Origin: Halolamina rubra
GTDB lineage: Archaea > Halobacteriota > Halobacteria > Halobacteriales > Haloferacaceae
Assembly (NCBI RefSeq): GCF_000739555.1
Contig: NZ_BBJN01000045.1
Coordinates: 1-64,000, forward strand
Length of the DNA stretch: 64,000 bases
Direction of reading: 5' to 3'
Below are positions 1 to 64,000 of this stretch, piece by piece. Below the pieces are notes generated by a model. The model was not told the DNA's origin and made no database searches. It worked only from the letters and a program-made list of their open reading frames with translations. Both the position numbers and the translations under genes were made by a program. Numbering within the stretch: the stretch's first letter is position 1; the number at the start of each line of letters is the position of its first letter.

Positions 1-1331
1 CCCCCTGCTCTGTTACTTAGCAATGCGACGTCGCCAATTCGCCAATCGAATGTCAACTGATCCGAATCATCGTCACTCGCAACTGCACTGAACAGAATCT
101 GCCTGCTGTTGATCCCTTCTGGGCTATCTATAAATGATGCATCCAGTCTGAGTATTTGAGGTGGTGCTTGAGAAGTTGGGTTTTGAAGTAATTCTTTGTT
201 TGAGGCCACCGATACCTCCTTCTCCACCCGCGTCACCCCGCCGTGTTCGTCACGAACGGTCGCTTCGAACGTCACCGTCCCGTCGTCCTCGGGGATCTCC
301 GTGAACCGGAACGAGCGTGCCCACTCGCCGCTGCTGGTCGGCCCGCGCCACGGCATCGGCTCGGTCGGTTCGACCGACCCATCGTCGCTCACCAGACGCA
401 CCGACGTGATCTGCCCGTCGGGGTCCGACGCGACGAGCCGGTACCTCTTCGTCGAGTTGACGACCGCCGTGCCGTCGCCCTCGATCGAGGCGCTCGGGTG
501 CGCGTTCCGCACGTCGACAGGCTTCGTCAGCGTCGCCGTCGCCCCGTCGTCGTCGACGACGATCGCCGCGACCTCCGCGGTCGTCCCGGGCGTCCCGTCG
601 ACGGTGAACCGCCGCGTTCGACTCCGGAGCTCCCCCTGTCCGGCGGGCGACGACGCCAGCGCCGTGGGGAGCCACCACCGGTCGACGATCTCGCCGTCCG
701 GATCGGTCGCGTCGATCGTGTACGTCACCGAGGAGCCCGTGGCCACCGACGAGGGGCCGTTGATCGACCCAGTCGGTCGCTGGTTCGCAGGTGCCGACGT
801 GCTCCCGTCGCCCGTCGGCGCCGTCTGCGTCGGCTCGGAACTCGACCCGCTCTCGGGCGTCGACGCCGGCTCAGGAGTCGCTACCGGTTCGGGCGTCGGC
901 TCCGAGTTGGGTACCGGTTCGGGAGTCGACGACGGCGTCGACGTCTCGGCCGGCGTCGACGGCCCGGGATCGGGCGCGCGTTCCACGTCGACGTACAGCG
1001 TGTCGCTGTGTTCCTGCCCGTCGTCGCCCGTCACGGTCAACTGCACGTCGTACCGTCCGGGCTCCTCGGGCACGAAGCGGGTCGTCACCGACGCCGGCTC
1101 GACGGGGGTGATCGTCTCCCCGCTCGGCGTCTCGATCGACCAGCGATACGCGACGATCTCGCCGTCCGGGTCGAGGCTGCCGCCGCCGTCGAGGAACACC
1201 GTCTCCCCGACGGTCGCGGTCTGATCGAGTCCCGCATCCGCGAGCGGGCGACCGTCGTCGCCGGCGGCCACCGGCACCGTCACGCCTGCGACCACCAGGA
1301 GGGTGGCGAGCGCGATCGAGCGTAGTTTCAT
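1..1331 (-). CDS. PKD-domain exported surface protein (partial, runs off left edge)
   Basis: The frame starts at an ATG at 1331 and is still open at base 1, so the C-terminus is missing. About 22 N-terminal residues (MKLR, then a hydrophobic run ending VPVAA) look like a Sec signal peptide. A PKD-type beta-sandwich follows (residues about 28-115, with a DPDGEIVAYRW motif), then a Ser/Thr/Pro/Glu linker (about 120-185), then at least two more PKD-like repeats marked by DPDGEI and DPDGQI. Proteins of this type are exported and act at the cell surface in adhesion or as stalks of secreted enzymes; any catalytic partner domain lies outside the window. The frame crosses a composition change near base 200. 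Function beyond a surface role is unknown. Confidence 0.8.
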   Translation of the reverse strand, partial: MKLRSIALATLLVVAGVTVPVAAGDDGRPLADAGLDQTATVGETVFLDGGGSLDPDGEIVAYRWSIETPSGETITPVEPASVTTRFVPEEPGRYDVQLTVTGDDGQEHSDTLYVDVERAPDPGPSTPAETSTPSSTPEPVPNSEPTPEPVATPEPASTPESGSSSEPTQTAPTGDGSTSAPANQRPTGSINGPSSVATGSSVTYTIDATDPDGEIVDRWWLPTALASSPAGQGELRSRTRRFTVDGTPGTTAEVAAIVVDDDGATATLTKPVDVRNAHPSASIEGDGTAVVNSTKRYRLVASDPDGQITSVRLVSDDGSVEPTEPMPWRGPTSSGEWARSFRFTEIPEDDGTVTFEATVRDEHGGVTRVEKEVSVASNKELLQNPTSQAPPQILRLDASFIDSPEGINSRQILFSAVASDDDSDQLTFDWRIGDVALLSNRAG

Positions 1332-1360
1332 CGAAACGTGAGGTTCTTCTTACCGCTTTC

Positions 1361-1375
1361 GTACTTAAATTCCGT
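1361..1375 (-). promoter_or_regulatory. TATA/BRE promoter of the PKD protein gene
   Basis: On the minus strand the sequence cggaatttaagtac carries a BRE-like cggaa next to a TATA-like tttaagta, about 30 bases before the ATG at 1331. This predicts a leader of only a few bases. Confidence 0.55.
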
Positions 1376-1465
1376 GGAGAATCTCGGATTCGGCTGGCGG
1401 CGCGGCGGCGGGTCGGCGGCGACGTGTCCGTGCGTTATTTACGCTTCGCCGCCCCCTCTCCGGCC

Positions 1466-1687
1466 ATGGTCGAGAACGAGTCCTCGATGCCCTACCTGCT
1501 GACGGGTGCGATGACCGCCGGACTCGCCGTCCTGCTGGTGGGCGTCGAGCTCGGCACCGAGATGGGGATGCACAACGCACAGCTCGCCCAGCCGCTGCAG
1601 GCCGTCGGCGGCGCCGTCATCGTCGCCGGCGTCCTGCTGCTCGCCAGGTATCTGGAGGGGCTGCCGGATCAGGACGACGGGCACTGA
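1466..1687 (+). CDS. Small two-helix membrane protein of unknown function (73 aa)
   Basis: A 73-residue protein starting MVENESSMPYLLTGAM. Two hydrophobic segments (about residues 8-28 and 44-64) are joined by a short loop containing GMHNAQLAQPLQAVG, and the tail is acidic. The ATG at 1466 was preferred over an upstream in-frame GTG because a TATA-like ttattta (1434-1441) lies about 27 bases before it. It stands alone between the divergent PKD gene and porA. I do not recognise the family; similar tiny membrane proteins are common in haloarchaea. Confidence 0.6.
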   Translation: MVENESSMPYLLTGAMTAGLAVLLVGVELGTEMGMHNAQLAQPLQAVGGAVIVAGVLLLARYLEGLPDQDDGH

Positions 1688-1780
1688 CCGGTCGAATCTT
1701 CTTTCCCGCCTCGCGGGGTATTCCTCACGATCTTTCCACGACAACTCATAGCAAGTGCTTTGAGTTCGGCGTGGGAACAC

Positions 1781-1789
1781 CCATAAAGA
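1781..1789 (+). promoter_or_regulatory. TATA box of the porAB operon
   Basis: The sequence ccataaaga lies about 35 bases before the porA ATG. The predicted start of transcription leaves a leader of roughly ten bases. Confidence 0.45.
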
Positions 1790-1819
1790 CGCGGCCCCAC
1801 GCGGGTCGCCGTACCACTC

Positions 1820-3709
1820 ATGACTGACGACGAACTCATCTGGCGGATCGCGGGGGGTTCCGGCGACGGGATCGCTTCGACCAGCCAGAACTTCGCGAAA
1901 GCGTTGATGCGGTCTGGGCTCGACGTGTTCACCCACCGACACTACCCGTCGCGGATCCGCGGCGGTCACACGTACACGGAAGTCCGCGCCGCGCCCGACG
2001 GCGTGACCTCGCGGGGCGACGGCTACGACTTCCTGCTGGCCCTCGGTGACTCCTTCGCGCGCAACCCGCAGGAGGAGGCGTACTACGGCACCGAGGAGAT
2101 CAAGCCGCTCTCGGAGAACCTCGACGACCTCCGGGAGGGTGGGGTGATCGTCTACGACTCCGGCCTCATCGACGCCGACGAGGTACCGAACTTCGACCAG
2201 CGCGTCGAGGAGAACGACTGGCACGTGTTCCCGCTCGACCTCCGGGGGCTGGCCCGCGAGAAGGGCCGCGAGGTGATGCGCAACACCGCCGGCGTCGGCG
2301 CCACCTGCGCCATCGCCGACATCCCCGTCGAGGCGATCGAGGAGCTGATGACGGACGCGATGCCCGAGAAGATCCTCGAACCCAACCTCGAGATCCTGAA
2401 CGAGGCGTACGACGCGGTGCTGGAGGACTACGACCTCAGCGGCGTCGAGGTCTCCTGCCCCGAGGGCGAGCACGAGGAGGAGCAGGTGCTCGTCAACGGC
2501 TCCGAGGGGATCGCCTACGGCGCCTTCGACGAGGGCTGCCGGTTCATCGCCGGCTACCCGATGACGCCGTGGACGGAAGTGTTCACGATCATGTCGAAGG
2601 TGCTCCCCGACGTGGGAGGGATCTCCGAGCAGGTCGAGGACGAGATCGCCGCGGCGTCGCTGGCGATCGGCGCGGCCCACACCGGCGTGAAGGCGATGTC
2701 CGGCTCCTCCGGCGGCGGCTTCGCGCTGATGTCCGAGCCGCTCGGACTGGCGGAGATGTCGGAGACGCCGATCGTGCTGCTCGAAGCCGCACGAGCCGGC
2801 CCGTCGACGGGGATGCCGACGAAGCCCGAACAGGCCGACCTGGAGCACGTCCTGTACACCTCACAGGGCGACTCGAACCGCGTCGTGTTCGCCCCCGCGG
2901 ACCCCGCGGAGGCGTACGACCACGCGCGACGGGCGTTCCAGATCGCCTACGAGTACCAGATCCCGACGATCATCCTCTACGACCAGAAGCTCTCCGGGGA
3001 GTACCGCAACGTCCCGGCGAGCCACTTCGACCGCGAGCCCAACCCCGACATCGGGCAGACGCTCACGGAGGACCAGATCGCCGAGGCGCCCCACGAGCCG
3101 GGCGGGAAGTTCCAGCGCTTCCGCCACGAACCCGAGGACGGCGTCTCGCCGCGCTCGGTGCCGGGCCAGAAGGGCGGGCGCTTCCTCGCCTCCGGCAACG
3201 AGCACAACGAGGCCGGCCACATCAGCGAGGACCCGGACAACCGGGTCGCGCAGGTCGACCGGCGCAGCCGGAAGCTCGAGTCGATCCGCGAGGAGCTGAA
3301 CGAGGACGGGCTCAACGTGAACTACGGTCCCGAGGACGCCGACTACGGCGTGCTCGCGTTCGGCAGCATGGTCGGCACCGTCGAGGAGGCGGTCGACCGG
3401 CTCAACGACGACGGCGAGTCCGTGAAGGCGCTGGCCGTCGGCGAGCTCGCACCGTTCCCGGAGGGGGAGGTGCGGGAGTTCATCGAGAGCGTCGACCGCG
3501 TGATGGTCGTCGAGATGAACGCCTCGGCCCAGTTCCGCGGGCTGACCCAGAAACAGCTGGGCGAGTACGGCCCGAAGCTGTCGAGCCTGCTCAAGTACAA
3601 CGGCAACCCGTTCGAACCCGGCGAGATCGTCGAGGGGTTCCACAACACGGTCGACGGCGAGGAGACGACTGACCACCAGACGACGTTCGTACCCGCGGCA
3701 GGTGACTGA
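1820..3709 (+). CDS. porA: 2-oxoacid:ferredoxin oxidoreductase alpha subunit (probably pyruvate)
   Basis: Alpha subunit of the two-subunit enzyme that oxidatively decarboxylates a 2-oxoacid to its acyl-CoA and reduces ferredoxin, the haloarchaeal substitute for the dehydrogenase complexes. A gamma-type domain (GGSGDGIAS near residue 12, RIRGGH near 45) is fused to the alpha domain (YPMTPWTE near 245, RAGPSTGMPTKPEQADL near 324). A hydrophilic insert of about 85 residues (395-485) precedes the C-terminal domain. The 629-residue length, the 312-residue partner three bases downstream and the Lrp gene beyond it match the Halobacterium porA-porB-lrpA1 arrangement as I recall it. Pyruvate is therefore favoured over 2-oxoglutarate (korA), but the sequence alone does not settle the substrate. 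Confidence 0.88.
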   Translation: MTDDELIWRIAGGSGDGIASTSQNFAKALMRSGLDVFTHRHYPSRIRGGHTYTEVRAAPDGVTSRGDGYDFLLALGDSFARNPQEEAYYGTEEIKPLSENLDDLREGGVIVYDSGLIDADEVPNFDQRVEENDWHVFPLDLRGLAREKGREVMRNTAGVGATCAIADIPVEAIEELMTDAMPEKILEPNLEILNEAYDAVLEDYDLSGVEVSCPEGEHEEEQVLVNGSEGIAYGAFDEGCRFIAGYPMTPWTEVFTIMSKVLPDVGGISEQVEDEIAAASLAIGAAHTGVKAMSGSSGGGFALMSEPLGLAEMSETPIVLLEAARAGPSTGMPTKPEQADLEHVLYTSQGDSNRVVFAPADPAEAYDHARRAFQIAYEYQIPTIILYDQKLSGEYRNVPASHFDREPNPDIGQTLTEDQIAEAPHEPGGKFQRFRHEPEDGVSPRSVPGQKGGRFLASGNEHNEAGHISEDPDNRVAQVDRRSRKLESIREELNEDGLNVNYGPEDADYGVLAFGSMVGTVEEAVDRLNDDGESVKALAVGELAPFPEGEVREFIESVDRVMVVEMNASAQFRGLTQKQLGEYGPKLSSLLKYNGNPFEPGEIVEGFHNTVDGEETTDHQTTFVPAAGD

Positions 3710-3712
3710 CCT

Positions 3713-4651
3713 ATGAGTGCATTCAGCGCAATCGGCGAAGAACGCGAGATCGAACAGGACGAGTACACGCCGGGCATCGAGCCCCAGCCGACGTGGTGTC
3801 CGGGCTGTGGCGACTTCGGCGTCCTCAAGGCGCTGAAAGGCGCCCTGCCCGAGGCCGGGCGCACGCCCGACGAGACCCTGACGGTGACGGGGATCGGCTG
3901 CTCGGGGAAGCTGAACTCCTACTTCAACAGCTACGGGTTCCACACGATCCACGGGCGCGCACTGCCCGTGGCGCGAGCCGCGAAGCTCGCCAACCCCGGG
4001 CTGGAAGTGATCGCCGCCGGCGGCGACGGCGACGGCTACGGGATCGGCGGGAACCACTTCATGCACACCGCCCGGGAGAACCACGACTTCACCTACATCG
4101 TGTTCAACAACGAGATCTTCGGCCTCACCAAGGGCCAGACCTCGCCCACCTCCCCGAAGGGCCACAAGTCGAAGACCCAGCCCCACGGCTCGGCGAAGGA
4201 GCCGATCCGACCGCTCTCGATGGCGCTCAACGCGGGCGCGTCGTTCGTGGCGCGGACGGCCGCGGTCAACCCCAACCAGGCGAAGGAGCTGATCAAGGAG
4301 GCGATCGAGCACGACGGGTTCGCGCACATCGACTTCCTGACCCAGTGTCCGACCTGGAACAAGGACGCGAAGCAGTACGTCCCGTACATCGACGTGAACG
4401 AGAACGACGACTACGAGTTCGACCCGACGAACCGGGACGAGGCGGCGGCGATGATGCGAGAGACCGAAGAGTCGCTCCACGAGGGGAAAGTCCTCACCGG
4501 GAAGTACTACGTCGACGAGGGTCGCCCGTCCTACCAGCAGGAGAAGCAGAACATCGGCGAGATGCCCGACGAGCCGCTGGCCGAGCGCTACTTCGACGAC
4601 GACTACGACTGGGAGCGCTCCGCGGACATGTTCATCGACGACCACAAGTGA
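3713..4651 (+). CDS. porB: 2-oxoacid:ferredoxin oxidoreductase beta subunit (probably pyruvate)
   Basis: Thiamine-diphosphate and iron-sulfur subunit of the PorAB complex, 312 residues. The CPGCGDFG motif (C29, C32) with C63 and C212 supplies the likely ligands for the single [4Fe-4S] cluster. GDGDGYGIGG near residue 104 followed by FNNEIFG near 130 forms the classic GDG-to-NN ThDP/Mg binding motif. There is no separate ferredoxin-like delta domain, as expected for the haloarchaeal two-subunit enzymes. It starts three bases after the porA stop, so the two are certainly co-transcribed. A hairpin lies just past its stop codon. Confidence 0.9.
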   Translation: MSAFSAIGEEREIEQDEYTPGIEPQPTWCPGCGDFGVLKALKGALPEAGRTPDETLTVTGIGCSGKLNSYFNSYGFHTIHGRALPVARAAKLANPGLEVIAAGGDGDGYGIGGNHFMHTARENHDFTYIVFNNEIFGLTKGQTSPTSPKGHKSKTQPHGSAKEPIRPLSMALNAGASFVARTAAVNPNQAKELIKEAIEHDGFAHIDFLTQCPTWNKDAKQYVPYIDVNENDDYEFDPTNRDEAAAMMRETEESLHEGKVLTGKYYVDEGRPSYQQEKQNIGEMPDEPLAERYFDDDYDWERSADMFIDDHK

Positions 4652-4661
4652 GCAGCGCGGC

Positions 4662-4682
4662 CCGGTAGCACGCTGCTACCGG
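4662..4682 (+). terminator. Perfect 9-bp hairpin after porB
   Basis: Bases 4662-4670 (ccggtagca) are the exact reverse complement of 4674-4682 (tgctaccgg), with a three-base loop. It sits 10 bases after the porB stop and before the Lrp gene. No strong T-run follows, so it may act as an RNA 3' end or processing signal rather than a classical terminator. Confidence 0.5.
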
Positions 4683-4752
4683 CGGTTCGTTCCGCTCGAC
4701 TATCGCTTTCCGCTTCGCAAGGCATTTTTCCTCCGGCACCGAAGCAGCTTCC

Positions 4753-5181
4753 ATGACTACGTCGGCCACGGAAGATCGGATCCTACAGATCCTGGAGGCG
4801 GACGCGCAGGCGTCGGTCTCCGAGATCGCCGAGCGCGCCGACGTCTCGAAGCCGACGGTCCGGAAGTACGTCCGCCAGCTCGAGGACGAGGGGGTCATCG
4901 TGGGCTACTCCGCCGAGGTCGACCCCAAGAAGCTCACCGGCCAGTCGATCGCGCTGGTCGGGATGGACGTCGACAGCGAGCAGTACGTCGACGCCACGAA
5001 CGCGCTCAAGCGACTCGACGCGGTCGAGTCGCTGTACAGCTCCTCGGGCGACCACATGCTGATGGCGGAGATCCGGGCCGAGGACGGCGACTCGCTCGGC
5101 GACGTGATCAACGAGGAAGTGCTCGATATCGACGGCATCACCGCCGCCCACCCCACGTTCCTGCAGGAGCGGCTGAAGTAG
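4753..5181 (+). CDS. lrpA1: Lrp/AsnC-family transcription regulator
   Basis: A 142-residue regulator. The N-terminal winged helix (residues about 5-55, with SVSEIAERADVSKPTVRKYV as the helix-turn-helix) binds DNA. The C-terminal RAM/ACT-like half (about 65-142) forms dimers or octamers and senses amino acids. From memory of Halobacterium, the lrpA1 gene follows porAB and regulates aspartate/glutamate-related genes and central metabolism; the position here suggests orthology. It lies 101 bases after porB, separated by a hairpin, so it is probably transcribed separately. Confidence 0.85.
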   Translation: MTTSATEDRILQILEADAQASVSEIAERADVSKPTVRKYVRQLEDEGVIVGYSAEVDPKKLTGQSIALVGMDVDSEQYVDATNALKRLDAVESLYSSSGDHMLMAEIRAEDGDSLGDVINEEVLDIDGITAAHPTFLQERLK

Positions 5182-5265
5182 CTCGCGGCCGGTCCGACGC
5201 CGCACCGGTTCCAGTTCCGCCGCGCTCGGGAAACGCTCTTCTCCGTCCCGCCCAGACGCTAGCCC

Positions 5266-6602
5266 ATGAGCGGGAGCACCCTCCCGGGGACCGGCGACGA
5301 CGAGTCGCCCGACAGGGTGGTGCTCCACGTCGACATGGACTGCTTCTACGCCAGCTGCGAACGCCTGCGGGAGCCCGAGCTCCGCGGCGAGCCGGTCGTC
5401 GTCGGCATGGGGTACGAGGCGGGCGAGACCATCGGCGCCGTCGCCACCGCCTCCTACGAGGCCCGGGAGTACGGCGTCGACTCCGCCCAGCCGATCTCCC
5501 AGGCCGTCGACCGACTGCCGCCGGTCGAGCGCCCGGATCTCGGCTCGGCCGACGACGAGCGCGGCCACTACCGACCCGTGGACATGGAGTTCTACCAGTC
5601 GGTCGCCAGCGAGGTGAAGGCGATCCTCCACGACTGCGCCGACACGGTGCGGGAGGTGAGCATCGACGAGGCGTACCTCGACGTGACCGACCGCACGTCG
5701 TGGGAAGCCGTCGACGACGCCACCCGCGCCTCCGGCGCCGCCGAGCAGCGCACACTGGCGGAGGGGTTCGCCCGGCACGTCCGCGAGCGCATCGCCCGCG
5801 AGGTGGGCGTGCCCGCGAGCGTCGGCGTCGCGCCGAACATGGCCGCGGCGAAGGTCGCCAGCGACCACGACAAACCGGACGGGCTGACTGTCGTCCCGCC
5901 CGGCGACGTCGCAGAGTTCCTCGCCCCCCTCCCGATCGAGGAGATCCACGGCGTCGGCCCCGTCAGGCGGGCAACCTCCGCGAGATGGGGATCGAGACCG
6001 CGGGCGACCTGGCGTCGGCCGACCCCGCGACCCTGCAGGACCGGTTCGGCGACCGTGGGCGCGAGCTGTACGACCGCGCCCGGGGCGTCGACGACCGCGA
6101 GGTCACCCCGACCGGACTACCCAAGAGCCTCTCGCGGGAGTCGTCGTTCAGCGAGGCGACCAGCGACGAGGCGGCGATGCGGGAGAAGGTCCGCGCGCTC
6201 GCGGCCGCGGTCGCGGAACGCGCCCGGTCGAAGGACGCCCTCTACCGAACCATCGGCATCAAGGTCGTCACGACGCCGTACGACGTGAACACGCGCGCCG
6301 AGTCGCTCTCGGGCCCCGTCGACGAGCCGGAGCTCGTCGAGGAGGTCGCGCTCTCGCTGCTCAAGGAGTTCGAGGGCGAGTCGGTCCGGAAGCTCGGCGT
6401 CCGGGTGTCGAAGCTGAGCTTCACCGCGGGCGAGCAGGCGAGCCTCGACGGGTTCGACGGGCAGGAACCGCGGACCGAGGGTGTCGCCGACGGCAGCGAC
6501 GACGACGGGGACGCCGCCGAGGAGCAGTCCACGGACCCACCCGGCCAGCCAGCGACGGGCGAGGACCGCTCGGGGCAGTTCTCCCTCGAGGAGTTCGAGT
6601 AG
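5266..6602 (+). pseudogene. dinB: Y-family DNA polymerase IV, broken by a one-base deletion
   Basis: Translesion polymerase. The first frame (5266 onward) gives the palm and fingers: HVDMDCFYASCE (catalytic D23) and SIDEAYLD (D134, E135). After GVGPV at codon 233 the frame is lost. The continuation GNLREMGIETAGDLA and the little-finger domain are read in another frame from 5967 to the stop at 6602. Restoring one base between 5965 and 5966 (gtc a-g gcg giving Val-Thr-Ala) makes a normal 445-residue protein ending QFSLEEFE, which resembles a PCNA-interacting PIP box. Because everything else is conserved, a base-calling error is more likely than a dead gene. An acidic linker of about 50 residues precedes the PIP-like tail. 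Confidence 0.85.
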
Positions 6603-6712
6603 CCCGGCGGAAACCCTATGTGGCCGCGGTGGGTCTGATACGACGACTCCGGCGACCGACACGGTCGCTCACGCCGTTCCCCGGCGCGAGCCGGGGCGGC
6701 GACGCCACCACC

Positions 6713-7759
6713 ATGACCGACGACACCGACCACGACGATTACGGCGACGACGGGCAAGCCGTCTCGCTCCCGCTGATCGACTCGTTCGCGGCGCTCCGGG
6801 CGGAGCTCGACGCGAAGACCGACCGCATCGAGCGCCTCGAGGCCGAGCTCGACCGCCGCTACCTCGACCCCGAGGAGGCGGCGGCGGGGACCGACGAGGG
6901 GACGGCGAGCGCCGACGACTACGGCGAGACCGAGCGGCGATCGGCCGGCGACTGGGAGCCGGCGACGGACCCGCTCCGGGAGACGAGCGAAGCGACTCCC
7001 CGCGACGACCGCGACGGTGAGACGCCTGCGCGCGAGGCGACGGCCAGTCGCCAGCGCGCCGGTTCGACCGGCTCCGGGCCGTCGACGACCGCCGACGCCG
7101 ACGATTCCGGGCTCGCACCCGTCCGGACGGCCTCCTCGAAGCGCCGCGACCCGCCGACGGTGGAGCCGGCGCTCGACCCGGACGAACCGACCGGCGTGAC
7201 GATGGAGGCCGGCTCGGACCTGACGGGCGGCTCGCTCGGGAGCAGCACCGACGCGCTGTCGGCTCGGGTGCCGACGGCCGAGCAGGAGGCGGCGGCGGGG
7301 ACCGACGAATCTGGAGCCGACACCGACTACTCGGCCGCCGATGCCGACGACGCCGCTGCGGCGGAGACGCCCCCGGACCCGACCGCCGACAGGGGGGAGC
7401 GGCTCAGTCGACTCGTCCGCCGGGTGGAGCGGCGCGACGCGGACGCGGTGATCGACGCGTTCGTCGAGGGGATCGAGGCGCTGGACGACGTGACCCGGGG
7501 AATGCTGGCCCACTACCGCGCGGCCGGCGACGCGGCGCCCGTCGACGCCCACGTCGCCGCCGGCGGGTCGGGCGAGCGCCAGTACGCCTACGCGCGCAAC
7601 CGCACGCTGCGGAAGGCCGGCGTGATCGAACACGACGGCGCCGGGCGGTACCGCTACGCGCTGCCCGACCTCGTCGCCGAGGCGTTCCAGGGCGACGCCG
7701 ACGGTCGGACGGTCGGCGACGCCGTCGACGCCATCGAGCGCGCGGCCGGGCTGGACTGA
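6713..7759 (+). CDS. Conserved haloarchaeal protein with N-terminal coiled coil (348 aa)
   Basis: Not recognised. The first ~60 residues carry a short heptad-like stretch (AALRAELDAKTDRIERLEAE). A long, acidic, Thr/Ser/Glu/Asp-rich region, probably disordered, spans about 60-220. The C-terminal ~120 residues are compact and helical, with NRTLRKAGVIEHDGAGRY reminiscent of the wing of a winged helix. The ATG at 6713 was chosen because the upstream GTG extension (from 6620) would add about 30 arginine-rich residues unlike this proteome. The next gene overlaps its stop by one base, so the two form an operon. A DNA-associated role is only a guess. Confidence 0.65.
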   Translation: MTDDTDHDDYGDDGQAVSLPLIDSFAALRAELDAKTDRIERLEAELDRRYLDPEEAAAGTDEGTASADDYGETERRSAGDWEPATDPLRETSEATPRDDRDGETPAREATASRQRAGSTGSGPSTTADADDSGLAPVRTASSKRRDPPTVEPALDPDEPTGVTMEAGSDLTGGSLGSSTDALSARVPTAEQEAAAGTDESGADTDYSAADADDAAAAETPPDPTADRGERLSRLVRRVERRDADAVIDAFVEGIEALDDVTRGMLAHYRAAGDAAPVDAHVAAGGSGERQYAYARNRTLRKAGVIEHDGAGRYRYALPDLVAEAFQGDADGRTVGDAVDAIERAAGLD

Positions 7760-8040
7760 TGCGCGCCCTCCCCGAGACGGAGCCGGGGCGCTGGCGGCTC
7801 GATCTCCACGCGCGGCTGGTGGTGTACGAGGCCGACGCCGGCGACGAGCTGGTGACCGTTTACGACTGCGGCGCCGCCCAGAAGCCGCCGTCGGCGCAGT
7901 TCATCGGGAACCTCGTCCGGGTGCGCCCGCGCCACGAGATCGAGCACACGCCGACCGGTTACGTCGTCACGCTCCGGGACGGCGGCACGCTGGTCGAGCA
8001 GGGCGAGGACCACTACGTGATCGCGGAGCGCCAGGACTGA
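7759..8040 (+). CDS. Small conserved haloarchaeal protein (93 aa)
   Basis: The start ATG shares its A with the TGA of the preceding gene (tgatg), so translation is coupled. The 93-residue protein begins MRALPETEPGRWRLDLHARL and seems all-beta, with alternating hydrophobic strands (ARLVVYEA, LVTVYDCG, GYVVTLRDGG, HYVIAE). No known motif is visible. The coupling suggests that it works with the coiled-coil protein upstream. Confidence 0.65.
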   Translation: MRALPETEPGRWRLDLHARLVVYEADAGDELVTVYDCGAAQKPPSAQFIGNLVRVRPRHEIEHTPTGYVVTLRDGGTLVEQGEDHYVIAERQD

Positions 8041-8247
8041 ACCTCAACCTCGTTTCCCGAAGCATCGGCGAGCGTCGGTGACGCTCGCCTCAACTCCCCA
8101 GCAAAACCCGTCGATTCCAAAAAGCCGTAGCTACCGTCGGTCAGGACCGCAGAACCGTTCGCTTCGCTTGCGGATGCTACATTCAGAGTATTCACTTGTC
8201 AATGTTCAGGAAAAGGTTGAATGTGGTTGAGATAACACTCTATTTAG

Positions 8248-8586
8248 ATGGCCTCGGATAGTCTTATATTGTCTGTTGTGATGGGTTCATTACAGGTGAT
8301 TGGTTTATTTCTTCCAGTCGTAGTACTGACTACAAGATTCGTGATAGTTGGACTCACTCCGGAGAAAAACGAAAGCCCGGCAGAAGCCAAGGATAAGAGA
8401 CAAAGGCAGAAAAAGCTGGCAAACTTTAGTATTGGCCTAATTACAGTTTTGAGTGTCAGCGCGTTTCTAATGATAGTCTCGTTGCTCTTGACGTTCGATT
8501 TGCCAACGCTAATCTGGATTGGGATGGCGCTGTTGGCAGTTGGATTCGCAGTATTTGGGTTTGTCCTCATTAACACTGTAAATTGA
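8248..8586 (+). CDS. Orphan membrane protein in an A+T-richer patch (112 aa)
   Basis: Three hydrophobic segments (about residues 5-30, 60-82 and 88-110), with a Lys/Arg/Glu loop (KNESPAEAKDKRQRQKK) after the first. Codon usage is unlike the neighbours, with many A/T third positions. The TATA-like tatttaga at 8241-8248 overlaps the first ATG and would favour the in-frame ATG at 8281 as the real start, giving 101 residues beginning MGSLQVIGLF. I do not recognise it; the base composition suggests recent acquisition. Confidence 0.5.
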   Translation: MASDSLILSVVMGSLQVIGLFLPVVVLTTRFVIVGLTPEKNESPAEAKDKRQRQKKLANFSIGLITVLSVSAFLMIVSLLLTFDLPTLIWIGMALLAVGFAVFGFVLINTVN

Positions 8587-8691
8587 CGTGAGAGTATTCG
8601 TTGGACTATATTTGAAAGATACACAACCCACTCACCGGCTGTTCCGGATGACTTTCAAACGAAGAGACCTCACACGCTGTCCGACTCGTAC

Positions 8692-9336
8692 TTAGAGCGG
8701 ATCGACGAGATCCCGCAGCACCGCCTCGGGGTCGTCGGCGAGCGCGACGCCCGAGGCGAGGAGCACGCCGTCGGCGCCGAGGTCACGGGCCGCGGCAACG
8801 TCCTCGCCGGACGCGATGCCGGCGCCACAGAACACCTCGACGCCGTCGTCGACCGCGGCCGCGGCGTCGACGGCGTCGCGGACGATCCCCGGGTCGGCCG
8901 TCGCGACGGACTCGTCGCCGCCGATGAGTTCCGGGGGTTCGACCGCGACCGCGTCGGGGGCCAGCGCCGTCGCGGCCGCGATCTGGTCGGGGTTGTTCGC
9001 ACAGACCACCGTCTCCAGGCTCGCCGCGTCGGCGGCGTCGAGGCTCGCGTCGATGTCGGCGAGTTTGAGTCGTCTCTCGGAGTGGTTCAGCAGCGTCCCG
9101 ACGGCGCCCGCGCGCTCGACGGCGGCCGCGTGGGTGCTGCCGGTGTGGCTCCCGTGGTCGACGGGGCTGACGTGCTGGGCCCACGTCTCGACGCCCGTCG
9201 CGGCGACGGCGCCGAGGCGGGCCGCCTGCGGGGCGACCGCGATGCGGGCGCCTGTGTCGTCGGCCACCTCGGCGGCGGTTCTCGCGACGCTGACGGGGTT
9301 GCAGTCGTACGCTTTGAGGTTGACGAGGATGAACAC
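8692..9336 (-). CDS. tpiA: Triose-phosphate isomerase (archaeal short form)
   Basis: Interconverts glyceraldehyde-3-phosphate and dihydroxyacetone phosphate in central carbon metabolism. It has 214 residues, the short length typical of archaeal TIM. Catalytic residues are visible: N6 and K8 in VNLKAY, H85 in LLNHSERR, E133 in [10 protein letters not shown], and the phosphate loop [11 protein letters not shown] near 170-180. The start is a GTG at 9336, supported by a TATA-like ctatttgc at 9358-9366 (leaderless). It lies 58 bases downstream of the MBF1-like gene on the same strand. Confidence 0.93.
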
Positions 9337-9356
9337 GTCGGGAGGCGGGGCCCGAC

Positions 9357-9371
9357 CAGCAAATAGGTAGG
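9357..9371 (-). promoter_or_regulatory. TATA box of tpiA
   Basis: The minus-strand sequence cctacctatttgctg is centred about 26 bases before the GTG start of tpiA. It gives tpiA its own leaderless promoter. Confidence 0.5.
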
Positions 9372-9394
9372 CGGTTCTGGGCGGCGCGGGGTCG

Positions 9395-9919
9395 TTACTC
9401 GCCCTTCCGCTCGACCACGTCGCCGAGGGTCTGGGTCATCGAGGAGTCGGTCTCCCAGTCAGAGGTGTCGTCGTCGGACCCCTCGGCCAGCGACACGTCG
9501 AGGCGCTTCTCGAGCTTGGCGCGCACGTCGTCGCTCGGGAGGATGTCCCCGCGTTCGAGCTTGCCGATGAGGGAGGCCTTCTCGTTGAGCTCTTTCGCGA
9601 GATCCTCTCGGCTCAGCCCCTCGCGCTCGCGGGCGCTCCGGATCTGCTCGTCGTAGTCGCCCGCGATCTCGTCCATCTGGTCGAACATGTCGCGACGGCG
9701 GCCGCCACCGCCGCCGGAGCTGGTTCCGCCGCTCGAGGATGACGACGAGCTCCCGTCGGAGGAGGAGGTGGAGTACTTCGTCGAGGTCGTCGAACTCGAC
9801 TCGGTTTTGACCTCCGTGCCGAAATCCTTGCAGTCGTCGCAGAGTTCGAGTTCCGCGCCCTCGACTTTCGTCGTGGTGAGCGAGGACTTCTCCGCGCCGC
9901 ACATCTCACACTGGGCCAT
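9395..9919 (-). CDS. MBF1-like zinc-ribbon/HTH transcription factor
   Basis: A 174-residue homologue of multiprotein bridging factor 1. The N-terminal zinc ribbon has C4, C7, C27 and C30. A Ser/Thr/Gly-rich linker (about 38-74) follows, and a Cro/C1-type helix-turn-helix spans about 90-145 ([21 protein letters not shown]-like region with IGKLERG). In eukaryotes MBF1 bridges TBP and activators; in archaea it associates with the ribosome and transcription apparatus, and its exact role is unsettled. A TATA-like cctttttact (9939-9948 on the plus strand) lies 25 bases before the start. Confidence 0.87.
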
Positions 9920-9988
9920 ACGCGACGTAGCGGGTCTGGCAGTAAAAAGGAACCGGCAGCGCCGGGACGGCCGGACGCCGTCGACGGG

Positions 9989-10600
9989 TCAGCCCTCGCG
10001 TCGACAGCGGAGGAACGGCCACTCGGCGTCGTCCATCCGGCTCTCGACGCCGTAGCGCTCGACCACGGGGAGTCCCGCCGCCTCCAGCAGCCGTTCGGTC
10101 TCCGAGAGCGGCGGGAACGACCAGGCCATCCGCTCGCCGCTGTCGAGCCAGTCGTCGTTCTCGCCGGCCCAGTCGTCGCCGATGCTGAACAGGAACTCGC
10201 CGCCGGGTTCCAGCACCCGGGCGACCTCGGCGTAGCAGTCGGCGTGGGCGTCGATCGGCAGGTGGATCACGGCGTAGAACGCGGTGACGGCGTCGAAGCT
10301 GTCGGCCGCGAACGGGAGCGCGGTCAGCTCCCCCGCGACGAGGTCGGCGTCGACGCGGTCCCGTGCGATCCGGAGCTGTTCGCCCGAGAAGTCCAGCCCG
10401 ACCGCGCGCTCGTCAGGGAGGAACTGGAGCGGCCCCGCGCCGGCGCCACAGCCGAGATCCAGCACCCGTGGGCGCGCCGGCAGCGACTCCCGGAGAGCCA
10501 CGAGCCCTTCGTTGTTTGCCGGGTCCGCCGTCCGCTGGTCGTCGTACGTCGCCGCGATCGCGTCGTAGCCCGCCCGGACCGTCGATCGGCGTTCGTCCAC
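9989..10600 (-). CDS. Class I SAM-dependent methyltransferase
   Basis: About 203 residues from the GTG at 10600. Motif I is VLDLGCGAGAGPL near residue 46. Motif II includes AVGLDFSG, motif IV is DSFDAVTAFYAVIHL, and motif V/VI is RVLEPGGEFLFSIGDDW. The Rossmann fold therefore binds S-adenosylmethionine; the substrate cannot be told. An upstream GTG at 10654 would add 18 residues (CSRGCGSGF...) that do not resemble the family, and relatives usually begin near DERRSTVRAGYDAIA, so 10600 was chosen. It is divergent from the histidine kinase remnant. Confidence 0.8.
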   Translation of the reverse strand: MDERRSTVRAGYDAIAATYDDQRTADPANNEGLVALRESLPARPRVLDLGCGAGAGPLQFLPDERAVGLDFSGEQLRIARDRVDADLVAGELTALPFAADSFDAVTAFYAVIHLPIDAHADCYAEVARVLEPGGEFLFSIGDDWAGENDDWLDSGERMAWSFPPLSETERLLEAAGLPVVERYGVESRMDDAEWPFLRCRREG

Positions 10601-10690
10601 GACGGGGTATCGCGAGCCATCCGTGAAACCGCTTCCGCAGCCGCGTGAACACACTGCACGATTCAGCTATCAGATCTCGGATCCAGAGCG

Positions 10691-10702
10691 AGCGTTTATT
10701 CC
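10691..10702 (+). promoter_or_regulatory. TATA box of the histidine kinase gene
   Basis: The sequence agcgtttattcc is centred about 27 bases before the GTG at 10725. It decides that start over a start 100 bases further upstream. Confidence 0.55.
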
Positions 10703-10724
10703 GGATGGGGTCGAACAGGGCCGT

Positions 10725-11689
10725 GTGACGCGGACTCACGAGTCGTCGCTCGCCGACCGTCGCGTTCTCGTTCTCGGGAACGGCGACAGAGCGGCGGCGC
10801 TCGTGCGCACGCTCGCGGCCGGCGGCGTCGACGCGACGCGGGCGGCGTCAGCCCCCGAGGCGCTCGCGACGCTCGACGCCGTGGCGGTCGACCTGCTCGT
10901 CGTCGTCGACGGCGGCGAGTGGCGCCCCGGCGACGTGTTCGGCGCCGCCGCGCGCCGGGGGCGGCAGGTTCCGGGGGGTGTTCGTGGGGGTCGAAAGCCC
11001 GACAGCTCCCGCCGGGCGTCGAGCAGGCGCCCGCGGGCGCCGAGGCGGCGGCGTCGGTGATCCGCCAGCGGCTGCTCGCGGCGTCGGCGACCGCGGCGGA
11101 GCCGGCGGTCGAACACGATCCGCTGGCGTCCTACGGCGAGACGGTGTCCCACGAGCTCCGGAACCACCTGAGTGCGGCCCGACTGGCCGTGGACTCGCTC
11201 GAGGGGCCGACGGTCGATCAGGTACGGAACGCGCTGGACCGGCTGGAGGGGCTGGCCGACGAGGCCGAGGCCATCGCCGCCGGCGACGTGGACGACCCCG
11301 AACCGGTCGACCTGGGGTCGGCCGCCGAGGACGCCGCCGAACGCGTCCGGGCGCCCGAGGCGTCGGTCAGCGTCGACGCCGACGGGAGCGTGGCGGGCGA
11401 CCCGGAGCTGGTGACGCTGCTGCTCGAGAACCTGATCCGCAACAGCGTCGAGCACGGCAGCACCGACGACGCGGGCGTGAGCGTCCGGGTGACCGACACC
11501 GACGCCGGCTTCGCCGTCGTCGACGACGGCCCCGGGTTCGGCGGCGGCGACCCGTTCGCGTGGGGGTACTCCACCGACGGCGGGCAGGGCGCCGGGCTCG
11601 GCATCGTCCGGCGGATCGCCGACGCTCACGGCTGGGAGATCGTGGCGACCAGCGACGACGGGGCGCGGGTCGAACTCAGAACGGATTAG
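10725..11689 (+). pseudogene. Receiver-like/histidine kinase protein, frame-broken
   Basis: The first frame (from GTG 10725) encodes a degenerate receiver-like domain (RRVLVLGNGDRAAALVRTL ... DLLVVVDGGEW). Between about 10947 and 11020 the coding frame changes: GVFVGVESPTAPAG is in a second frame, and a third frame carries the kinase to the stop at 11689. The kinase part has an H-box (YGETVSHELRNHLSAARLA), an N-box (LLLENLIRNSVEHG) and a G-box (DDGPGFGG, GAGLGIVRRIADAHG). The net change is either one missing base or two extra bases in a G-rich stretch. Repaired, it would be about 320 residues: a soluble sensor kinase with no membrane segment. Sequencing error is more likely than decay because every kinase motif is perfect. 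Confidence 0.75.
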
Positions 11690-12054
11690 TCGTCGGCCGC
11701 CGCCTGACAGCTCTCCATCCACTCGTTGGCCCACGACTCGATCTCGTCGAACACCGGCGCCAGCGACTCGCCTTTCCCGGTCAGCGAGTAGTACGTCGCG
11801 ACGGGAGCGTCCTCCTCGAGACGGCGTTCGACGAACCCGGACTCCTGCAGGTCGTCGAGCACGCGCGAGAGCGTGCGGGCGTTGGCCTCCGTCGACCGCT
11901 TGAGCTCGTTGAACCGCTTCTCCCCCTCGGTCAGGTCGTGGAGCACGACGAGGCGCCACTGGGAGCCGATCTGTTCGACGGCGTCGACGACCGGGCAGAC
12001 GTTGTCGGCCTGACTCTCCCGGGCCGCGCCGGCATCCTCGATATCGGTGGACAT
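11686..12054 (-). CDS. HxlR-family winged-helix transcription regulator
   Basis: A 122-residue DNA-binding protein. The N-terminal CPVVDAVEQIGSQWRLVVLHDL corresponds to the CPV...IGGKW signature of HxlR/MarR-like regulators. It is followed by the wing region GEKRFNELKRS...TLSRVLDDLQESGFVERR. Members sense reactive electrophiles or redox state, often through the N-terminal Cys, and control adjacent genes; the target here is unknown. Its stop overlaps the stop of the convergent kinase gene by four bases. A TATA-like sequence (12080-12089, minus strand) lies about 28 bases before the ATG. Confidence 0.85.
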   Translation of the reverse strand: MSTDIEDAGAARESQADNVCPVVDAVEQIGSQWRLVVLHDLTEGEKRFNELKRSTEANARTLSRVLDDLQESGFVERRLEEDAPVATYYSLTGKGESLAPVFDEIESWANEWMESCQAAADD

Positions 12055-12079
12055 CTGTTACCCGGTTGTACGCCGACAG

Positions 12080-12106
12080 CCATAACCCCTTCCCCTGGGG
12101 AGGGGT
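12080..12106 (-). promoter_or_regulatory. HxlR promoter overlapping a hairpin
   Basis: Minus-strand gggttatg (12080-12088) fits a TATA box for the HxlR gene. Directly upstream is an imperfect inverted repeat, cccc (86-89) and ccc (92-94) against ggg (98-100) and gggg (102-105). It could end the upstream minus-strand transcript or serve as an operator. Confidence 0.4.
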
Positions 12107-12122
12107 GGGCTCACTCCACAGA

Positions 12123-12938
12123 TCACCGATCGCCGCGTTCCAGCCCCGCGAGGTCCGGGTGGTCGCGATGCGCCGCCGGCACGGGGTCGCCGCGCACCCA
12201 GGCGTCCCGGACCGCCTGCCAGCGTCGGTGCCGGCGGAGCACCCGAACCGGGACGGCGTCGAGGTCGAGCAGCTTCGCGATCGAGAGCCGGTTCCGCCCG
12301 TCGGCGAACAGCAGGTCGCCGTCGCGGCCGACGTGGACCGCGATCTCGTGTTTGAACCGCTCGGTCTTCAGGGCGCGCCGACTTCGACCGTTGCCCTCGA
12401 TCGGGTCGCTCGCCGCGCCGGCGTGTAGCTCCTCCTGGGTTCGGTAGCCGTCCTCGTCGATGCGTTCGTACAGTTCGTCGAGCTGGTCGCAGCGCGCGTC
12501 GAACTCCCGCCGGGTCCGACAGCCCCACTGCGGGCTGCCGGCCTCGATCTGGCCGACGACGCGGTCGTAGAACGCGGTCGCCTGCCACGGGACGCCCTGC
12601 TCGAAGTGGCGCTCGTAGGCGCGGAACACGTCCATCTCCGCGAAGGGGTCGCCGCCGCGGTCCCAGTCGCCGCCGACGACCGCGCCGGCGTGTTTGAACT
12701 TCGGGCTCGCGACCGGCCCGACGCGCTCGATCGCCGCGGGATCGACGTTGACGAGCCGGTACGGCGCCGGCGGCGCGGCGTACCGCAGTCGGTTCGCGAG
12801 CCACCTGAGCCGGACGGTCGCCCGCGCGTAGCCGTCCCGGGCCCGCAGCAGCGCCGACTCCCAGCGGGGGTGACGGTCGACGAGCCGCTGGCCGACGGCT
12901 CTGAGCCGGTCGTCGACGGCGGAGGCGACTGCCTGCAT
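12123..12938 (-). CDS. ParB-like-domain protein (271 aa)
   Basis: The N-terminal half (about 1-150) is Arg-rich and helical, with WLANRLRYAAPPAPYRLVNVDP. The C-terminal part (about 180-255) holds FKHEIAVHVGRDGDLLFADGR followed by NRLSIAKLLDLDAVPVRV, a ParB/sulfiredoxin-type nuclease-fold signature (DGxNRLxxAKLLxLDxVPVRV). Proteins of this sort in haloarchaea are chromosomal and not tied to partition; several have DNA-binding or nucleotidase activity, but the role is unknown. It stands alone, divergent from the GTPase gene. Confidence 0.65.
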   Translation of the reverse strand: MQAVASAVDDRLRAVGQRLVDRHPRWESALLRARDGYARATVRLRWLANRLRYAAPPAPYRLVNVDPAAIERVGPVASPKFKHAGAVVGGDWDRGGDPFAEMDVFRAYERHFEQGVPWQATAFYDRVVGQIEAGSPQWGCRTRREFDARCDQLDELYERIDEDGYRTQEELHAGAASDPIEGNGRSRRALKTERFKHEIAVHVGRDGDLLFADGRNRLSIAKLLDLDAVPVRVLRRHRRWQAVRDAWVRGDPVPAAHRDHPDLAGLERGDR

Positions 12939-13107
12939 CCCCTACGGTACCTCGACGGCGGCGAGGCGGCTCCCGGTTCTGTCGAGTGATCGGTTCGGCA
13001 TCGACGCGACAATCAGCCGAGGCGGGGTTAGTTATGGAGCGGTTACGGGGTTCGACGGGGAACCGTACGGTCGGTTCGACCGTGGCATGGTGAGACACGA
13101 CACGAAA

Positions 13108-13120
13108 AGGCATATATCGG
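13108..13120 (+). promoter_or_regulatory. Strong TATA box of the GTPBP1-like gene
   Basis: The sequence aggcatatatcgg, preceded by acgaaa (BRE-like), is centred 27 bases before the ATG at 13142. It predicts a leaderless mRNA. Confidence 0.65.
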
Positions 13121-13141
13121 CCGCGGCGCCTACCCCGCCCC

Positions 13142-14761
13142 ATGAGCGCAGACCGGGCCCCGCTCCGTCGGGCCCTGGAGCGCGGCGAGGAGGAGGGCGG
13201 CCCGATCGAGTTCAAGACGCGGCTCACCCGCGACACCCACCTGGCGGACGGTCGGATGGAGTCGCTGGCCGCCCAGCTCCGCCACCGCGTGCTCTCGGGC
13301 GACGGCGAGGCGACGTACGTCGTCGGCGTCGACGACGACGGCGCGATCGCGGGCATCTCCCCCGAGGCGTTCTCGGAGTCGATGGACGTGCTCTCCCTGC
13401 TGGCAGAGGAGGCCGACGCCCACATCGAGGACGTGGAGACGTGGGGGATCCAGGGCGACGCCGGGGAGGGACTCGTCGGCGTCGCCACCCTCCGCGAGGG
13501 CGCGATGCTCGAACAGGACGAGGACGACGAACACGTCGTCGTCGGCACCGCGGGCCACGTCGACCACGGGAAGTCCACGCTCGTGGGCACGCTCGTCACC
13601 GGCGAGCGCGACGACGGCCAGGGCGGCACCAGATCGTTCCTCGACGTGCAGCCACACGAGGTCGAGCGCGGGCTCTCCGCCGACCTCTCCTACGCCGTCT
13701 ACGGCTTCGAGGACGACGAGGGGGCGGTCCGGATGGACAACCCGGACCGCAAGAGCGACCGCGCCCGGGTGGTGCAGGAGGCCGACCGACTCGTCAGCTT
13801 CGTCGACACCGTCGGCCACGAGCCGTGGCTCCGGACGACGATCCGCGGGATCGTCGGGCAGAAGCTCGACTACGGCCTGCTCGCGGTCGCGGCCGACGAC
13901 GGCCCGACGAAGACGACCCGCGAACATCTCGGGATCCTGCTCGCGACCGAGCTGCCGACGATGGTCGCTATCACGAAAGTCGACGCCGTGAGCGATGAGC
14001 GCGTGGAGGCAGTCGAGGACGAGGTCGAGGCGATGCTGCGCGAGGTGGGGGAGACGCCGCTCCCCGTCGCGCGCCACGGCGTCGACGCCGCGATCGAGGA
14101 GATCGGGCAGACGGTGCCGATCCTGCGGACCAGCGCGGTCTCGGGCGCCGGCCTCGACGAGCTCGACACGCTGTTCGAGGCGCTCCCCAAGCGCGAGTCC
14201 GACGCCGACGCGCCGTTCCGGATGTACGTCGACCGCTCCTACAGCGTCACCGGCGTCGGCGCCGTCGCCTCCGGCACGGTCAACGCCGGCACCGTCGAGG
14301 CCGGCGACGAACTCCTGCTCGGCCCGATGGCCGACGGGAGCTTCCGCGAGGTGGAGGTGCGTTCGATCGAGATGCACTACCACCGGGTCGACCAGGCCAG
14401 CGCGGGGCAGATCGTCGGGATCGCGCTGAAGGGCGTCGAGGAGAGCGAGATCGAACGCGGGATGGCGTTGCTCCCCCGCGACGCCGACCCCGAACCGGTC
14501 CGCGAGTTCGAGGCCGAGGTGGTCGTGCTGAACCACCCGACGAAGATCGGCGAGGGGTACGAGCCGGTCGTCCACCTCGAGACGCTCAGCGAGGCCGCGA
14601 TCTTCTCGCCCGAGGGCGGCCGACTGCTCCCGGGCGACAACGGCCGGACGACGATCCGGTTCAAGTTCCGCCCGTACCTGATCGAGGAGGGCCAGCGGTT
14701 CGTGTTCCGCGAGGGGCAGAGCAAGGGCGTCGGCACCGTCCGGTCGATCGACCCGAACTGA
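13142..14761 (+). CDS. GTPBP1-type translational GTPase (EF-1A-like)
   Basis: A 539-residue protein. Its N-terminal ~130 residues are specific to the family (PIEFKTRLTRDTHLADGRME, then a beta-rich part). The EF-Tu-like G domain then has G1 (GHVDHGKST, 138-146), G3 (DTVGHE, 222-227) and G4 (TKVD, 278-281), and domains II and III follow from about 355. Eukaryotic GTPBP1/2 act in ribosome rescue and mRNA decay; the archaeal relatives are taken to have a similar translation-quality role, though this is not proven. The gene is single, with a strong leaderless promoter. Confidence 0.87.
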   Translation: MSADRAPLRRALERGEEEGGPIEFKTRLTRDTHLADGRMESLAAQLRHRVLSGDGEATYVVGVDDDGAIAGISPEAFSESMDVLSLLAEEADAHIEDVETWGIQGDAGEGLVGVATLREGAMLEQDEDDEHVVVGTAGHVDHGKSTLVGTLVTGERDDGQGGTRSFLDVQPHEVERGLSADLSYAVYGFEDDEGAVRMDNPDRKSDRARVVQEADRLVSFVDTVGHEPWLRTTIRGIVGQKLDYGLLAVAADDGPTKTTREHLGILLATELPTMVAITKVDAVSDERVEAVEDEVEAMLREVGETPLPVARHGVDAAIEEIGQTVPILRTSAVSGAGLDELDTLFEALPKRESDADAPFRMYVDRSYSVTGVGAVASGTVNAGTVEAGDELLLGPMADGSFREVEVRSIEMHYHRVDQASAGQIVGIALKGVEESEIERGMALLPRDADPEPVREFEAEVVVLNHPTKIGEGYEPVVHLETLSEAAIFSPEGGRLLPGDNGRTTIRFKFRPYLIEEGQRFVFREGQSKGVGTVRSIDPN

Positions 14762-14807
14762 GTTGGGCCCGAACCCTTTTCGCGCCGGCCGGCCTCCTCG
14801 GAACCGA

Positions 14808-15209
14808 ATGGAGTCGACCGCGAAGCGACGGCTGGGCCTGTTCGGCGGCGGCGTCCTGCTCACGGCGAGCGTGACGGCGGTCGCCCAACTCCTGCTGGGG
14901 GGCCGGGGGGTCGTCGGCGCCGAACCGTACGCCGTCGTCGTCGGACTGGGCGTCGGCATGCCGCTGCTGCTCGCGGGCGCGTATCCGGCGCTGGCCCGCG
15001 TAGAGCGGCTCCGGACACGGGCGCTGCTGACGCTGGCGGAGGCGGCGATCGGCACCGCCGTCGGCGTCGGCGCCGTGGCGCTGCTGCTCACGGTCGAGAT
15101 GGGGACGATGCTCACCGTCGGCGGCGGCGCGGCCGCGACGTACCTCGGCGGCACCGCGGCCCGCGCGCTCGTGCTCGGCCGGGAGGCCGTCGACGCGCCG
15201 GCGCCCTAG
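14808..15209 (+). CDS. Four-helix membrane protein of unknown function (133 aa)
   Basis: Begins MESTAKRRLGLFGGG. Four hydrophobic segments lie at about residues 9-29, 38-58, 73-93 and 98-118, with short loops and a basic N-terminus (inside). The ATG at 14808 fits the promoter-like cgaacccttttcg at 14770-14782. Its stop overlaps the stop of the convergent gene at 15206 by four bases. No family recognised. Confidence 0.65.
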   Translation: MESTAKRRLGLFGGGVLLTASVTAVAQLLLGGRGVVGAEPYAVVVGLGVGMPLLLAGAYPALARVERLRTRALLTLAEAAIGTAVGVGAVALLLTVEMGTMLTVGGGAAATYLGGTAARALVLGREAVDAPAP

Positions 15210-15715
15210 TCGCTCGCGACGTAGCCGCCGTCCACGCGGTCGGCGAGATCGAGCAGCACCAGCCAGTCGAGCAGCCGTTCGGTTCGATCCTGCCAGTGGT
15301 CGACCCACGACCGCCTGCGGTGGCGCTCCCAGCCCGGAACCGTCTCGCGCAGGCGCTCGAACGCCGCCTCGGCGCCGAGCGGCTCGTCGGCCGCCTCGAG
15401 CACGTCGAGGGTCTCCCGGGCGCCGAACACGCGCTCGCGGAACGACGCGCGGACGTTCTCGGGAGTCGGCTCGCGGTCGGTTCGCTTGAACCCGTCGTCG
15501 GTCTCTTCGGCCAGCTCCAGCGCGCGGAGGAACGTGAGCCACGACCGGGCCACGTCGCGGCTCTCGTACCCCTCCCGGCGCATCAGGCGCGCACAGCAGT
15601 CGTTCTCGCTGCCCGGGACCAGCGGGACCGCGGACTGCGCGTCCGCGACGGCATCGAAGACGGTCCGGCCGTCGCCGAGGTCGCCCGGCGGTTCGGGGAG
15701 CGGTTTGAGCCGCAT
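15206..15715 (-). CDS. Conserved haloarchaeal protein, in operon with mch (169 aa)
   Basis: Starts MRLKPLPEPPGDLGDGRTVFDAVADAQSA three bases after the mch stop, so it is co-transcribed with mch. It is mainly alpha-helical and charged, with WVDHWQDRTERLLDWLVLL near the end, and resembles a helix-turn-helix-like haloarchaeal hypothetical, but I cannot name the family. No membrane segment or catalytic motif is visible. The genomic link may mean a role in C1 metabolism or simple co-expression. Confidence 0.65.
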   Translation of the reverse strand: MRLKPLPEPPGDLGDGRTVFDAVADAQSAVPLVPGSENDCCARLMRREGYESRDVARSWLTFLRALELAEETDDGFKRTDREPTPENVRASFRERVFGARETLDVLEAADEPLGAEAAFERLRETVPGWERHRRRSWVDHWQDRTERLLDWLVLLDLADRVDGGYVASD

Positions 15716-15718
15716 GCC

Positions 15719-16654
15719 TCAGAAGCCGAAGCTCTCCGCCAGCAGCGCCTCGTCGCGCTCGCCGAAGCGGTACGTCGGGCCGTCGACCACGTCGACGGTG
15801 ACGGCCGCGGGGCCGAACACCGACTCCGGCAGCGCCTCGAAGTCCCAGTCGTGAGCGTCGAAGATCTCCGCGAACGGCTCGCCGAACTCCGCGCCGGCGG
15901 TCGAGGGGATCGCCGCGAACGCGTCCTCGTCGGCGCGGGCGACGGTGAGGTGGACCTCGCCGCCGTAGGCCAGCGCGTCGTTGGTGCGGGCCATCGCCTC
16001 GCTCTCGTCGTAGCCGACCGGCGCGACTGGCGCGCTGCCGGAGACCGAGAGCACGTCGTCGGGCTCGTAGCCGGCCTCGAACAGCTGCCAGACCGCCGAC
16101 TCCGGGGCGCGGGCGCCCGCGGCGACGCTGCCGGAGATCGACCCCAGCGCGAACGTCGGCAGGAACACGCCGCTCTCCTCGATGCCGGCGAGGTCGGCGA
16201 CGTGCTCGACGACGCGCTCGTCCGGGAGGTCGATGCTCTCGACGGCGAGGACGGTCAGGTCGAACTCGTCGTAGTAGCCGACCGCCTCGAACTCGGTCTC
16301 CTGGCCGACCAGCGCCCGGGCCGGCCCGGAGCCGAGGCCGTCGTAGAACTCGAACTCGAGCTCCCAGCCCGCCTTCTGCGAGCAGAGCAGCGCGACGCCG
16401 GGGTGGTCGGTCGACAGTTCGACGTGCGGGACGGGCGCGCCGTCGACTCGGCCGGTCCGGGTCGTGATCGTCGCCAGCCCCGCGGTCTGGATCTCCGCCA
16501 GCAGCACGCCCGCCTCGACGCCGCCGTCGACCTCGACGCCGAAGTCGAGCACGGTCGCGCCCGAGTCGAGTTCGTACGGCGTGACGTTGAGCTCGTCGGC
16601 GAAGTCGAGCGCCTCGTCGACCAGCTCGACCGCCATCCGGTTGATACTCTCCAT
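15719..16654 (-). CDS. mch: Methenyltetrahydromethanopterin cyclohydrolase
   Basis: A 311-residue enzyme that interconverts methenyl- and formyl-tetrahydromethanopterin (in haloarchaea possibly acting on a folate-type carrier). The start MESINRMAVELVDEALDFAD and the internal FLPTFALGSISGSVAAG and APVGYDESEAMARTNDALAYGG are diagnostic of Mch. Length equals the family norm. Cytoplasmic C1 metabolism; haloarchaea use it without methanogenesis. A TATA element lies 27 bases upstream (16675-16690). A small unknown gene follows in the same operon. Confidence 0.92.
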   Translation of the reverse strand: MESINRMAVELVDEALDFADELNVTPYELDSGATVLDFGVEVDGGVEAGVLLAEIQTAGLATITTRTGRVDGAPVPHVELSTDHPGVALLCSQKAGWELEFEFYDGLGSGPARALVGQETEFEAVGYYDEFDLTVLAVESIDLPDERVVEHVADLAGIEESGVFLPTFALGSISGSVAAGARAPESAVWQLFEAGYEPDDVLSVSGSAPVAPVGYDESEAMARTNDALAYGGEVHLTVARADEDAFAAIPSTAGAEFGEPFAEIFDAHDWDFEALPESVFGPAAVTVDVVDGPTYRFGERDEALLAESFGF

Positions 16655-16674
16655 GGGCGTACTCCCGCCGCCCC

Positions 16675-16691
16675 GCGTAAAGGGTTTTCAG
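16675..16691 (-). promoter_or_regulatory. Promoter of mch
   Basis: Minus-strand ctgaaaaccctttacgc is a BRE/TATA pair of the common haloarchaeal GAAAACCCTTTA type, centred about 27 bases before the mch ATG. Confidence 0.55.
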
Positions 16692-16723
16692 TCCGGTACG
16701 GGCGTCGACGCGTCGACGACGCC

Positions 16724-17035
16724 TCAGCGCTCCCGCTTCGCCTCCCGACCCAGCGCGGCCTCCACCGACTCGACTTTCGACGCGGCGTCGGCGTCGCTCG
16801 TCCGCTTGTCGTCGATCTTCAGGAACGTGCCCACACGGTCGCCGTCGACGGCCTCGTGGGCGGCCTGCGCGGCGGCGAAGAGCTCGCCGATCTCGTCGGC
16901 CTCGATGGTGGTCCCCATCGGCGTCGTCTCGTAGGACACGTCGAACTCGTCGAGGGCGGCGACGGCCTTCGCGACCTCGGCGCCCATCGACTCGTCGGTC
17001 GCCGGTGCGACGGAGAGGAACGCGACTACGGTCAT
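16724..17035 (-). CDS. MTH1187-family thiamine-binding protein
   Basis: A 103-residue protein starting MTVVAFLSVAPATDESMGAEVAKAV. It has the DUF77/MTH1187-YkoF ferredoxin-like fold, with TPMGTTIEADEIGEL in the middle and a Lys-rich KIDDKRTSD loop. Family members form tetramers that bind thiamine or other small ligands in the cytoplasm. A longer in-frame start would add about 29 Arg-rich residues, so the internal ATG at 17035 was used. It lies 69 bases upstream of mch on the same strand. Confidence 0.82.
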   Translation of the reverse strand: MTVVAFLSVAPATDESMGAEVAKAVAALDEFDVSYETTPMGTTIEADEIGELFAAAQAAHEAVDGDRVGTFLKIDDKRTSDADAASKVESVEAALGREAKRER

Positions 17036-17110
17036 GCCCGAGCGTACGGCCCGAGCACGTTTCGCTCTATCGCCGGGGCGATGGCGTGTGAGTCCCCACC
17101 ACACGAACGA

Positions 17111-17120
17111 GGGGCTTAAC
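17111..17120 (+). promoter_or_regulatory. TATA box of the class V aminotransferase gene
   Basis: The sequence ggggcttaac is centred 28 bases before the ATG at 17144, giving a leaderless transcript. Confidence 0.45.
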
Positions 17121-17143
17121 ACGCCTGGGGCGGACGCTCACAC

Positions 17144-18319
17144 ATGCGAGACGAGTTCCTACTTCTCAACCCCGGCCCGGTACCGATGAGCGAGGCGGCG
17201 CGCGAGGCGATGAGCGAACCGATGGTCTCCCACCGCTCGGCCGCGTTCGAGGCGGTGTACGAGCGCGCACAGGACGGGCTCGAGTACGTGTTCGAGCGGT
17301 CGAGCCTCGACGGCGAGCGGACCGCGCGCGGCGGCGAGGCGCTGATCCTCAACGGCACGGCGACGATGGGGATGGAGGCCGCCGTCGCGAACCTCGTCGA
17401 CGCGGACGACGAACTCGTCGCAGTCGTCAACGGGAAGTTCGGCCGGCGGTTCAAGCGCATCGCCGAGCGCCACTGCGAGGTGACGCCGGTCGAGTTCGAC
17501 TGGGGGCAACCGATCGACCTCGACACCGTCGCCGACGCCGTGAGCGACGAGACGGAAGTCGTCACCGTCGTCCACAACGAGACCAGCACTGGGCTCCTGA
17601 ACCCCGTGGAGGAGATCGGCGAGATCGCCGCCGACCACGACGCCCGCTTCGTCGTCGACGGCGTCACCTCGATCGGTGGGGACGCGTTCCGGATCGACGA
17701 CTGGGGCGTCGACGTCGCGGTCACGGACGGCCAGAAGGCGCTCGCGGCGCCGCCGGGCGTCTCCGCGCTGTACGTCGCCGACGGCGTCGATGCCCACGTC
17801 GACGGCGAGTCCGCACCGTTCTACGAGGACCTGGACTGGCACAGCCGGAAGGCGGGCCAGCACCAGACGCCCTTCACCAGCGCGGTGCCGCTGTTCCGCG
17901 GGCTCGCGGTCGCCGTCGAGGAGATCGAAGCGGAGGGGATGCCCGACCGGATCGCGCGCCACCGCCGGCAGTCGACCGCGTTCCGCGAGGCGATGTGGGC
18001 GATGGGGCTCGAGTCGTTCCCGGAGCTGAACGAAGCGACGGACTACTCGAACACGCTCACCGCGATCGAACTCCCGGCGGGCGCTCGCGGCGACGACAGC
18101 GACGCCTTCTTCGACGCCGTCGCGGACCGCGGCGTCTCGATCTCGGGCGGCCAGGCCCACCTCGGCGGCGAGATTTTCCGAGTGAGCAACATGGGGAACA
18201 TCACCGACGACCAGCTGCGCCGCGGGATCCGGACGATCGGCGAGGCGTTCGAGTCGGTCGGCGTCGACGTAGAAACCTCGGCGGCCGTCGACGCCGCGAA
18301 CGAGGAGCTCGGCCGGTAG
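17144..18319 (+). CDS. Class V PLP aminotransferase (serine/alanine-glyoxylate type)
   Basis: A 391-residue fold-type I PLP enzyme. NPGPVPMS at the start, ILNGTATMGMEAAVANL (phosphate loop), VVDGVTSIGGDAF (Asp172 to the pyridine nitrogen) and TDGQKALAAPPG (Schiff-base Lys198) mark the alanine-glyoxylate/serine-pyruvate aminotransferase family. It probably moves amino groups between alanine or serine and glyoxylate or pyruvate in the cytoplasm. The exact donor is unknown. With serA/serB about 3 kb away it could feed serine metabolism, although there is no operon link. Confidence 0.85.
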   Translation: MRDEFLLLNPGPVPMSEAAREAMSEPMVSHRSAAFEAVYERAQDGLEYVFERSSLDGERTARGGEALILNGTATMGMEAAVANLVDADDELVAVVNGKFGRRFKRIAERHCEVTPVEFDWGQPIDLDTVADAVSDETEVVTVVHNETSTGLLNPVEEIGEIAADHDARFVVDGVTSIGGDAFRIDDWGVDVAVTDGQKALAAPPGVSALYVADGVDAHVDGESAPFYEDLDWHSRKAGQHQTPFTSAVPLFRGLAVAVEEIEAEGMPDRIARHRRQSTAFREAMWAMGLESFPELNEATDYSNTLTAIELPAGARGDDSDAFFDAVADRGVSISGGQAHLGGEIFRVSNMGNITDDQLRRGIRTIGEAFESVGVDVETSAAVDAANEELGR

Positions 18320-18352
18320 CGACACGGCGACGCGGTCGCTGGGGGCGTCGAA

Positions 18353-18394
18353 CGAGTGGAGAATCCGGAGTGGAGAATCCGGAGTGGAGAACCC
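18353..18394. repeat. Three tandem copies of a 14-base unit
   Basis: Three units: cgagtggagaatcc, ggagtggagaatcc and ggagtggagaaccc. They sit end to end in the short space between two convergent genes. Mismatches are limited to the first base of copy one and one base of copy three. Probably replication slippage; a hidden function is not evident. Confidence 0.85.
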
Positions 18395-18400
18395 GACCGC

Positions 18401-18757
18401 CTAGTTCGCGTAGCTCTCGATCAGCGAGCGCAGGCGGTCCTCGCCCTGGACGCCGACGATCTCCTCGACCTGCTCGCCGTCGGCGAACAGGACGAGCGTG
18501 GGGACGCCGCGGACGCCGTAGGCGTTCGCCAGCATCTGGTTCGCGTCCACGTCGACCTTGGCGACGGCGGCCTCGGTTTCCTCGGCCAGCGTCTCGACGA
18601 CCGGTTCGAGCATCTGACACGGGCCACACCAGTCGGCGTAGAAGTCCGCCAGCACCACGTCGTTCTCGGCGACGATGCTTTCGAGCGCCTCCTCGCCGTC
18701 GACGTGGATCGGTTCCCCGGTCGCTGCGGCGTGTCCGTCCGAAGGTTCGGTTGCCAT
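18401..18757 (-). CDS. Thioredoxin
   Basis: A 118-residue disulfide reductase of the cytoplasm. The active site ADWCGPCQM (C44, C47) is canonical, and the cis-proline motif VRGVPTLVLF follows. An extra ~25 hydrophilic residues precede the fold. The ATG at 18757 was chosen because a TATA box, tctataaacg (18781-18790), is 28 bases upstream. It neighbours a DUF2892 protein and a rhodanese-metallo-hydrolase, which suggests a sulfur/persulfide redox role in addition to general reduction. Confidence 0.92.
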   Translation of the reverse strand: MATEPSDGHAAATGEPIHVDGEEALESIVAENDVVLADFYADWCGPCQMLEPVVETLAEETEAAVAKVDVDANQMLANAYGVRGVPTLVLFADGEQVEEIVGVQGEDRLRSLIESYAN

Positions 18758-18780
18758 CGACTCCGGGTAAGCAGCCCAGC

Positions 18781-18790
18781 CGTTTATAGA
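18781..18790 (-). promoter_or_regulatory. TATA box of the thioredoxin gene
   Basis: Minus-strand tctataaacg, 28 bases before the ATG at 18757; leaderless. Confidence 0.6.
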
Positions 18791-19002
18791 TTTGGACTCA
18801 TCGAGCAAGACTGTGCGTCGAGTGTCGTCGACGTGGCGAGCCGGGAAAATCGAGGAGCTCCGAGATAGCGGAAGTTTTCACAGCTATCGGCGACTCGACT
18901 GGCTTCCAACTCACCGCGGCCGCCGCCCGGCTCGGCTGGAGTTTTGAACTCACCACACAATACGGGCCGAAGGTTTATGATCGAGTGGACGAACCCTCGA
19001 GT

Positions 19003-19221
19003 ATGGAGCGAAACGTCGGCGGGTTCGACCGTACCGCACGCCTCGTCGCCGGACCGCTGCTCGCGATCCTGGGTGTCGCAGCGCTGCTCGGCACGATCCC
19101 CGGCGGAACGACCGTCGGCGCCGTGTTGCTCGTCGTCGGCGCCGTGTTACTCGGGACCGGGCTCACCCAGCGGTGTCTGATCCACCGCGTGTTCGGGTTC
19201 GACACGTTCTCGCGGCAGTAA
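19003..19221 (+). CDS. DUF2892 (YgaP-like) membrane protein (72 aa)
   Basis: Begins MERNVGGFDRTARLVAGP, the hallmark of DUF2892, and has two transmembrane hairpin helices (about 16-36 and 40-58) with a basic end. In bacterial YgaP this domain is fused to a rhodanese and takes part in sulfur trafficking; here it is a stand-alone protein. A TATA box, aggtttatga (18971-18980), is 27 bases upstream, which fixes the start at 19003. It is convergent with the rhodanese-metallo-hydrolase gene. Confidence 0.82.
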   Translation: MERNVGGFDRTARLVAGPLLAILGVAALLGTIPGGTTVGAVLLVVGAVLLGTGLTQRCLIHRVFGFDTFSRQ

Positions 19222-19277
19222 AACGGCGCGTCGCCCCGAGCGTCGGGGCTACCTGTTCTCGATAGGCGCTGTGCCGA

Positions 19278-20402
19278 TCAGTTGGCCGCGCAGTTGTTGG
19301 GGCCGAGTTCGAGCGACTCCACGTCGCCGCTCGGCTGCTCTTTCCCCCAGTTGATCTGCTTGATCTGGTTGTAGTTCGCGGGCTCGTCGGAGAGGCTCTC
19401 GACGATGGTCTCGACGAACGCCGTCTCGTCGCCGTCGGCGACGTAGCTCAGCAGCTCGTTCGTCGTCTCCGCGCGGAGATCACCGAGCTTCGTCGCGAGC
19501 GGGCGGATCGACTCGTCGCTGAAGTGGCCCGGGAGCACGACCGTCTCGTCGGGCAGTTCGGTGAGCGTCTCGAGGCTGTCGTACAGCTGGCTCGCCGCCT
19601 CGCGGACCGCGTCCTCGGAGCTGTCCTCCAGGTCGGGCCGGCCGACGCTACGGAGGAACAGCGTGTCGCCCGAGAGGAGGGCGTTCCCGAACTCGAAGGA
19701 GACGCTGCCGGGCGTGTGGCCGGGCGTGAACCGCACGTCGAGCGTCCGCTCGCCGACGGGGATCCCGTCGCCGTCCTCGATCCGGGTCACGTCGTCGAGC
19801 TCGCCGGCGTCATCGCCGTGGAGGTAGTACGGCACGTCGAGCTCGCCGGCGAGGCGCCGCGCGCCGGAGACGTGGTCGGCGTGGGCGTGCGTGTCGGCGA
19901 CGCCGACGATCTCGAGGTCGTGCTCGTCGGCCGCGTTCAGGTAACGATCGACGTACTGCGTCGGGTCGACGACGACAGCCTCGTCGCCGTCGTGGGCCAG
20001 GTAGGAGATACAGCCGGTGCCGGGGCGGACGATCTGGACGACGCCGTCGACGTCGTCGATCGCGTACTCGCGGTGGACGCGCCCCCAGGCGTTCATCCCG
20101 TTCGGGATCGACTTCGCGTCGTAGCCGTTGTCACGGAGGAACTCCGCGGCCCTGGCGGAGGTGACGCCGGCGGCGCAGACGATGGCGATCTCGGTGTCCT
20201 CGGGGAGTTCGTCGAGGCGGGATTCGAGGCCGGAGAAGTCGTGGGCCAGCAGTTCGTCGTACACCGGGAGGTTGGTGCTGCCCGGGATCTGCCACTCGTC
20301 GTGGTCCGGTTCGTTCCGCACGTCCAGCACGAACAGCTCCTCGGCGTCGTCCTCGACGATCCGACGGGCGACCTCGCCCGCGTCGATGTCGGTCTTGCTC
20401 AT
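19278..20402 (-). CDS. Rhodanese-metallo-beta-lactamase fusion (persulfide dioxygenase-like)
   Basis: A 374-residue two-domain protein. The N-terminal rhodanese (about 1-110) has an active-site loop IVCAAGVTSARAAEF, with a Cys where persulfide forms. The C-terminal MBL hydrolase of ETHE1 type has the metal motif THAHADH, TPGHTPGS, LLSGDTLFL and LPGHFSDES. ETHE1/CstB-like enzymes oxidise glutathione or low-molecular-weight persulfides to sulfite, and the rhodanese half transfers the sulfane sulfur. The domain order (rhodanese first) is reversed relative to CstB. ATG 20402 was preferred to a TTG at 20411. Neighbours suggest sulfide detoxification. Confidence 0.85.
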   Translation of the reverse strand: MSKTDIDAGEVARRIVEDDAEELFVLDVRNEPDHDEWQIPGSTNLPVYDELLAHDFSGLESRLDELPEDTEIAIVCAAGVTSARAAEFLRDNGYDAKSIPNGMNAWGRVHREYAIDDVDGVVQIVRPGTGCISYLAHDGDEAVVVDPTQYVDRYLNAADEHDLEIVGVADTHAHADHVSGARRLAGELDVPYYLHGDDAGELDDVTRIEDGDGIPVGERTLDVRFTPGHTPGSVSFEFGNALLSGDTLFLRSVGRPDLEDSSEDAVREAASQLYDSLETLTELPDETVVLPGHFSDESIRPLATKLGDLRAETTNELLSYVADGDETAFVETIVESLSDEPANYNQIKQINWGKEQPSGDVESLELGPNNCAAN

Positions 20403-20602
20403 TACGTCCAATATTACGAACGCTCTGAGCCATAAACCTGTTGGCAGGCCGGCTACTGCCCGTCGATACCGGTTTTCGCTGCCTCGACCGGCCGGTAGAA
20501 CACCGCGTCGTGGGCCGTCGCCGCCGCCGCCCGATGTGGCACCGACACAACCGACGGAGCGGACCGCCGATTTCGATCGCTCCGCGGGCCGGTCCCCCGC
20601 GC

Positions 20603-21241
20603 TCAGGCGAGCAGTCCGGTCCGCTCGAACAGCTCCCGCAGCGCGTCCATCGTCGTCACCACGTCGTCGCAGTGCGGTTCGACGGCGTCCTTCGGCTCGA
20701 ACCCGACGGCGTGGCCCGCCGCCTGCAGCATCGGCAGGTCGTTCGCGCCGTCGCCGACGGCGACGGTGTCCGCGGCGTCGACGCCGTACTCCTCGCAGAG
20801 CGCCCGCAGCGCGTCGTCCTTGGTCCCCTCGATCAGCGGCCCCTCGACCTCGCCAGTGAGCTCGCCCTCTGCCGTCGGGAGGTCGTTCGCGACGAGGCGG
20901 TCGACGCTCGCGCCGTCACGCGACAGCGCCGCCTCGACGCCGGGCGTGAACCCGCCGGTCAGGATCGCCGTCGTGTGGCCGGCGTCGTTCAAGCGCTCGA
21001 TCACGTCGGCGGCGCCCGGTCGGAGCGTGGTCTCCTCGTAGGCCGCGGCGGCCTCGTGGTCGGGCAGGCCGGCGACCATCGCTGCGCGTTCCCGCAGGCT
21101 CTCGGCGTAGGAGATCTCCCCCCGCATCGCGCGGGCGGTGATCTCGCCGATCGCGTCGGCGACGCCGTGGCGTTCGCCCAGCGCGATCAGCATCTCCGAG
21201 TCCGAGAGCGTGCCGTCGAAGTCGAAGGCGACGAGGCTCAT
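20603..21241 (-). CDS. serB: Phosphoserine phosphatase
   Basis: A 212-residue HAD phosphatase for the last step of serine synthesis. Motif I is VAFDFDGTLSDSEM, motif II is ILTGGFTPGVE, the motif III lysine is near KDDALRAL, and motif IV is VAVGDGANDLPML. The cap loop TARAMRGEISYAESLRERAAMVAGLP is typical of SerB. It is transcribed away from serA across a 164-base region, so the two serine genes share their control region. The ATG at 21241 was chosen because 15 additional upstream residues are not conserved. Confidence 0.92.
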   Translation of the reverse strand: MSLVAFDFDGTLSDSEMLIALGERHGVADAIGEITARAMRGEISYAESLRERAAMVAGLPDHEAAAAYEETTLRPGAADVIERLNDAGHTTAILTGGFTPGVEAALSRDGASVDRLVANDLPTAEGELTGEVEGPLIEGTKDDALRALCEEYGVDAADTVAVGDGANDLPMLQAAGHAVGFEPKDAVEPHCDDVVTTMDALRELFERTGLLA

Positions 21242-21258
21242 ACCCTCCCTGTGAGCGC

Positions 21259-21406
21259 CGGGGTTATTCCCCTTGTGAAAGCGCACGTAGCTGAACAGGT
21301 ATACTTTCGTGAACCGTTATAAATGCACGATCGTGGCTATTTTCGGGTGGTAACCGGCCACACGGTGGAGAAAGCGTTAACCCCGGCGGGTTGCTCACTC
21401 CGGCCG
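21259..21406. promoter_or_regulatory. Divergent serB/serA control region
   Basis: For serA, agaaagcgttaacc (21370-21383) is a BRE/TATA pair 28 bases before its GTG. For serB, minus-strand ggaataac (21262-21269) is about 25 bases before its ATG. Between them lies an extra TATA-like gttataaatg (21316-21325), immediately followed by the perfect palindrome cacgatcgtg (21326-21335). The latter could be an operator for a shared regulator; no regulator gene is adjacent. Confidence 0.5.
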
Positions 21407-22980
21407 TGCGAGTACTCGTTACGGATCCGATCGCCGACGCCGGGATCGAGCGGCTTCGAGAGGCGGGCCACGAGGTAGAGACGGCGTACGACGCCGCCGG
21501 GACGGCGTTGCTCGACGCCGTCGCCGACGCCGACGCGCTGATCGTCCGCTCCGGCACCGACGTGACCGAGGAGCTGTTCGCCGCCGCGCCGAACCTCCAG
21601 ATCGTCGGCCGCGCCGGCATCGGCGTCGACAACATCGACATCGACGCCGCCACCGACCACGGCGTGATCGTCGCGAACGCGCCGGAGGGGAACGTCCGCG
21701 CGGCCGCCGAACACACCGTCGGGATGACGTTCGCGACCGCGCGCTCGATCCCGCAGGCCCACGGGCGCATGACCGAGGGCTCGTGGGCGAAAGGTGAGTT
21801 CCTCGGCACCGAGCTCAACGGCAAGACGCTGGGGATCGTCGGCCTGGGCCGCGTCGGGCAGGAGGCCGCCAAGCGGCTGGGCTCGCTGGGGATGGAGCTG
21901 GTCGCCTACGACCCGTACATCAGCGAGGAGCGCGCCGAGCAGATCGGCGCCGAACTGGTCGAACTGGACGACTGCATCGACCGCGCCGACTTCCTCACGG
22001 TCCACGTCCCGCTGACAGACGAGACGGAGGGGCTGATCGGCGAGGCGGAACTGGCGCAGATGGAGGACGGCTACGTGATCAACGTCGCCCGCGGCGGCGT
22101 CGTCGACGAGCCCGCCCTGGCCGACGCTGTCGAGGACGGCGTCGTCGCCGGCGCGGCGCTCGACGTGTTCGCCGACGAGCCCCTACCCGAGGCGTCGCGG
22201 CTGCGCGAGGTCGAGGACATCGTCCTGACGCCCCACCTCGGCGCCTCGACCGCGGAGGCCCAGGAGCACGTCGCCGTCGCCACCGCCGAGCAGGTGCTCG
22301 CCGCCTTCGACGGCGAGCCGGTGATGAACGCGCTCAACGCGCCGTCGGTCGACGAGAGCGCGTTCCCGCGCATCGAGCCGTACATCGGGCTCGCGGAGAC
22401 CGCCGGCCGCGTCGCCGCCGGCCTGTTCGACGGTCGGGTCGAGGAGATCGAGGTGTCCTACGCCGGCGAGATCGCCGACGAGGACGTGGAACTGGTCACC
22501 GCTAGCGCGCTGCAGGGCGCCTTCGAACCGCTCGAGTGGCAGGTCAACGCCGTCAACGCCCCCCGAGTGGCCGAGGAGCGCGGCGTCGACGTGACCGAGA
22601 CCAAGACCCGGAGCTCCGAGGACTTCCGGAGCCTGCTCACCGTCACCGTCGGCGACGGCGACGACGAGCTCGCGGTGTCGGGGACGCTGTTCACGGGCGA
22701 CGAGCCCCGGCTCGTCTCGATCGACGGCTACCGCGTCGACGCGCTCCCGCACGGCCACATGCTCGTCGCGCGCAACGAGGACGCGCCGGGCGTGATCGGC
22801 CACATCGGCACCGTGCTCGGCGACCACGACGTGAACATCGCGGGGATGTACAACGCCCGCGAGACGATCGGCGGCGAGGCGCTGACGGTGTATAGCCTCG
22901 ACAACGAGGTGCCCGAGTCGGCGATGGCGGAACTGACCAGCGACGGGCGGATCATCGACGTGACGCAGCTGTCGCTCTAG
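21406..22980 (+). CDS. serA: D-3-phosphoglycerate dehydrogenase
   Basis: First enzyme of serine synthesis, 524 residues, NAD-dependent. Domains: substrate/NAD domains (1-310) with GLGRVGQEAAKRL, INVARGGVVDE and LTPHLGAST (catalytic Arg, Glu, His); an intervening ASB domain (about 315-445); and a C-terminal ACT domain (about 450-524) that commonly senses serine. The full length matches type I SerA. Start is GTG 21406 (MRVLVTDPIADAG), leaderless according to the TATA position. Confidence 0.94.
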   Translation: MRVLVTDPIADAGIERLREAGHEVETAYDAAGTALLDAVADADALIVRSGTDVTEELFAAAPNLQIVGRAGIGVDNIDIDAATDHGVIVANAPEGNVRAAAEHTVGMTFATARSIPQAHGRMTEGSWAKGEFLGTELNGKTLGIVGLGRVGQEAAKRLGSLGMELVAYDPYISEERAEQIGAELVELDDCIDRADFLTVHVPLTDETEGLIGEAELAQMEDGYVINVARGGVVDEPALADAVEDGVVAGAALDVFADEPLPEASRLREVEDIVLTPHLGASTAEAQEHVAVATAEQVLAAFDGEPVMNALNAPSVDESAFPRIEPYIGLAETAGRVAAGLFDGRVEEIEVSYAGEIADEDVELVTASALQGAFEPLEWQVNAVNAPRVAEERGVDVTETKTRSSEDFRSLLTVTVGDGDDELAVSGTLFTGDEPRLVSIDGYRVDALPHGHMLVARNEDAPGVIGHIGTVLGDHDVNIAGMYNARETIGGEALTVYSLDNEVPESAMAELTSDGRIIDVTQLSL

Positions 22981-23064
22981 GGTCGCCGGCGCTCCTGCTC
23001 GATCGACGCCCTCCCGTACTGGTTCGTGGCCGGATTCATGGGCCACGGCCCCCAGTATCGACCG

Positions 23065-23556
23065 ATGGACGACCTCCCCAGCCACGACGTTCCCGGATCG
23101 GTCACGACCGACGACTGGGCGCTGACTATCCGCGGGAGCGTCCGCCGGGAACGGACGTTCGACGCCGCCGACCTCGCGGCGCTCCCGGCGGCGGCGTTCA
23201 CCGGCGACTTCGCCTGCGAGGCGGGCTGGGTCGCCGAAGGGCTCGCCTGGCGCGGCGTCCGGGTCGGCGACCTGCTCGACCGCGTCGACCCGACGCCGCA
23301 AACGGAGTTCGCGCTCGTCCGCGCGATGGACGGCGACTACGCCTGCGCCTTCCGGCTCGACCGCCTCGAGAACGCGGTGCTGGCGCTCGAACTCGACGGC
23401 GAGCCGCTGCCGACCGAACACGGCGGCCCGGCGCGGCTCGTCCAGCCGGGCGACGCCGACTGCTGGGAGAGCGTTAAGTGGGTCGACGTGATCGAACTCA
23501 CGACCGAGCGCCCCGACGATACGGCCCGGGAGATCGCGCTCGGTCGGGTCGAGTGA
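23065..23556 (+). CDS. Molybdopterin-dependent oxidoreductase-like protein (SuoX fold)
   Basis: About 163 residues of the sulfite-oxidase-type Moco domain alone. FACEAGWVAEGLAWRGVRVGDLL carries the molybdenum-ligand Cys of the fold, and the C-terminal WVDVIEL strand is typical. It lacks the haem and dimerisation domains of sulfite oxidase. Haloarchaea have several such small proteins whose substrate is unknown. There is no signal peptide, so it is probably cytoplasmic. The start could also be GTG 23026 (13 residues longer). Confidence 0.75.
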   Translation: MDDLPSHDVPGSVTTDDWALTIRGSVRRERTFDAADLAALPAAAFTGDFACEAGWVAEGLAWRGVRVGDLLDRVDPTPQTEFALVRAMDGDYACAFRLDRLENAVLALELDGEPLPTEHGGPARLVQPGDADCWESVKWVDVIELTTERPDDTAREIALGRVE

Positions 23557-23608
23557 GGCGGGGCCGAGCCGTCGCCTGCGGGGACTGCGCCGGTCGCCGG
23601 GTTCGATG

Positions 23609-23640
23609 GGGATTTACCCCGTCCCGTGTCACGAGTACAC
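23609..23640 (+). promoter_or_regulatory. Promoter in front of the M20 peptidase and its short leader ORF
   Basis: TATA-like gggatttacc (23609-23618) is centred 27 bases before an ATG at 23641. That ATG opens a nine-codon ORF rather than the peptidase gene itself. Confidence 0.5.
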
Positions 23641-23670
23641 ATGAACGAACCCACAGGTGAGCGCCGATGA
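23641..23670 (+). CDS. Nine-residue leaderless upstream ORF coupled to the M20 peptidase
   Basis: ATG AAC GAA CCC ACA GGT GAG CGC CGA TGA encodes MNEPTGERR. The start is where the TATA box predicts transcription to begin, and the stop TGA overlaps the peptidase ATG (cgATGAgc). A ggtga (23656-23660) lies 7 bases before the second ATG and could act as a ribosome-binding site. This would let ribosomes load on a leaderless mRNA and restart on the peptidase. Whether it is translated is not known. Confidence 0.4.
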   Translation: MNEPTGERR

Positions 23671-25052
23671 GCGCCGACGCGCGGCAGTTCGTCGACGACC
23701 ACGAGGACGACCAGCTCGCGGACCTGTTCGAGCTCCTCTCCCAGCCGTCGATCAGCGCGACCGGCGAGGGCGTCGCCGACTGCGTGGAGCTGGTTCAGGA
23801 GCTCTGCCTGTCGTACGGCTTCGACGACGTGGTGCGCGTCGAGACGCCGGGGCAGCCGGCGGTGATCGCCCGGGCCGAGGCGGACGCCGACGCCGTCGAC
23901 GGCGCCGACGACGCGCCGACCACGTTCGTCTACGGCCACTACGACGTGCAGCCGGCCGATCCCGACGAGTGGACCACCCCGCCGTTCGAGCCGACGATCC
24001 GCGCGGGGCCGGACGGTCGCGAGAGGATCTACGCCCGCGGCGCCGGCGACAACAAGGGCCAGTGGTTCGCCCACCTCTGTGCGGTCCGCGCGCTGCGGGA
24101 GACGACCGGGCTGCCGACCAACGTGACGCTCCTGCTCGAGGGCGAGGAGGAGAGCGGCAGCCCGAACCTCGACGGCGTGGTCCGGGAGTACGCCGACGTG
24201 CTGGGCGACGCCGACCTCGCGTACGTCGCCGACGGCCCGATCGACGAGTCCGGTCGGCCGCACGTCCTGATGGGCGCTCGCGGGATGCAGTACGTCCAGG
24301 TCGACGTGACGGGGCCCAATCGTGACCTCCACTCGGGCAACTACGGCGGCCCGGTCCCCAACCCGGCGTGGGAGCTGGTCCGCATCGTCGCCTCGCTGAA
24401 GGACGAGACCGGCCGCGTGACGATCGACGGGTTCTACGACGACGTGCGACCGATCGAGGAGCGCGACCGCGAGGCGCTGGCGGCGATGCCGTTCGACGCC
24501 GAGGCGATCAAGGCGGATCTCGACATCCCGGCGTTCGCCGAGGGGCCGGGGGAGAGCTACCTGGAGAAGCTGCTGTACTACCCGACCTGCAACATCTGCG
24601 GGTTCACCTCGGGGTACGGCGGCGAGGGGAGCAAAACCGTGCTGCCGTCGACGGCGACGCTGAAGATGGACATGCGCCTCGTCGCCGACCAGGACCCCGA
24701 GGCGATCTACGACGCCTTCGAGGCCCACGTCCACGAGCACGCCACCGGCGTCTGCGACGTGGAGGTCACCAAGATGGGGCAGATGTACCCCCAGCGGACG
24801 CCGCTGGACCACCCCATCCGGGAGCCGGTGATGGACGCCGTCACGGCCGCGTGGCCGACCGAGCCGATCCTGAAGCCGACCCTCGGCGGCTCGCTCCCCA
24901 CGGCCGTGTTCGAGCGCGAGCTGGGACTGCCGTGCGTGACGGTGCCGTACGCCAACGAGGACGAGAACAACCACTCGCCCGACGAGAACCTGGCGCTCGA
25001 CTGCTTCCGGAGCGGCGTCCTGACCAGCGTCGAACTGTTCGGCCGCGCCTAG
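23667..25052 (+). CDS. M20-family metallopeptidase (dipeptidase/deacylase)
   Basis: A 461-residue di-zinc hydrolase. Metal ligands and catalytic residues are visible: VYGHYDVQP (His, Asp), ARGAGDNKGQ (bridging Asp), LEGEEESGS (catalytic Glu and Glu ligand), and the late NEDENNHSPDE. The lid/dimerisation domain (about 200-330) begins RDLHSGNYGG. Family members cut dipeptides or remove N-acyl groups from amino acids in the cytoplasm; the substrate is open. The ATG at 23667 overlaps the stop of a nine-codon leader ORF. Confidence 0.88.
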   Translation: MSADARQFVDDHEDDQLADLFELLSQPSISATGEGVADCVELVQELCLSYGFDDVVRVETPGQPAVIARAEADADAVDGADDAPTTFVYGHYDVQPADPDEWTTPPFEPTIRAGPDGRERIYARGAGDNKGQWFAHLCAVRALRETTGLPTNVTLLLEGEEESGSPNLDGVVREYADVLGDADLAYVADGPIDESGRPHVLMGARGMQYVQVDVTGPNRDLHSGNYGGPVPNPAWELVRIVASLKDETGRVTIDGFYDDVRPIEERDREALAAMPFDAEAIKADLDIPAFAEGPGESYLEKLLYYPTCNICGFTSGYGGEGSKTVLPSTATLKMDMRLVADQDPEAIYDAFEAHVHEHATGVCDVEVTKMGQMYPQRTPLDHPIREPVMDAVTAAWPTEPILKPTLGGSLPTAVFERELGLPCVTVPYANEDENNHSPDENLALDCFRSGVLTSVELFGRA

Positions 25053-25956
25053 AGCGAGATCGCGTCGCCGATCGGGCGCTCCTCGGTCGCGACCACGACG
25101 CCGGCCTCGGTGGAGACCTCGGCGTCGCCGAAGTCGAGCACGCCGACGGAGACGTCGCCGTTCACCCGGGCCTCGACGGCGGCTTCGGGATCGGTGACTG
25201 TCTCCGGGAGCACGAACCCGGTCTTGATGCTGACCAGTTCCTCCTCGGTGTCGGTGACGTTGAACCCGGCCGCGACGGCGGTCGGCGTCGTCTCGCCGAC
25301 CTGGATCCCGACCTCGTCGCCGATCGAGATCCGGGTGTACGGCTCCTGCCCGATCGCGGACTGGATCGACGAGAGCGGCCCGTCGTTGCTCACGCGGCGG
25401 TCGCCGTCCTCGCGGGCATCGATGAGCGACTCCAGCGCCGCGCGGTCCCGGTCGCCGTTGGCCGCGATCGCGATCCGGCCCTCGGCGACGCCGACGAGGT
25501 AGGAGTGCAGCGTCGCGTCGACGCGGTAGAGCTCGTAGTCGCTGTACGTGCTGTTGACGGTCTCGGCGCCCAGCTCCTCCCGGTAGGCCGTCACCATCTC
25601 CGATCGGTCGAACTCGGCCTCGACACCGTACAGCGAAGTGGTCCAGCCGCCCGTGTAGTACACCGAGTCGAGCTCGCCGAACTCCATCGTCGGCACCGGC
25701 GGCTCGAGGAACGCGGCCATCAGGTCGTAGCGGTCGCCGAGCGCGTAGCGGGCCTCGGCCAGGTCGGCGGGCTCCATCGCCCACATCGACTCGCCGCCGG
25801 ACTCCGCGCCCGTCCCTCGCGCTCGGGGGTCCAGTCGCCGTAGACGGTCGTACTCGCGCTCGCGCTGCCGCCGATGCCGCCGGAACAGCCTGCCAGCCCC
25901 GCCAGCGCGGCGGCGGCGCCGGTTCGGAGGGCGGTCCGTCTTGTGAGGGAGACCAT
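25049..25956 (-). pseudogene. Tat lipoprotein, broken by a one-base deletion
   Basis: The first frame (ATG at 25956) encodes a Tat/lipoprotein signal, LTRRTALRTGAAAALAGLAGC, with the twin Arg and lipobox Cys24. A Gly/Ser linker and DWTPEREG follow. The rest (GTGAESGGESMWAMEPADLAEARYALG ... to the stop at 25049) is in a different frame. Adding one C to the short C-run at 25814-25816 fuses the parts into a 302-residue secreted lipoprotein. The mature part has no motif I recognise. It probably sits on the outer face of the membrane. Base-calling error is likely. Promoter: ggttttcact (25979-25988, minus strand). Confidence 0.7.
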
Positions 25957-26127
25957 GCGGGTAGTATCGCCCGGCGAGTGAAAACCGTTGTTGCCGTTTC
26001 GCTGTCAACCCGGCGCCCTGCCGGCGGTATCGTGCGGTTAACGCCCTCTGCGGCGGGTTCTGGTTCGATAGGGAGACCCCCGAACGGCTCCGGAACCGGT
26101 TTCACGGGGTCGCCGCAATCGGCGCCC

Positions 26128-26394
26128 GTGTTCGAACTCGATTCGCTGCCCGACCGGCCGCTGACCGAGGAGGAACTGCGCGGGCTCCGGGAGAGCGACG
26201 CGCTCGTGGAGGCTGCCGCGCTCGCCCGCGCCGAGGACGGCATCCGTCACCTCGCCATCCAGGCGAACGACAAACTGTACGGGATGGGTTACCGCGACGA
26301 CGAGGGCTGGGTGCTCGTGGAGGAACGTGTCGCCGGCGACACCGACGACCTCGCGGCCGTGCGGGACGCGCTCAAGGACTGGGCCGAGGCTTGA
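26128..26394 (+). CDS. Small conserved haloarchaeal protein (88 aa)
   Basis: Begins with GTG at 26128 (MFELDSLPDRPLTEEELRGL). Acidic, with a helix-rich first half and a beta-hairpin-like second half (LAIQANDKLYGMGYRDDEGWVLVEERV). The chosen start fits a promoter at 26096-26107 and removes a ~50-residue low-complexity extension. Function unknown. Confidence 0.6.
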   Translation: MFELDSLPDRPLTEEELRGLRESDALVEAAALARAEDGIRHLAIQANDKLYGMGYRDDEGWVLVEERVAGDTDDLAAVRDALKDWAEA

Positions 26395-26437
26395 ACACGG
26401 CGTCGGGAGGCCTGACGGCGAGGTCGGCGTCGACGGC

Positions 26438-27475
26438 TCACTCGAGGCTCTTCAGCATCCCCTTCAGGTAACCGACGGTGTATGAGCGGCCGAGCGTGCT
26501 GCCGAACTCCCAGTCGGTCTCGCCCTCCATCAGCGGCACGTGGTCGGGCGTCATCACGCCCGTGAAGCCGACCTCGTCGAGCGCCCGCATCACCTCGTAC
26601 TCGTCGAAGTTGCCGGCCGCGGCGTCGACGAACGTCTCGTTGAACCGCGGGACGGTGCCGACCACGTCCCGGAAGTGCGCGTAGACGAGGTCGTCGCTCG
26701 CGCCGAACTGCCGGATGACGTCGGGCAGATCCTCGCCCATCTCCGACCAGCAGCCCATCCCGAGCTTGAGCCCGTGGGAGTCGCTGGGGTGGATCGCCAG
26801 CGCGCGCTCGAAGTTCTCGCGGCTGCGGAACAGCAGCGGGATGCCGAACAGCTCCTCGACCGGCGGGTCGCTGGGGTGGACCGCGAGGGTGACGCCGGCG
26901 TCCTCGGCGACGGGGACGACCGCGTGGAGGAACGCCTCGTAGCGCTCCCACATCTCCGCCTCGGTCACGTCCCGGTCCGGCCCGGTTCGGTCGACGGCGT
27001 CGATCTCGTCGATGTCGAACGCCGACGCCTGCGCGCCGCCGCGAACCGCGTGCTCGCGGGTCGTGCGCACGGCGCCGTCGGGCGGGTGGCCGCTGTAGCC
27101 GAGCACGTGGACCCCCGCCTCGCCCATCGCGCGGATCGTGTCGGCGACGATCGCCGTCTTCGACTCGCGCTCGGCGGCGTCGTCGGCGAGGAGGATCTCG
27201 TACAGCGGGACGGGCAGCTTCTCGACGCCGTACAGCCGGAGGCCGGCGTCGTTGGCCCGGTCCCGGAGTTCGACGAGTCGGTCGACCGACCACGCCTCCC
27301 CCAGCGGGAGCGCGGAGTCGAACCCCTCGTGACGGTGGGGCGTCAGCAGCACGTCGTCGACGCCGAGCTGGGCGGCGAACCGGAGGAAGTCGTCGGTCGC
27401 GGGCTTGTACGTCCCGATGGCGACCCGCATCGCCTCGGGATCGGTCTGCACGTCGGCGGGAGTGTCCGCTGGCAT
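26438..27475 (-). CDS. uxuA: Mannonate dehydratase-like enzyme (UxuA family)
   Basis: A 345-residue TIM-barrel enzyme of the xylose-isomerase-like superfamily. Motifs: LLTPHRHEGFDSALPLG near the start, LAVHPSDPPVEELFG, LGMGCWSEMGED and YAHFRDVVGTVPRFNETFVD, with His/Cys/Asp metal ligands as in UxuA. Mannonate dehydratase turns D-mannonate into 2-keto-3-deoxygluconate in hexuronate breakdown. The protein matches the family, but no other uronate gene is nearby, so the substrate is uncertain. TATA at 27499-27509 (minus) supports the ATG at 27475. Confidence 0.8.
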   Translation of the reverse strand: MPADTPADVQTDPEAMRVAIGTYKPATDDFLRFAAQLGVDDVLLTPHRHEGFDSALPLGEAWSVDRLVELRDRANDAGLRLYGVEKLPVPLYEILLADDAAERESKTAIVADTIRAMGEAGVHVLGYSGHPPDGAVRTTREHAVRGGAQASAFDIDEIDAVDRTGPDRDVTEAEMWERYEAFLHAVVPVAEDAGVTLAVHPSDPPVEELFGIPLLFRSRENFERALAIHPSDSHGLKLGMGCWSEMGEDLPDVIRQFGASDDLVYAHFRDVVGTVPRFNETFVDAAAGNFDEYEVMRALDEVGFTGVMTPDHVPLMEGETDWEFGSTLGRSYTVGYLKGMLKSLE

Positions 27476-27717
27476 CGGTTCCCCGGAGGGGGATGGCGGG
27501 GATAAAGATTGAGTTGGCGGGCAGAACCAGGTCCACCCGTCAGCTGCCGGCATATATCAGTCCGTATAAGTTGTTGAATTGAACCTGTTTGGTCGAAAAA
27601 CAGTACAAACGACCATTAAAGATCGCGGCTAACCGGATAATTCTGAAGTTACACTTTCACATTTTGATGAAATAAACAGACAGGTCCTTAACGGTCGACC
27701 TTGCAGTTCCGGTGGAC
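27476..27717. promoter_or_regulatory. A+T-rich divergent control region of uxuA and the TAXI-TRAP genes
   Basis: About 240 bases with several TATA-like elements: aatctttatc (27500-27509, minus) for uxuA, and aggtccttaac (27682-27692, plus) about 30 bases before the TAXI protein. More A+T-rich blocks (catatatcag near 27550, ccattaaag near 27613, tgatgaaataaac near 27666) lie between. The base composition stands out from the flanking genes, so regulators may bind here. Confidence 0.5.
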
Positions 27718-28776
27718 ATGGCAGATAGACCCACGACTCGACGAGAGTTCCTGTATGGTACCGCGGTCGCCGGCGCCGTCGGCCTCGCCGGCTGTGGCGG
27801 CGGCGGTGGCGGTGGCGGCGGCGGTGGCAGTGACGATCTCTCGCTTCGCGTCGGTACGTCGGCGGGCGGCACCCAGGACGTCGGCCTCGCGGTCGAGCGC
27901 GCGGTGAGCGAGGAGAGCGACACGCTCGAGTACTCCACGATCGAGAGCCCGGGGTACATCGGCACGATCCGACGGATGGACAACGACCAGTTCAACGCCG
28001 GGATCACGGACAACAACTCCCTGAGCAAGGCGATGAGCGACGACGGCGCGTTCTCGGAGGAGCCCGTCGACAGCATCCCGCAGTACGGGTTCTACGCCTT
28101 CCCGTACAGCATCTTCGTGATCGCGCGGGACGGCACGGGGATCGAGACGTTCGACGACCTCGCCGGCGCGAACGTCTACCCCGCCGAGCCGGGCTACTCG
28201 ACGCGCGCGACGACGCTCGACGTCTGGTCGCAGGAGCCGACGGCGGACGTGTACGACGAGATGAACATCCAGAACATGAGCGTCGACTCCGCGCCCGGCG
28301 CGATGGAGGAGGGGACGATCGACGCCACGATCGCCTACGGCACCCCCGGCGTGCGCTACACCGGGTTCGTCCAGGAGATCGCCTCCCGCGTCGACGTGCA
28401 CTACGTCGAGCCGACCGACGCGCTCCGGGAGTCCGCGGAGTCGTACCCCGGCGCCGGCACCGGCACCACGAGCTACGAGGACTGGCCCATCGCCGAGGCC
28501 GACATCGGCACCGACGAGATGTTCCACTGGAACCTCGAGGTGAACTACACGTTCAACCCCGAGGCCGACGAGGACGCCGTCTACGAGCTCTGCCGCGTCG
28601 TCGACGAGCACAACGACACGGTCAACGACGGCGAGGAGCAGTTCAACGACTTCGAGAGCACGGCCGACATGCTCGGCTCGGCGCGCGAGAACATCCCCGT
28701 TCACGCGGGCGCCGTCCAGTACTACAAGGACAACGACGCCTGGGACGACAGCCTGCAGGAAGGCGAGAGCGCCTAA
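27718..28776 (+). CDS. TAXI-family TRAP solute-binding lipoprotein
   Basis: Extracytoplasmic receptor of a TAXI-type TRAP transporter, 352 residues. It has a twin-arginine signal (TTRREFLYGTAVAGAVGLAGC) with lipobox Cys, then a run of 11 glycines as a flexible tether. The fold begins LSLRVGTSAGGTQDVGLAVERAV, and the internal GAMEEGTIDATIAYGTPG is typical of TAXI proteins. It captures an organic anion (such as glutamate, 2-oxoglutarate or related acids) and hands it to the membrane subunit encoded 89 bases downstream. Confidence 0.88.
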   Translation: MADRPTTRREFLYGTAVAGAVGLAGCGGGGGGGGGGGSDDLSLRVGTSAGGTQDVGLAVERAVSEESDTLEYSTIESPGYIGTIRRMDNDQFNAGITDNNSLSKAMSDDGAFSEEPVDSIPQYGFYAFPYSIFVIARDGTGIETFDDLAGANVYPAEPGYSTRATTLDVWSQEPTADVYDEMNIQNMSVDSAPGAMEEGTIDATIAYGTPGVRYTGFVQEIASRVDVHYVEPTDALRESAESYPGAGTGTTSYEDWPIAEADIGTDEMFHWNLEVNYTFNPEADEDAVYELCRVVDEHNDTVNDGEEQFNDFESTADMLGSARENIPVHAGAVQYYKDNDAWDDSLQEGESA

Positions 28777-28865
28777 CCCCGAACAGCGCGGCGATCCACG
28801 CGCCTCCGGACCGCCGCTTCGTACGACACAGCAAATGAGTATGCAACTCGCACTATCAAACCGGT

Positions 28866-30853
28866 ATGAGTACAGATTCTGAATCCGCACGCGCGTCCGG
28901 TCTCCTCCGGGGTCTCGACGTCACGGTCGCGCTGGCAGCAGTGCTGTTCTGGGTCGGGGTGCTGTTCTGGGCGCAGACGCAGGTCATCTCGCAGGTTCGC
29001 TACGCGGCCGGCTTCGTCGGCGGCATTATGACGGTGTACGCGCTCAACGAGACCCGGCTCGCCGTCGAGGACGGCGACTGGATCGACGCCGTGGTGCTGA
29101 TCCCGTCGTCGGTGGCGCTGATGACCGCCTCGATCTACTTCTTCTTCAACTTCGAGGACGTCTACCTGCTCCGGCAGGGGTACGCGCTCGAACACGAGTA
29201 CATGCTCGCCCGCATGGTGATCCTCTCGCTGATGTATCTCACCTGGCGGGAGTTCGGCAACGTGTTCCTCGGCCTCGTCGGCGGCGTGTTCATCTACGGG
29301 ATGTACGGCAACCTGGTGCCGGGCGTGCTCGGTCACGCCGGGATGAGCCAGGCGACGCTGCTGCAGGCGACGGTCACCGACCTCTACGGCTTCTACGGGG
29401 GCCTGACCCAGATCACGGCGTCCTGGATCGCGCCGTTCCTGCTGTACGCGGGGCTGCTGTTCGCCTACGGCGCCTTCGACCTGATCCTCCGGGTCGCCAT
29501 CGTGACCGCGAAGTACATCGAGTCCGGCGTCGCCCAGACGGCGGTGCTGGCCTCGGCGGTGATCGGCTCGATCAACGGCTCCTACACCGCCAACGCGGCG
29601 ATGACGGGCTCTTTCACCATCCCGACGATGCAGGAGTCCGGGATGAAGGGCCACCGCGCGGCAGCCATCGAGGCGGTCGCCTCCACCTCCGGGCAGGTGC
29701 TGCCGCCGGTGATGGGCGCCTCCGCGTTCGTGATGGCCTCCTACCTCGCGTCCCGTACCTCAACATCGTCGTCGCCGGGCTCGTGCCCGCGGCGATCCTG
29801 GTGTTGTCGATCTCCATCGCGGTCCACTACACCGCGGTGTCGGACGCCAGCAGTCAGGAGATGGAGTTCTCGGAGTTCTTCGACGAGGAGCTCACGAACA
29901 GCGACAAGCTGTTCGAGGCGATCCGGTTCGGCGTGCCGTTCGCGCTGCTGATCTACCTGCTGGGGATCGCCCAGTTCACCGTGATGACCTCCGCACTGTA
30001 CACCGTCGTCGCGATGACGCTCACGGGCATCTTCATGCCGACGGTCCAGCGCGTCGTCGACGGCTCCGACGTGAGCCCGGTCGCGGAGCTCTGGAGCCAG
30101 CTGAAGGACACGCTCCACGGGTTCCGCCGCGGCGCCATCATCCTGGCGCCGATCGCGATCATCCTGGTCGTGATCAGCGGCGTCGTCAACGTGTTCAGCA
30201 CCACCGGGATCCCGGCGAAGATCGCGCTGCTGCTGATCAACATCTCCGGCGGCGTGCTGCTGTTCGCGGTGCTGCTGGGGATGGTCGTCGCGATCCTGAT
30301 GGGCGTCGGCATGCCCACCGTGGCGGCGTACGTCGTCGTCGCGATCCTGATCGTGCCGACGTTCGTCGCCGACTTCAACGTGGAGCCGATCACGGCCCAC
30401 TACACGATGTTCTACGCGGCGATCCTGGCCGGAATCACGCCGCCGGTGGCGACGGCGGCCGTCGTCGCCGCCGGGATCGCGAAGGCGAACTTCTGGCGGA
30501 CCTGCGGCGCCGCGATCAAGATCGCCGCGCCGCTGTTCGTCCTGCCGGTCGCGTTCGTCTACAACCCCGGGCTGATCTCGATGTCCCTCGGCGGCAACAC
30601 GCTCGTCGTCGGGACGCTGGTCCTGCTCGGCGCGATCACGATCATCTACGGACTCAACTACCCGTTCCAGATGTCCCCCGGGCGGAAGCTCGCCGCGAGG
30701 GGGCTGCTCACGGTTCTGGGACTAGTGATCATGGTGTTCCCGAACGACCTGGTGAAACTCGCCGGCATCGCGACGTTCGTCGGCGTGTTCGTCGCCGAGA
30801 AAGTGATGAACCACGGGCTCGAACTCCCCTTCAGTCGAGGTGCGAGCCAATGA
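28866..30853 (+). pseudogene. TAXI-TRAP fused permease, broken by a one-base deletion
   Basis: Sodium-driven membrane permease with small (DctQ-like, residues about 1-110) and large (DctM-like) parts fused. The first frame runs to VMGASAFVMASYLA and is lost at 29750/29751. The other frame continues PYLNIVVAGLVPAAILVLS through GMPTVAAYVVVAILIVPTF and ILAGITPPVATAAVVAA to the stop. Restoring one base (gcg-gtc-ccg) gives 662 residues with about 15 membrane helices. TRAP function needs all of these parts, so a reading error is likely. Its stop overlaps the next ATG (ATGA). Confidence 0.85.
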
Positions 30854-31074
30854 GCGGCGACGAATCACCCGAAGCGGTCGCCGAGGAGTCGATGCAGGAC
30901 GCCGGCGGGCTCGGCGAGGTCGTGCCCGAGCCGCTGATGCCGGCGTACCGCCAACTCGAGAAGGTGCAGCGGTTCCGCGAAACCTACGGCGAGCGCTACA
31001 CCAACGCGCTCGAGCTGCTGACCGGCCTGCTGCTGATCGTGGGCTTCGTCTGGTGGCTGGTGCTCTACCTGTAG
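30850..31074 (+). CDS. Small TRAP-associated single-helix membrane protein (74 aa)
   Basis: ATGA overlap with the TRAP permease stop, so it is translated in the same operon. Acidic N-terminal half (about 1-30), amphipathic middle (MPAYRQLEKVQRFRETYGERY) and one C-terminal membrane helix (LLTGLLLIVGFVWWLVLYL). It is too short for a DctQ subunit. It may be a haloarchaea-specific accessory subunit of the transporter; not recognised otherwise. Confidence 0.65.
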   Translation: MSGDESPEAVAEESMQDAGGLGEVVPEPLMPAYRQLEKVQRFRETYGERYTNALELLTGLLLIVGFVWWLVLYL

Positions 31075-31096
31075 GCGCCACCGCTTCCTTCCGTTC

Positions 31097-32566
31097 TCAC
31101 TCGAACCACTCGGCAGCGCGTTCCACGTCGTGTGGGATGTGGTGCTCCCGCTCGCACACGTCGTCGAGGTACGCGCGCAGCTCCGGCGCGAACGAGGGGT
31201 GTGCGCAGTTCTCGACGATCAGTTCCGCGCGTTCGACCGGCGAGCGGCCGCGCACGTCGGCGACGCCCTGCTCGGTGACGAACACGTCCACGTCGTGTTC
31301 GGTGTGGTCGACGTGGAAGCTCATCGGGACGATCCGGGAGATCTCGCCGCCGTTCAGCGTCGACGGCAGCGCACAGACGGTCACCAGCGCGTTCCGGTTG
31401 AAGTCCGCCGAGCCGCCGACGCCGTTGAGCATCCGCTCGCCCGCGACGTGCGTGGAGTTGACGTTGCCGTAGATGTCGACCTCGACGGCGCTGTTGACCG
31501 CGACGACGCCGAAGCGGTCGATCAGTCCCGGGTGGTTGGAGACGTCGGCGGGCCGGAGCACCACGTCCTCAGCGTAGCGCTCGGCGTGCTCGAACAGTCG
31601 CTGCTGGCCCTCGTCGGTCAGCGCCAGCGACGTGGCACTCGCCGCAGTCAGGCGTCCGTCGTCGAGCAGATCCAACAGCCCGTCCTGGACGAGCTCGCCG
31701 AAGTAGATCAGGTCGCGATCGCCCACGTCCAGATCCGCGAGCTCCCCCATCAGCGCGTTGCCGAGCGAGCCGACCCCGAACTGGAGCGTGAGCGCCTCGT
31801 CGAACACCGACGAGCGCGCCATCTCCCCGCGGAGGAAGTTCCGGAGGTTGGCCGCGATCGCGAGGTCGTCGTCGGTCGGGTCGCGGAACGTGTACGTCGC
31901 GTCGGCGCTGTCGGTCTCGACGACGCCCGCCAGCTTCTCGGGGTCGAAGGAGACGTGGCGGTCGCCGATACGGTCGCCCGGTCCCGCGAGCGGGATCGGC
32001 CCGCGGTTCGGCGGCGCTTCGGGTCGGTAGACGTCGTGCAGCGACTGCAGCGCCAGCGGCTGGTGGCGGTTGAGTTCGACGTACAGCCGGTCGGCGGCGT
32101 CGACGAACGCCGGCACCTGTCCCAGCGAGGTCGAGGGGACGAACCAGCCCTCGCCGACCGCGACCGCCTCGACGACGGCCACGTCCGGGTCGACGACGCC
32201 GCCGTACTGCACGTCGTCGCCCAGCGAGGAAGCGTTCCGGTCGCTGAACGCAACTTCACGGCGCGCGGTGAGCTCCCTGGCGACCTCCGAGGACTGGTAG
32301 GACATCCGCCGGTCGACCGCGTCAGCCGCCATCAGGTCGACGTCGATCTCCTCGCCGACCTTCCCGCTGCTCACGAGCGTGAGCGACAGGTCGCGGTTGT
32401 CCTCTGCCAGCGCGAGCGGGATCGCCTTCGGGTAACCGACGCTGCCGAAGCCGCTGGTGAGCAGCGTCGCGTCGGCGTCGATCGACGCCGCGGCTGCGTC
32501 GGCGTCGGTCAGCGGGAGGTCGCCGTGCAGCCGCTCCTCGACGGGGTACTCCGGGGCCTCAGTCAT
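31097..32566 (-). CDS. Acetyl-CoA hydrolase/CoA-transferase (Cat1-like)
   Basis: A 489-residue class I-type CoA-transferase. TLLTSGFGSVGYPKAIPLAL is at the N-terminus, GVGSLGNALMGEL and FGELVQDGLLDLL (catalytic Glu) are in the middle, and SADFNRNALVTVCALPSTLNGG and VDVFVTEQGVADVRGRS are near the end. Members include succinyl-CoA:acetate CoA-transferase, 4-hydroxybutyrate CoA-transferase and acetyl-CoA hydrolase. The ATG overlaps the lhgO stop by 8 bases, so it belongs to the same operon and could activate or release the acid that LhgO handles. Confidence 0.85.
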   Translation of the reverse strand: MTEAPEYPVEERLHGDLPLTDADAAAASIDADATLLTSGFGSVGYPKAIPLALAEDNRDLSLTLVSSGKVGEEIDVDLMAADAVDRRMSYQSSEVARELTARREVAFSDRNASSLGDDVQYGGVVDPDVAVVEAVAVGEGWFVPSTSLGQVPAFVDAADRLYVELNRHQPLALQSLHDVYRPEAPPNRGPIPLAGPGDRIGDRHVSFDPEKLAGVVETDSADATYTFRDPTDDDLAIAANLRNFLRGEMARSSVFDEALTLQFGVGSLGNALMGELADLDVGDRDLIYFGELVQDGLLDLLDDGRLTAASATSLALTDEGQQRLFEHAERYAEDVVLRPADVSNHPGLIDRFGVVAVNSAVEVDIYGNVNSTHVAGERMLNGVGGSADFNRNALVTVCALPSTLNGGEISRIVPMSFHVDHTEHDVDVFVTEQGVADVRGRSPVERAELIVENCAHPSFAPELRAYLDDVCEREHHIPHDVERAAEWFE

Positions 32567-33766
32567 CGCGCTTCTCGGCGATCGTCTCGGCGATGTGTTC
32601 GCCGAAGGGGAGCGAGGAGGTCATCCCGGGCGAGACAGCGTTGAGGATGTGGACGGCGTCGTCGCGCTCGACGAACAGCGGTTGCTTCACGAGCTCGCCG
32701 TCCTCGCTGACGAGTTGGGCGCGGATCCCCGAGTAGCTCTTGTTGAGGTCCTCGGCGCGACGTCGGGCACGAGCCGCTGGGACGCCTCGACGAACTTCGA
32801 CTTGCGGTAGGACTTGTTGAGTTCGTCCCACGCGACGCCGAGCATCTTCCTCGAGGACAGCAGCTTTCGGAACCCCTCGTAGCTGAGCGTCTCGAACAGC
32901 TCCGCGGGGTTCAGGTCGGTGTTGGCGTACGCCTCGCGGCCGAACGCGAGCACGGCGTTGGGGCCGACGATCACCTTCCCGTCGGCGCGCCGGGTGTAGT
33001 GGACGCCGAGGAAGGGGAGTTCCGGGTCGGGCGTCGGGTAGATCATCGTCTCACAGAGCTCGGCACGCTCCGGGCGGACCTCGTAGTACTCGCCGCGGAA
33101 CGGGACGACCTGGTACTCCTCGCCGACGCCGACCTGGTGGGCCAGCGTGTCGGCGTGGAGGCCGGCGGCGTTGACCAGCAGCGACACGTCGAACTGCCCG
33201 TTGCTGGTCTCGAGGCGGTAGCCGGCCGGCGACTGGCGCAGTTGTCGGACCTCGTAGCCGGTGTACAGCGTCACGCCGAGTTCGCGGACCTCCTTCGCCA
33301 GCGCGTACACGTACTGCTCGGCGTCGACGGAGGCGGCCTCCGGCGCGTACAGCGCGGCCTGCCCCTCGGCGTACGGCTCGTGCTCCCGGATCGCCGCCTG
33401 GGAGTCGAGGAGTTCGTAGGCGACGCCGTTTGCCTCGGCCTGCTCGGCGAGGTCGTCGAGCCGGCGCTCCTCGGCGTCGTTCTTGGCGACGACGAGGACG
33501 CCCCACTCCTCGCAGGGGATGTCGTGCTCGTCGCAGTACTCCTTCATCCGCGCGGTCCCCTCGGTGGCGAAGCGGGCCTTCTTCGACTCGGGCGGGTAGT
33601 TGAACCCGGGGTGGAGCACGCCGGAGTTACGGCCGCTCTGGTGGCTCGCGAGGTGGTGTTCCTTCTCGAGGACGGCGACGTCGAGGTCGGTCGACTCCGC
33701 GAGATGTTTCGCGACCGAGAGCCCGACGCAGCCGCCGCCGACGATGGCGACGTCGTGGCGCATCAT
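32559..33766 (-). pseudogene. lhgO: L-2-hydroxyglutarate oxidase, broken by a one-base deletion
   Basis: FAD enzyme oxidising L-2-hydroxyglutarate to 2-oxoglutarate. DVAIVGGGCVGLSVAKHLAE binds FAD; LEKEHHLASHQSGRNSGVLHPGFNYPP is the LhgO signature. The frame is lost after RLVPDV near 32758. The C-terminus RAEDLNKSYSGIRAQLVSEDGEL ... AVHILNAVSPGMTSSLPFGEHIA is in a second frame to 32559. One missing base explains it, restoring 402 residues. Start is ATG 33766 or 33763, set by the TATA at 33790-33800. The CoA-transferase follows in the operon. Probably a sequencing error. Confidence 0.85.
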
Positions 33767-33789
33767 GGCGATTGCTTCCGCCAGCGCGC

Positions 33790-33840
33790 GCTTATAGCTG
33801 CTGTTCGGTCGCCGCTTTCCGCCACGAGTGGGTTTATCCG
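33790..33840. promoter_or_regulatory. Back-to-back promoters of lhgO and the aminotransferase
   Basis: Minus-strand cagctataag (33791-33800) lies 27 bases before lhgO; plus-strand gggtttatcc (33830-33839) lies 27 bases before the aminotransferase ATG at 33862. The two TATA boxes are only about 35 bases apart, so one regulator could control both genes. Confidence 0.6.
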
Positions 33841-33861
33841 GCGGCGCCGACGACGGAGTCC

Positions 33862-35085
33862 ATGGCCGAGCAAGCGCGCGACGAGCGGTTCGACCACCTG
33901 TTCGCGTCGCCGGTGCGCGAGCGGCTGGAGCGCGGGGGGTACGCCAGCAGCGCCACCCCCGCCGCCGACGACGCGGTGCCGCTGACGTACGGCTTCCCCT
34001 ACCCCGACTCGTTCCCGACCGCGGAGCTGGTTGCGGCGACCGAGACCGTCCTCGAGGAGGAGGGCGCCGACGTGCTGCAGTACGGCGGCGGCGAGTACGT
34101 CGAGCGCCTCCACGACGGGCTGCTGGCACGCGAGCGTGCCCGCGGCATCGACGCCACCCGGGACGAGCTGTTCGTCACCAACGGTGCGACGTACGCGCTG
34201 GACGCGATCGCCTCGACGTTTCTCGACCCCGGCGACGAGGTGCTGGTGGAGTCGCCGACGTTCGTCTGGAGCCTCTCGGTGCTGGACAACCGCGGCGCCG
34301 AACTCACGGGCGTCGACCTCGACGAGGCGGGGCTCGACCCCGACGCGCTCGAAGCGACGCTCGACGCCCGCGAGGCGGCGGGCGAGCCGACGCCGAAGCT
34401 GCTGTACACGATCCCGGAGTTCCAGAACCCCACGGGCGCGACGCTCACCCGCGAGCGCCGCGAGCGCGTGCTCGAACTCGCCGACGAGTACGACTTCCTG
34501 ATCGTCGCCGACGACGCCTACGGCGAACTCCGCTTCGGTGGCGAGTCGCCGCCGCCGCTCGCGGCGATGGACGACTCGGGCCGGGTGATCCGGGTCGGGA
34601 CCGTCTCGAAGACGATCGCCCCCGGCGTCCGGACGGGCTGGGTCGTCGCCGACGAGCCGCTGATCGAGCAGATCGGCACCATGGCCGCCGGCGGCACGAA
34701 CACGTTCACCCAGAGCGTGCTCGGGCGCTACATCGACGCCGGCCACTACCAGCCGACGCTGGAGCGCCTGCTCGACGGCTACGAGAAACGCCGCGACGCG
34801 ATGCTCGACGCGCTGGAGCGCCACCTCCCGCCGGGGGCGTCGTGGACCGAACCCGAGGGCGGCTTCTTCCTCTGGGTCACGCTCCCGGAGGGCGTCGACA
34901 CCGAGGAGCTGCTCCCGCGGGCCGCCGAGGAGGGCGTGACGTACCTCCCCGGCCAGCGTTTCTTCGTCGGCGACGACGGGCGCGGCACGCGCTCGGCCCG
35001 CCTCTCCTTCAGCCACTGCACGCCCGAGGAACTGGAAGCGGGGGTCGCGGCGCTGGGTCGGGCGGCCGCCGCCCAACTGGAGTAG
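33862..35085 (+). CDS. PLP aminotransferase, LysN/2-aminoadipate type
   Basis: A 407-residue fold-type I aminotransferase. Phosphate loop FVTNGATYALDAIASTF, IPEFQNPTG (substrate-side Asn), DDAYGELRF (Asp/Tyr) and VGTVSKTIAPGVRTGW (Schiff-base Lys). It is closest in style to MocR-like/LysN 2-aminoadipate aminotransferases with broad specificity for glutamate, aminoadipate, leucine and aromatic acids. It is divergent from lhgO with a shared promoter region, hinting at a 2-oxoglutarate/glutamate link. Confidence 0.85.
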   Translation: MAEQARDERFDHLFASPVRERLERGGYASSATPAADDAVPLTYGFPYPDSFPTAELVAATETVLEEEGADVLQYGGGEYVERLHDGLLARERARGIDATRDELFVTNGATYALDAIASTFLDPGDEVLVESPTFVWSLSVLDNRGAELTGVDLDEAGLDPDALEATLDAREAAGEPTPKLLYTIPEFQNPTGATLTRERRERVLELADEYDFLIVADDAYGELRFGGESPPPLAAMDDSGRVIRVGTVSKTIAPGVRTGWVVADEPLIEQIGTMAAGGTNTFTQSVLGRYIDAGHYQPTLERLLDGYEKRRDAMLDALERHLPPGASWTEPEGGFFLWVTLPEGVDTEELLPRAAEEGVTYLPGQRFFVGDDGRGTRSARLSFSHCTPEELEAGVAALGRAAAAQLE

Positions 35086-35109
35086 GTCCCACCTCCTAGT
35101 CGACTGCGC

Positions 35110-36429
35110 TTACCCTGCCGTTCCGCCGCGGACCCGTTCGAGCAGCGACACCGCGACGGGTTCGAGGCGGTCCGAGTACTGCATCAGCGACGTGCCGAGG
35201 ACGCTCATCACGAGCACGTAGCCGACGGTGAACGCGTAGATTGTCTCCACCGTCCCCACCGCGATCCCGCTCCCGGCGCCGGAGAGCGCGAGGCTCGCGA
35301 TGATCAGCGAGAACTCGCCGCGGGTGGTCATCCCGAACCCGACACGGACCGATCGGCGGTCGCTGAGCCCGTATATCCGGCCGGCGAGGTAGCCGCTCGC
35401 CAGCTTCGTCGGCGTCGTCACGAGCGCCGCGGCGACGATGGTCCCGAGGATCGACAGCGTGAACAGCCCCGGGTCGGTGACGAGCCCGATCCAGAAGAAG
35501 AACACCGCCGCGAACGCGTCCCGCAGCGGTTCGAGCAGCTGCTCCAGCTCGTGGACGTGATCCGTCGAGGAGAACGCCATCCCGACGAAGAAGGCGGCGA
35601 CCGCCTCGCTGACGCCGAGCGCGAGCGCGACGCCGGCGACGAGGATCGTCAGCCCGAGCGTCCGTACGACGACGAACTCGTTCGTGTCGACCTCGAGCAG
35701 TCGCTTGAAGAACTCGGTCCCGACGGTGACGAACGCGAGGAGCGCGAGGATGAACGCGACGGCGACCCCGATCTCCCCCGCCGCCTGCCCGATGTCACCG
35801 CCGCCGAGCACCAGCGCGGACGCGACCACGAGGTAGACGGCGATGAACAGGTCCTCGTACACCAGCGTGCCGAGCATCGGCTCCGACTCGTCGTTGGCGA
35901 TCCAGCCCAGATCGATCAGCGACTTCGTGATGATCGCGCTCGAGGAAATGTAGACGATCCCGGCGATGAGAAACGCCGCGAGGAAGCTCCCGAACACGAG
36001 GTAGCCCAGCACGAGCCCGACCCCGAAGTTGAGCAGTAGATCGACGGAGCCCGCTTTGCCGATCCGGGTCCTGCTCGCCAGCAGTCGGTTCAGGTTGAAC
36101 TCGAGCCCGAGGAAGAACAGCAGCAGGACGATGCCGATCTCCGCGCCGACGACGACGAAGTCGGTCTCGGCCAGCGCGAGCCCGCCGACCGCGGCGAGCA
36201 GATCGACGCCGCCGACGGTCGCGCCGGGCACGGTGATCGTCACCCCGCCGACGCCGATCTCGCTGCCCGGCAGCGTCGGGAGTTCGCCCAGCACGTTCGA
36301 TCCGAGCACCACGCCGGCGACGATGTAGAACGGGATCACCGACTGGCCGACCCGACTCGCGACCGCGCCGCTGACCGCGACCGCCGTGAACAACACCCCG
36401 ACGTCGAGCAGCGCCGTCTCAGCCGCCAC
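35110..36429 (-). CDS. CPA2 cation:proton antiporter (KhtU/KefB-like)
   Basis: A 439-residue membrane protein with about 12-13 helices. LVVVGAEIGIVLLLFFLGLEFN and YISSSAIITKSL, then GLVTDPGLF and FGMTTRGEFSLIIASLAL, are CPA2 landmarks. It exchanges K+ or Na+ for H+ across the cytoplasmic membrane. It lies directly downstream (28 bases) of a TrkA-C protein on the same strand, as in bacterial KhtT-KhtU, where the soluble protein gates the antiporter. Ion specificity is not visible. Confidence 0.87.
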   Translation of the reverse strand: MAAETALLDVGVLFTAVAVSGAVASRVGQSVIPFYIVAGVVLGSNVLGELPTLPGSEIGVGGVTITVPGATVGGVDLLAAVGGLALAETDFVVVGAEIGIVLLLFFLGLEFNLNRLLASRTRIGKAGSVDLLLNFGVGLVLGYLVFGSFLAAFLIAGIVYISSSAIITKSLIDLGWIANDESEPMLGTLVYEDLFIAVYLVVASALVLGGGDIGQAAGEIGVAVAFILALLAFVTVGTEFFKRLLEVDTNEFVVVRTLGLTILVAGVALALGVSEAVAAFFVGMAFSSTDHVHELEQLLEPLRDAFAAVFFFWIGLVTDPGLFTLSILGTIVAAALVTTPTKLASGYLAGRIYGLSDRRSVRVGFGMTTRGEFSLIIASLALSGAGSGIAVGTVETIYAFTVGYVLVMSVLGTSLMQYSDRLEPVAVSLLERVRGGTAG

Positions 36430-36457
36430 TATCGGTCACCTCGACACACCCCCGCGC

Positions 36458-36952
36458 TCACTCCTCGAGCCCGGCGCCCAGCAGTTCCTCGAACTCTGCG
36501 CAGTCCTCGCGGTCGCCGATGATGACCAGCGTGTCGCCGACCTCGAGAACCGTCTCCGGCGTCGGTGGCGAGATCAGCTCGTCGCCGCGCTGGATCGCGA
36601 CGACGGAGACGCCCGTCCGGCCGCGGATGTCGGCCGCGGCGAGGGTTTTCCCGGCCACGTCGGCGGTCTCGGAGACGCTGTACCACTCGATGTACGTGTC
36701 GTCCGAGAGCACGGTCTCTCCCTGTTCTGACTGCACTGGTTGGAAGTACGCCCCCTCAAGGATCGTCCCGATCTTCCGCGCGAGGCGGTCCGACGCCTCG
36801 AACAGTTTCTCGCTGTCCGCGTCGGCGTCGGCTTTCAGGAACACCTCCCGTTTCCCCGTGTTGTGCGTCACGATGACGAGAAGCCCCCCGTCGTCGAGCT
36901 CGATCTCGAACTTCTTGCCGACGCCCGGGAGGTCGCTCTCGTAAACGGTCAT
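36458..36952 (-). CDS. TrkA-C regulatory subunit (KhtT-like)
   Basis: A 164-residue soluble protein. The N-terminal part (about 1-75) is KhtT-specific (MTVYESDLPGVGKKFEIEL, DGGLLVIVTHNTGKREVF). The C-terminal RCK_C/TrkA-C domain (about 85-160) ends DTLVIIGDREDCAEFEELL. TrkA-C domains bind nucleotides such as c-di-AMP, NAD(H) or nothing known, and regulate the coupled antiporter. The ATG at 36952 fits the TATA cctttatcag (36975-36984, minus). Confidence 0.87.
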   Translation of the reverse strand: MTVYESDLPGVGKKFEIELDDGGLLVIVTHNTGKREVFLKADADADSEKLFEASDRLARKIGTILEGAYFQPVQSEQGETVLSDDTYIEWYSVSETADVAGKTLAAADIRGRTGVSVVAIQRGDELISPPTPETVLEVGDTLVIIGDREDCAEFEELLGAGLEE

Positions 36953-37114
36953 ACCCAAAGAAGCGACGGCGTACTGATAAAGGGGTGTCCCGCCCGACGA
37001 CGCCGGGGAACCGCGACCCCGCCGACGCTGGCGGCGCCTCCAGGACGGTCGCCGTGGATGGTGACTGCGAGTGCCGCCGAAACACCTTTCACTCCCTGCC
37101 TCTCACTCCCACCC

Positions 37115-37213
37115 GTGACTCACGCGACCACCGCCGTCGACGGCTCGCCCGTCGACACCGCTGTCGCTGCCGTCCGACAGCGACGGGTCGCGTTCCGGCC
37201 GCGGGCCGCCTAG
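37115..37213 (+). CDS. Candidate leaderless small ORF upstream of argG (32 aa)
   Basis: GTG 37115 to TAG 37213 encodes a 32-residue peptide whose last 13 residues include five arginines (VRQRRVAFRPRAA). A BRE/TATA-like cgaaacacctttcac (37078-37092) is centred about 28 bases before the GTG, as in true haloarchaeal leaderless genes. The peptide could be an arginine-sensing leader or an unrelated microprotein. argG has its own TATA box downstream, so read-through control is uncertain. Low confidence as a gene. Confidence 0.35.
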   Translation: MTHATTAVDGSPVDTAVAAVRQRRVAFRPRAA

Positions 37214-37316
37214 GCCCAACTCCACCTCACCCCTCCCGTACCGTTTCGCCGTCGTTCACCACTCCTTCGTCCGGGTAGCGTGTCGTAGCACATTTTCTTA
37301 CGGGACTGAAAGCGCT

Positions 37317-37325
37317 GTATTTATC
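37317..37325 (+). promoter_or_regulatory. TATA box of argG
   Basis: The sequence gtatttatc, about 28 bases before the argG ATG, begins the arginine operon transcript without a leader. Confidence 0.6.
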
Positions 37326-37349
37326 AGGTAGCGTCCGTCAGAGTCGTGT

Positions 37350-38582
37350 ATGACGAAAGTCGCGCTCGCGTTCAGCGGTGGACTCGACACCACCGTCTGT
37401 GTCCCGCTACTGAAAGAGGAGTACGGCTACGACGAAGTGATGGCCGTCACGGTCGACGTGGGCCAGCCGGAGGCCGAGTTCGCGGAGGCCCGCGAGACCG
37501 CCGACGCGCTGGGGCTGGATATCCACGTCGTCGACGCCACCGACGAGTTCGCGTCGCTCTGCCTCGATTCGGTGCGCGCGAACGCGACGTATCAGGGGTA
37601 CCCGCTCGGCACCGCGCTGGCCCGTCCCGTGATCGCCGAGGCGATCCTCGACGTGGCGCAGCAAGAGGGCTGCGACGCGATCGCTCACGGCTGTACCGGG
37701 AAGGGGAACGACCAGCTCCGCTTCGAGACGGTCTGGCGCGGCTCCGACCTCGAAGTGATCGCCCCCGTCCGCGAACTCGGCCTCACCCGCGAGTGGGAGG
37801 TCGAGTACGCCGCCGAGCGCGACCTGCCCGTCGAGGCCGGCAACGAGGGCACCTGGAGCATCGACACGAACCTCTGGTCCCGTTCGGTCGAGGGTGGTGA
37901 CCTCGAGGACCCGAGCCACGTCCCCAGCGAGGAGATCTACGAGTGGACGGACACCCCCAGCGGCGGCGAGGAACTCGTCGAGATCGAGTTCGAGGACGGC
38001 TACCCCGTCGCCGTCGACGGCGACGCTCTCGACCCCGTGGACCTGATCGAGGAGCTCAACGCGCTGGCGGGCGCCCACGGCGTCGGCCGCACGGACATGC
38101 TCGAGGACCGCATGCTCGGGCTGAAAGTGCGCGAGAACTACGAGCACCCCGCGGCGACGGTGCTCCTCACCGCCCACGAGGCGCTCGAACAGCTCGTGTT
38201 CACGAAGACCGAGCGCGACTTCAAGCCTCAGATCGACCAGCAGTGGGCCGAACAGGCCTACCGCGGGCTCGTGTTCTCCCCGCTGACGGAGAGCCTGAAC
38301 GGCTACCTCGACGCCTCCCAGGAGAAAGTCACCGGCACGGTGACCGTCAAACTCCAGGGCGGACACGTCCGCCCGGTCGCTCGCGAGTCCGAGTACGGCG
38401 TCTACTCCGAGAACGCGGCCTCGTTCAACACCGAGACCGTCGACGGGATCGAGCAGGCCGACGCCACCGGCGTCGCGAAGTACCACGGGTTCCAGGAGCG
38501 CCTCGCGAACCAGGTCAAAGCGAGCGCCGAGACCGATGACGAACAGGAGAAAGCGACGCTCTCGACGGACGGCGGAGAGTGA
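37350..38582 (+). CDS. argG: Argininosuccinate synthase
   Basis: A 410-residue ATP-dependent ligase joining citrulline and aspartate. The P-loop-like pyrophosphatase motif LAFSGGLDTTVCV (residues 6-18) and GCTGKGNDQLRFE are diagnostic, as is NEGTWSIDTNLWSRS. First gene of the arginine operon; the argH ATG overlaps its TGA (tgatg). The acidic tail (ETDDEQEKATLSTDGGE) is a halophilic feature. Cytoplasmic. Confidence 0.96.
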   Translation: MTKVALAFSGGLDTTVCVPLLKEEYGYDEVMAVTVDVGQPEAEFAEARETADALGLDIHVVDATDEFASLCLDSVRANATYQGYPLGTALARPVIAEAILDVAQQEGCDAIAHGCTGKGNDQLRFETVWRGSDLEVIAPVRELGLTREWEVEYAAERDLPVEAGNEGTWSIDTNLWSRSVEGGDLEDPSHVPSEEIYEWTDTPSGGEELVEIEFEDGYPVAVDGDALDPVDLIEELNALAGAHGVGRTDMLEDRMLGLKVRENYEHPAATVLLTAHEALEQLVFTKTERDFKPQIDQQWAEQAYRGLVFSPLTESLNGYLDASQEKVTGTVTVKLQGGHVRPVARESEYGVYSENAASFNTETVDGIEQADATGVAKYHGFQERLANQVKASAETDDEQEKATLSTDGGE

Positions 38583-40087
38583 TGAGCGGGAACGGCGACG
38601 GAGCGGCCGGCGACGACGCGGCGGCGAGCGGCGAGACCGTGATCCGCCGCGAGCGCTTCGCCGGGGGCCCGGCGCGCTCGTTCATGTCGAGCCTCGACGC
38701 CGACGCGCGCATCTTCGCCGCCGACCTCGCGGTCGACCGCGCCCACACGCTGATGCTCGCCGAGCAGGGGATCGTCGCCGACGACGACGCCGCGGCGATC
38801 CTCGGCGCGCTCGGTTCGGTCGAGGCGGCCGGCCACGACGCGCTCCCCGAGGGCGAGGACGTCCACGAGGCGATCGAGTCGGCGGTCGTCGCCGAGGTGG
38901 GGCCGGCGGGCGGGAAGATGCACACCGCGCGCTCGCGCAACGACGAGGTCGCGACCTGCATCCGCTACCGCTTCCGCGAGGACCTGCTCGACGCCGCCGA
39001 AGCCAGCCTCGACCTCCGCGCGGCGCTGCTCGACGCGGCCGCCGAGCAGACCGACACCGTCGTCCCGGGGTTCACCCACCGCCAGCACGCCCAACCGACC
39101 ACCGTTGGCCACCTGCTCGCCTCCTACGCGGGCGCCGTGGCGCGCGACACGGAACGTCTCCTCGCCGCCTACGAGCGCACGAACCGCTCGCCGCTCGGGG
39201 CCGCGGCGTTCGCCGGCACGACGTTCGACGTGGACCGCGAGCGCACCGCGGAGCTGCTGGGGTTCCACGAGGTCGTCGAGAACGCCGCCGACGCGGTGAC
39301 CGCGCGCGACTTCCTGCTCGAGGGCTGTGGCGCCTTCGCCGCGCTGTCGACGACGCTCTCGGGGCTCGCGACCGACCTGATCGAGGGCGCGAAGGACGGC
39401 CACGTCGATCTCGACGACGCGTACGCCTCGACCTCCTCGATCATGCCCCAGAAGAAGAACCCCGACTCGCTGGAGCTGGTCCGTGCGGTCGCCGGCGACG
39501 CGGCGGGCGACCTGACGGGGCTGCTGACGACGCTGAAGGGGCTCCCCCGCGCGTACAACCGCGACCTCCAGCGCGCCACGCCGCACGCCTGGGACGCCGT
39601 CGACATCACCACGGAGGCGACCGAAGTCACCGCGGGCGCGGTCGCCACCGCCGAGTGGGACGCCGCGGCCTGTGCGGCCGACGCCGGCGCTGGGTTCTCG
39701 ACGGCGACGGGCGTCGCGGACGCGCTCGCCGCTGCGGGCCTCCCGTTCCGCAGCGCGCACGAACTCGTCGCCGTGGCGGCGACGGAGATCGACGACGACG
39801 CGACCGTCGACGAACAGATCGACGCGCTCGACGCGGCGGCGACCGCCAGCCTCGACGACTCCCTCTCGGCGTACGTCGACCAGTCGACGCTCGCCGACCT
39901 GCTCTCGCCGGCGGGGAGCGTCGCGGCGCGTGACTCCCGCGGCGGCCCCGCGGCGGCGGCCGTCGATGAGTCGCTGACGCGCCTGCGCGACAGCCACGCC
40001 GACCACGCCGCGGCCGTCGACGCCCACCGCGAGGCGCTCGCGACCGCCGAGGACCGCTTCACGGCGGCGGTGAACGAGTATGTCTGA
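38582..40087 (+). CDS. argH: Argininosuccinate lyase
   Basis: A 501-residue fumarase-superfamily enzyme that splits argininosuccinate to arginine and fumarate. The signature SSIMPQKKNPDSLELVR (catalytic Ser loop), HTARSRNDEVAT and THRQHAQPTT are intact. It is coupled to argG through tgatg. A 67-codon Arg/Pro-rich ORF opens within its last codons. Cytoplasmic, homotetrameric in the family. Confidence 0.95.
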   Translation: MSGNGDGAAGDDAAASGETVIRRERFAGGPARSFMSSLDADARIFAADLAVDRAHTLMLAEQGIVADDDAAAILGALGSVEAAGHDALPEGEDVHEAIESAVVAEVGPAGGKMHTARSRNDEVATCIRYRFREDLLDAAEASLDLRAALLDAAAEQTDTVVPGFTHRQHAQPTTVGHLLASYAGAVARDTERLLAAYERTNRSPLGAAAFAGTTFDVDRERTAELLGFHEVVENAADAVTARDFLLEGCGAFAALSTTLSGLATDLIEGAKDGHVDLDDAYASTSSIMPQKKNPDSLELVRAVAGDAAGDLTGLLTTLKGLPRAYNRDLQRATPHAWDAVDITTEATEVTAGAVATAEWDAAACAADAGAGFSTATGVADALAAAGLPFRSAHELVAVAATEIDDDATVDEQIDALDAAATASLDDSLSAYVDQSTLADLLSPAGSVAARDSRGGPAAAAVDESLTRLRDSHADHAAAVDAHREALATAEDRFTAAVNEYV

Positions 40088-40283
40088 AACCCTATCGACG
40101 CCTGCGCTCCCGCAGCTCCGGCGGCGGCAGCCGCGGCTCCGGCCGCCGCGGCCGATCCGGGGTCGACGGCTCCCGACCCGGCCGCGCCGCTTCCCGCGGC
40201 CGCGGCCCGCCCGGGCCACTACTCCACTCGCGCCGTCGCGGCGGTTTCCGCGCGGCACCGATTCGTCCGAATTCGACGAATAG
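40080..40283 (+). other. Arg/Pro-rich 67-codon ORF between argH and argW
   Basis: An ATG overlapping the argH stop (atgtctga) opens a 67-residue frame with about 18 Arg and a similar number of Pro, ending TDSSEFDE. The composition is extreme for a haloarchaeon. The +1 frame shows more gene-like C-ending codons but has no start codon. The stretch 40100-40220 is low-complexity (gccgcggc-type repeats). It may be a real leader-like peptide, an eroded gene or noncoding sequence. Confidence 0.3.
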
Positions 40284-40322
40284 AGCCAGCTACGCGTTTA
40301 TTTTGCAGTGATTGAATAGATG

Positions 40323-40356
40323 GATTAAAGTACTCCCGTCGCCTCCCTCGGAGTAC
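40323..40356 (+). promoter_or_regulatory. argW promoter with inverted repeat
   Basis: The TATA element ggattaaagta (40323-40333) is 30 bases before the argW ATG. It is followed by a perfect 7-base inverted repeat, gtactcc (40330-40336) and ggagtac (40350-40356), with centres 20 bases apart (two helical turns). This is operator-like and ends one base before the ATG. A second TATA-like gcgtttattt lies at 40294-40303. Confidence 0.5.
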
Positions 40357-40357
40357 G

Positions 40358-40528
40358 ATGACAGCAGCCAACTGCGTCACCTGCGGTGACAGCGTCGCAC
40401 TCCCCGAGGACGTCGAGGTCGGCGAGATCGTCGACTGCGGGAGCTGTGGCACGGAGCTGGAAGTACTGGGCGTCGACCCCGCCGAACTGGCGGAGGCGCC
40501 CGAGCTCGCGGAGGACTGGGGGGAGTGA
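40358..40528 (+). CDS. argW: LysW-type amino-group carrier protein for arginine synthesis
   Basis: A 56-residue carrier, too short for many gene finders. It has a zinc ribbon (C6, C9, C27, C30) and ends in EDWGE. In this family the gamma-carboxyl of the terminal Glu is joined to the amino group of glutamate (or aminoadipate), protecting and carrying the intermediate through the next four steps. Its TGA overlaps the argX ATG (tgatg). The promoter and inverted repeat lie just upstream. Confidence 0.93.
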   Translation: MTAANCVTCGDSVALPEDVEVGEIVDCGSCGTELEVLGVDPAELAEAPELAEDWGE

Positions 40529-41433
40529 TGGAGGTCGGTCTGCTCTACTCCCGCATCCGCCCGGACGAGAAGCTCCTGCTGACGGAGCTGCGCGAGCGCG
40601 GCCACGAGGTCCACAAGGTCGACGTGCGCCAGGCGACGTTCGGCCTCGACGCGCCGCCCGAGCCGCTGGGCGAGTGTGACGTGGTGCTCGACCGCTGCAT
40701 GGCGACCTCCCGCTCGCGCTACGCGAGCCGATTCGTCGAGCACTACGACCTCCCGGTGGTCAACAGCCCCGAGACCGCGAAGGTCTGCTCGGACAAGGTC
40801 GAGACGACGCTCGCGCTCTCGGAAGCCGGCGTGCCGACGCCGGAGACCACCGTCGCGTTCACCACGGAGTCGGCGCTCGAGGCGATCGAGTCGTTCGGCT
40901 ACCCCTGCGTGCTGAAGCCGGTCGTCGGGTCGTGGGGCAGACTGATGGCGAAACTCGAGTCGCGTTCGGCCGCCGAGGCCGTGCTCGAACACAAGGAGAC
41001 GCTGGGGCACTACGAGCACAGCGTGTTCTACGTTCAGCAGTTCGTCGACAAGCCCGGCCGCGACCTGCGCGTGCTGACCGTCGACGGCGAGCCCGTGGCG
41101 GCGATGAGCCGCAGTTCCGACCACTGGCTCACCAACGCCGCCGCGGGCGCCGACACCGAGTCGTTCGACCTGCCCGCCGAAGTCGAGCAGCTCGCCCGCG
41201 AGGCCAGCGCGGCCGTCGGCGGCGGCCTGCTCGGTGTCGACCTCATGGAACTCGATGGCGACGGCGCCGACGACGAGTACACCGTCCACGAGGTCAACCA
41301 CACCGTCGAGTTCAAGGCGCTCAACGCGGCCGTCGACATGGACGTTGCGGCGACGGTCGTCGACTGGCTGGAGGCGAAGGTCGCCGCCGAGGAGGCCGGG
41401 AACGAGGCCACGCCGGCGGAGGTACAGCCGTGA
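40528..41433 (+). CDS. argX: ArgW-glutamate ligase (LysX/RimK-type ATP-grasp)
   Basis: A 301-residue ATP-grasp ligase that attaches glutamate to the terminal Glu of ArgW. ATP-grasp motifs: SDKVETTLALSEAGVPTPETT, CVLKPVVGSWGRLMAKLE, VDKPGRDLRVLTVDG and LGVDLMELDG with VHEVNHTVEFKAL. It starts in the argW stop and ends in the argC start (gtga). Lysine/arginine specificity of such ligases depends on a few residues near NHTVEF; the arginine role is inferred from the operon. Confidence 0.93.
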   Translation: MEVGLLYSRIRPDEKLLLTELRERGHEVHKVDVRQATFGLDAPPEPLGECDVVLDRCMATSRSRYASRFVEHYDLPVVNSPETAKVCSDKVETTLALSEAGVPTPETTVAFTTESALEAIESFGYPCVLKPVVGSWGRLMAKLESRSAAEAVLEHKETLGHYEHSVFYVQQFVDKPGRDLRVLTVDGEPVAAMSRSSDHWLTNAAAGADTESFDLPAEVEQLAREASAAVGGGLLGVDLMELDGDGADDEYTVHEVNHTVEFKALNAAVDMDVAATVVDWLEAKVAAEEAGNEATPAEVQP

Positions 41434-42470
41434 CCCTCACCGCGAGCGTCGTCGGCGCCTCCGGTTTCGCGGGCGGGGAGCTGCTCCGCCTGCTCTCGGC
41501 CCACCCCGAGTTCGAGCTCGTGCAGGCGACCTCCCGCGAGTACGAGAACCGCACGGTGGGCCACGTCCACCCGAACCTCCGCGAACTCGACCTGCGCTTC
41601 ACCGACCCCGCCGAGCTCGACGGCGTCGACGCGCTGTTCGCGGCGACGCCCCACGGCGTCTCGATGGCCAACGTCGAGTCGTACCTCGACGCCGCCGACA
41701 CGCTGATCGACCTCTCGGCGGACTTCCGTCTCGACAGCGAGGCGGCGTACGACGAGTGGTACGACGGCCACACGGCGCCGGAGTACCTCGAGAGGGCCAC
41801 CTACGCGCTCCCGGAACTCGGCCGCGACGGGCTCGAGGGCGCCGACATCGTCGCCTCGGGCGGCTGCAACGCCACGGCGACGATGCTCGCGCTGAAGCCG
41901 CTCGTGGATGCCGGCCTCCTGCTGCCCGACGATCGGGTCGTCGCCGACCTCAAGGTCGGCTCCTCGGAGGGCGGCGCCGGCGGCGGCGCGGCGTCGTCGC
42001 ACCCGGAGCGCTCGGGCGTGGTCCGCCCGTACGCGCCCACTGGCCACCGCCACGAGGCCGAGATCGAGGCCCAGTTGGGGCTCTCGCTCTCCTTCACGGT
42101 CCACGCGGTCGACATGGTTCGCGGCGCGGCCGCGACCTGCCACACGTTCCCGACCGGGGCCGTCGGCACGGTCGGCACTGCCGACCTCTGGAGCGCCTAC
42201 CGCGACGCCTACGAGGACGAGCCGTTCGTCCGGCTCGTGGCCGGCGGGGGCGGCGTCTACCGCTACCCCGAGCCGAAATCCGTCGCGGGCACGAACCTCG
42301 CGGAGGTCGGCTTCGCCGCCGACGGCGAGCGCGTCGTCGCGTTCGCGGCCATCGACAACGTAATGAAGGGCGCCGCGGGGCAGGCGGTCCACGCCGCCAA
42401 CCTCGCGTTCGGTCTGGAGGAGACGGCCGGCCTGACACAGCAGGGGCTCCACCCGGTGGGATCGCCGTGA
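41430..42470 (+). CDS. argC: ArgW-glutamyl-phosphate reductase
   Basis: A 346-residue NADPH-dependent reductase turning the phosphorylated carrier-bound glutamate into the semialdehyde. VVGASGFAGGELLRLL is the nucleotide-binding start; SGGCNATATM contains the catalytic Cys. GTG start within the argX stop (gtga), and its own TGA overlaps the argB GTG in the same way. Confidence 0.94.
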   Translation: MTLTASVVGASGFAGGELLRLLSAHPEFELVQATSREYENRTVGHVHPNLRELDLRFTDPAELDGVDALFAATPHGVSMANVESYLDAADTLIDLSADFRLDSEAAYDEWYDGHTAPEYLERATYALPELGRDGLEGADIVASGGCNATATMLALKPLVDAGLLLPDDRVVADLKVGSSEGGAGGGAASSHPERSGVVRPYAPTGHRHEAEIEAQLGLSLSFTVHAVDMVRGAAATCHTFPTGAVGTVGTADLWSAYRDAYEDEPFVRLVAGGGGVYRYPEPKSVAGTNLAEVGFAADGERVVAFAAIDNVMKGAAGQAVHAANLAFGLEETAGLTQQGLHPVGSP

Positions 42471-43357
42471 GCGAGTCCAACGCGGTCGTCGGCCCGGACG
42501 AGCCGCCGCTGGTCGTGAAGGTCGGCGGCGCCCGCGCGGTCGACCCGGCGGGCGTGATCGAGGACGTGGCCCACGTCGTCGCCAGCGGCCGCGAGGTCGT
42601 CGTCGTCCACGGCGGCTCGACGGCCGTCGACGACACCCTCGAAGCACTCGGCGAGGAGCCGGAGTACGTCGAGACCCCCGCGGGCGTCTCGGGCCGGTTC
42701 ACCGACGAAGAGACGCTCGAAGTGTTCTCCATGGTGCTCCCCGGCAAGCTCAACACCGAACTCGTGACCGACCTCCGCGCGGCGGGGGTCAACGCCGTCG
42801 GGCTCTCGGGCGTCGACGGCGGCCTCGTCACGGGCTCGCGCAAGTCCGCGGTCCGCGTGGTCGAGGACGGCAAGCGGAAGATCCGCCGCGGCGACCACGC
42901 GGGCAAGCCGGAGTCGGTCAACGCCGACCTCCTGGGCTCCCTGCTCGCGGACGGCTACGTGCCGACGGTCTCGCCGCCGATGCTGGCCGACGACGGCACC
43001 GCCGCCAACGCCGACGCCGACCGCGTGGCCGCGCTGCTCGCGGCCGAGTTCGGCGCCGAACTGGTGCTCCTCACCGACGTGGAAGGCGTCTACGAGGACC
43101 CCGACGATCCCGAGACGCTCATCGACGAGGCGTCGACGCCCGCCGAGTTCGCGGCCGTCGAGGCCGCGGCGGAGGGGTTCATGAGCCGCAAGGTCCACGC
43201 CGCGGAGGAGGCGCTCACCGGCGGCGCCGCGGGCGTCGTCGTCTCCGACGCCGGGCTCCGCAAGCCCCTGCTCGCCGCGCTGGCGGGCCACGGGACGTGG
43301 ATCGCCCCCGCGGCCGTCACCGAACCTGCCGAACCGGCCGGGGGTGAGTCTGCGTGA
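42467..43357 (+). CDS. argB: ArgW-glutamate kinase
   Basis: A 296-residue amino-acid kinase-fold enzyme phosphorylating the side-chain carboxylate of carrier-bound glutamate. VVKVGGARAVDP and VVVHGGSTAVD bind the phosphates; LADDGTAANADADRVAALLA and FMSRKVHAAEEAL are typical of the NAGK/LysZ clade. GTG start overlapping the argC stop. No separate arginine-feedback N-terminal helix is obvious. Confidence 0.93.
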   Translation: MSESNAVVGPDEPPLVVKVGGARAVDPAGVIEDVAHVVASGREVVVVHGGSTAVDDTLEALGEEPEYVETPAGVSGRFTDEETLEVFSMVLPGKLNTELVTDLRAAGVNAVGLSGVDGGLVTGSRKSAVRVVEDGKRKIRRGDHAGKPESVNADLLGSLLADGYVPTVSPPMLADDGTAANADADRVAALLAAEFGAELVLLTDVEGVYEDPDDPETLIDEASTPAEFAAVEAAAEGFMSRKVHAAEEALTGGAAGVVVSDAGLRKPLLAALAGHGTWIAPAAVTEPAEPAGGESA

Positions 43358-44496
43358 CGGGAGAGGGGTTCGTGTTCTCGGAGAAGCCAATCTCGATCGA
43401 GTCCGGCGAGGGCGCGACGCTCACCGCCAGCGACGGCACCGAGTACCTCGACTTCGGCGCCTCCTACGCCTGCACGCCGCTGGGGCACTCGCCGCCGGCG
43501 GTCGTCGACGCGATCAGCGAGCAGGCCGAGGACCTGCTGTACGTCCAGGGCTCCTACCCAGTCGCCGCGCGCACCGCGCTGCAGGAGCAGTTGGCCGCCG
43601 TCGCGCCGGGCGACATCTCGAAGGTGTGGCTCCCCAACTCCGGCACCGAGGCCAACGAGGCCGCGCTGAAGTTCGCGCGCTCTGCCACGGGCCGCGAGAA
43701 GGTCGTCGTCGCGAAGCGCGCGTTCCACGGCCGCACGCTCGGCGCGCTCTCGCTGACCTGGAAGGACGAGTACCGCGACCCGTTCGGCCCGCTCCCGGGC
43801 GGCGTCGAGTTCGTCCCCTACGGCGACGCCGCCGCGCTCGCCGACGCCGTCGACGACGAGACCGCGGCGGTGTTCCTCGAGCCGATCCAGGGCGAGGGCG
43901 GCGTCCACCCCGCCGGCGACGCGTACCTCCAGACCGCCCGCGAGGTGACCGAGGACGCGGGCGCGGCGCTCGTCCTCGACGAGATCCAGACCGGCCTCGG
44001 CCGCACGGGGACGATGTGGGCCTGCGAGTCCGCGGGCGTCGTCCCCGACGTACTGACGGCCGCGAAAGGCGTCGCCTCGGGCCTCCCGCTGGGGGTGACG
44101 CTCTGTGCGGACTGGATCGCCGAGGGCGCGGGGAACCACGGCTCGACGTTCGCCGGCAACCCGCTCGTCGCCGCCGCTGCGGGGGCGACGCTGACCGAGA
44201 TCCAGGCCCGCGACGTGCCCGCGAACGCGGCCGCGGTCGGCGAGCACCTCCGCGCGGAACTTCGCGCGGCCGTCGACGCCCACGACCTCCCCGTGCGCGA
44301 GGTGCGCGGCGAGGGGCTGCTGATCGGCATCGAGGTCAAGCGCGGCTCGATGCGCGTACTGCGCGATCTCGCGCTCGAGGAAGCCGTGCTCGCGCTCCCC
44401 GCCGGGCGCTCGGTCGTGCGCCTGCTCCCGCCGCTCGTGATCGACGAGGGCCACGCCGACAGCGTGGTCGCGAGCCTCGTGGAGGTGCTCTCGTGA
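43354..44496 (+). CDS. argD: ArgW-ornithine/LysW-lysine aminotransferase
   Basis: A 380-residue PLP aminotransferase. LPNSGTEANEAALKFAR, LVLDEIQTGLGRTGTMWA and LTAAKGVASGLPLG (Schiff-base Lys) place it with acetylornithine aminotransferases. Here it acts on carrier-bound semialdehyde with glutamate as donor. GTG start overlapping the argB stop, stop overlapping the next GTG. Confidence 0.94.
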   Translation: MTGEGFVFSEKPISIESGEGATLTASDGTEYLDFGASYACTPLGHSPPAVVDAISEQAEDLLYVQGSYPVAARTALQEQLAAVAPGDISKVWLPNSGTEANEAALKFARSATGREKVVVAKRAFHGRTLGALSLTWKDEYRDPFGPLPGGVEFVPYGDAAALADAVDDETAAVFLEPIQGEGGVHPAGDAYLQTAREVTEDAGAALVLDEIQTGLGRTGTMWACESAGVVPDVLTAAKGVASGLPLGVTLCADWIAEGAGNHGSTFAGNPLVAAAAGATLTEIQARDVPANAAAVGEHLRAELRAAVDAHDLPVREVRGEGLLIGIEVKRGSMRVLRDLALEEAVLALPAGRSVVRLLPPLVIDEGHADSVVASLVEVLS

Positions 44497-45599
44497 CCGT
44501 CTCCGCCGACCCGGCCGCGGCGATCCCGGGCGCCGAGGGCGTCCTCGACACGACCGGGCGCCGACTGCTGGCCGACCTCGTCTCGACGCCGTCGCACTCC
44601 GGCGACGAGTCCGCCGCCGCACACCGACTGGCCGGCTTCTTCGAGGAGCACGACCGCGAGGCGTGGATCGACGAGGCCGGCAACGTCCGCGCGCCGGGCG
44701 ACGACGCGGTGCTGCTCACCTCCCACGTCGACACCGTGCCGGGCGAGATCCCGGTCCGCGTCGAGGACGGGGACGACGAACTCGGCGCTGTGGGCCCCGT
44801 GCTCTGGGGTCGCGGCAGCGTCGACGCCACGGGCGCGCTGGCGGCGATGGCCGTCGCCGCGGTCGAAACCGGCGCCTCGTTCGTCGGCGTCGTCGGCGAG
44901 GAGACCGACTCCCGCGGCGCGCGCCACCTGATAGAGGACCGCGAGGCGCCGGCGGCAGTGATCAACGGCGAGCCCTCGGGCTGGGACGCGATCACGCTCG
45001 GCTACCGCGGGATCGTCGCCGGCGAGTACGCCGTCACGACTCCGGCCGGCCACGGCGCGCGTCCCGAGGCGACCGCGATCGACCACGCGACCGCGTGGTG
45101 GGAGCGCGTCCGTGCCGCCGTCGAGGCGGCGAACGCCGACGAAGCGCCCGGCGGCTTCGACACGATCACCGCCACCGCGGCGTCCGTCGACGGCGGGCCC
45201 ACAGACGACGGGACGGCGGTGGCGGCGTCGATGGCGACGCGGTTCCGCGTGCCGCCGAGCGAGACGCCCGACTCCGTTCGCGCGGTCGTCGAGGACTGCC
45301 TCGACGCGGGGGAGATCGCGTGGGGGCAGTCGATCCCGCCCCACGTCGCCTCGGCCCGCGGCCCGCTGCCCGCGGCGCTCCGGACGGCGATCCGCGAGGC
45401 CGGCGGCGAGCCGACCCACCTCCACAAGACCGGGACCGCCGACGCGAACCTGTACGCCGACGCCTGGGACGTGCCGACCGTCACCTACGGCCCCGGCGAC
45501 GCCAGCCTCGACCACGCGCCCGACGAGCGCCTGCCGCTCGCCGCGTTCGACCGCGCGAGCGCCGTCCTGACGACCGCCTGTGCACAGCTCACCGACTGA
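44493..45599 (+). CDS. argE: ArgW-ornithine hydrolase (LysK-type M20 peptidase)
   Basis: A 368-residue zinc hydrolase that releases ornithine from the carrier. LLTSHVDTVPG (His/Asp), GRGSVDATGALAAM (bridging Asp), GEETDSRGARHL (Glu) and TGTADANLY are the M20 LysK/ArgE landmarks. GTG start overlapping the argD stop. Cytoplasmic. The 13-base gap to argF keeps it in the operon. Confidence 0.93.
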   Translation: MTVSADPAAAIPGAEGVLDTTGRRLLADLVSTPSHSGDESAAAHRLAGFFEEHDREAWIDEAGNVRAPGDDAVLLTSHVDTVPGEIPVRVEDGDDELGAVGPVLWGRGSVDATGALAAMAVAAVETGASFVGVVGEETDSRGARHLIEDREAPAAVINGEPSGWDAITLGYRGIVAGEYAVTTPAGHGARPEATAIDHATAWWERVRAAVEAANADEAPGGFDTITATAASVDGGPTDDGTAVAASMATRFRVPPSETPDSVRAVVEDCLDAGEIAWGQSIPPHVASARGPLPAALRTAIREAGGEPTHLHKTGTADANLYADAWDVPTVTYGPGDASLDHAPDERLPLAAFDRASAVLTTACAQLTD

Positions 45600-45612
45600 C
45601 CGACTCAAACCG

Positions 45613-46541
45613 ATGTACGACAACGACACCGTTCCCACGTTCCCGACGAACCTGCTCACGATCGACCAGCTCTCGCCGTCGGCGCTCGGCCGGCTGCTCG
45701 ACCGCGCCGCCGCGATCAAGGCCGGCGAGGAGACGGCACGGCTGGACGATCGGACCGTGGCGATGGTGTTCGAGAAGCCGTCGACGCGCACCCGGACCTC
45801 CTTCGAGGCCGGCGTGACCGAGCTCGGCGGTCACCCCACGTTCCTCGGCCAGGACGATATCCACCTCGGCCACGGCGAGCCGATCAAGGACACCGCCCGC
45901 GCGCTGTCGCTGTACGTCGACGCGGTCGTCGCGCGGCTGAACGGCCACGCCGACCTCGAGGAACTCGCCGACTACGCCGACGTGCCGGTGGTGAACGCGC
46001 TCACCGACGACGCCCACCCCTGCCAGACGCTCGCCGACCTGCTGACGCTTAGGGAGATCGCGGCGGAGTCCGGCAAGACGCTCGAGGAGACGACGCTCGC
46101 GTGGGTCGCGACGGCAACAACGTCGCGCGCTCGCTCGTCGTCGGCTGCGCGCTCGCTGGCGTCGACCTGCGCCTCGCGACGCCGGCGGGGTACGGCGTCG
46201 ACGACGAGGCGGTCGCGACCGCCGCCTCGCTCGGCGGGGAGCCGGCACAGTTCGACAGCCCCGAGGCCGCCGTCGCCGGCGCCGACGCGGTGTACACCGA
46301 CGTGTGGATGAGCATGGGCGAGAGCGAGAGCCGCGCGGACAAACTGCCCGCGTTCGACGGGTTCCAGGTCGACGAATCGCTGCTCGCCGGCGGCGCCAAG
46401 CTGCTGCACTGCCTGCCCGCCAACCGCGGTGAGGAGGTCACCGACGCCGCCCTGGAGAGCGAGCAGTCGGTCGTCTGGCAGCAGGCCGGCAACCGCAAGC
46501 CGACCCAGCAGGCGCTCCTGCTGGAGCTACTGTCCGCCTGA
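45613..46541 (+). pseudogene. argF: Ornithine carbamoyltransferase, broken by a one-base deletion
   Basis: Converts ornithine and carbamoyl phosphate to citrulline, the last gene of the operon. The first frame holds EKPSTRTRTSFEAG (carbamoyl-phosphate site) and DDAHPCQTLAD. The frame is lost after TTLAWV at 46107. GDGNNVARSLVVGCALAGVD through LLHCLPANRGEE continues in another frame to the stop at 46541. Restoring one G (gtc-ggc-gac-ggc) gives a normal 309-residue OTC. All motifs are perfect and the rest of the operon is intact, so a base-calling error is the best reading. It ends three bases before the convergent formamidase stop. Confidence 0.88.
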
Positions 46542-46544
46542 CGG

Positions 46545-47477
46545 TCAGAACGGCGAGGAGACGTGCTCGGCCGGGATCGCGTTCCGCACCGTCACCAGCG
46601 GGTCGACGACCTGCGAGATCTCCAGCCCGCCGACGAGGCTGCCGAACGTGTGGGCCTCGGTCGGGCTGTAGCCGTGCTCGTACGAGAGCAGCTTCATCGC
46701 GTCCCTGTGGGCCAGCTTCGCCGCCTCCTCCATCGTCTCGGCGCTGGCGACGGTCTTCCACTCGTCGCCGGTGTCTATCAGCGGCCGCTCGAGGTCGAAC
46801 GCCGGGTCGAAGATCACGTCGACGGTCACGTCCACGTCGGTCGCGATCTCGGCGCCCGTGCCGCACATCTCGCCGTCGGCCATCACCGCCTTCGAGTCAC
46901 CCATCGCGAGCATCGCGCCCGACTGGAACACCGGGAGGTAGAGCACCGAGCCCGCGCTCACGTCGTTGGTGTCGAGGTTGCCGCCGTGGTCGTGTGGGAC
47001 GAGCGTCGTGTACGACTCCATCGCGGGCGCGACGCCGATGGTGCCGATGCAGGGGTCGGCCGGGATCGAGCGCTCGCCGAACCGCACCCGCGGCCGGCCG
47101 TCGTCGTAGTTCTCGCCGTTCTCGACTGGCGTGATCCGGGTGAAGGGGGCCTCCACGTCCGCGTCGTCCTGCATGAGGCCGAACCCAGGGGTGGTGACGA
47201 CCCGCCCGCGGTCCTCCGCGAGGCGCACGTCCTCGATCTCGACCCGGAGCACGTCGCCGGGGTCGGCGCCCTCGACGGCGACGGGGCCGGTGGCGGCGTT
47301 GACCTCGTCGGGGATCTGGTCGAGCAGGTCGTCGTCGCTCTGGATCGCCCCGTTCAGGCTGTCCCGGGTCTCGAACGTGAGGCTCGTGTTGGGTTCGACC
47401 GTCCGGACCGGCTCCATCTCGGGCGCGAACTCGTAGACGACGCCGTGGGTGTCGTCGCTTATCGTGTCTCTGTCCAT
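46545..47477 (-). CDS. Acetamidase/formamidase-family protein
   Basis: A 310-residue amidohydrolase. VEGADPGDVLRVEIEDVRL, GTIGVAPAMES, VPHDHGGNLDTNDVSAGSVLYLPVF and FQSGAMLAMGDSKAVMADGEMCGTG are typical of the FmdA_AmdA family. It hydrolyses formamide or short amides to the acid and ammonia in the cytoplasm. A promoter, caccttttt (47502-47510, minus), supports the ATG at 47477. No urea or nitrile genes are adjacent. Confidence 0.9.
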   Translation of the reverse strand: MDRDTISDDTHGVVYEFAPEMEPVRTVEPNTSLTFETRDSLNGAIQSDDDLLDQIPDEVNAATGPVAVEGADPGDVLRVEIEDVRLAEDRGRVVTTPGFGLMQDDADVEAPFTRITPVENGENYDDGRPRVRFGERSIPADPCIGTIGVAPAMESYTTLVPHDHGGNLDTNDVSAGSVLYLPVFQSGAMLAMGDSKAVMADGEMCGTGAEIATDVDVTVDVIFDPAFDLERPLIDTGDEWKTVASAETMEEAAKLAHRDAMKLLSYEHGYSPTEAHTFGSLVGGLEISQVVDPLVTVRNAIPAEHVSSPF

Positions 47478-47529
47478 ACGCGTCGGTCGGTTGGTGTCAG
47501 CAAAAAGGTGCTGTCGGCGGCGGGCCCGG

Positions 47530-48609
47530 CTACGCGTCCACCTCGCCGGCCAACTCGACCGCCTCGTCGACGCCGACCGCCTCGTCGCGTTCAGCGAGTC
47601 GATCGAGCAGCTCCTCGACTCGGTCGTCAGTGGGCTCCCGGCCGGCGCGTTCGAGCAGCTTCCGGGCCGCGCCCGCGCCGGTGCTCCCGCCGAACAGGAG
47701 CCGGCGCTCGCCGCCGAACCGGGCCGGCTCGAACGGCTCGAACGTCGACGGCTCCTCGAGCATCGCGGCGGTGTGCAGGCCGGACTCGTGGGAGAACACC
47801 TCGGCGCCGAGCAGCGGTTTCGTCGGCTCGACGTCCTCGCCCAGCGCGTCCAGCACGCGCTCGGCGACGGGGAGCAGCGACGACTCGTCGACCGCGAGAT
47901 CGACTGGCTCCTCGCCGACCGCGGCGGCGGCGACGAGCTCCTCGGTCGGCGTGTTCCCGGCGCGCTCGCCGATGCCGCCGACGGACACGTCGACTTTCCC
48001 GGCGCCCGCGCGGCCCGCCGCCAGCGCGTTCGCCGTGCCGACGCCGAGATCCTCGTGGAAGTGGACGCCGATCTCGTCGAGGTCCGTGTCGAGGTCGGCG
48101 AGGAACTGCTCGACGCCCGCCGGGGTCCGGGAGCCGACCGTGTCCGCGACCGTGTACCAGTCGGCGTCGACCGCCGCGAACAGGTCGTCGAGGTGGGCCG
48201 GATCGGTGCGGAACCCGTCCATCGCGGTGAACTGGACGTCGGCGCCGCCCTCCCTGGCGAGTTCGGCGGCTTCCTGTACCGACTCGACCATCGATTCGCG
48301 GGAGGAACCGAGCACGGCGTCGAGCTGTCTGTCACTCGTCGGCGCGAACAGGTCCACCACGTCGACGCCGGCGTCGAGCGCGGCCTCCACGTCGCCCGGA
48401 ACGGCTCTGGCGAGCCCCGTGATGTCGGCCTCGATGTCGAGGCGGTCGCAGGCCCGGCGAGTCCGCTCGTCGGCGACCGGGAAGCCGATCTGGAGGTAGT
48501 CGACGCCCAGCGCGTCGAGTTCGCGGGCGGCGCCGACTTTCTGGTCGACGCTGTACGCCACGGCGGGGCGCTGCTCGCCCTCCCGGAGCGTGAGGTCGAG
48601 GAGCTTCAT
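47530..48609 (-). CDS. LeuA-like DRE-TIM acyl-CoA condensing enzyme
   Basis: A 359-residue synthase of the 2-isopropylmalate/homocitrate/citramalate family, without the C-terminal LeuA regulatory domain. LLDLTLREGEQRPA (metal Asp, Arg), VHFHEDLGVGTANAL (HxH), VGGIGERAGNTPTEEL and FSHESGLHTAAML are intact. It would condense an acyl-CoA with a 2-oxoacid. The substrate is unknown. The ATG overlaps the stop of the CoA-transferase upstream (ATGA), so the two proteins very likely share a pathway. Confidence 0.82.
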   Translation of the reverse strand: MKLLDLTLREGEQRPAVAYSVDQKVGAARELDALGVDYLQIGFPVADERTRRACDRLDIEADITGLARAVPGDVEAALDAGVDVVDLFAPTSDRQLDAVLGSSRESMVESVQEAAELAREGGADVQFTAMDGFRTDPAHLDDLFAAVDADWYTVADTVGSRTPAGVEQFLADLDTDLDEIGVHFHEDLGVGTANALAAGRAGAGKVDVSVGGIGERAGNTPTEELVAAAAVGEEPVDLAVDESSLLPVAERVLDALGEDVEPTKPLLGAEVFSHESGLHTAAMLEEPSTFEPFEPARFGGERRLLFGGSTGAGAARKLLERAGREPTDDRVEELLDRLAERDEAVGVDEAVELAGEVDA

Positions 48610-49865
48610 ACCGCCCCTGAATCCCTGAGCCGCTCGCGCTCCGCCGCGTCGTACCCCAGCGCCTCCAGCACGGCGTCGGTGTCCTCGCCGAGCTCGGGCG
48701 GATCGGTATTCTCGACGCGGTCGAACCCCGTCGAGCGTGCCGGGTAGCGCGGCACGTCGATGTCGCCACCCTCGCCCTCCGTCGCGCGGATCGAGCCGAA
48801 CGCGTCGGTCTGCCGGAGGTGCGGGTCGTCGACCACGTCCTGCGTGTCGTTGATCGGCGCCACCGGGACGCCAGCGTCGCGCAGGCGAGCGATGAGCTCC
48901 TCGGCGTCGAACTGCTCGCAGGCCGCGCCGACGCGCTCGTCGAGCGCCTCGCGGTTCCCACGCCGGTCCTCGAGCGTGGCGAAGCGCTCCTCCTCGTGGA
49001 GGTCCACGTCGAGCGCCTCGCACATCGCCTCCCACTGCCGCTGGGAAGACGGGCCGACGAACACCCACTCCCCGTCGGCGGACTGGTAGGCGTTGTACGG
49101 CGCCCAGTTGGGGTGGCCGGCGCCGATGGGGTCGGCCGCCCTCCCGTAGGCCTGCGTGTACGCGAGCCAGTAGCCCATCAGCGAGACGGTGCTCCCGTAC
49201 AGCGGGACGGTGACGTGCTGCCCCTCCCCGTTCGCGTCGCGCTGGCGCACGCCGCCGAGGATGGAGATGGCGCCGTACAGCGAGGCGGCCATATCCGCGA
49301 GGCTGGTGCCACAGCGCACCGGCGGCTGGCCGGGGCGGCCCGTGACGCTCATCACGCCCGACAGCGCCTCGGCGACCGGGTCGAGCGCGGGGTACTCCTC
49401 GTAGGGGCCCTCGTTGAACCCCTTGATCGAGCAGTACACCAGCTCCTCGTTGATCTCCTTCAGGTCGTCGTACCCAACGCCGAGGCGGTCGGCGGTGCCG
49501 GACGCGAAGTTCTCGATCAGCACGTCCGCCTCCTCGACGAGCTCGGCGAACACCGCGCTCCCCTCCTCGGACTTCAGGTCGACTGTGACGCCGAGCTTGT
49601 TGCGGTTGACGTAGTTGAACGAGCTGTTGCCGACCGCCGAGGAATCCCGGACGGCGTCGCCGCCGTTCGGGTGCTCGACCTTGATCACCTCGGCACCGAG
49701 ATCGGCCAGCAGCATCGAGCAGAACGGGCCGGCGATGATGTGGCCCAACTCGAGCACCGTCACGTCCGAGAGCGGTCGTCCCTCGGCGCCGGGCAGCAGC
49801 TCCGGCGCGACGCGGTGACCGCCGTCGGCACCCGCCCCGTCGGCCGAACCGTCGTCTCGGGTCAT
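48606..49865 (-). CDS. Class III (CaiB/BaiF) CoA-transferase
   Basis: A 419-residue family III CoA-transferase. LSDVTVLELGHIIAGPFCSMLLADLGAEVIKVE-type start, CSIKGFNEGPYEEYPALDPVAEA, and CGTSLADMAASLYGAI with the catalytic Asp. About 28 hydrophilic residues precede the fold. It moves CoA between two organic acids. It is coupled by ATGA overlaps to a small ORF upstream and a LeuA-like synthase downstream, suggesting an unknown acid-activation pathway. Confidence 0.87.
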   Translation of the reverse strand: MTRDDGSADGAGADGGHRVAPELLPGAEGRPLSDVTVLELGHIIAGPFCSMLLADLGAEVIKVEHPNGGDAVRDSSAVGNSSFNYVNRNKLGVTVDLKSEEGSAVFAELVEEADVLIENFASGTADRLGVGYDDLKEINEELVYCSIKGFNEGPYEEYPALDPVAEALSGVMSVTGRPGQPPVRCGTSLADMAASLYGAISILGGVRQRDANGEGQHVTVPLYGSTVSLMGYWLAYTQAYGRAADPIGAGHPNWAPYNAYQSADGEWVFVGPSSQRQWEAMCEALDVDLHEEERFATLEDRRGNREALDERVGAACEQFDAEELIARLRDAGVPVAPINDTQDVVDDPHLRQTDAFGSIRATEGEGGDIDVPRYPARSTGFDRVENTDPPELGEDTDAVLEALGYDAAERERLRDSGAV

Positions 49866-50032
49866 CGAGAGGATGCGGTTGGCGCGGCGACGAGCGCGTC
49901 GCCGTGAGGGCCGGTTTCGCCGTCGTCGATGGCCTCAGCAGTGCTGACCGGGGTGGAGACGGTCCAGTCGTCGACCCGCTCGCTCGGGTCGTAGTTGGCG
50001 TCCAACCTGGGACAAGGATCGGCGCGGTACAT
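49862..50032 (-). CDS. Candidate 56-residue ORF at the head of the CoA-transferase operon
   Basis: ATG 50032 to TGA 49862; the stop overlaps the CoA-transferase ATG by four bases, the same coupling seen further down the operon. The peptide (MYRADPCPRLDANYDPSERVD, and later AIDDGETGPHGDALVAAPTA) is acidic with mostly G/C-ending codons, as expected for a real haloarchaeal protein. No motif recognised; it may also be a fragment of a lost gene. Confidence 0.4.
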   Translation of the reverse strand: MYRADPCPRLDANYDPSERVDDWTVSTPVSTAEAIDDGETGPHGDALVAAPTASSR

Positions 50033-50103
50033 ACCCCCGTTGGAGGCTGTGAACCCACTTCAGTCTTGATACGCGTTCACGTGAGTCGCGTGTGACTTAC
50101 CCA

Positions 50104-50115
50104 CACATATATATC
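50104..50115 (+). promoter_or_regulatory. TATA box of the cold-shock gene
   Basis: The sequence acatatatatcc precedes a short leader (about 10-12 bases) containing ccggag, a possible ribosome-binding site seven bases before the ATG at 50149. Confidence 0.6.
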
Positions 50116-50148
50116 CGAGCACGCACAAGACGAAAACCGGAGATAGCG

Positions 50149-50343
50149 ATGGCGACAGGCAAGGTTGCGTTCTTCAACGACACCGGAGGGTACGGCTTCA
50201 TCGAGACCGAGGACGCGGACGACGACGTGTTCTTCCACATGGAGGACGTCGGCGGCCCCGACCTCGAGGAAGGGCAGGAGGTGGAGTTCGACATCGAACA
50301 GGCGGACAAGGGGCCGCGGGCGACCAACCTGACTCGGTTGTAG
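50149..50343 (+). CDS. cspA: Cold-shock domain protein
   Basis: A 64-residue single-strand nucleic-acid-binding beta barrel. GKVAFFNDTGGYGFIETED contains RNP1 (GYGFIE), and DDVFFHMED is RNP2. An RNA chaperone of the cytoplasm; haloarchaea carry several copies. The ATG at 50149 was preferred over an in-frame upstream start because the TATA box overlaps the latter. A T-rich tract (gttttctt, 50359-50366) follows the gene and probably ends transcription. Confidence 0.93.
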   Translation: MATGKVAFFNDTGGYGFIETEDADDDVFFHMEDVGGPDLEEGQEVEFDIEQADKGPRATNLTRL

Positions 50344-50354
50344 CCCCGGCCGAC

Positions 50355-50370
50355 CGTTTTCTTCGGCGGC
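50355..50370 (+). terminator. T-rich terminator after cspA
   Basis: A short tract ccgttttcttc lies about 15 bases after the stop codon. Archaeal RNA polymerase ends at such U-tracts without needing a hairpin. Confidence 0.4.
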
Positions 50371-50382
50371 GCCGACGAGCAG

Positions 50383-50496
50383 TTAGCGCAAGCGCTGTCG
50401 GCCGAGTTCGCCGCCGCAGTCCGGACAGAGCGCCCGGTAGGAGCGGTTGCTCACCGTCCGTGTACACTCCCGGCAGACGAACTGAGGGCCGACCAT
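50383..50496 (-). CDS. Small rubrerythrin-like zinc-ribbon protein (37 aa)
   Basis: MVGPQFVCRECTRTVSNRSY followed by RALCPDCGGELGRQRLR. Two CxxC knuckles (C8/C11 and C24/C27) form a zinc ribbon like the rubredoxin-type end of rubrerythrin. TATA-like catttaccac (50521-50530, minus) is 29 bases upstream, which fixes the start. Such microproteins are widespread in haloarchaea with unknown roles. It is convergent with cspA. Confidence 0.65.
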   Translation of the reverse strand: MVGPQFVCRECTRTVSNRSYRALCPDCGGELGRQRLR

Positions 50497-50647
50497 CGAT
50501 TCGTGATGGGTGCTACGGAGTGGTAAATGTTGCCGTGGTACACGACAGGGTCGCACGGGCGATCGTGATCCGTGACTGAAGGGACCCGATGGCCGGCGGT
50601 GCCGGCAGTCAAAAGCCTTAGCGCGCTCCCGAGCGAACGTCGGGCCG

Positions 50648-51292
50648 ATGACCGACCGCCGAACGGGCCCCGCCGCCTCGTTCGACTGCTTCGGGACGCT
50701 CGTCTCGGTCCCCCGCCCGCCCGACCCGGCCGAGGCCATCGCGACACGGCTGACCGAGCGCGGCGTCGAGGTGCCGGCCGACTGGGCCGACGCGTACGCG
50801 GACCGGTACGTCGACCCCGCCGAGCGGGCCGAGCTCTCGCTGCCGGTTCACACGCGACGGGCGCTCGCGAGCCGCGGCGTCGACGCCGACCCCGGAGTGG
50901 TCGAGGCCGCCGTGCTCGACGCTTTCGACCGGGAGGCCTCAGTCCTCCCTGGCGCCGAGGCGGCCCTCGCCGCCGTCGACGCCCCGGCGGGGGTGCTCTC
51001 GAACTGCGCGGTCCCGGGACTGGTCCCGCGGACGCTCTCGCGGGTCGGCCTCCGCGACCAGTTCGACACGGTCGTGACGAGCCTCGACGTGGGCTGGCGC
51101 AAGCCGGACCGGCGGGCGTTCGCCGCGGTCGCCGCCGAACTCGATGTCCCCGTCGACGCGCTGGTTCACGTCGGCGACGACCCCGACGCCGACGGCGGGA
51201 TCGACCGCCACGGCGGGCGCTACGTCCCCGTCGACGGCGACCTGACCGCGCTGCCGGATCGACTGGCCGAAACGGGCGTCGTGGACCACTGA
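50648..51292 (+). CDS. HAD-family hydrolase
   Basis: A 214-residue phosphatase-like protein. Motif I is SFDCFGTLVSV (nucleophile Asp; Phe replaces the usual second Asp, as in haloacid dehalogenase-type members). Motif II is VLSNCAVPG, motif III is the Lys in DVGWRKPDRRAF, and motif IV is HVGDDPDADGG. The substrate is unknown. Promoter aaaagcctta (50611-50620) is about 31 bases upstream. Confidence 0.85.
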   Translation: MTDRRTGPAASFDCFGTLVSVPRPPDPAEAIATRLTERGVEVPADWADAYADRYVDPAERAELSLPVHTRRALASRGVDADPGVVEAAVLDAFDREASVLPGAEAALAAVDAPAGVLSNCAVPGLVPRTLSRVGLRDQFDTVVTSLDVGWRKPDRRAFAAVAAELDVPVDALVHVGDDPDADGGIDRHGGRYVPVDGDLTALPDRLAETGVVDH

Positions 51293-51377
51293 GCCGTCGG
51301 GTTCCGGGTCGATCCGGCGCGTCGGTGCGCTCGCGGATGTGGGAACCACTAAGCCGCTGGGCCGTCGGAGTCGGGGC

Positions 51378-52583
51378 ATGAGCGACGACCCGACCGGCCC
51401 GCTCGACGGCGTCACCGTGCTCGACGCCTCGCGCGTGCTCGCCGGCCCGTTCTGCGGGATGCAGCTCGGCGACCTCGGCGCCGACGTGATCAAGGTGGAA
51501 CGACCCGACGGCGGCGACCAGACCCGCCACTGGACCCCGCCGGCGTTCGGCGACGAGGTGGCCTCCTACTACGCCAGCATCAACCGGAACAAGCGCTCGA
51601 TCACGCTGAACCTCACCACAGAGGCGGGCCGCGAGACGTTCCGCGACCTCGCCGCGGAGGCGGACGTGGTGCTGGAGAACTTCCGGGTGGGGAAAGCCGC
51701 GGAGTGGGACCTCGACTACGAGACGCTCAGCGAGCGGAACCCGGGGCTGGTGTTCTGCTCCATCACTGGGTACGGCCAGTACGGCCCCAAGGCCGAGCGC
51801 CCGGCGTACGACCTGATGATGCAGGCCGAGGGCGGGATGATGAGCATCACCGGCGAGGAGGGACGCCCGCCCGTGCGCGTCGGCGTCGCCGTCGCCGACC
51901 TCGCGGCGGGGATGTACGCCACGCAGTCGATCCTGGCGGCGCTGTTCCGCCGGGAGTTCGCGGACGAGGGCGGTGACCGCGTCGACATCGCGCTGTTCGA
52001 CGCGCTGCTGGGCTGGCTCACGTACATGGCGACCGACGGGTTCGCCTCCGGCGAGGCGCCCGAGCGGATGGGCTCCCGACACCCAAACATCGCGCCGTAC
52101 CAGGCGTTCGAGGCCGCCGACGGCTACGTCGTCGTCGCCTGCGCGAGCCAGGCCATCTGGCACCGGCTCTGCCAGTCGATCGACCGCCCCGATCTCGTCG
52201 ACGACCCGCGCTTCGAGACCAACGAGCGCCGCGTCGACAACCGCGACGAACTGGAGTCGATCCTCACCGACGCGTTCGCCGACGAGACCGTCGACGAGGT
52301 CGTCGACCTGCTCCGGACCAACGACGTGCCGGTCGGCCGCATCCGGGACGTGCTGGAGGCGTTCGACGACCCGCAGGTCGAGGCCCGCGGGATGCGCCAG
52401 CGCGTCAGCCACCCGACCGCGGGCGAGCTCGAGCTCCCGGGGTCGCCGATGCAGTTCGGGGAGTACGCCGCGACCGCGCGGCGCCACCCGCCGCTGCTCG
52501 GCGAGCACACCGAGGCGGTGCTCTCGGAGTTGGGGTACAGCGACGAGGAGATCGAACGGTTGCAGGAAGAGGGCGCGGTCTGA
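51378..52583 (+). CDS. Second class III (CaiB/BaiF) CoA-transferase
   Basis: A 401-residue paralogue of the CoA-transferase at 48606-49865. VLDASRVLAGPFCGMQLGDL is the CoA-binding start, ITGYGQYGPKAERPAYDLMMQAEGG follows, and VGVAVADLAAGMYATQ carries the catalytic Asp. The usual two-domain interlocked dimer is expected. It is single, with TATA-like ccactaagcc (51347-51356). Acid substrate unknown. Confidence 0.88.
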   Translation: MSDDPTGPLDGVTVLDASRVLAGPFCGMQLGDLGADVIKVERPDGGDQTRHWTPPAFGDEVASYYASINRNKRSITLNLTTEAGRETFRDLAAEADVVLENFRVGKAAEWDLDYETLSERNPGLVFCSITGYGQYGPKAERPAYDLMMQAEGGMMSITGEEGRPPVRVGVAVADLAAGMYATQSILAALFRREFADEGGDRVDIALFDALLGWLTYMATDGFASGEAPERMGSRHPNIAPYQAFEAADGYVVVACASQAIWHRLCQSIDRPDLVDDPRFETNERRVDNRDELESILTDAFADETVDEVVDLLRTNDVPVGRIRDVLEAFDDPQVEARGMRQRVSHPTAGELELPGSPMQFGEYAATARRHPPLLGEHTEAVLSELGYSDEEIERLQEEGAV

Positions 52584-52598
52584 GCGGGCTGGGGCGAA

Positions 52599-53153
52599 TC
52601 AGGCGTCGTCCGGCGTGGGGGTCGGTGTCGGTGTCGCCGTCGGTTCGGGAGTCGGCGTTTCGGTGGCAGTGTCGTTCGAACTCGGGGTCGGCGTCACAGT
52701 CGGCGTCGCCGTTCCGTTCCCGTGGGTGGTAGCGGAAATGCCATTAGTACACTGCTCACCGACCTCCGCGGTGACGGAGGCGTCGAGGCCGCCGACGACC
52801 TCGACCGTCACCTGCTCCTCGCCGAACGCGTTGGGGTACATCCTGGTATCACCGGGCTCGATTTCGGCCTTGTTCGGGTTCGGTTCCACTGATTTGCCGT
52901 CACCCGAGATCAACGTGACAGTAAACGGCGCGGAGAACTGGTTGGAGACGGTGACCTTCACCGGGTTCGAGCCGTTATCACTGCCCCTGTCCGTCTCACA
53001 GACGGAGACCCCCACGTACGCGTTCTCGGACTCGACGACGGCGACCGAGACGCCGCGGTCGGCGCTGACGCCGGTGAAGCCGAAGCTCGCGGTGACGAGC
53101 ATCGTCGCCGCCGCAGCTGCGAACAGGACGCTGACCGCGCGTCGGTGGTTCAT
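52599..53153 (-). CDS. Exported beta-rich protein with Thr/Pro-rich tail (TasA-like candidate)
   Basis: A 184-residue protein starting MNHRRAVSVLFAAAAATMLV, with a signal peptide to about residue 30 (FTGVSA-DRG). A beta-rich domain (about 32-140: GVSVAVVESENAYVGV, VTVSNQFSAPFTVTL) follows, then a Thr/Pro-repeat tail suited to glycosylation. The overall shape, and the nearby SipW-like peptidase, resemble DUF1102/TasA-type surface fibre subunits. The ATG overlaps the stop of the membrane regulator gene (ATGA). Assignment to the TasA superfamily is inference. Confidence 0.7.
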   Translation of the reverse strand: MNHRRAVSVLFAAAAATMLVTASFGFTGVSADRGVSVAVVESENAYVGVSVCETDRGSDNGSNPVKVTVSNQFSAPFTVTLISGDGKSVEPNPNKAEIEPGDTRMYPNAFGEEQVTVEVVGGLDASVTAEVGEQCTNGISATTHGNGTATPTVTPTPSSNDTATETPTPEPTATPTPTPTPDDA

Positions 53154-53767
53154 TCTCGCCTGAGTTCGGGCGGTTTGTCGCTCTCGCCGATGCGCTGCCC
53201 CCGGGCGTAGTACGTGTGGGCGACCGCGGAGACGGCGAACATCGCGGTGAGGGCGCTCATCCACGCCACGTCGGGGAACAGGGCGAACGGCCAGGCCTCG
53301 AGGAACACCGCCCCGGTGAGCGTGGCGGCGACGCCCGAGAGCCCGAGGTAGTAGACGCTCCAGGGGATCTCGTTCCCCTGAACGACCTCCATGTACACCT
53401 CGATGTCGTTCAGCGACGCCGTCGGCTCGACCAGCCCCCGGTCCTTGTTGAACTCCACGATGCCCGCCTCGTCCATCATCGGGAGGTGTGACTGCTGGAG
53501 CGCCGTGTACACCCGCTTTCGCTCCTCGTAGGACACCTCGTCGACGGCCACGTCGTACTCCCAGGCGGCTACCTGTTCGGCCACGTCGCCGATCTCTGCT
53601 GCGCCATCCGTCTCCTCCAGTGCGTGGACGGTGTATCGACGACGGCGGTTCGAGAGCACCTCGAACAGCTCGTCGTCGGAGAGGTTCGGGGACTCCGCCC
53701 CGACCGATCCCGAGACCACCTCGCCGGCAACCTCCCCCTGTTGGCGGCTCTGCGTTGAGGATGACAC
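53150..53767 (-). CDS. Membrane-anchored winged-helix regulator (DUF7344-like)
   Basis: About 205 residues from GTG 53767. The N-terminal half (about 30-115) is a haloarchaeal winged helix: LSDDELFEVLSNRRRRYTVHALEE, then VSYEERKRVYTALQQSHLPMMDEAG. Two membrane helices (about 135-155 and 165-185) end the protein. Similar membrane-linked HTH proteins sit beside surface-protein genes and may regulate them. TATA gtgtttatgt (53791-53800, minus) decides the start. Coupled to the exported protein downstream. Confidence 0.75.
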   Translation of the reverse strand: MSSSTQSRQQGEVAGEVVSGSVGAESPNLSDDELFEVLSNRRRRYTVHALEETDGAAEIGDVAEQVAAWEYDVAVDEVSYEERKRVYTALQQSHLPMMDEAGIVEFNKDRGLVEPTASLNDIEVYMEVVQGNEIPWSVYYLGLSGVAATLTGAVFLEAWPFALFPDVAWMSALTAMFAVSAVAHTYYARGQRIGESDKPPELRRE

Positions 53768-54204
53768 AGTGAGAATGTTAGTGTAGTGCCACATAAACAC
53801 TAGGTATAGTTTAGTAGATAGGTAGGGTAGTCATAAATCTGCGAAGTTCGTGAAACAGCATCAGGAGCGGCCTGAACGCTATATTCCCCGGTTCTCGTCT
53901 TGTACTGTAATCTGATACTAACCGCCATTTCCGACGAAACCCACGGACGAGAAGGGGATAGTTGTAGGCTCCGAACCGCTCATACAACGTCAGACGCCTG
54001 TCGTTCACCTGTCTCTGAGGGAACTCGTTTCGAGGTCGCGACACGCGCCTCCTGAACAGCGTGTAGACACCACCGGCCAGGTCAGCGGCGGTACAAGCAC
54101 TCCCTGAACCCAGTTCAGCGGTACCAATACTACGGTACGTGCATGGTAACTGAGAGGTAACACCCCCGCCTGCGGGGCGGGGATCACGAAACAATCGATC
54201 CACA
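53768..54204. other. 437-base intergenic region, lower in G+C; possible mobile-element remnant
   Basis: Divergent region between the surface regulator and the large surface protein. The middle (53830-54160) is lower in G+C than the neighbours and carries a 141-codon minus-strand frame (53811-54236) of basic composition (RRRVSRPRNEFPQRQVNDRR). I could not match it to a known transposase. Near the right end is a 7-bp GC hairpin, ccccgcc/ggcgggg (54164-54182). A TATA-like minus-strand gtgtttatgt lies at the left end. Nothing else supportable is seen. Confidence 0.4.
54164..54182. repeat. GC-rich hairpin upstream of the surface protein gene
   Basis: ccccgcc (54164-54170) pairs with ggcgggg (54176-54182) around a five-base loop, 23 bases before the GTG at 54205. 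It could be an RNA stem in the leader, a terminator of something upstream or the end of an inserted element. Confidence 0.45.
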
Positions 54205-55680
54205 GTGAACCGCCGAACGCTCGCCCTCGCCATCACGCTCGTCCTCGCCGGAACGTTCGCGTTCCCGTCGGCAGCCTCGCCGCTGTTCGCCGGCCCGACC
54301 GACCAGCTCGGCGAAGACGTAGCCCTGGCGCCGAGCAGCGACTACGCCTACCTCGACGCCGACGACGAGCTCGTCGTCGACCTCTCTCCCTCCAACCCCG
54401 ACATCGACGGCGAGGGCGTCAACGCCGACGGCCGGACGACCATCGGCGACGTGTTCCGGGTGCGGTACAACGGCTCCCGGTACGCCCACGTCTGGCTGAC
54501 ACACGGCTCCGACGCCGTGACGTTCGCCGTCGACGGCGAGCCGATCCAGTCCGAGGCGAACAACGTCACGCTCGCGCCCAACGAGTCCGTCGCCGTCTCG
54601 CTCACGGTCGACACGACGGGCCGCGTCGACGGGTTCGTGGACGACATCACGATCCACTCGCGGGTGGCCGAGCCCGCGACGGCCGCCAGCGACACCAACA
54701 AGCTCGCCGCGGACACCGCGACAGAAACCGCGTCGGTCGACGGGTTCGCGACGCGGGTGGTCGCGCCGACCGAGGACTCCCGCCGGTTCACCGCCCTCAG
54801 CGCCGAACCCGGGGCGTCGACCGAGTTCGACGCCGGCCCGCTCGCGCTCCTCAGCGGCGGTAACCTCACCCTGGACCGGCTCGCGGTGACCAGCCCGAAC
54901 CGCTCGTACACGGTGCGGGCCGCGGCCACCGACCCGGGTGAGGCGGGGGCGGCCGTCGTCGACGCCGGCGCCGAGCCGCTGGGCGCGGTGCGGATGACCG
55001 TCGCCGCCGGCAACGTCTCGGCCGCGACGATGTCGTTCAGCGCCGCCCCGTCGTTCGTCGCCGACCGGGGGATCGAGACGGAGCACCTCGCCGTCTACCG
55101 CTACGCCGACGGATCGCTCTCCGAACTCGACGTGACCGCGACCGGCGACCGCGACGGCCGCGTCAGCTTCGACGCCGAGACGCCCGGCTTCTCGACGTTC
55201 GTCGTCGCCCTCGAGCAACCGCGGTTCGCCGTCGACGACGCCGCCCTCTCGACGGAAACGGTGGCCCCCGGCGAGGCGGTCACCGTGACGGCGTCGGTCT
55301 CGAACACCGGCTCGGGCACCGGCAACCGGACCGTGACCGTTCGCGTGGACGGCGAGATCGCCGCGGAGCGGACCGTCGAAGTGGCGCCCGGATCGACGAC
55401 GGAGATGTCCGTCCCGGTCGTGCGCGAGGAACCCGGCGAGTACACCGTCAGCGTCGACGGCGTCGAGACCGGGAGCTTCACCGTCGCCGCGGCGGACGCC
55501 ACGGCCACCGAAACCCCGACCGCTACTGCCACGAGCGCGACAGCGACGACTGACTCGCCGACCGAGCCCCCGGTCGCCGAGCCCGGCGGGTTCGGCCTGG
55601 AGAGCCTGCTGGGGCTGGTCGGGCTGCTGGCCATCCTCGCGGTGGTGCTGGTGCTGGCCCGGCGCACGCCGCGACCGTGA
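54205..55680 (+). CDS. Large exported surface protein, DUF1102/TasA-like with C-terminal anchor
   Basis: A 491-residue protein. Signal peptide (about 1-25, MNRRTLALAITLVLAGTFAF). The N-terminal domain (about 30-160) has LAPSSDYAYLDADDELVVDL, then GVNADGRTTIGDVFRVRYNG and VWLTH, the pattern of DUF1102/TasA-like proteins. A long beta-rich middle includes a CARDB-like domain (about 345-425: TVTASVSNTGSGTGNRTVTV). A Thr-rich stalk and the membrane helix GGFGLESLLGLVGLLAILAVV end the protein, a PGF-CTERM-like anchor. GTG start at 54205. Confidence 0.75.
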   Translation: MNRRTLALAITLVLAGTFAFPSAASPLFAGPTDQLGEDVALAPSSDYAYLDADDELVVDLSPSNPDIDGEGVNADGRTTIGDVFRVRYNGSRYAHVWLTHGSDAVTFAVDGEPIQSEANNVTLAPNESVAVSLTVDTTGRVDGFVDDITIHSRVAEPATAASDTNKLAADTATETASVDGFATRVVAPTEDSRRFTALSAEPGASTEFDAGPLALLSGGNLTLDRLAVTSPNRSYTVRAAATDPGEAGAAVVDAGAEPLGAVRMTVAAGNVSAATMSFSAAPSFVADRGIETEHLAVYRYADGSLSELDVTATGDRDGRVSFDAETPGFSTFVVALEQPRFAVDDAALSTETVAPGEAVTVTASVSNTGSGTGNRTVTVRVDGEIAAERTVEVAPGSTTEMSVPVVREEPGEYTVSVDGVETGSFTVAAADATATETPTATATSATATTDSPTEPPVAEPGGFGLESLLGLVGLLAILAVVLVLARRTPRP

Positions 55681-55727
55681 CCGACCGAGGAGGTAGCCTT
55701 TTGACAGGTTGGGCCGTGCGACCGCAC

Positions 55728-56570
55728 ATGGCTCGACCGGGCGAGCGGTCGTTGACCGTGGCACTGCGGGAGGCCGTCCGACTCCGGGACTGTCTGGCGC
55801 TCTCGCTGGTTCCCGCGGTCGCCCTCGCCGCGTTCGCGCTTCCCGTCGCGCGCCGGGAGGCGCTGGCGTTCGTCTACCGCGAGCCGTCGCTGCTCACCGC
55901 CTACACCGCCCACGTCGTCCACTTCGACGCGGCCCACCTCGCGGCGAACCTGCTCGGCTACGTGCTGGTGACCGGGTTCGCGTACGTGCTCGCCGGGCTC
56001 GCGGGCTATCGGCGGCTGTTCTGGGTCACCACGGCGACGTACCTGGTCGCGTTCCCACCGGTGCTGTCGGGGCTGAACCTCGCGGTGCCGCGGGACGCCG
56101 TCGGCTTCGGGCTCTCGGGGCTCAACATGGCGTTCTCGGGACTGCTCGCGCTGGTGCTGGTGGCCTACGGCGCGCGGCTCGACGACCGGATCCGGCTCCG
56201 GGACGCGCCGGCGCTGTTCTTCGGGGCGATCGTGACGATCTCGATCGTCGCGCTCCCGAGCGGAACCGCCCGCGGCGTCGGCGTCGCGAGCGCCGTGCTC
56301 GCCGCCGTCTACGTGGTCGCGGCGCGACGCTCCAGACGGGGCGACCCGCCGGTCAACCTCCGGGCGGGCTGGCTCGACGCGGGCGTCCTCGGCGCGGTCG
56401 CGCTGCTGGGCTACCAGTACGTCGGGTTCAGCACGGTGACGGCCGACGGCGGAATCGTGAACGTCTACGTCCACCTGCTTGGGTTCTGCCTGGGGTTCAT
56501 CGTCCCCTACAGCGCGATCGTCGCCGGCGTCGTCGACGGCGGCGCCGACGGAGGCTTTTTGTCAGACTAA
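55728..56570 (+). CDS. Rhomboid-family intramembrane protease-like protein
   Basis: A 280-residue protein with seven or so membrane helices. The rhomboid fingerprint is visible: HFDAAHLAAN (H65, H70, N74), the nucleophile motif GLSG (S130) and HLLGFCLGF (H249), forming a Ser-His dyad. Rhomboids cut membrane helices, releasing or maturing surface proteins. It sits between a surface protein with a C-terminal anchor and a signal peptidase, so it could process these substrates. TATA-like gccttttgac at 55696-55705. Confidence 0.75.
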   Translation: MARPGERSLTVALREAVRLRDCLALSLVPAVALAAFALPVARREALAFVYREPSLLTAYTAHVVHFDAAHLAANLLGYVLVTGFAYVLAGLAGYRRLFWVTTATYLVAFPPVLSGLNLAVPRDAVGFGLSGLNMAFSGLLALVLVAYGARLDDRIRLRDAPALFFGAIVTISIVALPSGTARGVGVASAVLAAVYVVAARRSRRGDPPVNLRAGWLDAGVLGAVALLGYQYVGFSTVTADGGIVNVYVHLLGFCLGFIVPYSAIVAGVVDGGADGGFLSD

Positions 56571-56591
56571 CACAACCCTTGGGCTGACTGG

Positions 56592-57755
56592 ATGACTCCC
56601 CGCCGACTCCTGACGCTGGGCGCCGAGGCGGCGCTCGTGCTCGTCGTCGCGTCGCTGCTGCTCGGCCAGGTGCTCGGCACGCCCGTGCTGCTGGGGTACG
56701 TCGAGACGGGGAGCATGGAGCCGACGCTCGAGCCGGGCGACGGGTTCGTCGCCGTCCCAGCCGCCGTCGCCGGCGACGTGGAGGAGGGCGACGTGATCGT
56801 GTTCCGGGCCGAGGAGCTCCAGGGCGGGGGGCTCACGACCCACCGCGTCGTCGGCGAGACCGAACGGGGGTACGTGACGCGCGGCGACGCCAACCCGTTC
56901 ACCGATCAGGACGGCGACGAGCCCCCGGTGAAGGAGGGACAGATCGTCGCCGAGGCGCTGCAGATCGGGGGCAGCGTCGTAGTGATCCCCAACCTCGGCA
57001 CGCTGGTGACCGGGCTGCAGGGCGCGTTCACCGCGGTGCAGCAGCGACTCGCCGTCATGACTGGCTCCCGGGCGCTGCTGGGCACACAGGGGCTCGCGTA
57101 CCTCCTGCTCGGGCTGTCGGCGCTGCTGTACCTCTACGACGTGGTCGCCGGCGACGGCGAGGAGCGCGACCGCGACCGTGACCGCAGCCGCGATCAGGGG
57201 TTCTCGCCCGGCCTCGTCGTCCTCGTCCTCGCGGGGGTGCTCGTCGCGTCGGCGACGGCGGCGATGGTGGTGCCGGCGGGCACCCAGCAGTTCGGGGTCG
57301 TGAGCGCGGAGTTCGCCTCGGAGAACCCGACCGTGATCGAGCAGGGCGGGTCGACGACGCTCCCCTACACGGTGCCGAACGCGGGGGTGGTGCCCGTCGT
57401 GGCGTACGTCGAACCCGGCAGCGACGGCGTCGCGATCGAGCCCCAGCGCGTCCGCGTCGGCGGCCGGAGCGAGGCGACGGTGGAGATGACGCTGTCGGCG
57501 CCGCCGGAGACCGGCTACTACCGGCGGTTCGTCACCGAACACCGCTACCTCGCGCTGCTCCCGGTGCCGGTGATCGACGCGCTGTACGAGGTCCACCCGT
57601 GGCTGCCGATCCTGGCCATCGACGTCGCGCTCGCCGGCGCCGTCGCGCTGCTGGGGCTGGTCGTGCTCGGCGGCCGCCGCGTCAGGGTTCGGCGCCGGAG
57701 TTCGCGCCACAACCGCTCGACGTGGCGGCGGCTGCTCCGCTATCTGACACGCTGA
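56592..57755 (+). CDS. Signal peptidase I (SipW-like) with large C-terminal extension
   Basis: A 387-residue membrane peptidase of archaeal type. VETGSMEPTLEPGD holds the nucleophile S41; LTTHRVVGE holds H84; VTRGDANP includes D98 (Ser-His type). The usual enzyme ends near residue 190. Here a membrane helix, an extracellular beta domain (about 225-325, SEFASENPTVIEQGG-like region) and another C-terminal membrane helix are added. It removes signal peptides from exported proteins. Its position inside a surface-protein cluster suggests dedicated substrates, as SipW has for TasA. Confidence 0.85.
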   Translation: MTPRRLLTLGAEAALVLVVASLLLGQVLGTPVLLGYVETGSMEPTLEPGDGFVAVPAAVAGDVEEGDVIVFRAEELQGGGLTTHRVVGETERGYVTRGDANPFTDQDGDEPPVKEGQIVAEALQIGGSVVVIPNLGTLVTGLQGAFTAVQQRLAVMTGSRALLGTQGLAYLLLGLSALLYLYDVVAGDGEERDRDRDRSRDQGFSPGLVVLVLAGVLVASATAAMVVPAGTQQFGVVSAEFASENPTVIEQGGSTTLPYTVPNAGVVPVVAYVEPGSDGVAIEPQRVRVGGRSEATVEMTLSAPPETGYYRRFVTEHRYLALLPVPVIDALYEVHPWLPILAIDVALAGAVALLGLVVLGGRRVRVRRRSSRHNRSTWRRLLRYLTR

Positions 57756-57778
57756 GTTCTCCTGTCGGCTGACCAATA

Positions 57779-57790
57779 GTCCTATGTAAC
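57779..57790 (+). promoter_or_regulatory. Promoter of the DUF5305 gene
   Basis: The sequence gtcctatgtaac lies about 27 bases before the ATG at 57811. It gives this gene its own start although it follows the signal peptidase closely. Confidence 0.45.
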
Positions 57791-57810
57791 GTCATCCCAC
57801 AGTCACGTCC

Positions 57811-59091
57811 ATGACTCAGGGGAGGTCCAGACTCAGGGGCCGGGCGATCGTGGGCTCGTGGTTCGCCGTGCTGGCGGCGGTGCTGGTCGCCCTCGCGTTC
57901 GTCGGGGGTGCCGCGGCGTACACCGCCCACGTGGATCCGGGCAGCACGACCGAGCAGGTCGAGCGGACCCACTGGACGGCCGACGGCACGTACCACCACG
58001 CCGCCGAGGTGACCCGCGAGAACCCCGTGTTCCCGGTCGGCTCGACGCTCTCGAACCGGTCGACGTACTACACGGGCGTGTCGCCGGAGCTCGACGGCGA
58101 GTACGCACTGACGTACACCGGCCGGGACGCCGCGCCGGCGACGGTCGACCTGGCCGCGTCGCTGGTGATCCAGTCGAGCAGCGACGGGACGGTGTACTGG
58201 ACGGATCGAACGGCGCTCGACTCGACCAGTGTCGACTCGCTCGCGCCGGGGGAGTCGACGCGCCTGGGGTTCACGCTGAACGCGACCGAGGTCGCCGAGC
58301 GCCGCTCCGCGATCCAGTCGGCGCTGGGCGACACGCAGGGTGAGATCGCCACGTTCGTCGCGGTCGACGTGACCGTGGCGGGCGCCGTCGACGGGGGGTC
58401 GGCGGATCTCTCGTTCACCCACCGGCTCCCGGTGAGCGTCGACGGCGGGTCGTACACGGTCGGCCCGGAGACGGCCGGGAGCGAACCGATGACGACGACG
58501 CAGGCCGTCAGTACGCCACGCGAGTACGGGCCGTTATGGTCGCTCGGCGGCCCGCTGCTGTTCCTCGTCGGCGCGGCCGGGCTGGCGGGGCTGGCTCTCG
58601 GCCGCCGGCGGGACGCGTTCAGCCTCTCCGCGGCCGAGCGCGACCTGCTCGCGTACCGCGACGACCGCGCGGAGTTCGACGAGTGGATCGTGCGGGCCCG
58701 CCTCTCGCCGACGTTCGAGGACCGGACGCGGGCGGAGGCCGAGTCGCTCGCGGACGTGGTCGACTTCGCCATCGACGCCGGAACCGGCGTCGTCGAGGAT
58801 CCGGGCTCGGGTCGGTTCTACGCCGTCACCGAGGAGCTGGCCGTCGTGTACGACCCGCCGAAGCTGGCGCGCGAACCGACCGGCGACGACGCCGACGACG
58901 ACGGGGTGCTCGCGGACGTGGCAGGCGTCTCCGTCCCGGCGGACGAGAACGGCTCCTCGGACGAGGCCGGTTCGGAGGCCGTCGACGCCGCCGAGGAGGG
59001 CGGTTCTGGAGGGAGCGACAGCGAGGACGCAGACGCCGGGGCTACCGTGGAGGCCGTCGACGAGTCGGCCGACGACCCGTCCGGGGAGTGA
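57811..59091 (+). CDS. DUF5305-type membrane protein
   Basis: A 426-residue protein. N-terminal membrane helix (about 14-36), a large outside beta domain (about 38-230, HWTADGTYHHAAEVTRENPV and YYTGVSPELDGEYALTYTGR), a second helix (about 247-267), then a cytoplasmic acidic domain (DVVDFAIDAGTGVVEDPGSG). The order matches DUF5305 proteins, which in haloarchaea go with SipW-like peptidases and DUF1102 proteins. Probably a scaffold or assembly factor of the surface structure. Confidence 0.8.
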   Translation: MTQGRSRLRGRAIVGSWFAVLAAVLVALAFVGGAAAYTAHVDPGSTTEQVERTHWTADGTYHHAAEVTRENPVFPVGSTLSNRSTYYTGVSPELDGEYALTYTGRDAAPATVDLAASLVIQSSSDGTVYWTDRTALDSTSVDSLAPGESTRLGFTLNATEVAERRSAIQSALGDTQGEIATFVAVDVTVAGAVDGGSADLSFTHRLPVSVDGGSYTVGPETAGSEPMTTTQAVSTPREYGPLWSLGGPLLFLVGAAGLAGLALGRRRDAFSLSAAERDLLAYRDDRAEFDEWIVRARLSPTFEDRTRAEAESLADVVDFAIDAGTGVVEDPGSGRFYAVTEELAVVYDPPKLAREPTGDDADDDGVLADVAGVSVPADENGSSDEAGSEAVDAAEEGGSGGSDSEDADAGATVEAVDESADDPSGE

Positions 59092-59094
59092 GCC

Positions 59095-59415
59095 TCAGTC
59101 GGCGACGAACCGCGTCTCCTCGTCCATGTACAGCACTTCGCCGGCGTCCTGGTCCGAGAACTCCTCGGCGTCGGCCAGCAGCGCCTCGCCGGCGTCGGAG
59201 TCGAACGCGGCGCCCAGCGTCGCCATATCCTCGAAGTACACCTCCGCGACGCCGTCGTAGGCGCTCTTCTCGGGATCGGTCGGGTGGGAGGTGACGTAGC
59301 GCTCGACGCCCGGTAGCTCCTCGACCAGCGGAGCGTGCTCCTCCTCCCAGTAACTGCGGAACTCCTCGTAGCTGAGCGACTCCTCGCGGACCAGCAGGAC
59401 GACCATCTTGACCAT
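59095..59415 (-). CDS. EthD-domain protein
   Basis: A 106-residue ferredoxin-like (dimeric alpha-beta barrel) protein. MVKMVVLLVREESLSYEEFR, YWEEEHAPLVEELPGVERYV and EVYFEDMATLGAAF fit the EthD family, which includes small proteins of aromatic or ether degradation and monooxygenase-like folds. Start at 59415 or the Met three residues on (59406). Stop four bases after the DUF5305 stop (convergent). The function is unknown. Confidence 0.8.
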   Translation of the reverse strand: MVKMVVLLVREESLSYEEFRSYWEEEHAPLVEELPGVERYVTSHPTDPEKSAYDGVAEVYFEDMATLGAAFDSDAGEALLADAEEFSDQDAGEVLYMDEETRFVAD

Positions 59416-59528
59416 GCCGGCACGTCTCGGCGGGGGCGACCTTCGGTCTGTCGATCCGGCCGCCATCCGTCGATCGTCGCCGCATTCGGATGTTTCAAGT
59501 AGCTCCACGGTAGAGGTTCACACAGTAG

Positions 59529-60434
59529 ATGCCTGCTTCGTACAGTCTCGCTCCACGGATCGAAGGGGAGGTGGCGGCCTGCAGCGGCGCGTTCGGCTGT
59601 CTGGAAGCGCTCGCGGGCTCGCTCGTGGGGCTCGTGCTCTGGGCCGGCCTCGCGACGGGGCTGCTGTTCGCGCCGCGGGCGAACGTGCGGGCCGCCCTCG
59701 AGGCGCTCCGCGTGGAGTACGAGGCGATCACCGCCGAGCAGGACGCGTTGGAGGCGTTCGTCTCCCGGATCGAGGGGCTCTCGCCGTCGGGGCCGAAGTC
59801 CACCGTCGATGCCGGCGGCGTCGGCGTCGTGGGGGCGACGACGAGCGCCGGCGGGATGGAGCAGCTGCGGACCGCGTACCGCGAGACGGTGATGGACGTG
59901 CCCCACTACGAGCGGGACTACGGCGAGTCGTTCCCGGTCAACATCGCCAACGAGTTCGGCGACGGCGTCGCCGGCGCGGTGCTGGCCAACGACGCGCTCT
60001 CGCCACAGGTCAAGCGGGCCGTGCTGGCGAGCGCCGAGGAGGGCGTGACCAGCCGGGAGCGCTACCTGGACACGCTCGACAGGGAGCGCGAGCGCCTCGA
60101 ACGGGCTGGCGCGGCGCTGGAGGCCGCCGCCGCGAGCTGTGAGGCCGTCGACGGCCAGCGGCTCCGCCGTCGCTCGTTCGACGATCTGCAGGAGCGCTAC
60201 GACCGACTCGACGACGCCCGGGACTCGCTCTCGTCGACGCTCGAGCGCCGACAGGAGCAGGTCCAGGACGGCGTCGCGTTCGGCTGGCAACGGCGCGACA
60301 GCGAGTCCGTCTACCGCTACCTCTACCAGGACATCGACGCCACCTACCCCGTGCTCGCCGACGGAACCCGCGTGCTGGAGCGGATGGACGCGGTCGAGCG
60401 CCGGATCACGACCGCGCTCACGGCCCAGGTCTGA
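59529..60434 (+). CDS. Conserved haloarchaeal coiled-coil protein (301 aa)
   Basis: A membrane helix near the N-terminus (about 28-47, GSLVGLVLWAGLATGLLF), then a long helical part with heptad-like stretches (ALRVEYEAITAEQDALEAFVSRIE; LDRERERLERAGAALEAAAA; YDRLDDARDSLSSTLERRQE). The stretch AYRETVMDVPHYERDYGE is typical of a haloarchaeal hypothetical family I recall as DUF7260, unverified. Function unknown; it may be a membrane-tethered helical protein. Confidence 0.65.
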   Translation: MPASYSLAPRIEGEVAACSGAFGCLEALAGSLVGLVLWAGLATGLLFAPRANVRAALEALRVEYEAITAEQDALEAFVSRIEGLSPSGPKSTVDAGGVGVVGATTSAGGMEQLRTAYRETVMDVPHYERDYGESFPVNIANEFGDGVAGAVLANDALSPQVKRAVLASAEEGVTSRERYLDTLDRERERLERAGAALEAAAASCEAVDGQRLRRRSFDDLQERYDRLDDARDSLSSTLERRQEQVQDGVAFGWQRRDSESVYRYLYQDIDATYPVLADGTRVLERMDAVERRITTALTAQV

Positions 60435-60773
60435 CGAGCGGCGGTCCCCCTTTCTCGAGTTCGGTCCCGATCGCCGATCGATTACCGATCCGGCCGCGCC
60501 AACGGGTTTCGGCGCGCGTTACTCCCGGCGAAACGCTCAATAAAGGGTGGGGGTACTCGGGACGAAACCCTCAAGTAGCCGCCGCCGGCGGGTTGGGTCT
60601 GTCACCTTCGTTCCGGATATTTCCCAAATTCGGCCGTATCAGCCGTTCTCTCGACTTCATACCCCAGATGTCTGAGCGGAAATGAGCCAGTAGATTTAAA
60701 ACCCTTGGCGCGTTACCCGGAAGTGAGACGACTGCAGTCCAGACGCATCTGTCTCTCCCCCCATCCACACCCA
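60435..60773. other. Intergenic region and long leader of TFB
   Basis: About 340 bases. The TFB promoter (60690-60701) lies near the right end and leaves a leader of about 50 bases. Further left there are two more promoter-like elements (caataaagg near 60539; cgaaaccctcaag near 60562), with no ORF behind them that I can support. Confidence 0.4.
60690..60701 (+). promoter_or_regulatory. TATA box of the TFB gene
   Basis: The sequence gtagatttaaaa is a good TATA box, 78 bases before the TFB ATG, implying a leader of about 50 bases. This is unusual here, since most genes are leaderless. Confidence 0.6.
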
Positions 60774-61757
60774 ATGAGCGACAAAGTACAAGCGTACACC
60801 AGTGAGCGTGCCGAGGCCGCACAGAGCGAGGAAGAGACCGAGGAGGAGTCCGTCGACGAGCTCCAGTGTCCGGAGTGCGGCGGCAGTCTCGCGACCGACA
60901 CCGAACACGGCGAGACGGTCTGTCAGGACTGCGGTCTCGTGGTCGACGAGGACAGCATCGACCACGGCCCCGAGTGGCGCGCGTTCGACTCCCGCGAGAA
61001 AGACGAGAAGTCTCGCGTCGGCGCCCCGACGACGAACATGATGCACGACAAGGGGCTGTCGACCAACATCGGCTGGCAGGACAAGGACGCCTACGGCAAC
61101 CAGCTCTCGGCCAGCCAGCGACAGAAGATGCAGCGGCTCCGGACGTGGAACGAGCGGTTCCGGACCCGTGACTCGAAGGAGCGCAACCTGAAGCAGGCAC
61201 TCGGCGAGATCGACCGCATGGCCTCGGCGCTCGGCCTCCCGGAGAACGTCCGCGAGACCGCCTCCGTCATCTACCGGCGCGCCCTCTCCGAGGATCTCCT
61301 CCCGGGACGCTCGATCGAGGGCGTTTCGACGGCCAGCCTCTACGCCGCCGCCCGGAAGGCCGGCACCCCGCGCAGCCTCGACGAGATCTCCGCCGTCTCC
61401 CGCGTCGAGAAGGACGAGATCGCCCGCACCTACCGCTACGTGGTCCGCGAGCTCAAGCTGGAGATCCAGCCCGCCGACCCCGAGCAGTACGTCCCGCGCT
61501 TCGCCAGCGACCTCGGGCTCTCCGACGAGGCCGAGCGCCGCGCGCGACAGCTGCTCCAGACCGCGAAGGAGCAGGAGGTCCACTCGGGCAAGTCGCCGGT
61601 CGGCCTCGCGGCCGCCGCCGTCTACGCCGCGTCGCTGCTGACCAACGAGAAGGTGACCCAGAGCGAGGTCAGCGAGGTCGCCAACATCAGCGAGGTCACC
61701 ATCCGCAACCGCTACCACGAGCTGCTCGAGGCCGAGGAGAGCATCCACATGCCCTGA
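60774..61757 (+). CDS. tfb: Transcription initiation factor TFB
   Basis: A 327-residue archaeal TFIIB. N-terminal zinc ribbon (C32, C35, C50, C53: LQCPECGG ... TVCQDCGLVVDE), B-finger/linker (EWRAFDSREKDEKSRVGAP), and two cyclin folds (about 130-225 and 230-327; LPGRSIEGVSTASLYAAARKAG, TIRNRYHELLEAEE). It recruits RNA polymerase to TBP-bound promoters. Haloarchaea carry several TFBs; which paralogue this is cannot be told. Confidence 0.95.
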   Translation: MSDKVQAYTSERAEAAQSEEETEEESVDELQCPECGGSLATDTEHGETVCQDCGLVVDEDSIDHGPEWRAFDSREKDEKSRVGAPTTNMMHDKGLSTNIGWQDKDAYGNQLSASQRQKMQRLRTWNERFRTRDSKERNLKQALGEIDRMASALGLPENVRETASVIYRRALSEDLLPGRSIEGVSTASLYAAARKAGTPRSLDEISAVSRVEKDEIARTYRYVVRELKLEIQPADPEQYVPRFASDLGLSDEAERRARQLLQTAKEQEVHSGKSPVGLAAAAVYAASLLTNEKVTQSEVSEVANISEVTIRNRYHELLEAEESIHMP

Positions 61758-61910
61758 GACGGGTGTGGAGCCACCGCCTCGCCGACTGAGCCGCTTTTCG
61801 GTTCGTTCACTCGCCGACCAGCCGTGGCCACGGCCGTCGCCGACGACTGCGGCGTCGACGCCGACCGCGGACCGGCGGGGTTTTTGCTTGCTTCGCCCCA
61901 ACGACCGCGC

Positions 61911-63071
61911 ATGAGTGAGCCGGGTCTGCTGGACGTAGTCGCGAGCGACGAACACCGGATGATCCGCGACACGGTGCGGGAGTTCTGTGAGGAGGAGATC
62001 GAGCCGATCGCCCAGGAGGTCGAGAACGAGCACCGCTTCCCCGAGGACGTGTTCGAGCAGCTGGGCGAGCTGGACATGATGGGCGTCCCCGTCTCGATGG
62101 AGTACGGCGGCCTCGGCGGCGACCAGCTGATGTACGCGCTGGTCACCGAGGAACTCGGTCGCGTCTCCGGGGGGATCGGGCTCTCCTACGCCGCCCACGT
62201 CTCGCTGGGCTCGAAACCGATCGAGATGTTCGGCACCGAGGCCCAGAAGGCGGAGTGGCTCGAACCGCTCGCCTCCGGCGAGGGGATGGGCGCGTGGGCG
62301 CTCACCGAGCCCGGTAGCGGCTCCGACGCCTCGGACATGGACACGATGGCCGTCAAGGAAGGCGACGAGTACGTGCTCAACGGGACGAAGCAGTTCATCA
62401 CCAACGCCAACGTCGCCAACAGCGTGCTCGTGAAGGCCGTCACCGACCCCGAGGCGGGCTACGACGGCATCTCCACGTTCATCGTCGACCCCGAGAACGA
62501 CGACGGGTTCGAGGTCACCACGGTGTGGGACAAGATGGGGCTGAACTGCTCGCCCACCTGCGAGATCCAGCTGGACGACGTCCGCATCCCCGAGGACCGC
62601 CTGCTCGGTGAGGAGGGCGAGGGCTGGGAGCAGACGAAGAAGACCCTCGACGGCGGCCGCATCTCCATCGCCGCGCTGTCGACCGGGCTCGCGCAGGGCG
62701 CCTACGAGGCCGCACGGGACTACTCTACCGAACGCGAGCAGTTCGGCCAGCCGATCTCGAAGTTCGACGCGATCCGGGACAAGGTGGTCGACATGCACCG
62801 GAAGATCGAGCGCGCCCGCCTGCTCACCCACAAGGCGGCGTGGACGTACGACCAGGGCGAGGCGGTCAGCCGCGAGTCCGCGCTCGCCAAGCTCGACGCC
62901 AGCGAGGCCGCCCGGGAGGTCGCCGAGGAGGCGGTCCAGACGCTCGGCGGCTACGGCTACACCGAGGACTTCGCGCCCCAGCGGTTCTACCGCGACGCCA
63001 AGCTGATGGAGATCGGCGAGGGGACCAGCGAGATCCAGCATCTCGTGATCGGTCGCGAGATCGGGCTCTGA
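61911..63071 (+). CDS. Acyl-CoA dehydrogenase
   Basis: A 386-residue FAD flavoprotein for the first step of fatty-acid/amino-acid acyl-CoA oxidation. [15 protein letters not shown] and [13 protein letters not shown] (FAD site), [42 protein letters not shown] and [14 protein letters not shown] are typical of short-chain/butyryl type. Electrons go to ETF. TATA-like gggtttttgc (61878-61887) is about 28 bases upstream. Confidence 0.92.
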
Positions 63072-63183
63072 GGCGGCGACAGCTTTTCCGCGACGTCGAG
63101 GCCGCTTCGGCGCCGACGTCGCGTCGCCGCCCAGTCGTCGCGGCGGCGTGGGAACGGCCGCCGGCGGCGGGCTCGGGCCTCAC

Positions 63184-63195
63184 CGAAACCCTTAC
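63184..63195 (+). promoter_or_regulatory. Promoter of gatC-gatA
   Basis: cgaaacccttac is a BRE/TATA pair of the common haloarchaeal GAAACCCTTA type, about 30 bases before the gatC ATG. Confidence 0.6.
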
Positions 63196-63220
63196 TCCCG
63201 GTCCCGAGCGACCGTGAGGT

Positions 63221-63508
63221 ATGAGCGACGGAGACGAGCCGGCAGTCACCGGCGAGGAGGTCCGGAAGGTGGCGGACCTCGCGCGGGTGGATCTGAACGA
63301 CGAGGAGGTCGAGCAGTTCGCCGAGCAGTTCGAGGCGGTGCTCGCGGACTTCGAGACCCTCGACGAGGTGCCCGAGGTCGAGAGCGAGCCCGACCTCGTG
63401 AACGTGATGCGCGCCGACGAGGTCCGGGAGGGGCTCACCCAGGAGGAGGCGCTCGACAACGCCGCCCAGACCGAGGACGGCTACTTCAAGGGGCCGCGGG
63501 TGTCGTAA
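63221..63508 (+). CDS. gatC: Glu/Asp-tRNA amidotransferase subunit C
   Basis: A 95-residue linker subunit of Gat[42 protein letters not shown] and [15 protein letters not shown] are diagnostic, ending [10 protein letters not shown], the loop that wraps GatA. GatCAB converts Asp-tRNA(Asn) and Glu-tRNA(Gln) to the amides. The stop overlaps the gatA ATG (taatg). Confidence 0.94.
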
Positions 63509-64000
63509 TGCCGGAGCTGAACGCCTACATCACCGAGGAGCGCATCGAGGGCGCCGACGACGGCCCGCTCGCGGGTAAGACCGTCGCGGTCAAGGACAAC
63601 ATCTCCACCGAGGGCGTCGAGACCACCTGCGGCTCGAAGATGCTCGAGGGGTACGTGCCGCCGTACGACGCGACCGTGGTCGAGCGCCTGAAAGCGGCCG
63701 GCGCGACGATCAACGGGAAGGCGAACATGGACGAGTTCGGGATGGGGACCACCACGGAGACCTCCCACTTCGGCGCGACCCTCAACCCCGTCGACACGGA
63801 CCGCGTGCCGGGCGGCTCCTCCGGAGGCTCCGCGGCAGCAGTGGCCGCGGGCGAGGCCGACCTCGCGCTCGGGAGCGACACCGGCGGCTCGGTGCGCGCG
63901 CCGGCCGCGTTCTGCGGCGTCGTCGGCATCAAGCCCACCTACGGGCTCGTGAGCCGCTACGGGCTCGTCGCCTACGCGAACTCGCTGGAGCAGATCGGCC
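63508..64000 (+). CDS. gatA: Glu/Asp-tRNA amidotransferase subunit A (partial)
   Basis: The first 164 codons of GatA; the gene runs off the right edge. Amidase-signature residues are present: K29 in TVAVKDN, cis-Ser in [11 protein letters not shown] (about 104-105) and nucleophile S128 in [11 protein letters not shown]. It hydrolyses glutamine and supplies ammonia to GatB. Coupled to gatC. Confidence 0.95.

Follow-up and report, generated by a model that had tools for sequence, protein, structure and literature searches.

A divergent gene cluster in Halolamina rubra

We analyzed a 64,000-nucleotide stretch of the 2.95-Mb haloarchaeal genome of Halolamina rubra (hereafter the window), which contains a divergent locus at positions 52599 to 59091 with two genes (B and A) on the minus strand and four (C, D, E, and F) on the plus strand (Table 1). 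The stop codon of B overlaps the start of A, C and D share 4 bases, and between the two divergent groups lies a spacer of ∼440 bases, an arrangement that fits two coupled, divergently transcribed units. An initial annotation had listed a regulator with two helices, exported proteins, a rhomboid, a fused signal peptidase, and a DUF5305 protein, and all of these parts are present at or near where it had placed them. The spacer, of lower G+C content, includes an inverted GC-rich repeat (near 54164-54181). Flanking the region are CoA-transferase family III genes (48606-49865, by resemblance only, and 51339-52583, confirmed by Pfam), and a transcription factor B gene lies downstream (60774-61757), its protein being 99 to 100% identical to counterparts in four related species. 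A PHROGs search returned nothing useful.

Table 1. Features of the locus, with positions in the window
Feature	Position	Strand	Size and basis
A: small exported protein, TafC-like	52599-53153	-	184 aa; TafC E 7.3e-7, below cut-off
B: DUF7344 regulator	53150 to about 53767	-	PF24035 E 1.7e-30; start codon uncertain
Divergent intergenic spacer between B and C	53768-54204		Sequence; gene maps of sister loci
C: DUF1102/TafF-like N-terminal domain, PGF-pre-PGF, CARDB, and tripartite tail	54205-55680	+	491 aa; Pfam, NCBIfam
C tail: EPGGFGL motif, hydrophobic helix, ARRTPRP	55543-55680	+	Alignment of 35 tails; association with D
D: putative rhomboid-family intramembrane serine protease, weakly rhombosortase-like	55677-56570	+	Invariant residues; TIGR03902 E 8.1e-5, below cut-off
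E: archaeal, SipW-like signal peptidase with membrane-anchored extracellular beta-rich domain	56592-57755	+	TIGR02228 above cut-off
F: DUF5305 membrane protein with extracellular domain	57811-59091	+	PF17231 E 2.7e-47

Protein A carries an RR leader, a donor-type V-x-V-x-V segment, a small beta-sandwich, and a Thr/Pro-rich tail. Its AF2 model has seven strands (pLDDT 75) and leaves the presumed donor segment (28-42) disordered when A is modeled alone, which would be compatible with strand donation but is not proof of it. Protein C (pLDDT of its AF2 model, 87) combines DUF1102 (E value, 9e-6), PGF-pre-PGF (9.6e-9), and CARDB (4.5e-7) domains with a C-terminal helix and RR. The regulator B has two C-terminal hydrophobic helices after its DUF7344 domain; the genome holds seven DUF7344 genes including B, three of which adjoin fimbrial or TasA-like genes. 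E scores 59.3 bits against TIGR02228 (archaeal signal peptidase I), above the cut-off, and matches the SipW model weakly (E value, 4.4e-8); S41, H84, D99, and D105 are invariant in its family, and SEC11A/C are its nearest solved relatives.

Conservation of the locus and homologies of its subunits

A scan of named genomes with the E alignment confirmed 391 places; we retained the best 80, of which 60 had good flanks. Among these 60 well-flanked E loci (from the best 80 of 391 places), A-type genes are present in 59, F in 58, B in 55, C in 40, and D in 32. Since the A family has a density of only ∼6 to 10 genes per ∼3-Mb genome, or roughly 0.05 per 19 kb, its clustering with E is not a product of chance. 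The same genes are found in the same order and orientation in different haloarchaeal genera, the commonest neighboring pairs in E loci being E+F+, A-B-, B-A+, A+A+, C+D+, and D+E+. Relatives of F (DUF5305) were found in 23 of 40 related genomes, and mapping the other window genes onto 20 of their neighborhoods recovered the cluster. The initial annotation had named a lack of conservation outside this genome as one of two results that would overturn it; the cluster is widespread in haloarchaea, and that outcome is excluded. The fused peptidase, put forward there as a new component together with the rhomboid, turns out to be, like DUF5305, a standard component of these loci, while D is present in only some loci and is strongly linked to C. 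The sister locus L033 (genome G002) has several apparent frameshifts from C to F, with D and E each split into two frames; these are probably sequencing errors in an incomplete assembly.

In sister loci, B usually adjoins a single A-type gene (A1), and the stretch from B to C often carries a further one to four (A2), a group that the window locus lacks. NCBIfam models relate these proteins to the recently named haloarchaeal Taf fimbriae: TafC matches 43 of 45 A1 homologues, TafE matches 54 of 54 A2 proteins (a group that NCBIfam calls TafE/TafA), and TafF matches 21 of 50 C homologues. The window's own A stays below the TafC cut-off (28.6 bits versus 410), its C has no TafF match in NCBIfam, and no TafA scored above its cut-off in 20 genomes, including the host genome. 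In loci scoring above the Taf cut-offs, the partners are those of the window locus: a DUF7344 gene, a fused signal peptidase, and DUF5305. Gene order in these loci is tafA, DUF7344 gene, tafC, signal peptidase, tafE, and tafF, with DUF5305 alongside, from which the regulator would correspond to TafB and the peptidase to TafD.

The A2 proteins, which are the proposed rod subunits, begin with the leader RRKF...GTGAF(T/S)SVxAxR and continue with V-x-V-x-V; R3, R4, and R33 are invariant, and valine stands at every second position in the segment after the leader. The rod-subunit profile matches PDB entry 9p0a ("Pilin") with an E value of 9.6e-32, and the match of the A1 profile to the same pilin is limited to positions 1 to 57. 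A similar partition appears when all subunits are aligned to the rod profile: of 145 A2 proteins, 134 start no later than position 5 and 131 extend at least to position 140; 44 of 57 A1 proteins end by position 80, covering the leader and the following strand; and 48 of 60 C proteins start at positions 40 to 110, with the C protein of the window aligning from position 55 onward only. The leader motif was found in 0 of 66 C proteins; for 12 of 60 C proteins, the alignment to the rod profile begins near the profile start, which runs counter to this partition. In TasA fibers, a subunit is completed by the N-terminal strand of its neighbor, and TapA, which donates a strand and cannot accept one, starts the filament (PMC10151520). 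Applied to the profile coverage, this logic suggests that A1 would start the fiber as a pure strand donor, that A2 would build the rod, and that C, able only to accept a strand, would anchor it.

Rod-type genes are found elsewhere in the same genome. Three of them form an array on another contig (C70:27459-29120; E values of about 1e-37 to 1e-41 with the A6 profile, the rod profile that matches 9p0a), and the same neighborhood in four other Halolamina genomes also holds rod arrays (five genomes in total; L168 and L180-L183). These arrays come without peptidase or regulator and are conserved in position, with very variable sequence and gene number. On contig C43 (L169:7318-9777), a DUF7344 gene is divergent from two more A2-type genes, without peptidase, rhomboid, or DUF5305. 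E is the sole signal peptidase with an added domain found in the genome, the other match being a short protein on contig C52. With rods on other contigs and a single fused peptidase, the window appears to hold the biogenesis and end-subunit part of a split system, and it probably serves subunits encoded elsewhere. Rod-subunit genes occupy the position of the B-C spacer in many sister loci, so the spacer in the window may mark rod-gene loss.

The rhomboid and the tail of protein C

Pfam Rhomboid matches 5 of 9 members of the D family (best E value, 4e-4) and does not match D of the window. The rhombosortase model TIGR03902 is the best family for all nine members, albeit with weak matches below the cut-off (best E value, 6.2e-6); D of the window scores 22.6 bits versus a cut-off of 84, which places it outside that clade. 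The rhomboid residues H82, H87, S147, and H266 are invariant, and the three rhomboid motifs occur in 49, 52, and 50 of 52 D proteins. A search of solved structures with D gave no clear rhomboid entry, so the assignment rests on motifs and family models.

Most C proteins that adjoin D terminate with the motif E-[P/L]-x-G-[F/I]-x-L, followed by a helix and then basic residues. This pattern, picked after viewing the tails, is present in 42 of 47 C proteins beside D, in 3 of the 12 that lie apart from it (Fisher P = 2.6e-5, a value that overstates the evidence because the sequences are related), and in 0 of 124 other hydrophobic tails. The three tail-bearing C proteins not beside D come from genomes that have D elsewhere, and the motif is absent from the tails of L046, L050, L068, L077, L081, and L122, which belong to D-less genomes. 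A tail profile retrieved exactly one protein, C, in each of five Halolamina genomes with D and no protein in the D-less genomes G001, G003, G009, G015, G102, and G027; there was a second, weaker match in two Halorubrum-group genomes, and matches in four other genomes (E values of 0.004 to 0.01) are at chance level. The C tail was also considered as a PGF-CTERM signal, a candidate that was rejected when an NCBIfam scan gave no PGF-CTERM model at E values up to 1.

A general rhomboid protease, encoded here by chance and not acting on C, would fit with the absence of D from many genomes that have E and F and with the broad surface phenotypes of Haloferax rhomboids (PMC11985538). It would also fit the Haloarcula-type taf loci (L209, L210, L211, and L213), where D lies beside F with no C-type-tail protein nearby. 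We nevertheless regard this as unlikely, since D occurs without C in 0 of the 60 well-flanked E loci (from the best 80 of 391 places) and is mostly the next gene after C on the same strand, C and D occur as a pair apart from E in L097, L105, and L115, and the tail motif tracks D across genomes. TafF tails provide an independent test of the association between D and the tail; they are without the motif whether D is present or not, which limits the rule to C-type anchors, and the Haloarcula-type loci indicate that D may have another or broader role.

D looks dedicated to the proposed anchor C, resembling a rhombosortase pair; in the original rhombosortase study, adjacency was observed in genomes with only one target (PMC3237569). 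We tentatively suggest a rhombosortase-like system in archaea, with a single rhomboid and a single target in each genome, where D would cut the E-P-x-G-F/I tail of the fimbria anchor and thereby release or re-anchor the fiber by a route separate from archaeosortase, a serious possibility that stops somewhat short of being probable.

A probable split Taf-type fimbria and its relation to known systems

The initial annotation had compared the cluster to TasA and bundling-pilus loci. Its idea of a fiber-making surface cluster with a SipW-type peptidase agrees with what we found and extends to other haloarchaea; the assignment to TasA/AbpA is not supported. PF12389 (TasA/camelysin) matches in this genome on contigs C52 and C65 only and not in the window cluster. 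Those contigs (C52:1-3323, L170; C65:1-3781, L184) hold a separate TasA/camelysin system, broken across contig ends, which comprises a short signal peptidase, a DUF7344 gene, and several proteins whose leaders are of the TMAFLND type; the presence of true PF12389 proteins there marks the window locus as a different system. In the structural comparison of A and C with TasA and AbpA, which had been proposed as a check, the PDB matches listed for the AF2 models of A and C included neither TasA nor AbpA and no known pilus subunit of this type. A TasA/AbpA-type bundling-pilus locus proper is quite improbable, even though a SipW-like peptidase adjoins exported beta-rich proteins and a distant kinship of all such donor-strand fibers is probable, because the profile searches also retrieve 9p0a rather than TasA or AbpA. 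On these homologies, we identify the window locus as a fimbria-biogenesis locus whose nearest relative is the haloarchaeal Taf family rather than TasA/AbpA. A cluster that makes a non-fibrous surface layer or adhesin and no filament is the least probable reading: the window has no complete rod subunit, and Ig-like and CARDB domains are common among non-fiber surface proteins, but rod subunits homologous to a solved pilin lie inside most sister loci and in trans in Halolamina.

We consider it probable that the locus encodes half of a haloarchaeal Taf-type fimbria (TasA-like, joined by donor strands), namely, its biogenesis factors and end subunits, with A as the starter, A2 as the rod in trans, C as the anchor, and D sorting its tail. 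From the observed gene content, conservation, homologies, profile coverage, and association of D with the tail, we infer every enzymatic and assembly step as follows. Subunits with RR leaders would probably be exported by Tat, and E would cut the leader just upstream of V-x-V-x-V; the freed strand would then fill the beta-sandwich of a neighboring subunit, as the homology to 9p0a and the known TasA mechanism suggest. Protein A, with a donor segment and without the rod body, probably starts or caps the fiber; the TafE-like A2 rods, with both donor segment and body, would be supplied in trans, in Halolamina from the array on another contig; and C, with a body, a membrane anchor, and no donor segment, probably holds the fiber at the cell. 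The adjoining D most likely cleaves the tripartite tail of C as a dedicated sorting enzyme, so that the fiber would be released or re-anchored, F probably assists assembly, and B would control expression. Counting against this model, the window proteins fall below the Taf cut-offs, C is without a TafF match, and the matches listed for the two AF2 models include no known pilus subunit of this type; the 12 C proteins that align from near the profile start and the D genes of the Haloarcula-type loci also fit it poorly.

The Taf-type kind of fimbria is already known, and the new element is the rhomboid D, with its apparent pairing with C. With a proposed role for each gene, haloarchaeal surface fibers of a widespread class become readable from sequence. 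If the pairing is true, a haloarchaeal rhomboid would gain a defined natural target, and archaea would have an extra C-terminal sorting route separate from archaeosortase.

The proposed sorting step can be compared with three systems. In bacterial rhombosortase/GlyGly-CTERM pairs, a rhomboid lies beside a target with a motif, helix, and basic tail, as with D and C, whereas D is under the family cut-off, the motif of C is E-P-x-G-F/I rather than GlyGly, and the host is archaeal. The archaeosortase A/PGF-CTERM system uses a haloarchaeal C-terminal sorting signal with the same three-part build as the C tail; however, the C tail is unmatched by that family, and its partner is a rhomboid. Rho1 (HVO_1474) and Rho2 (HVO_0727) of Haloferax volcanii, likened to D by description, are haloarchaeal rhomboids that affect adhesion and the cell surface; in contrast to the proposed D-C pair, they have no known natural substrate, and the 2025 study of these enzymes names natural substrates as an aim for future work (PMC11985538).

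As for the fiber, TasA/TapA/SipW of Bacillus subtilis and the AbpA bundling pili of Pyrobaculum likewise place a special signal peptidase beside exported beta-sandwich subunits, and TasA/TapA share the N-terminal strand donation and donor-only starter that we propose for the window system (PMC9674648, PMC10151520); they differ in that no sequence or fold match to them was found and that true TasA-family proteins lie elsewhere in the genome. Relative to the Taf fimbriae (NCBIfam TafA NF052520, TafC NF052521, TafE NF052522, and TafF NF052523), the window proteins stay below the curated cut-offs, C ends in a tripartite tail whereas TafF ends in two C-terminal helices, the rod subunits of the window system are in trans, and a rhomboid adjoins C. 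The Taf fimbriae and 9p0a share with the window system homologous subunits whose leader and donor-type segment are the same, and the Taf loci have the same DUF7344, fused signal peptidase, and DUF5305 partners as the locus in the window.
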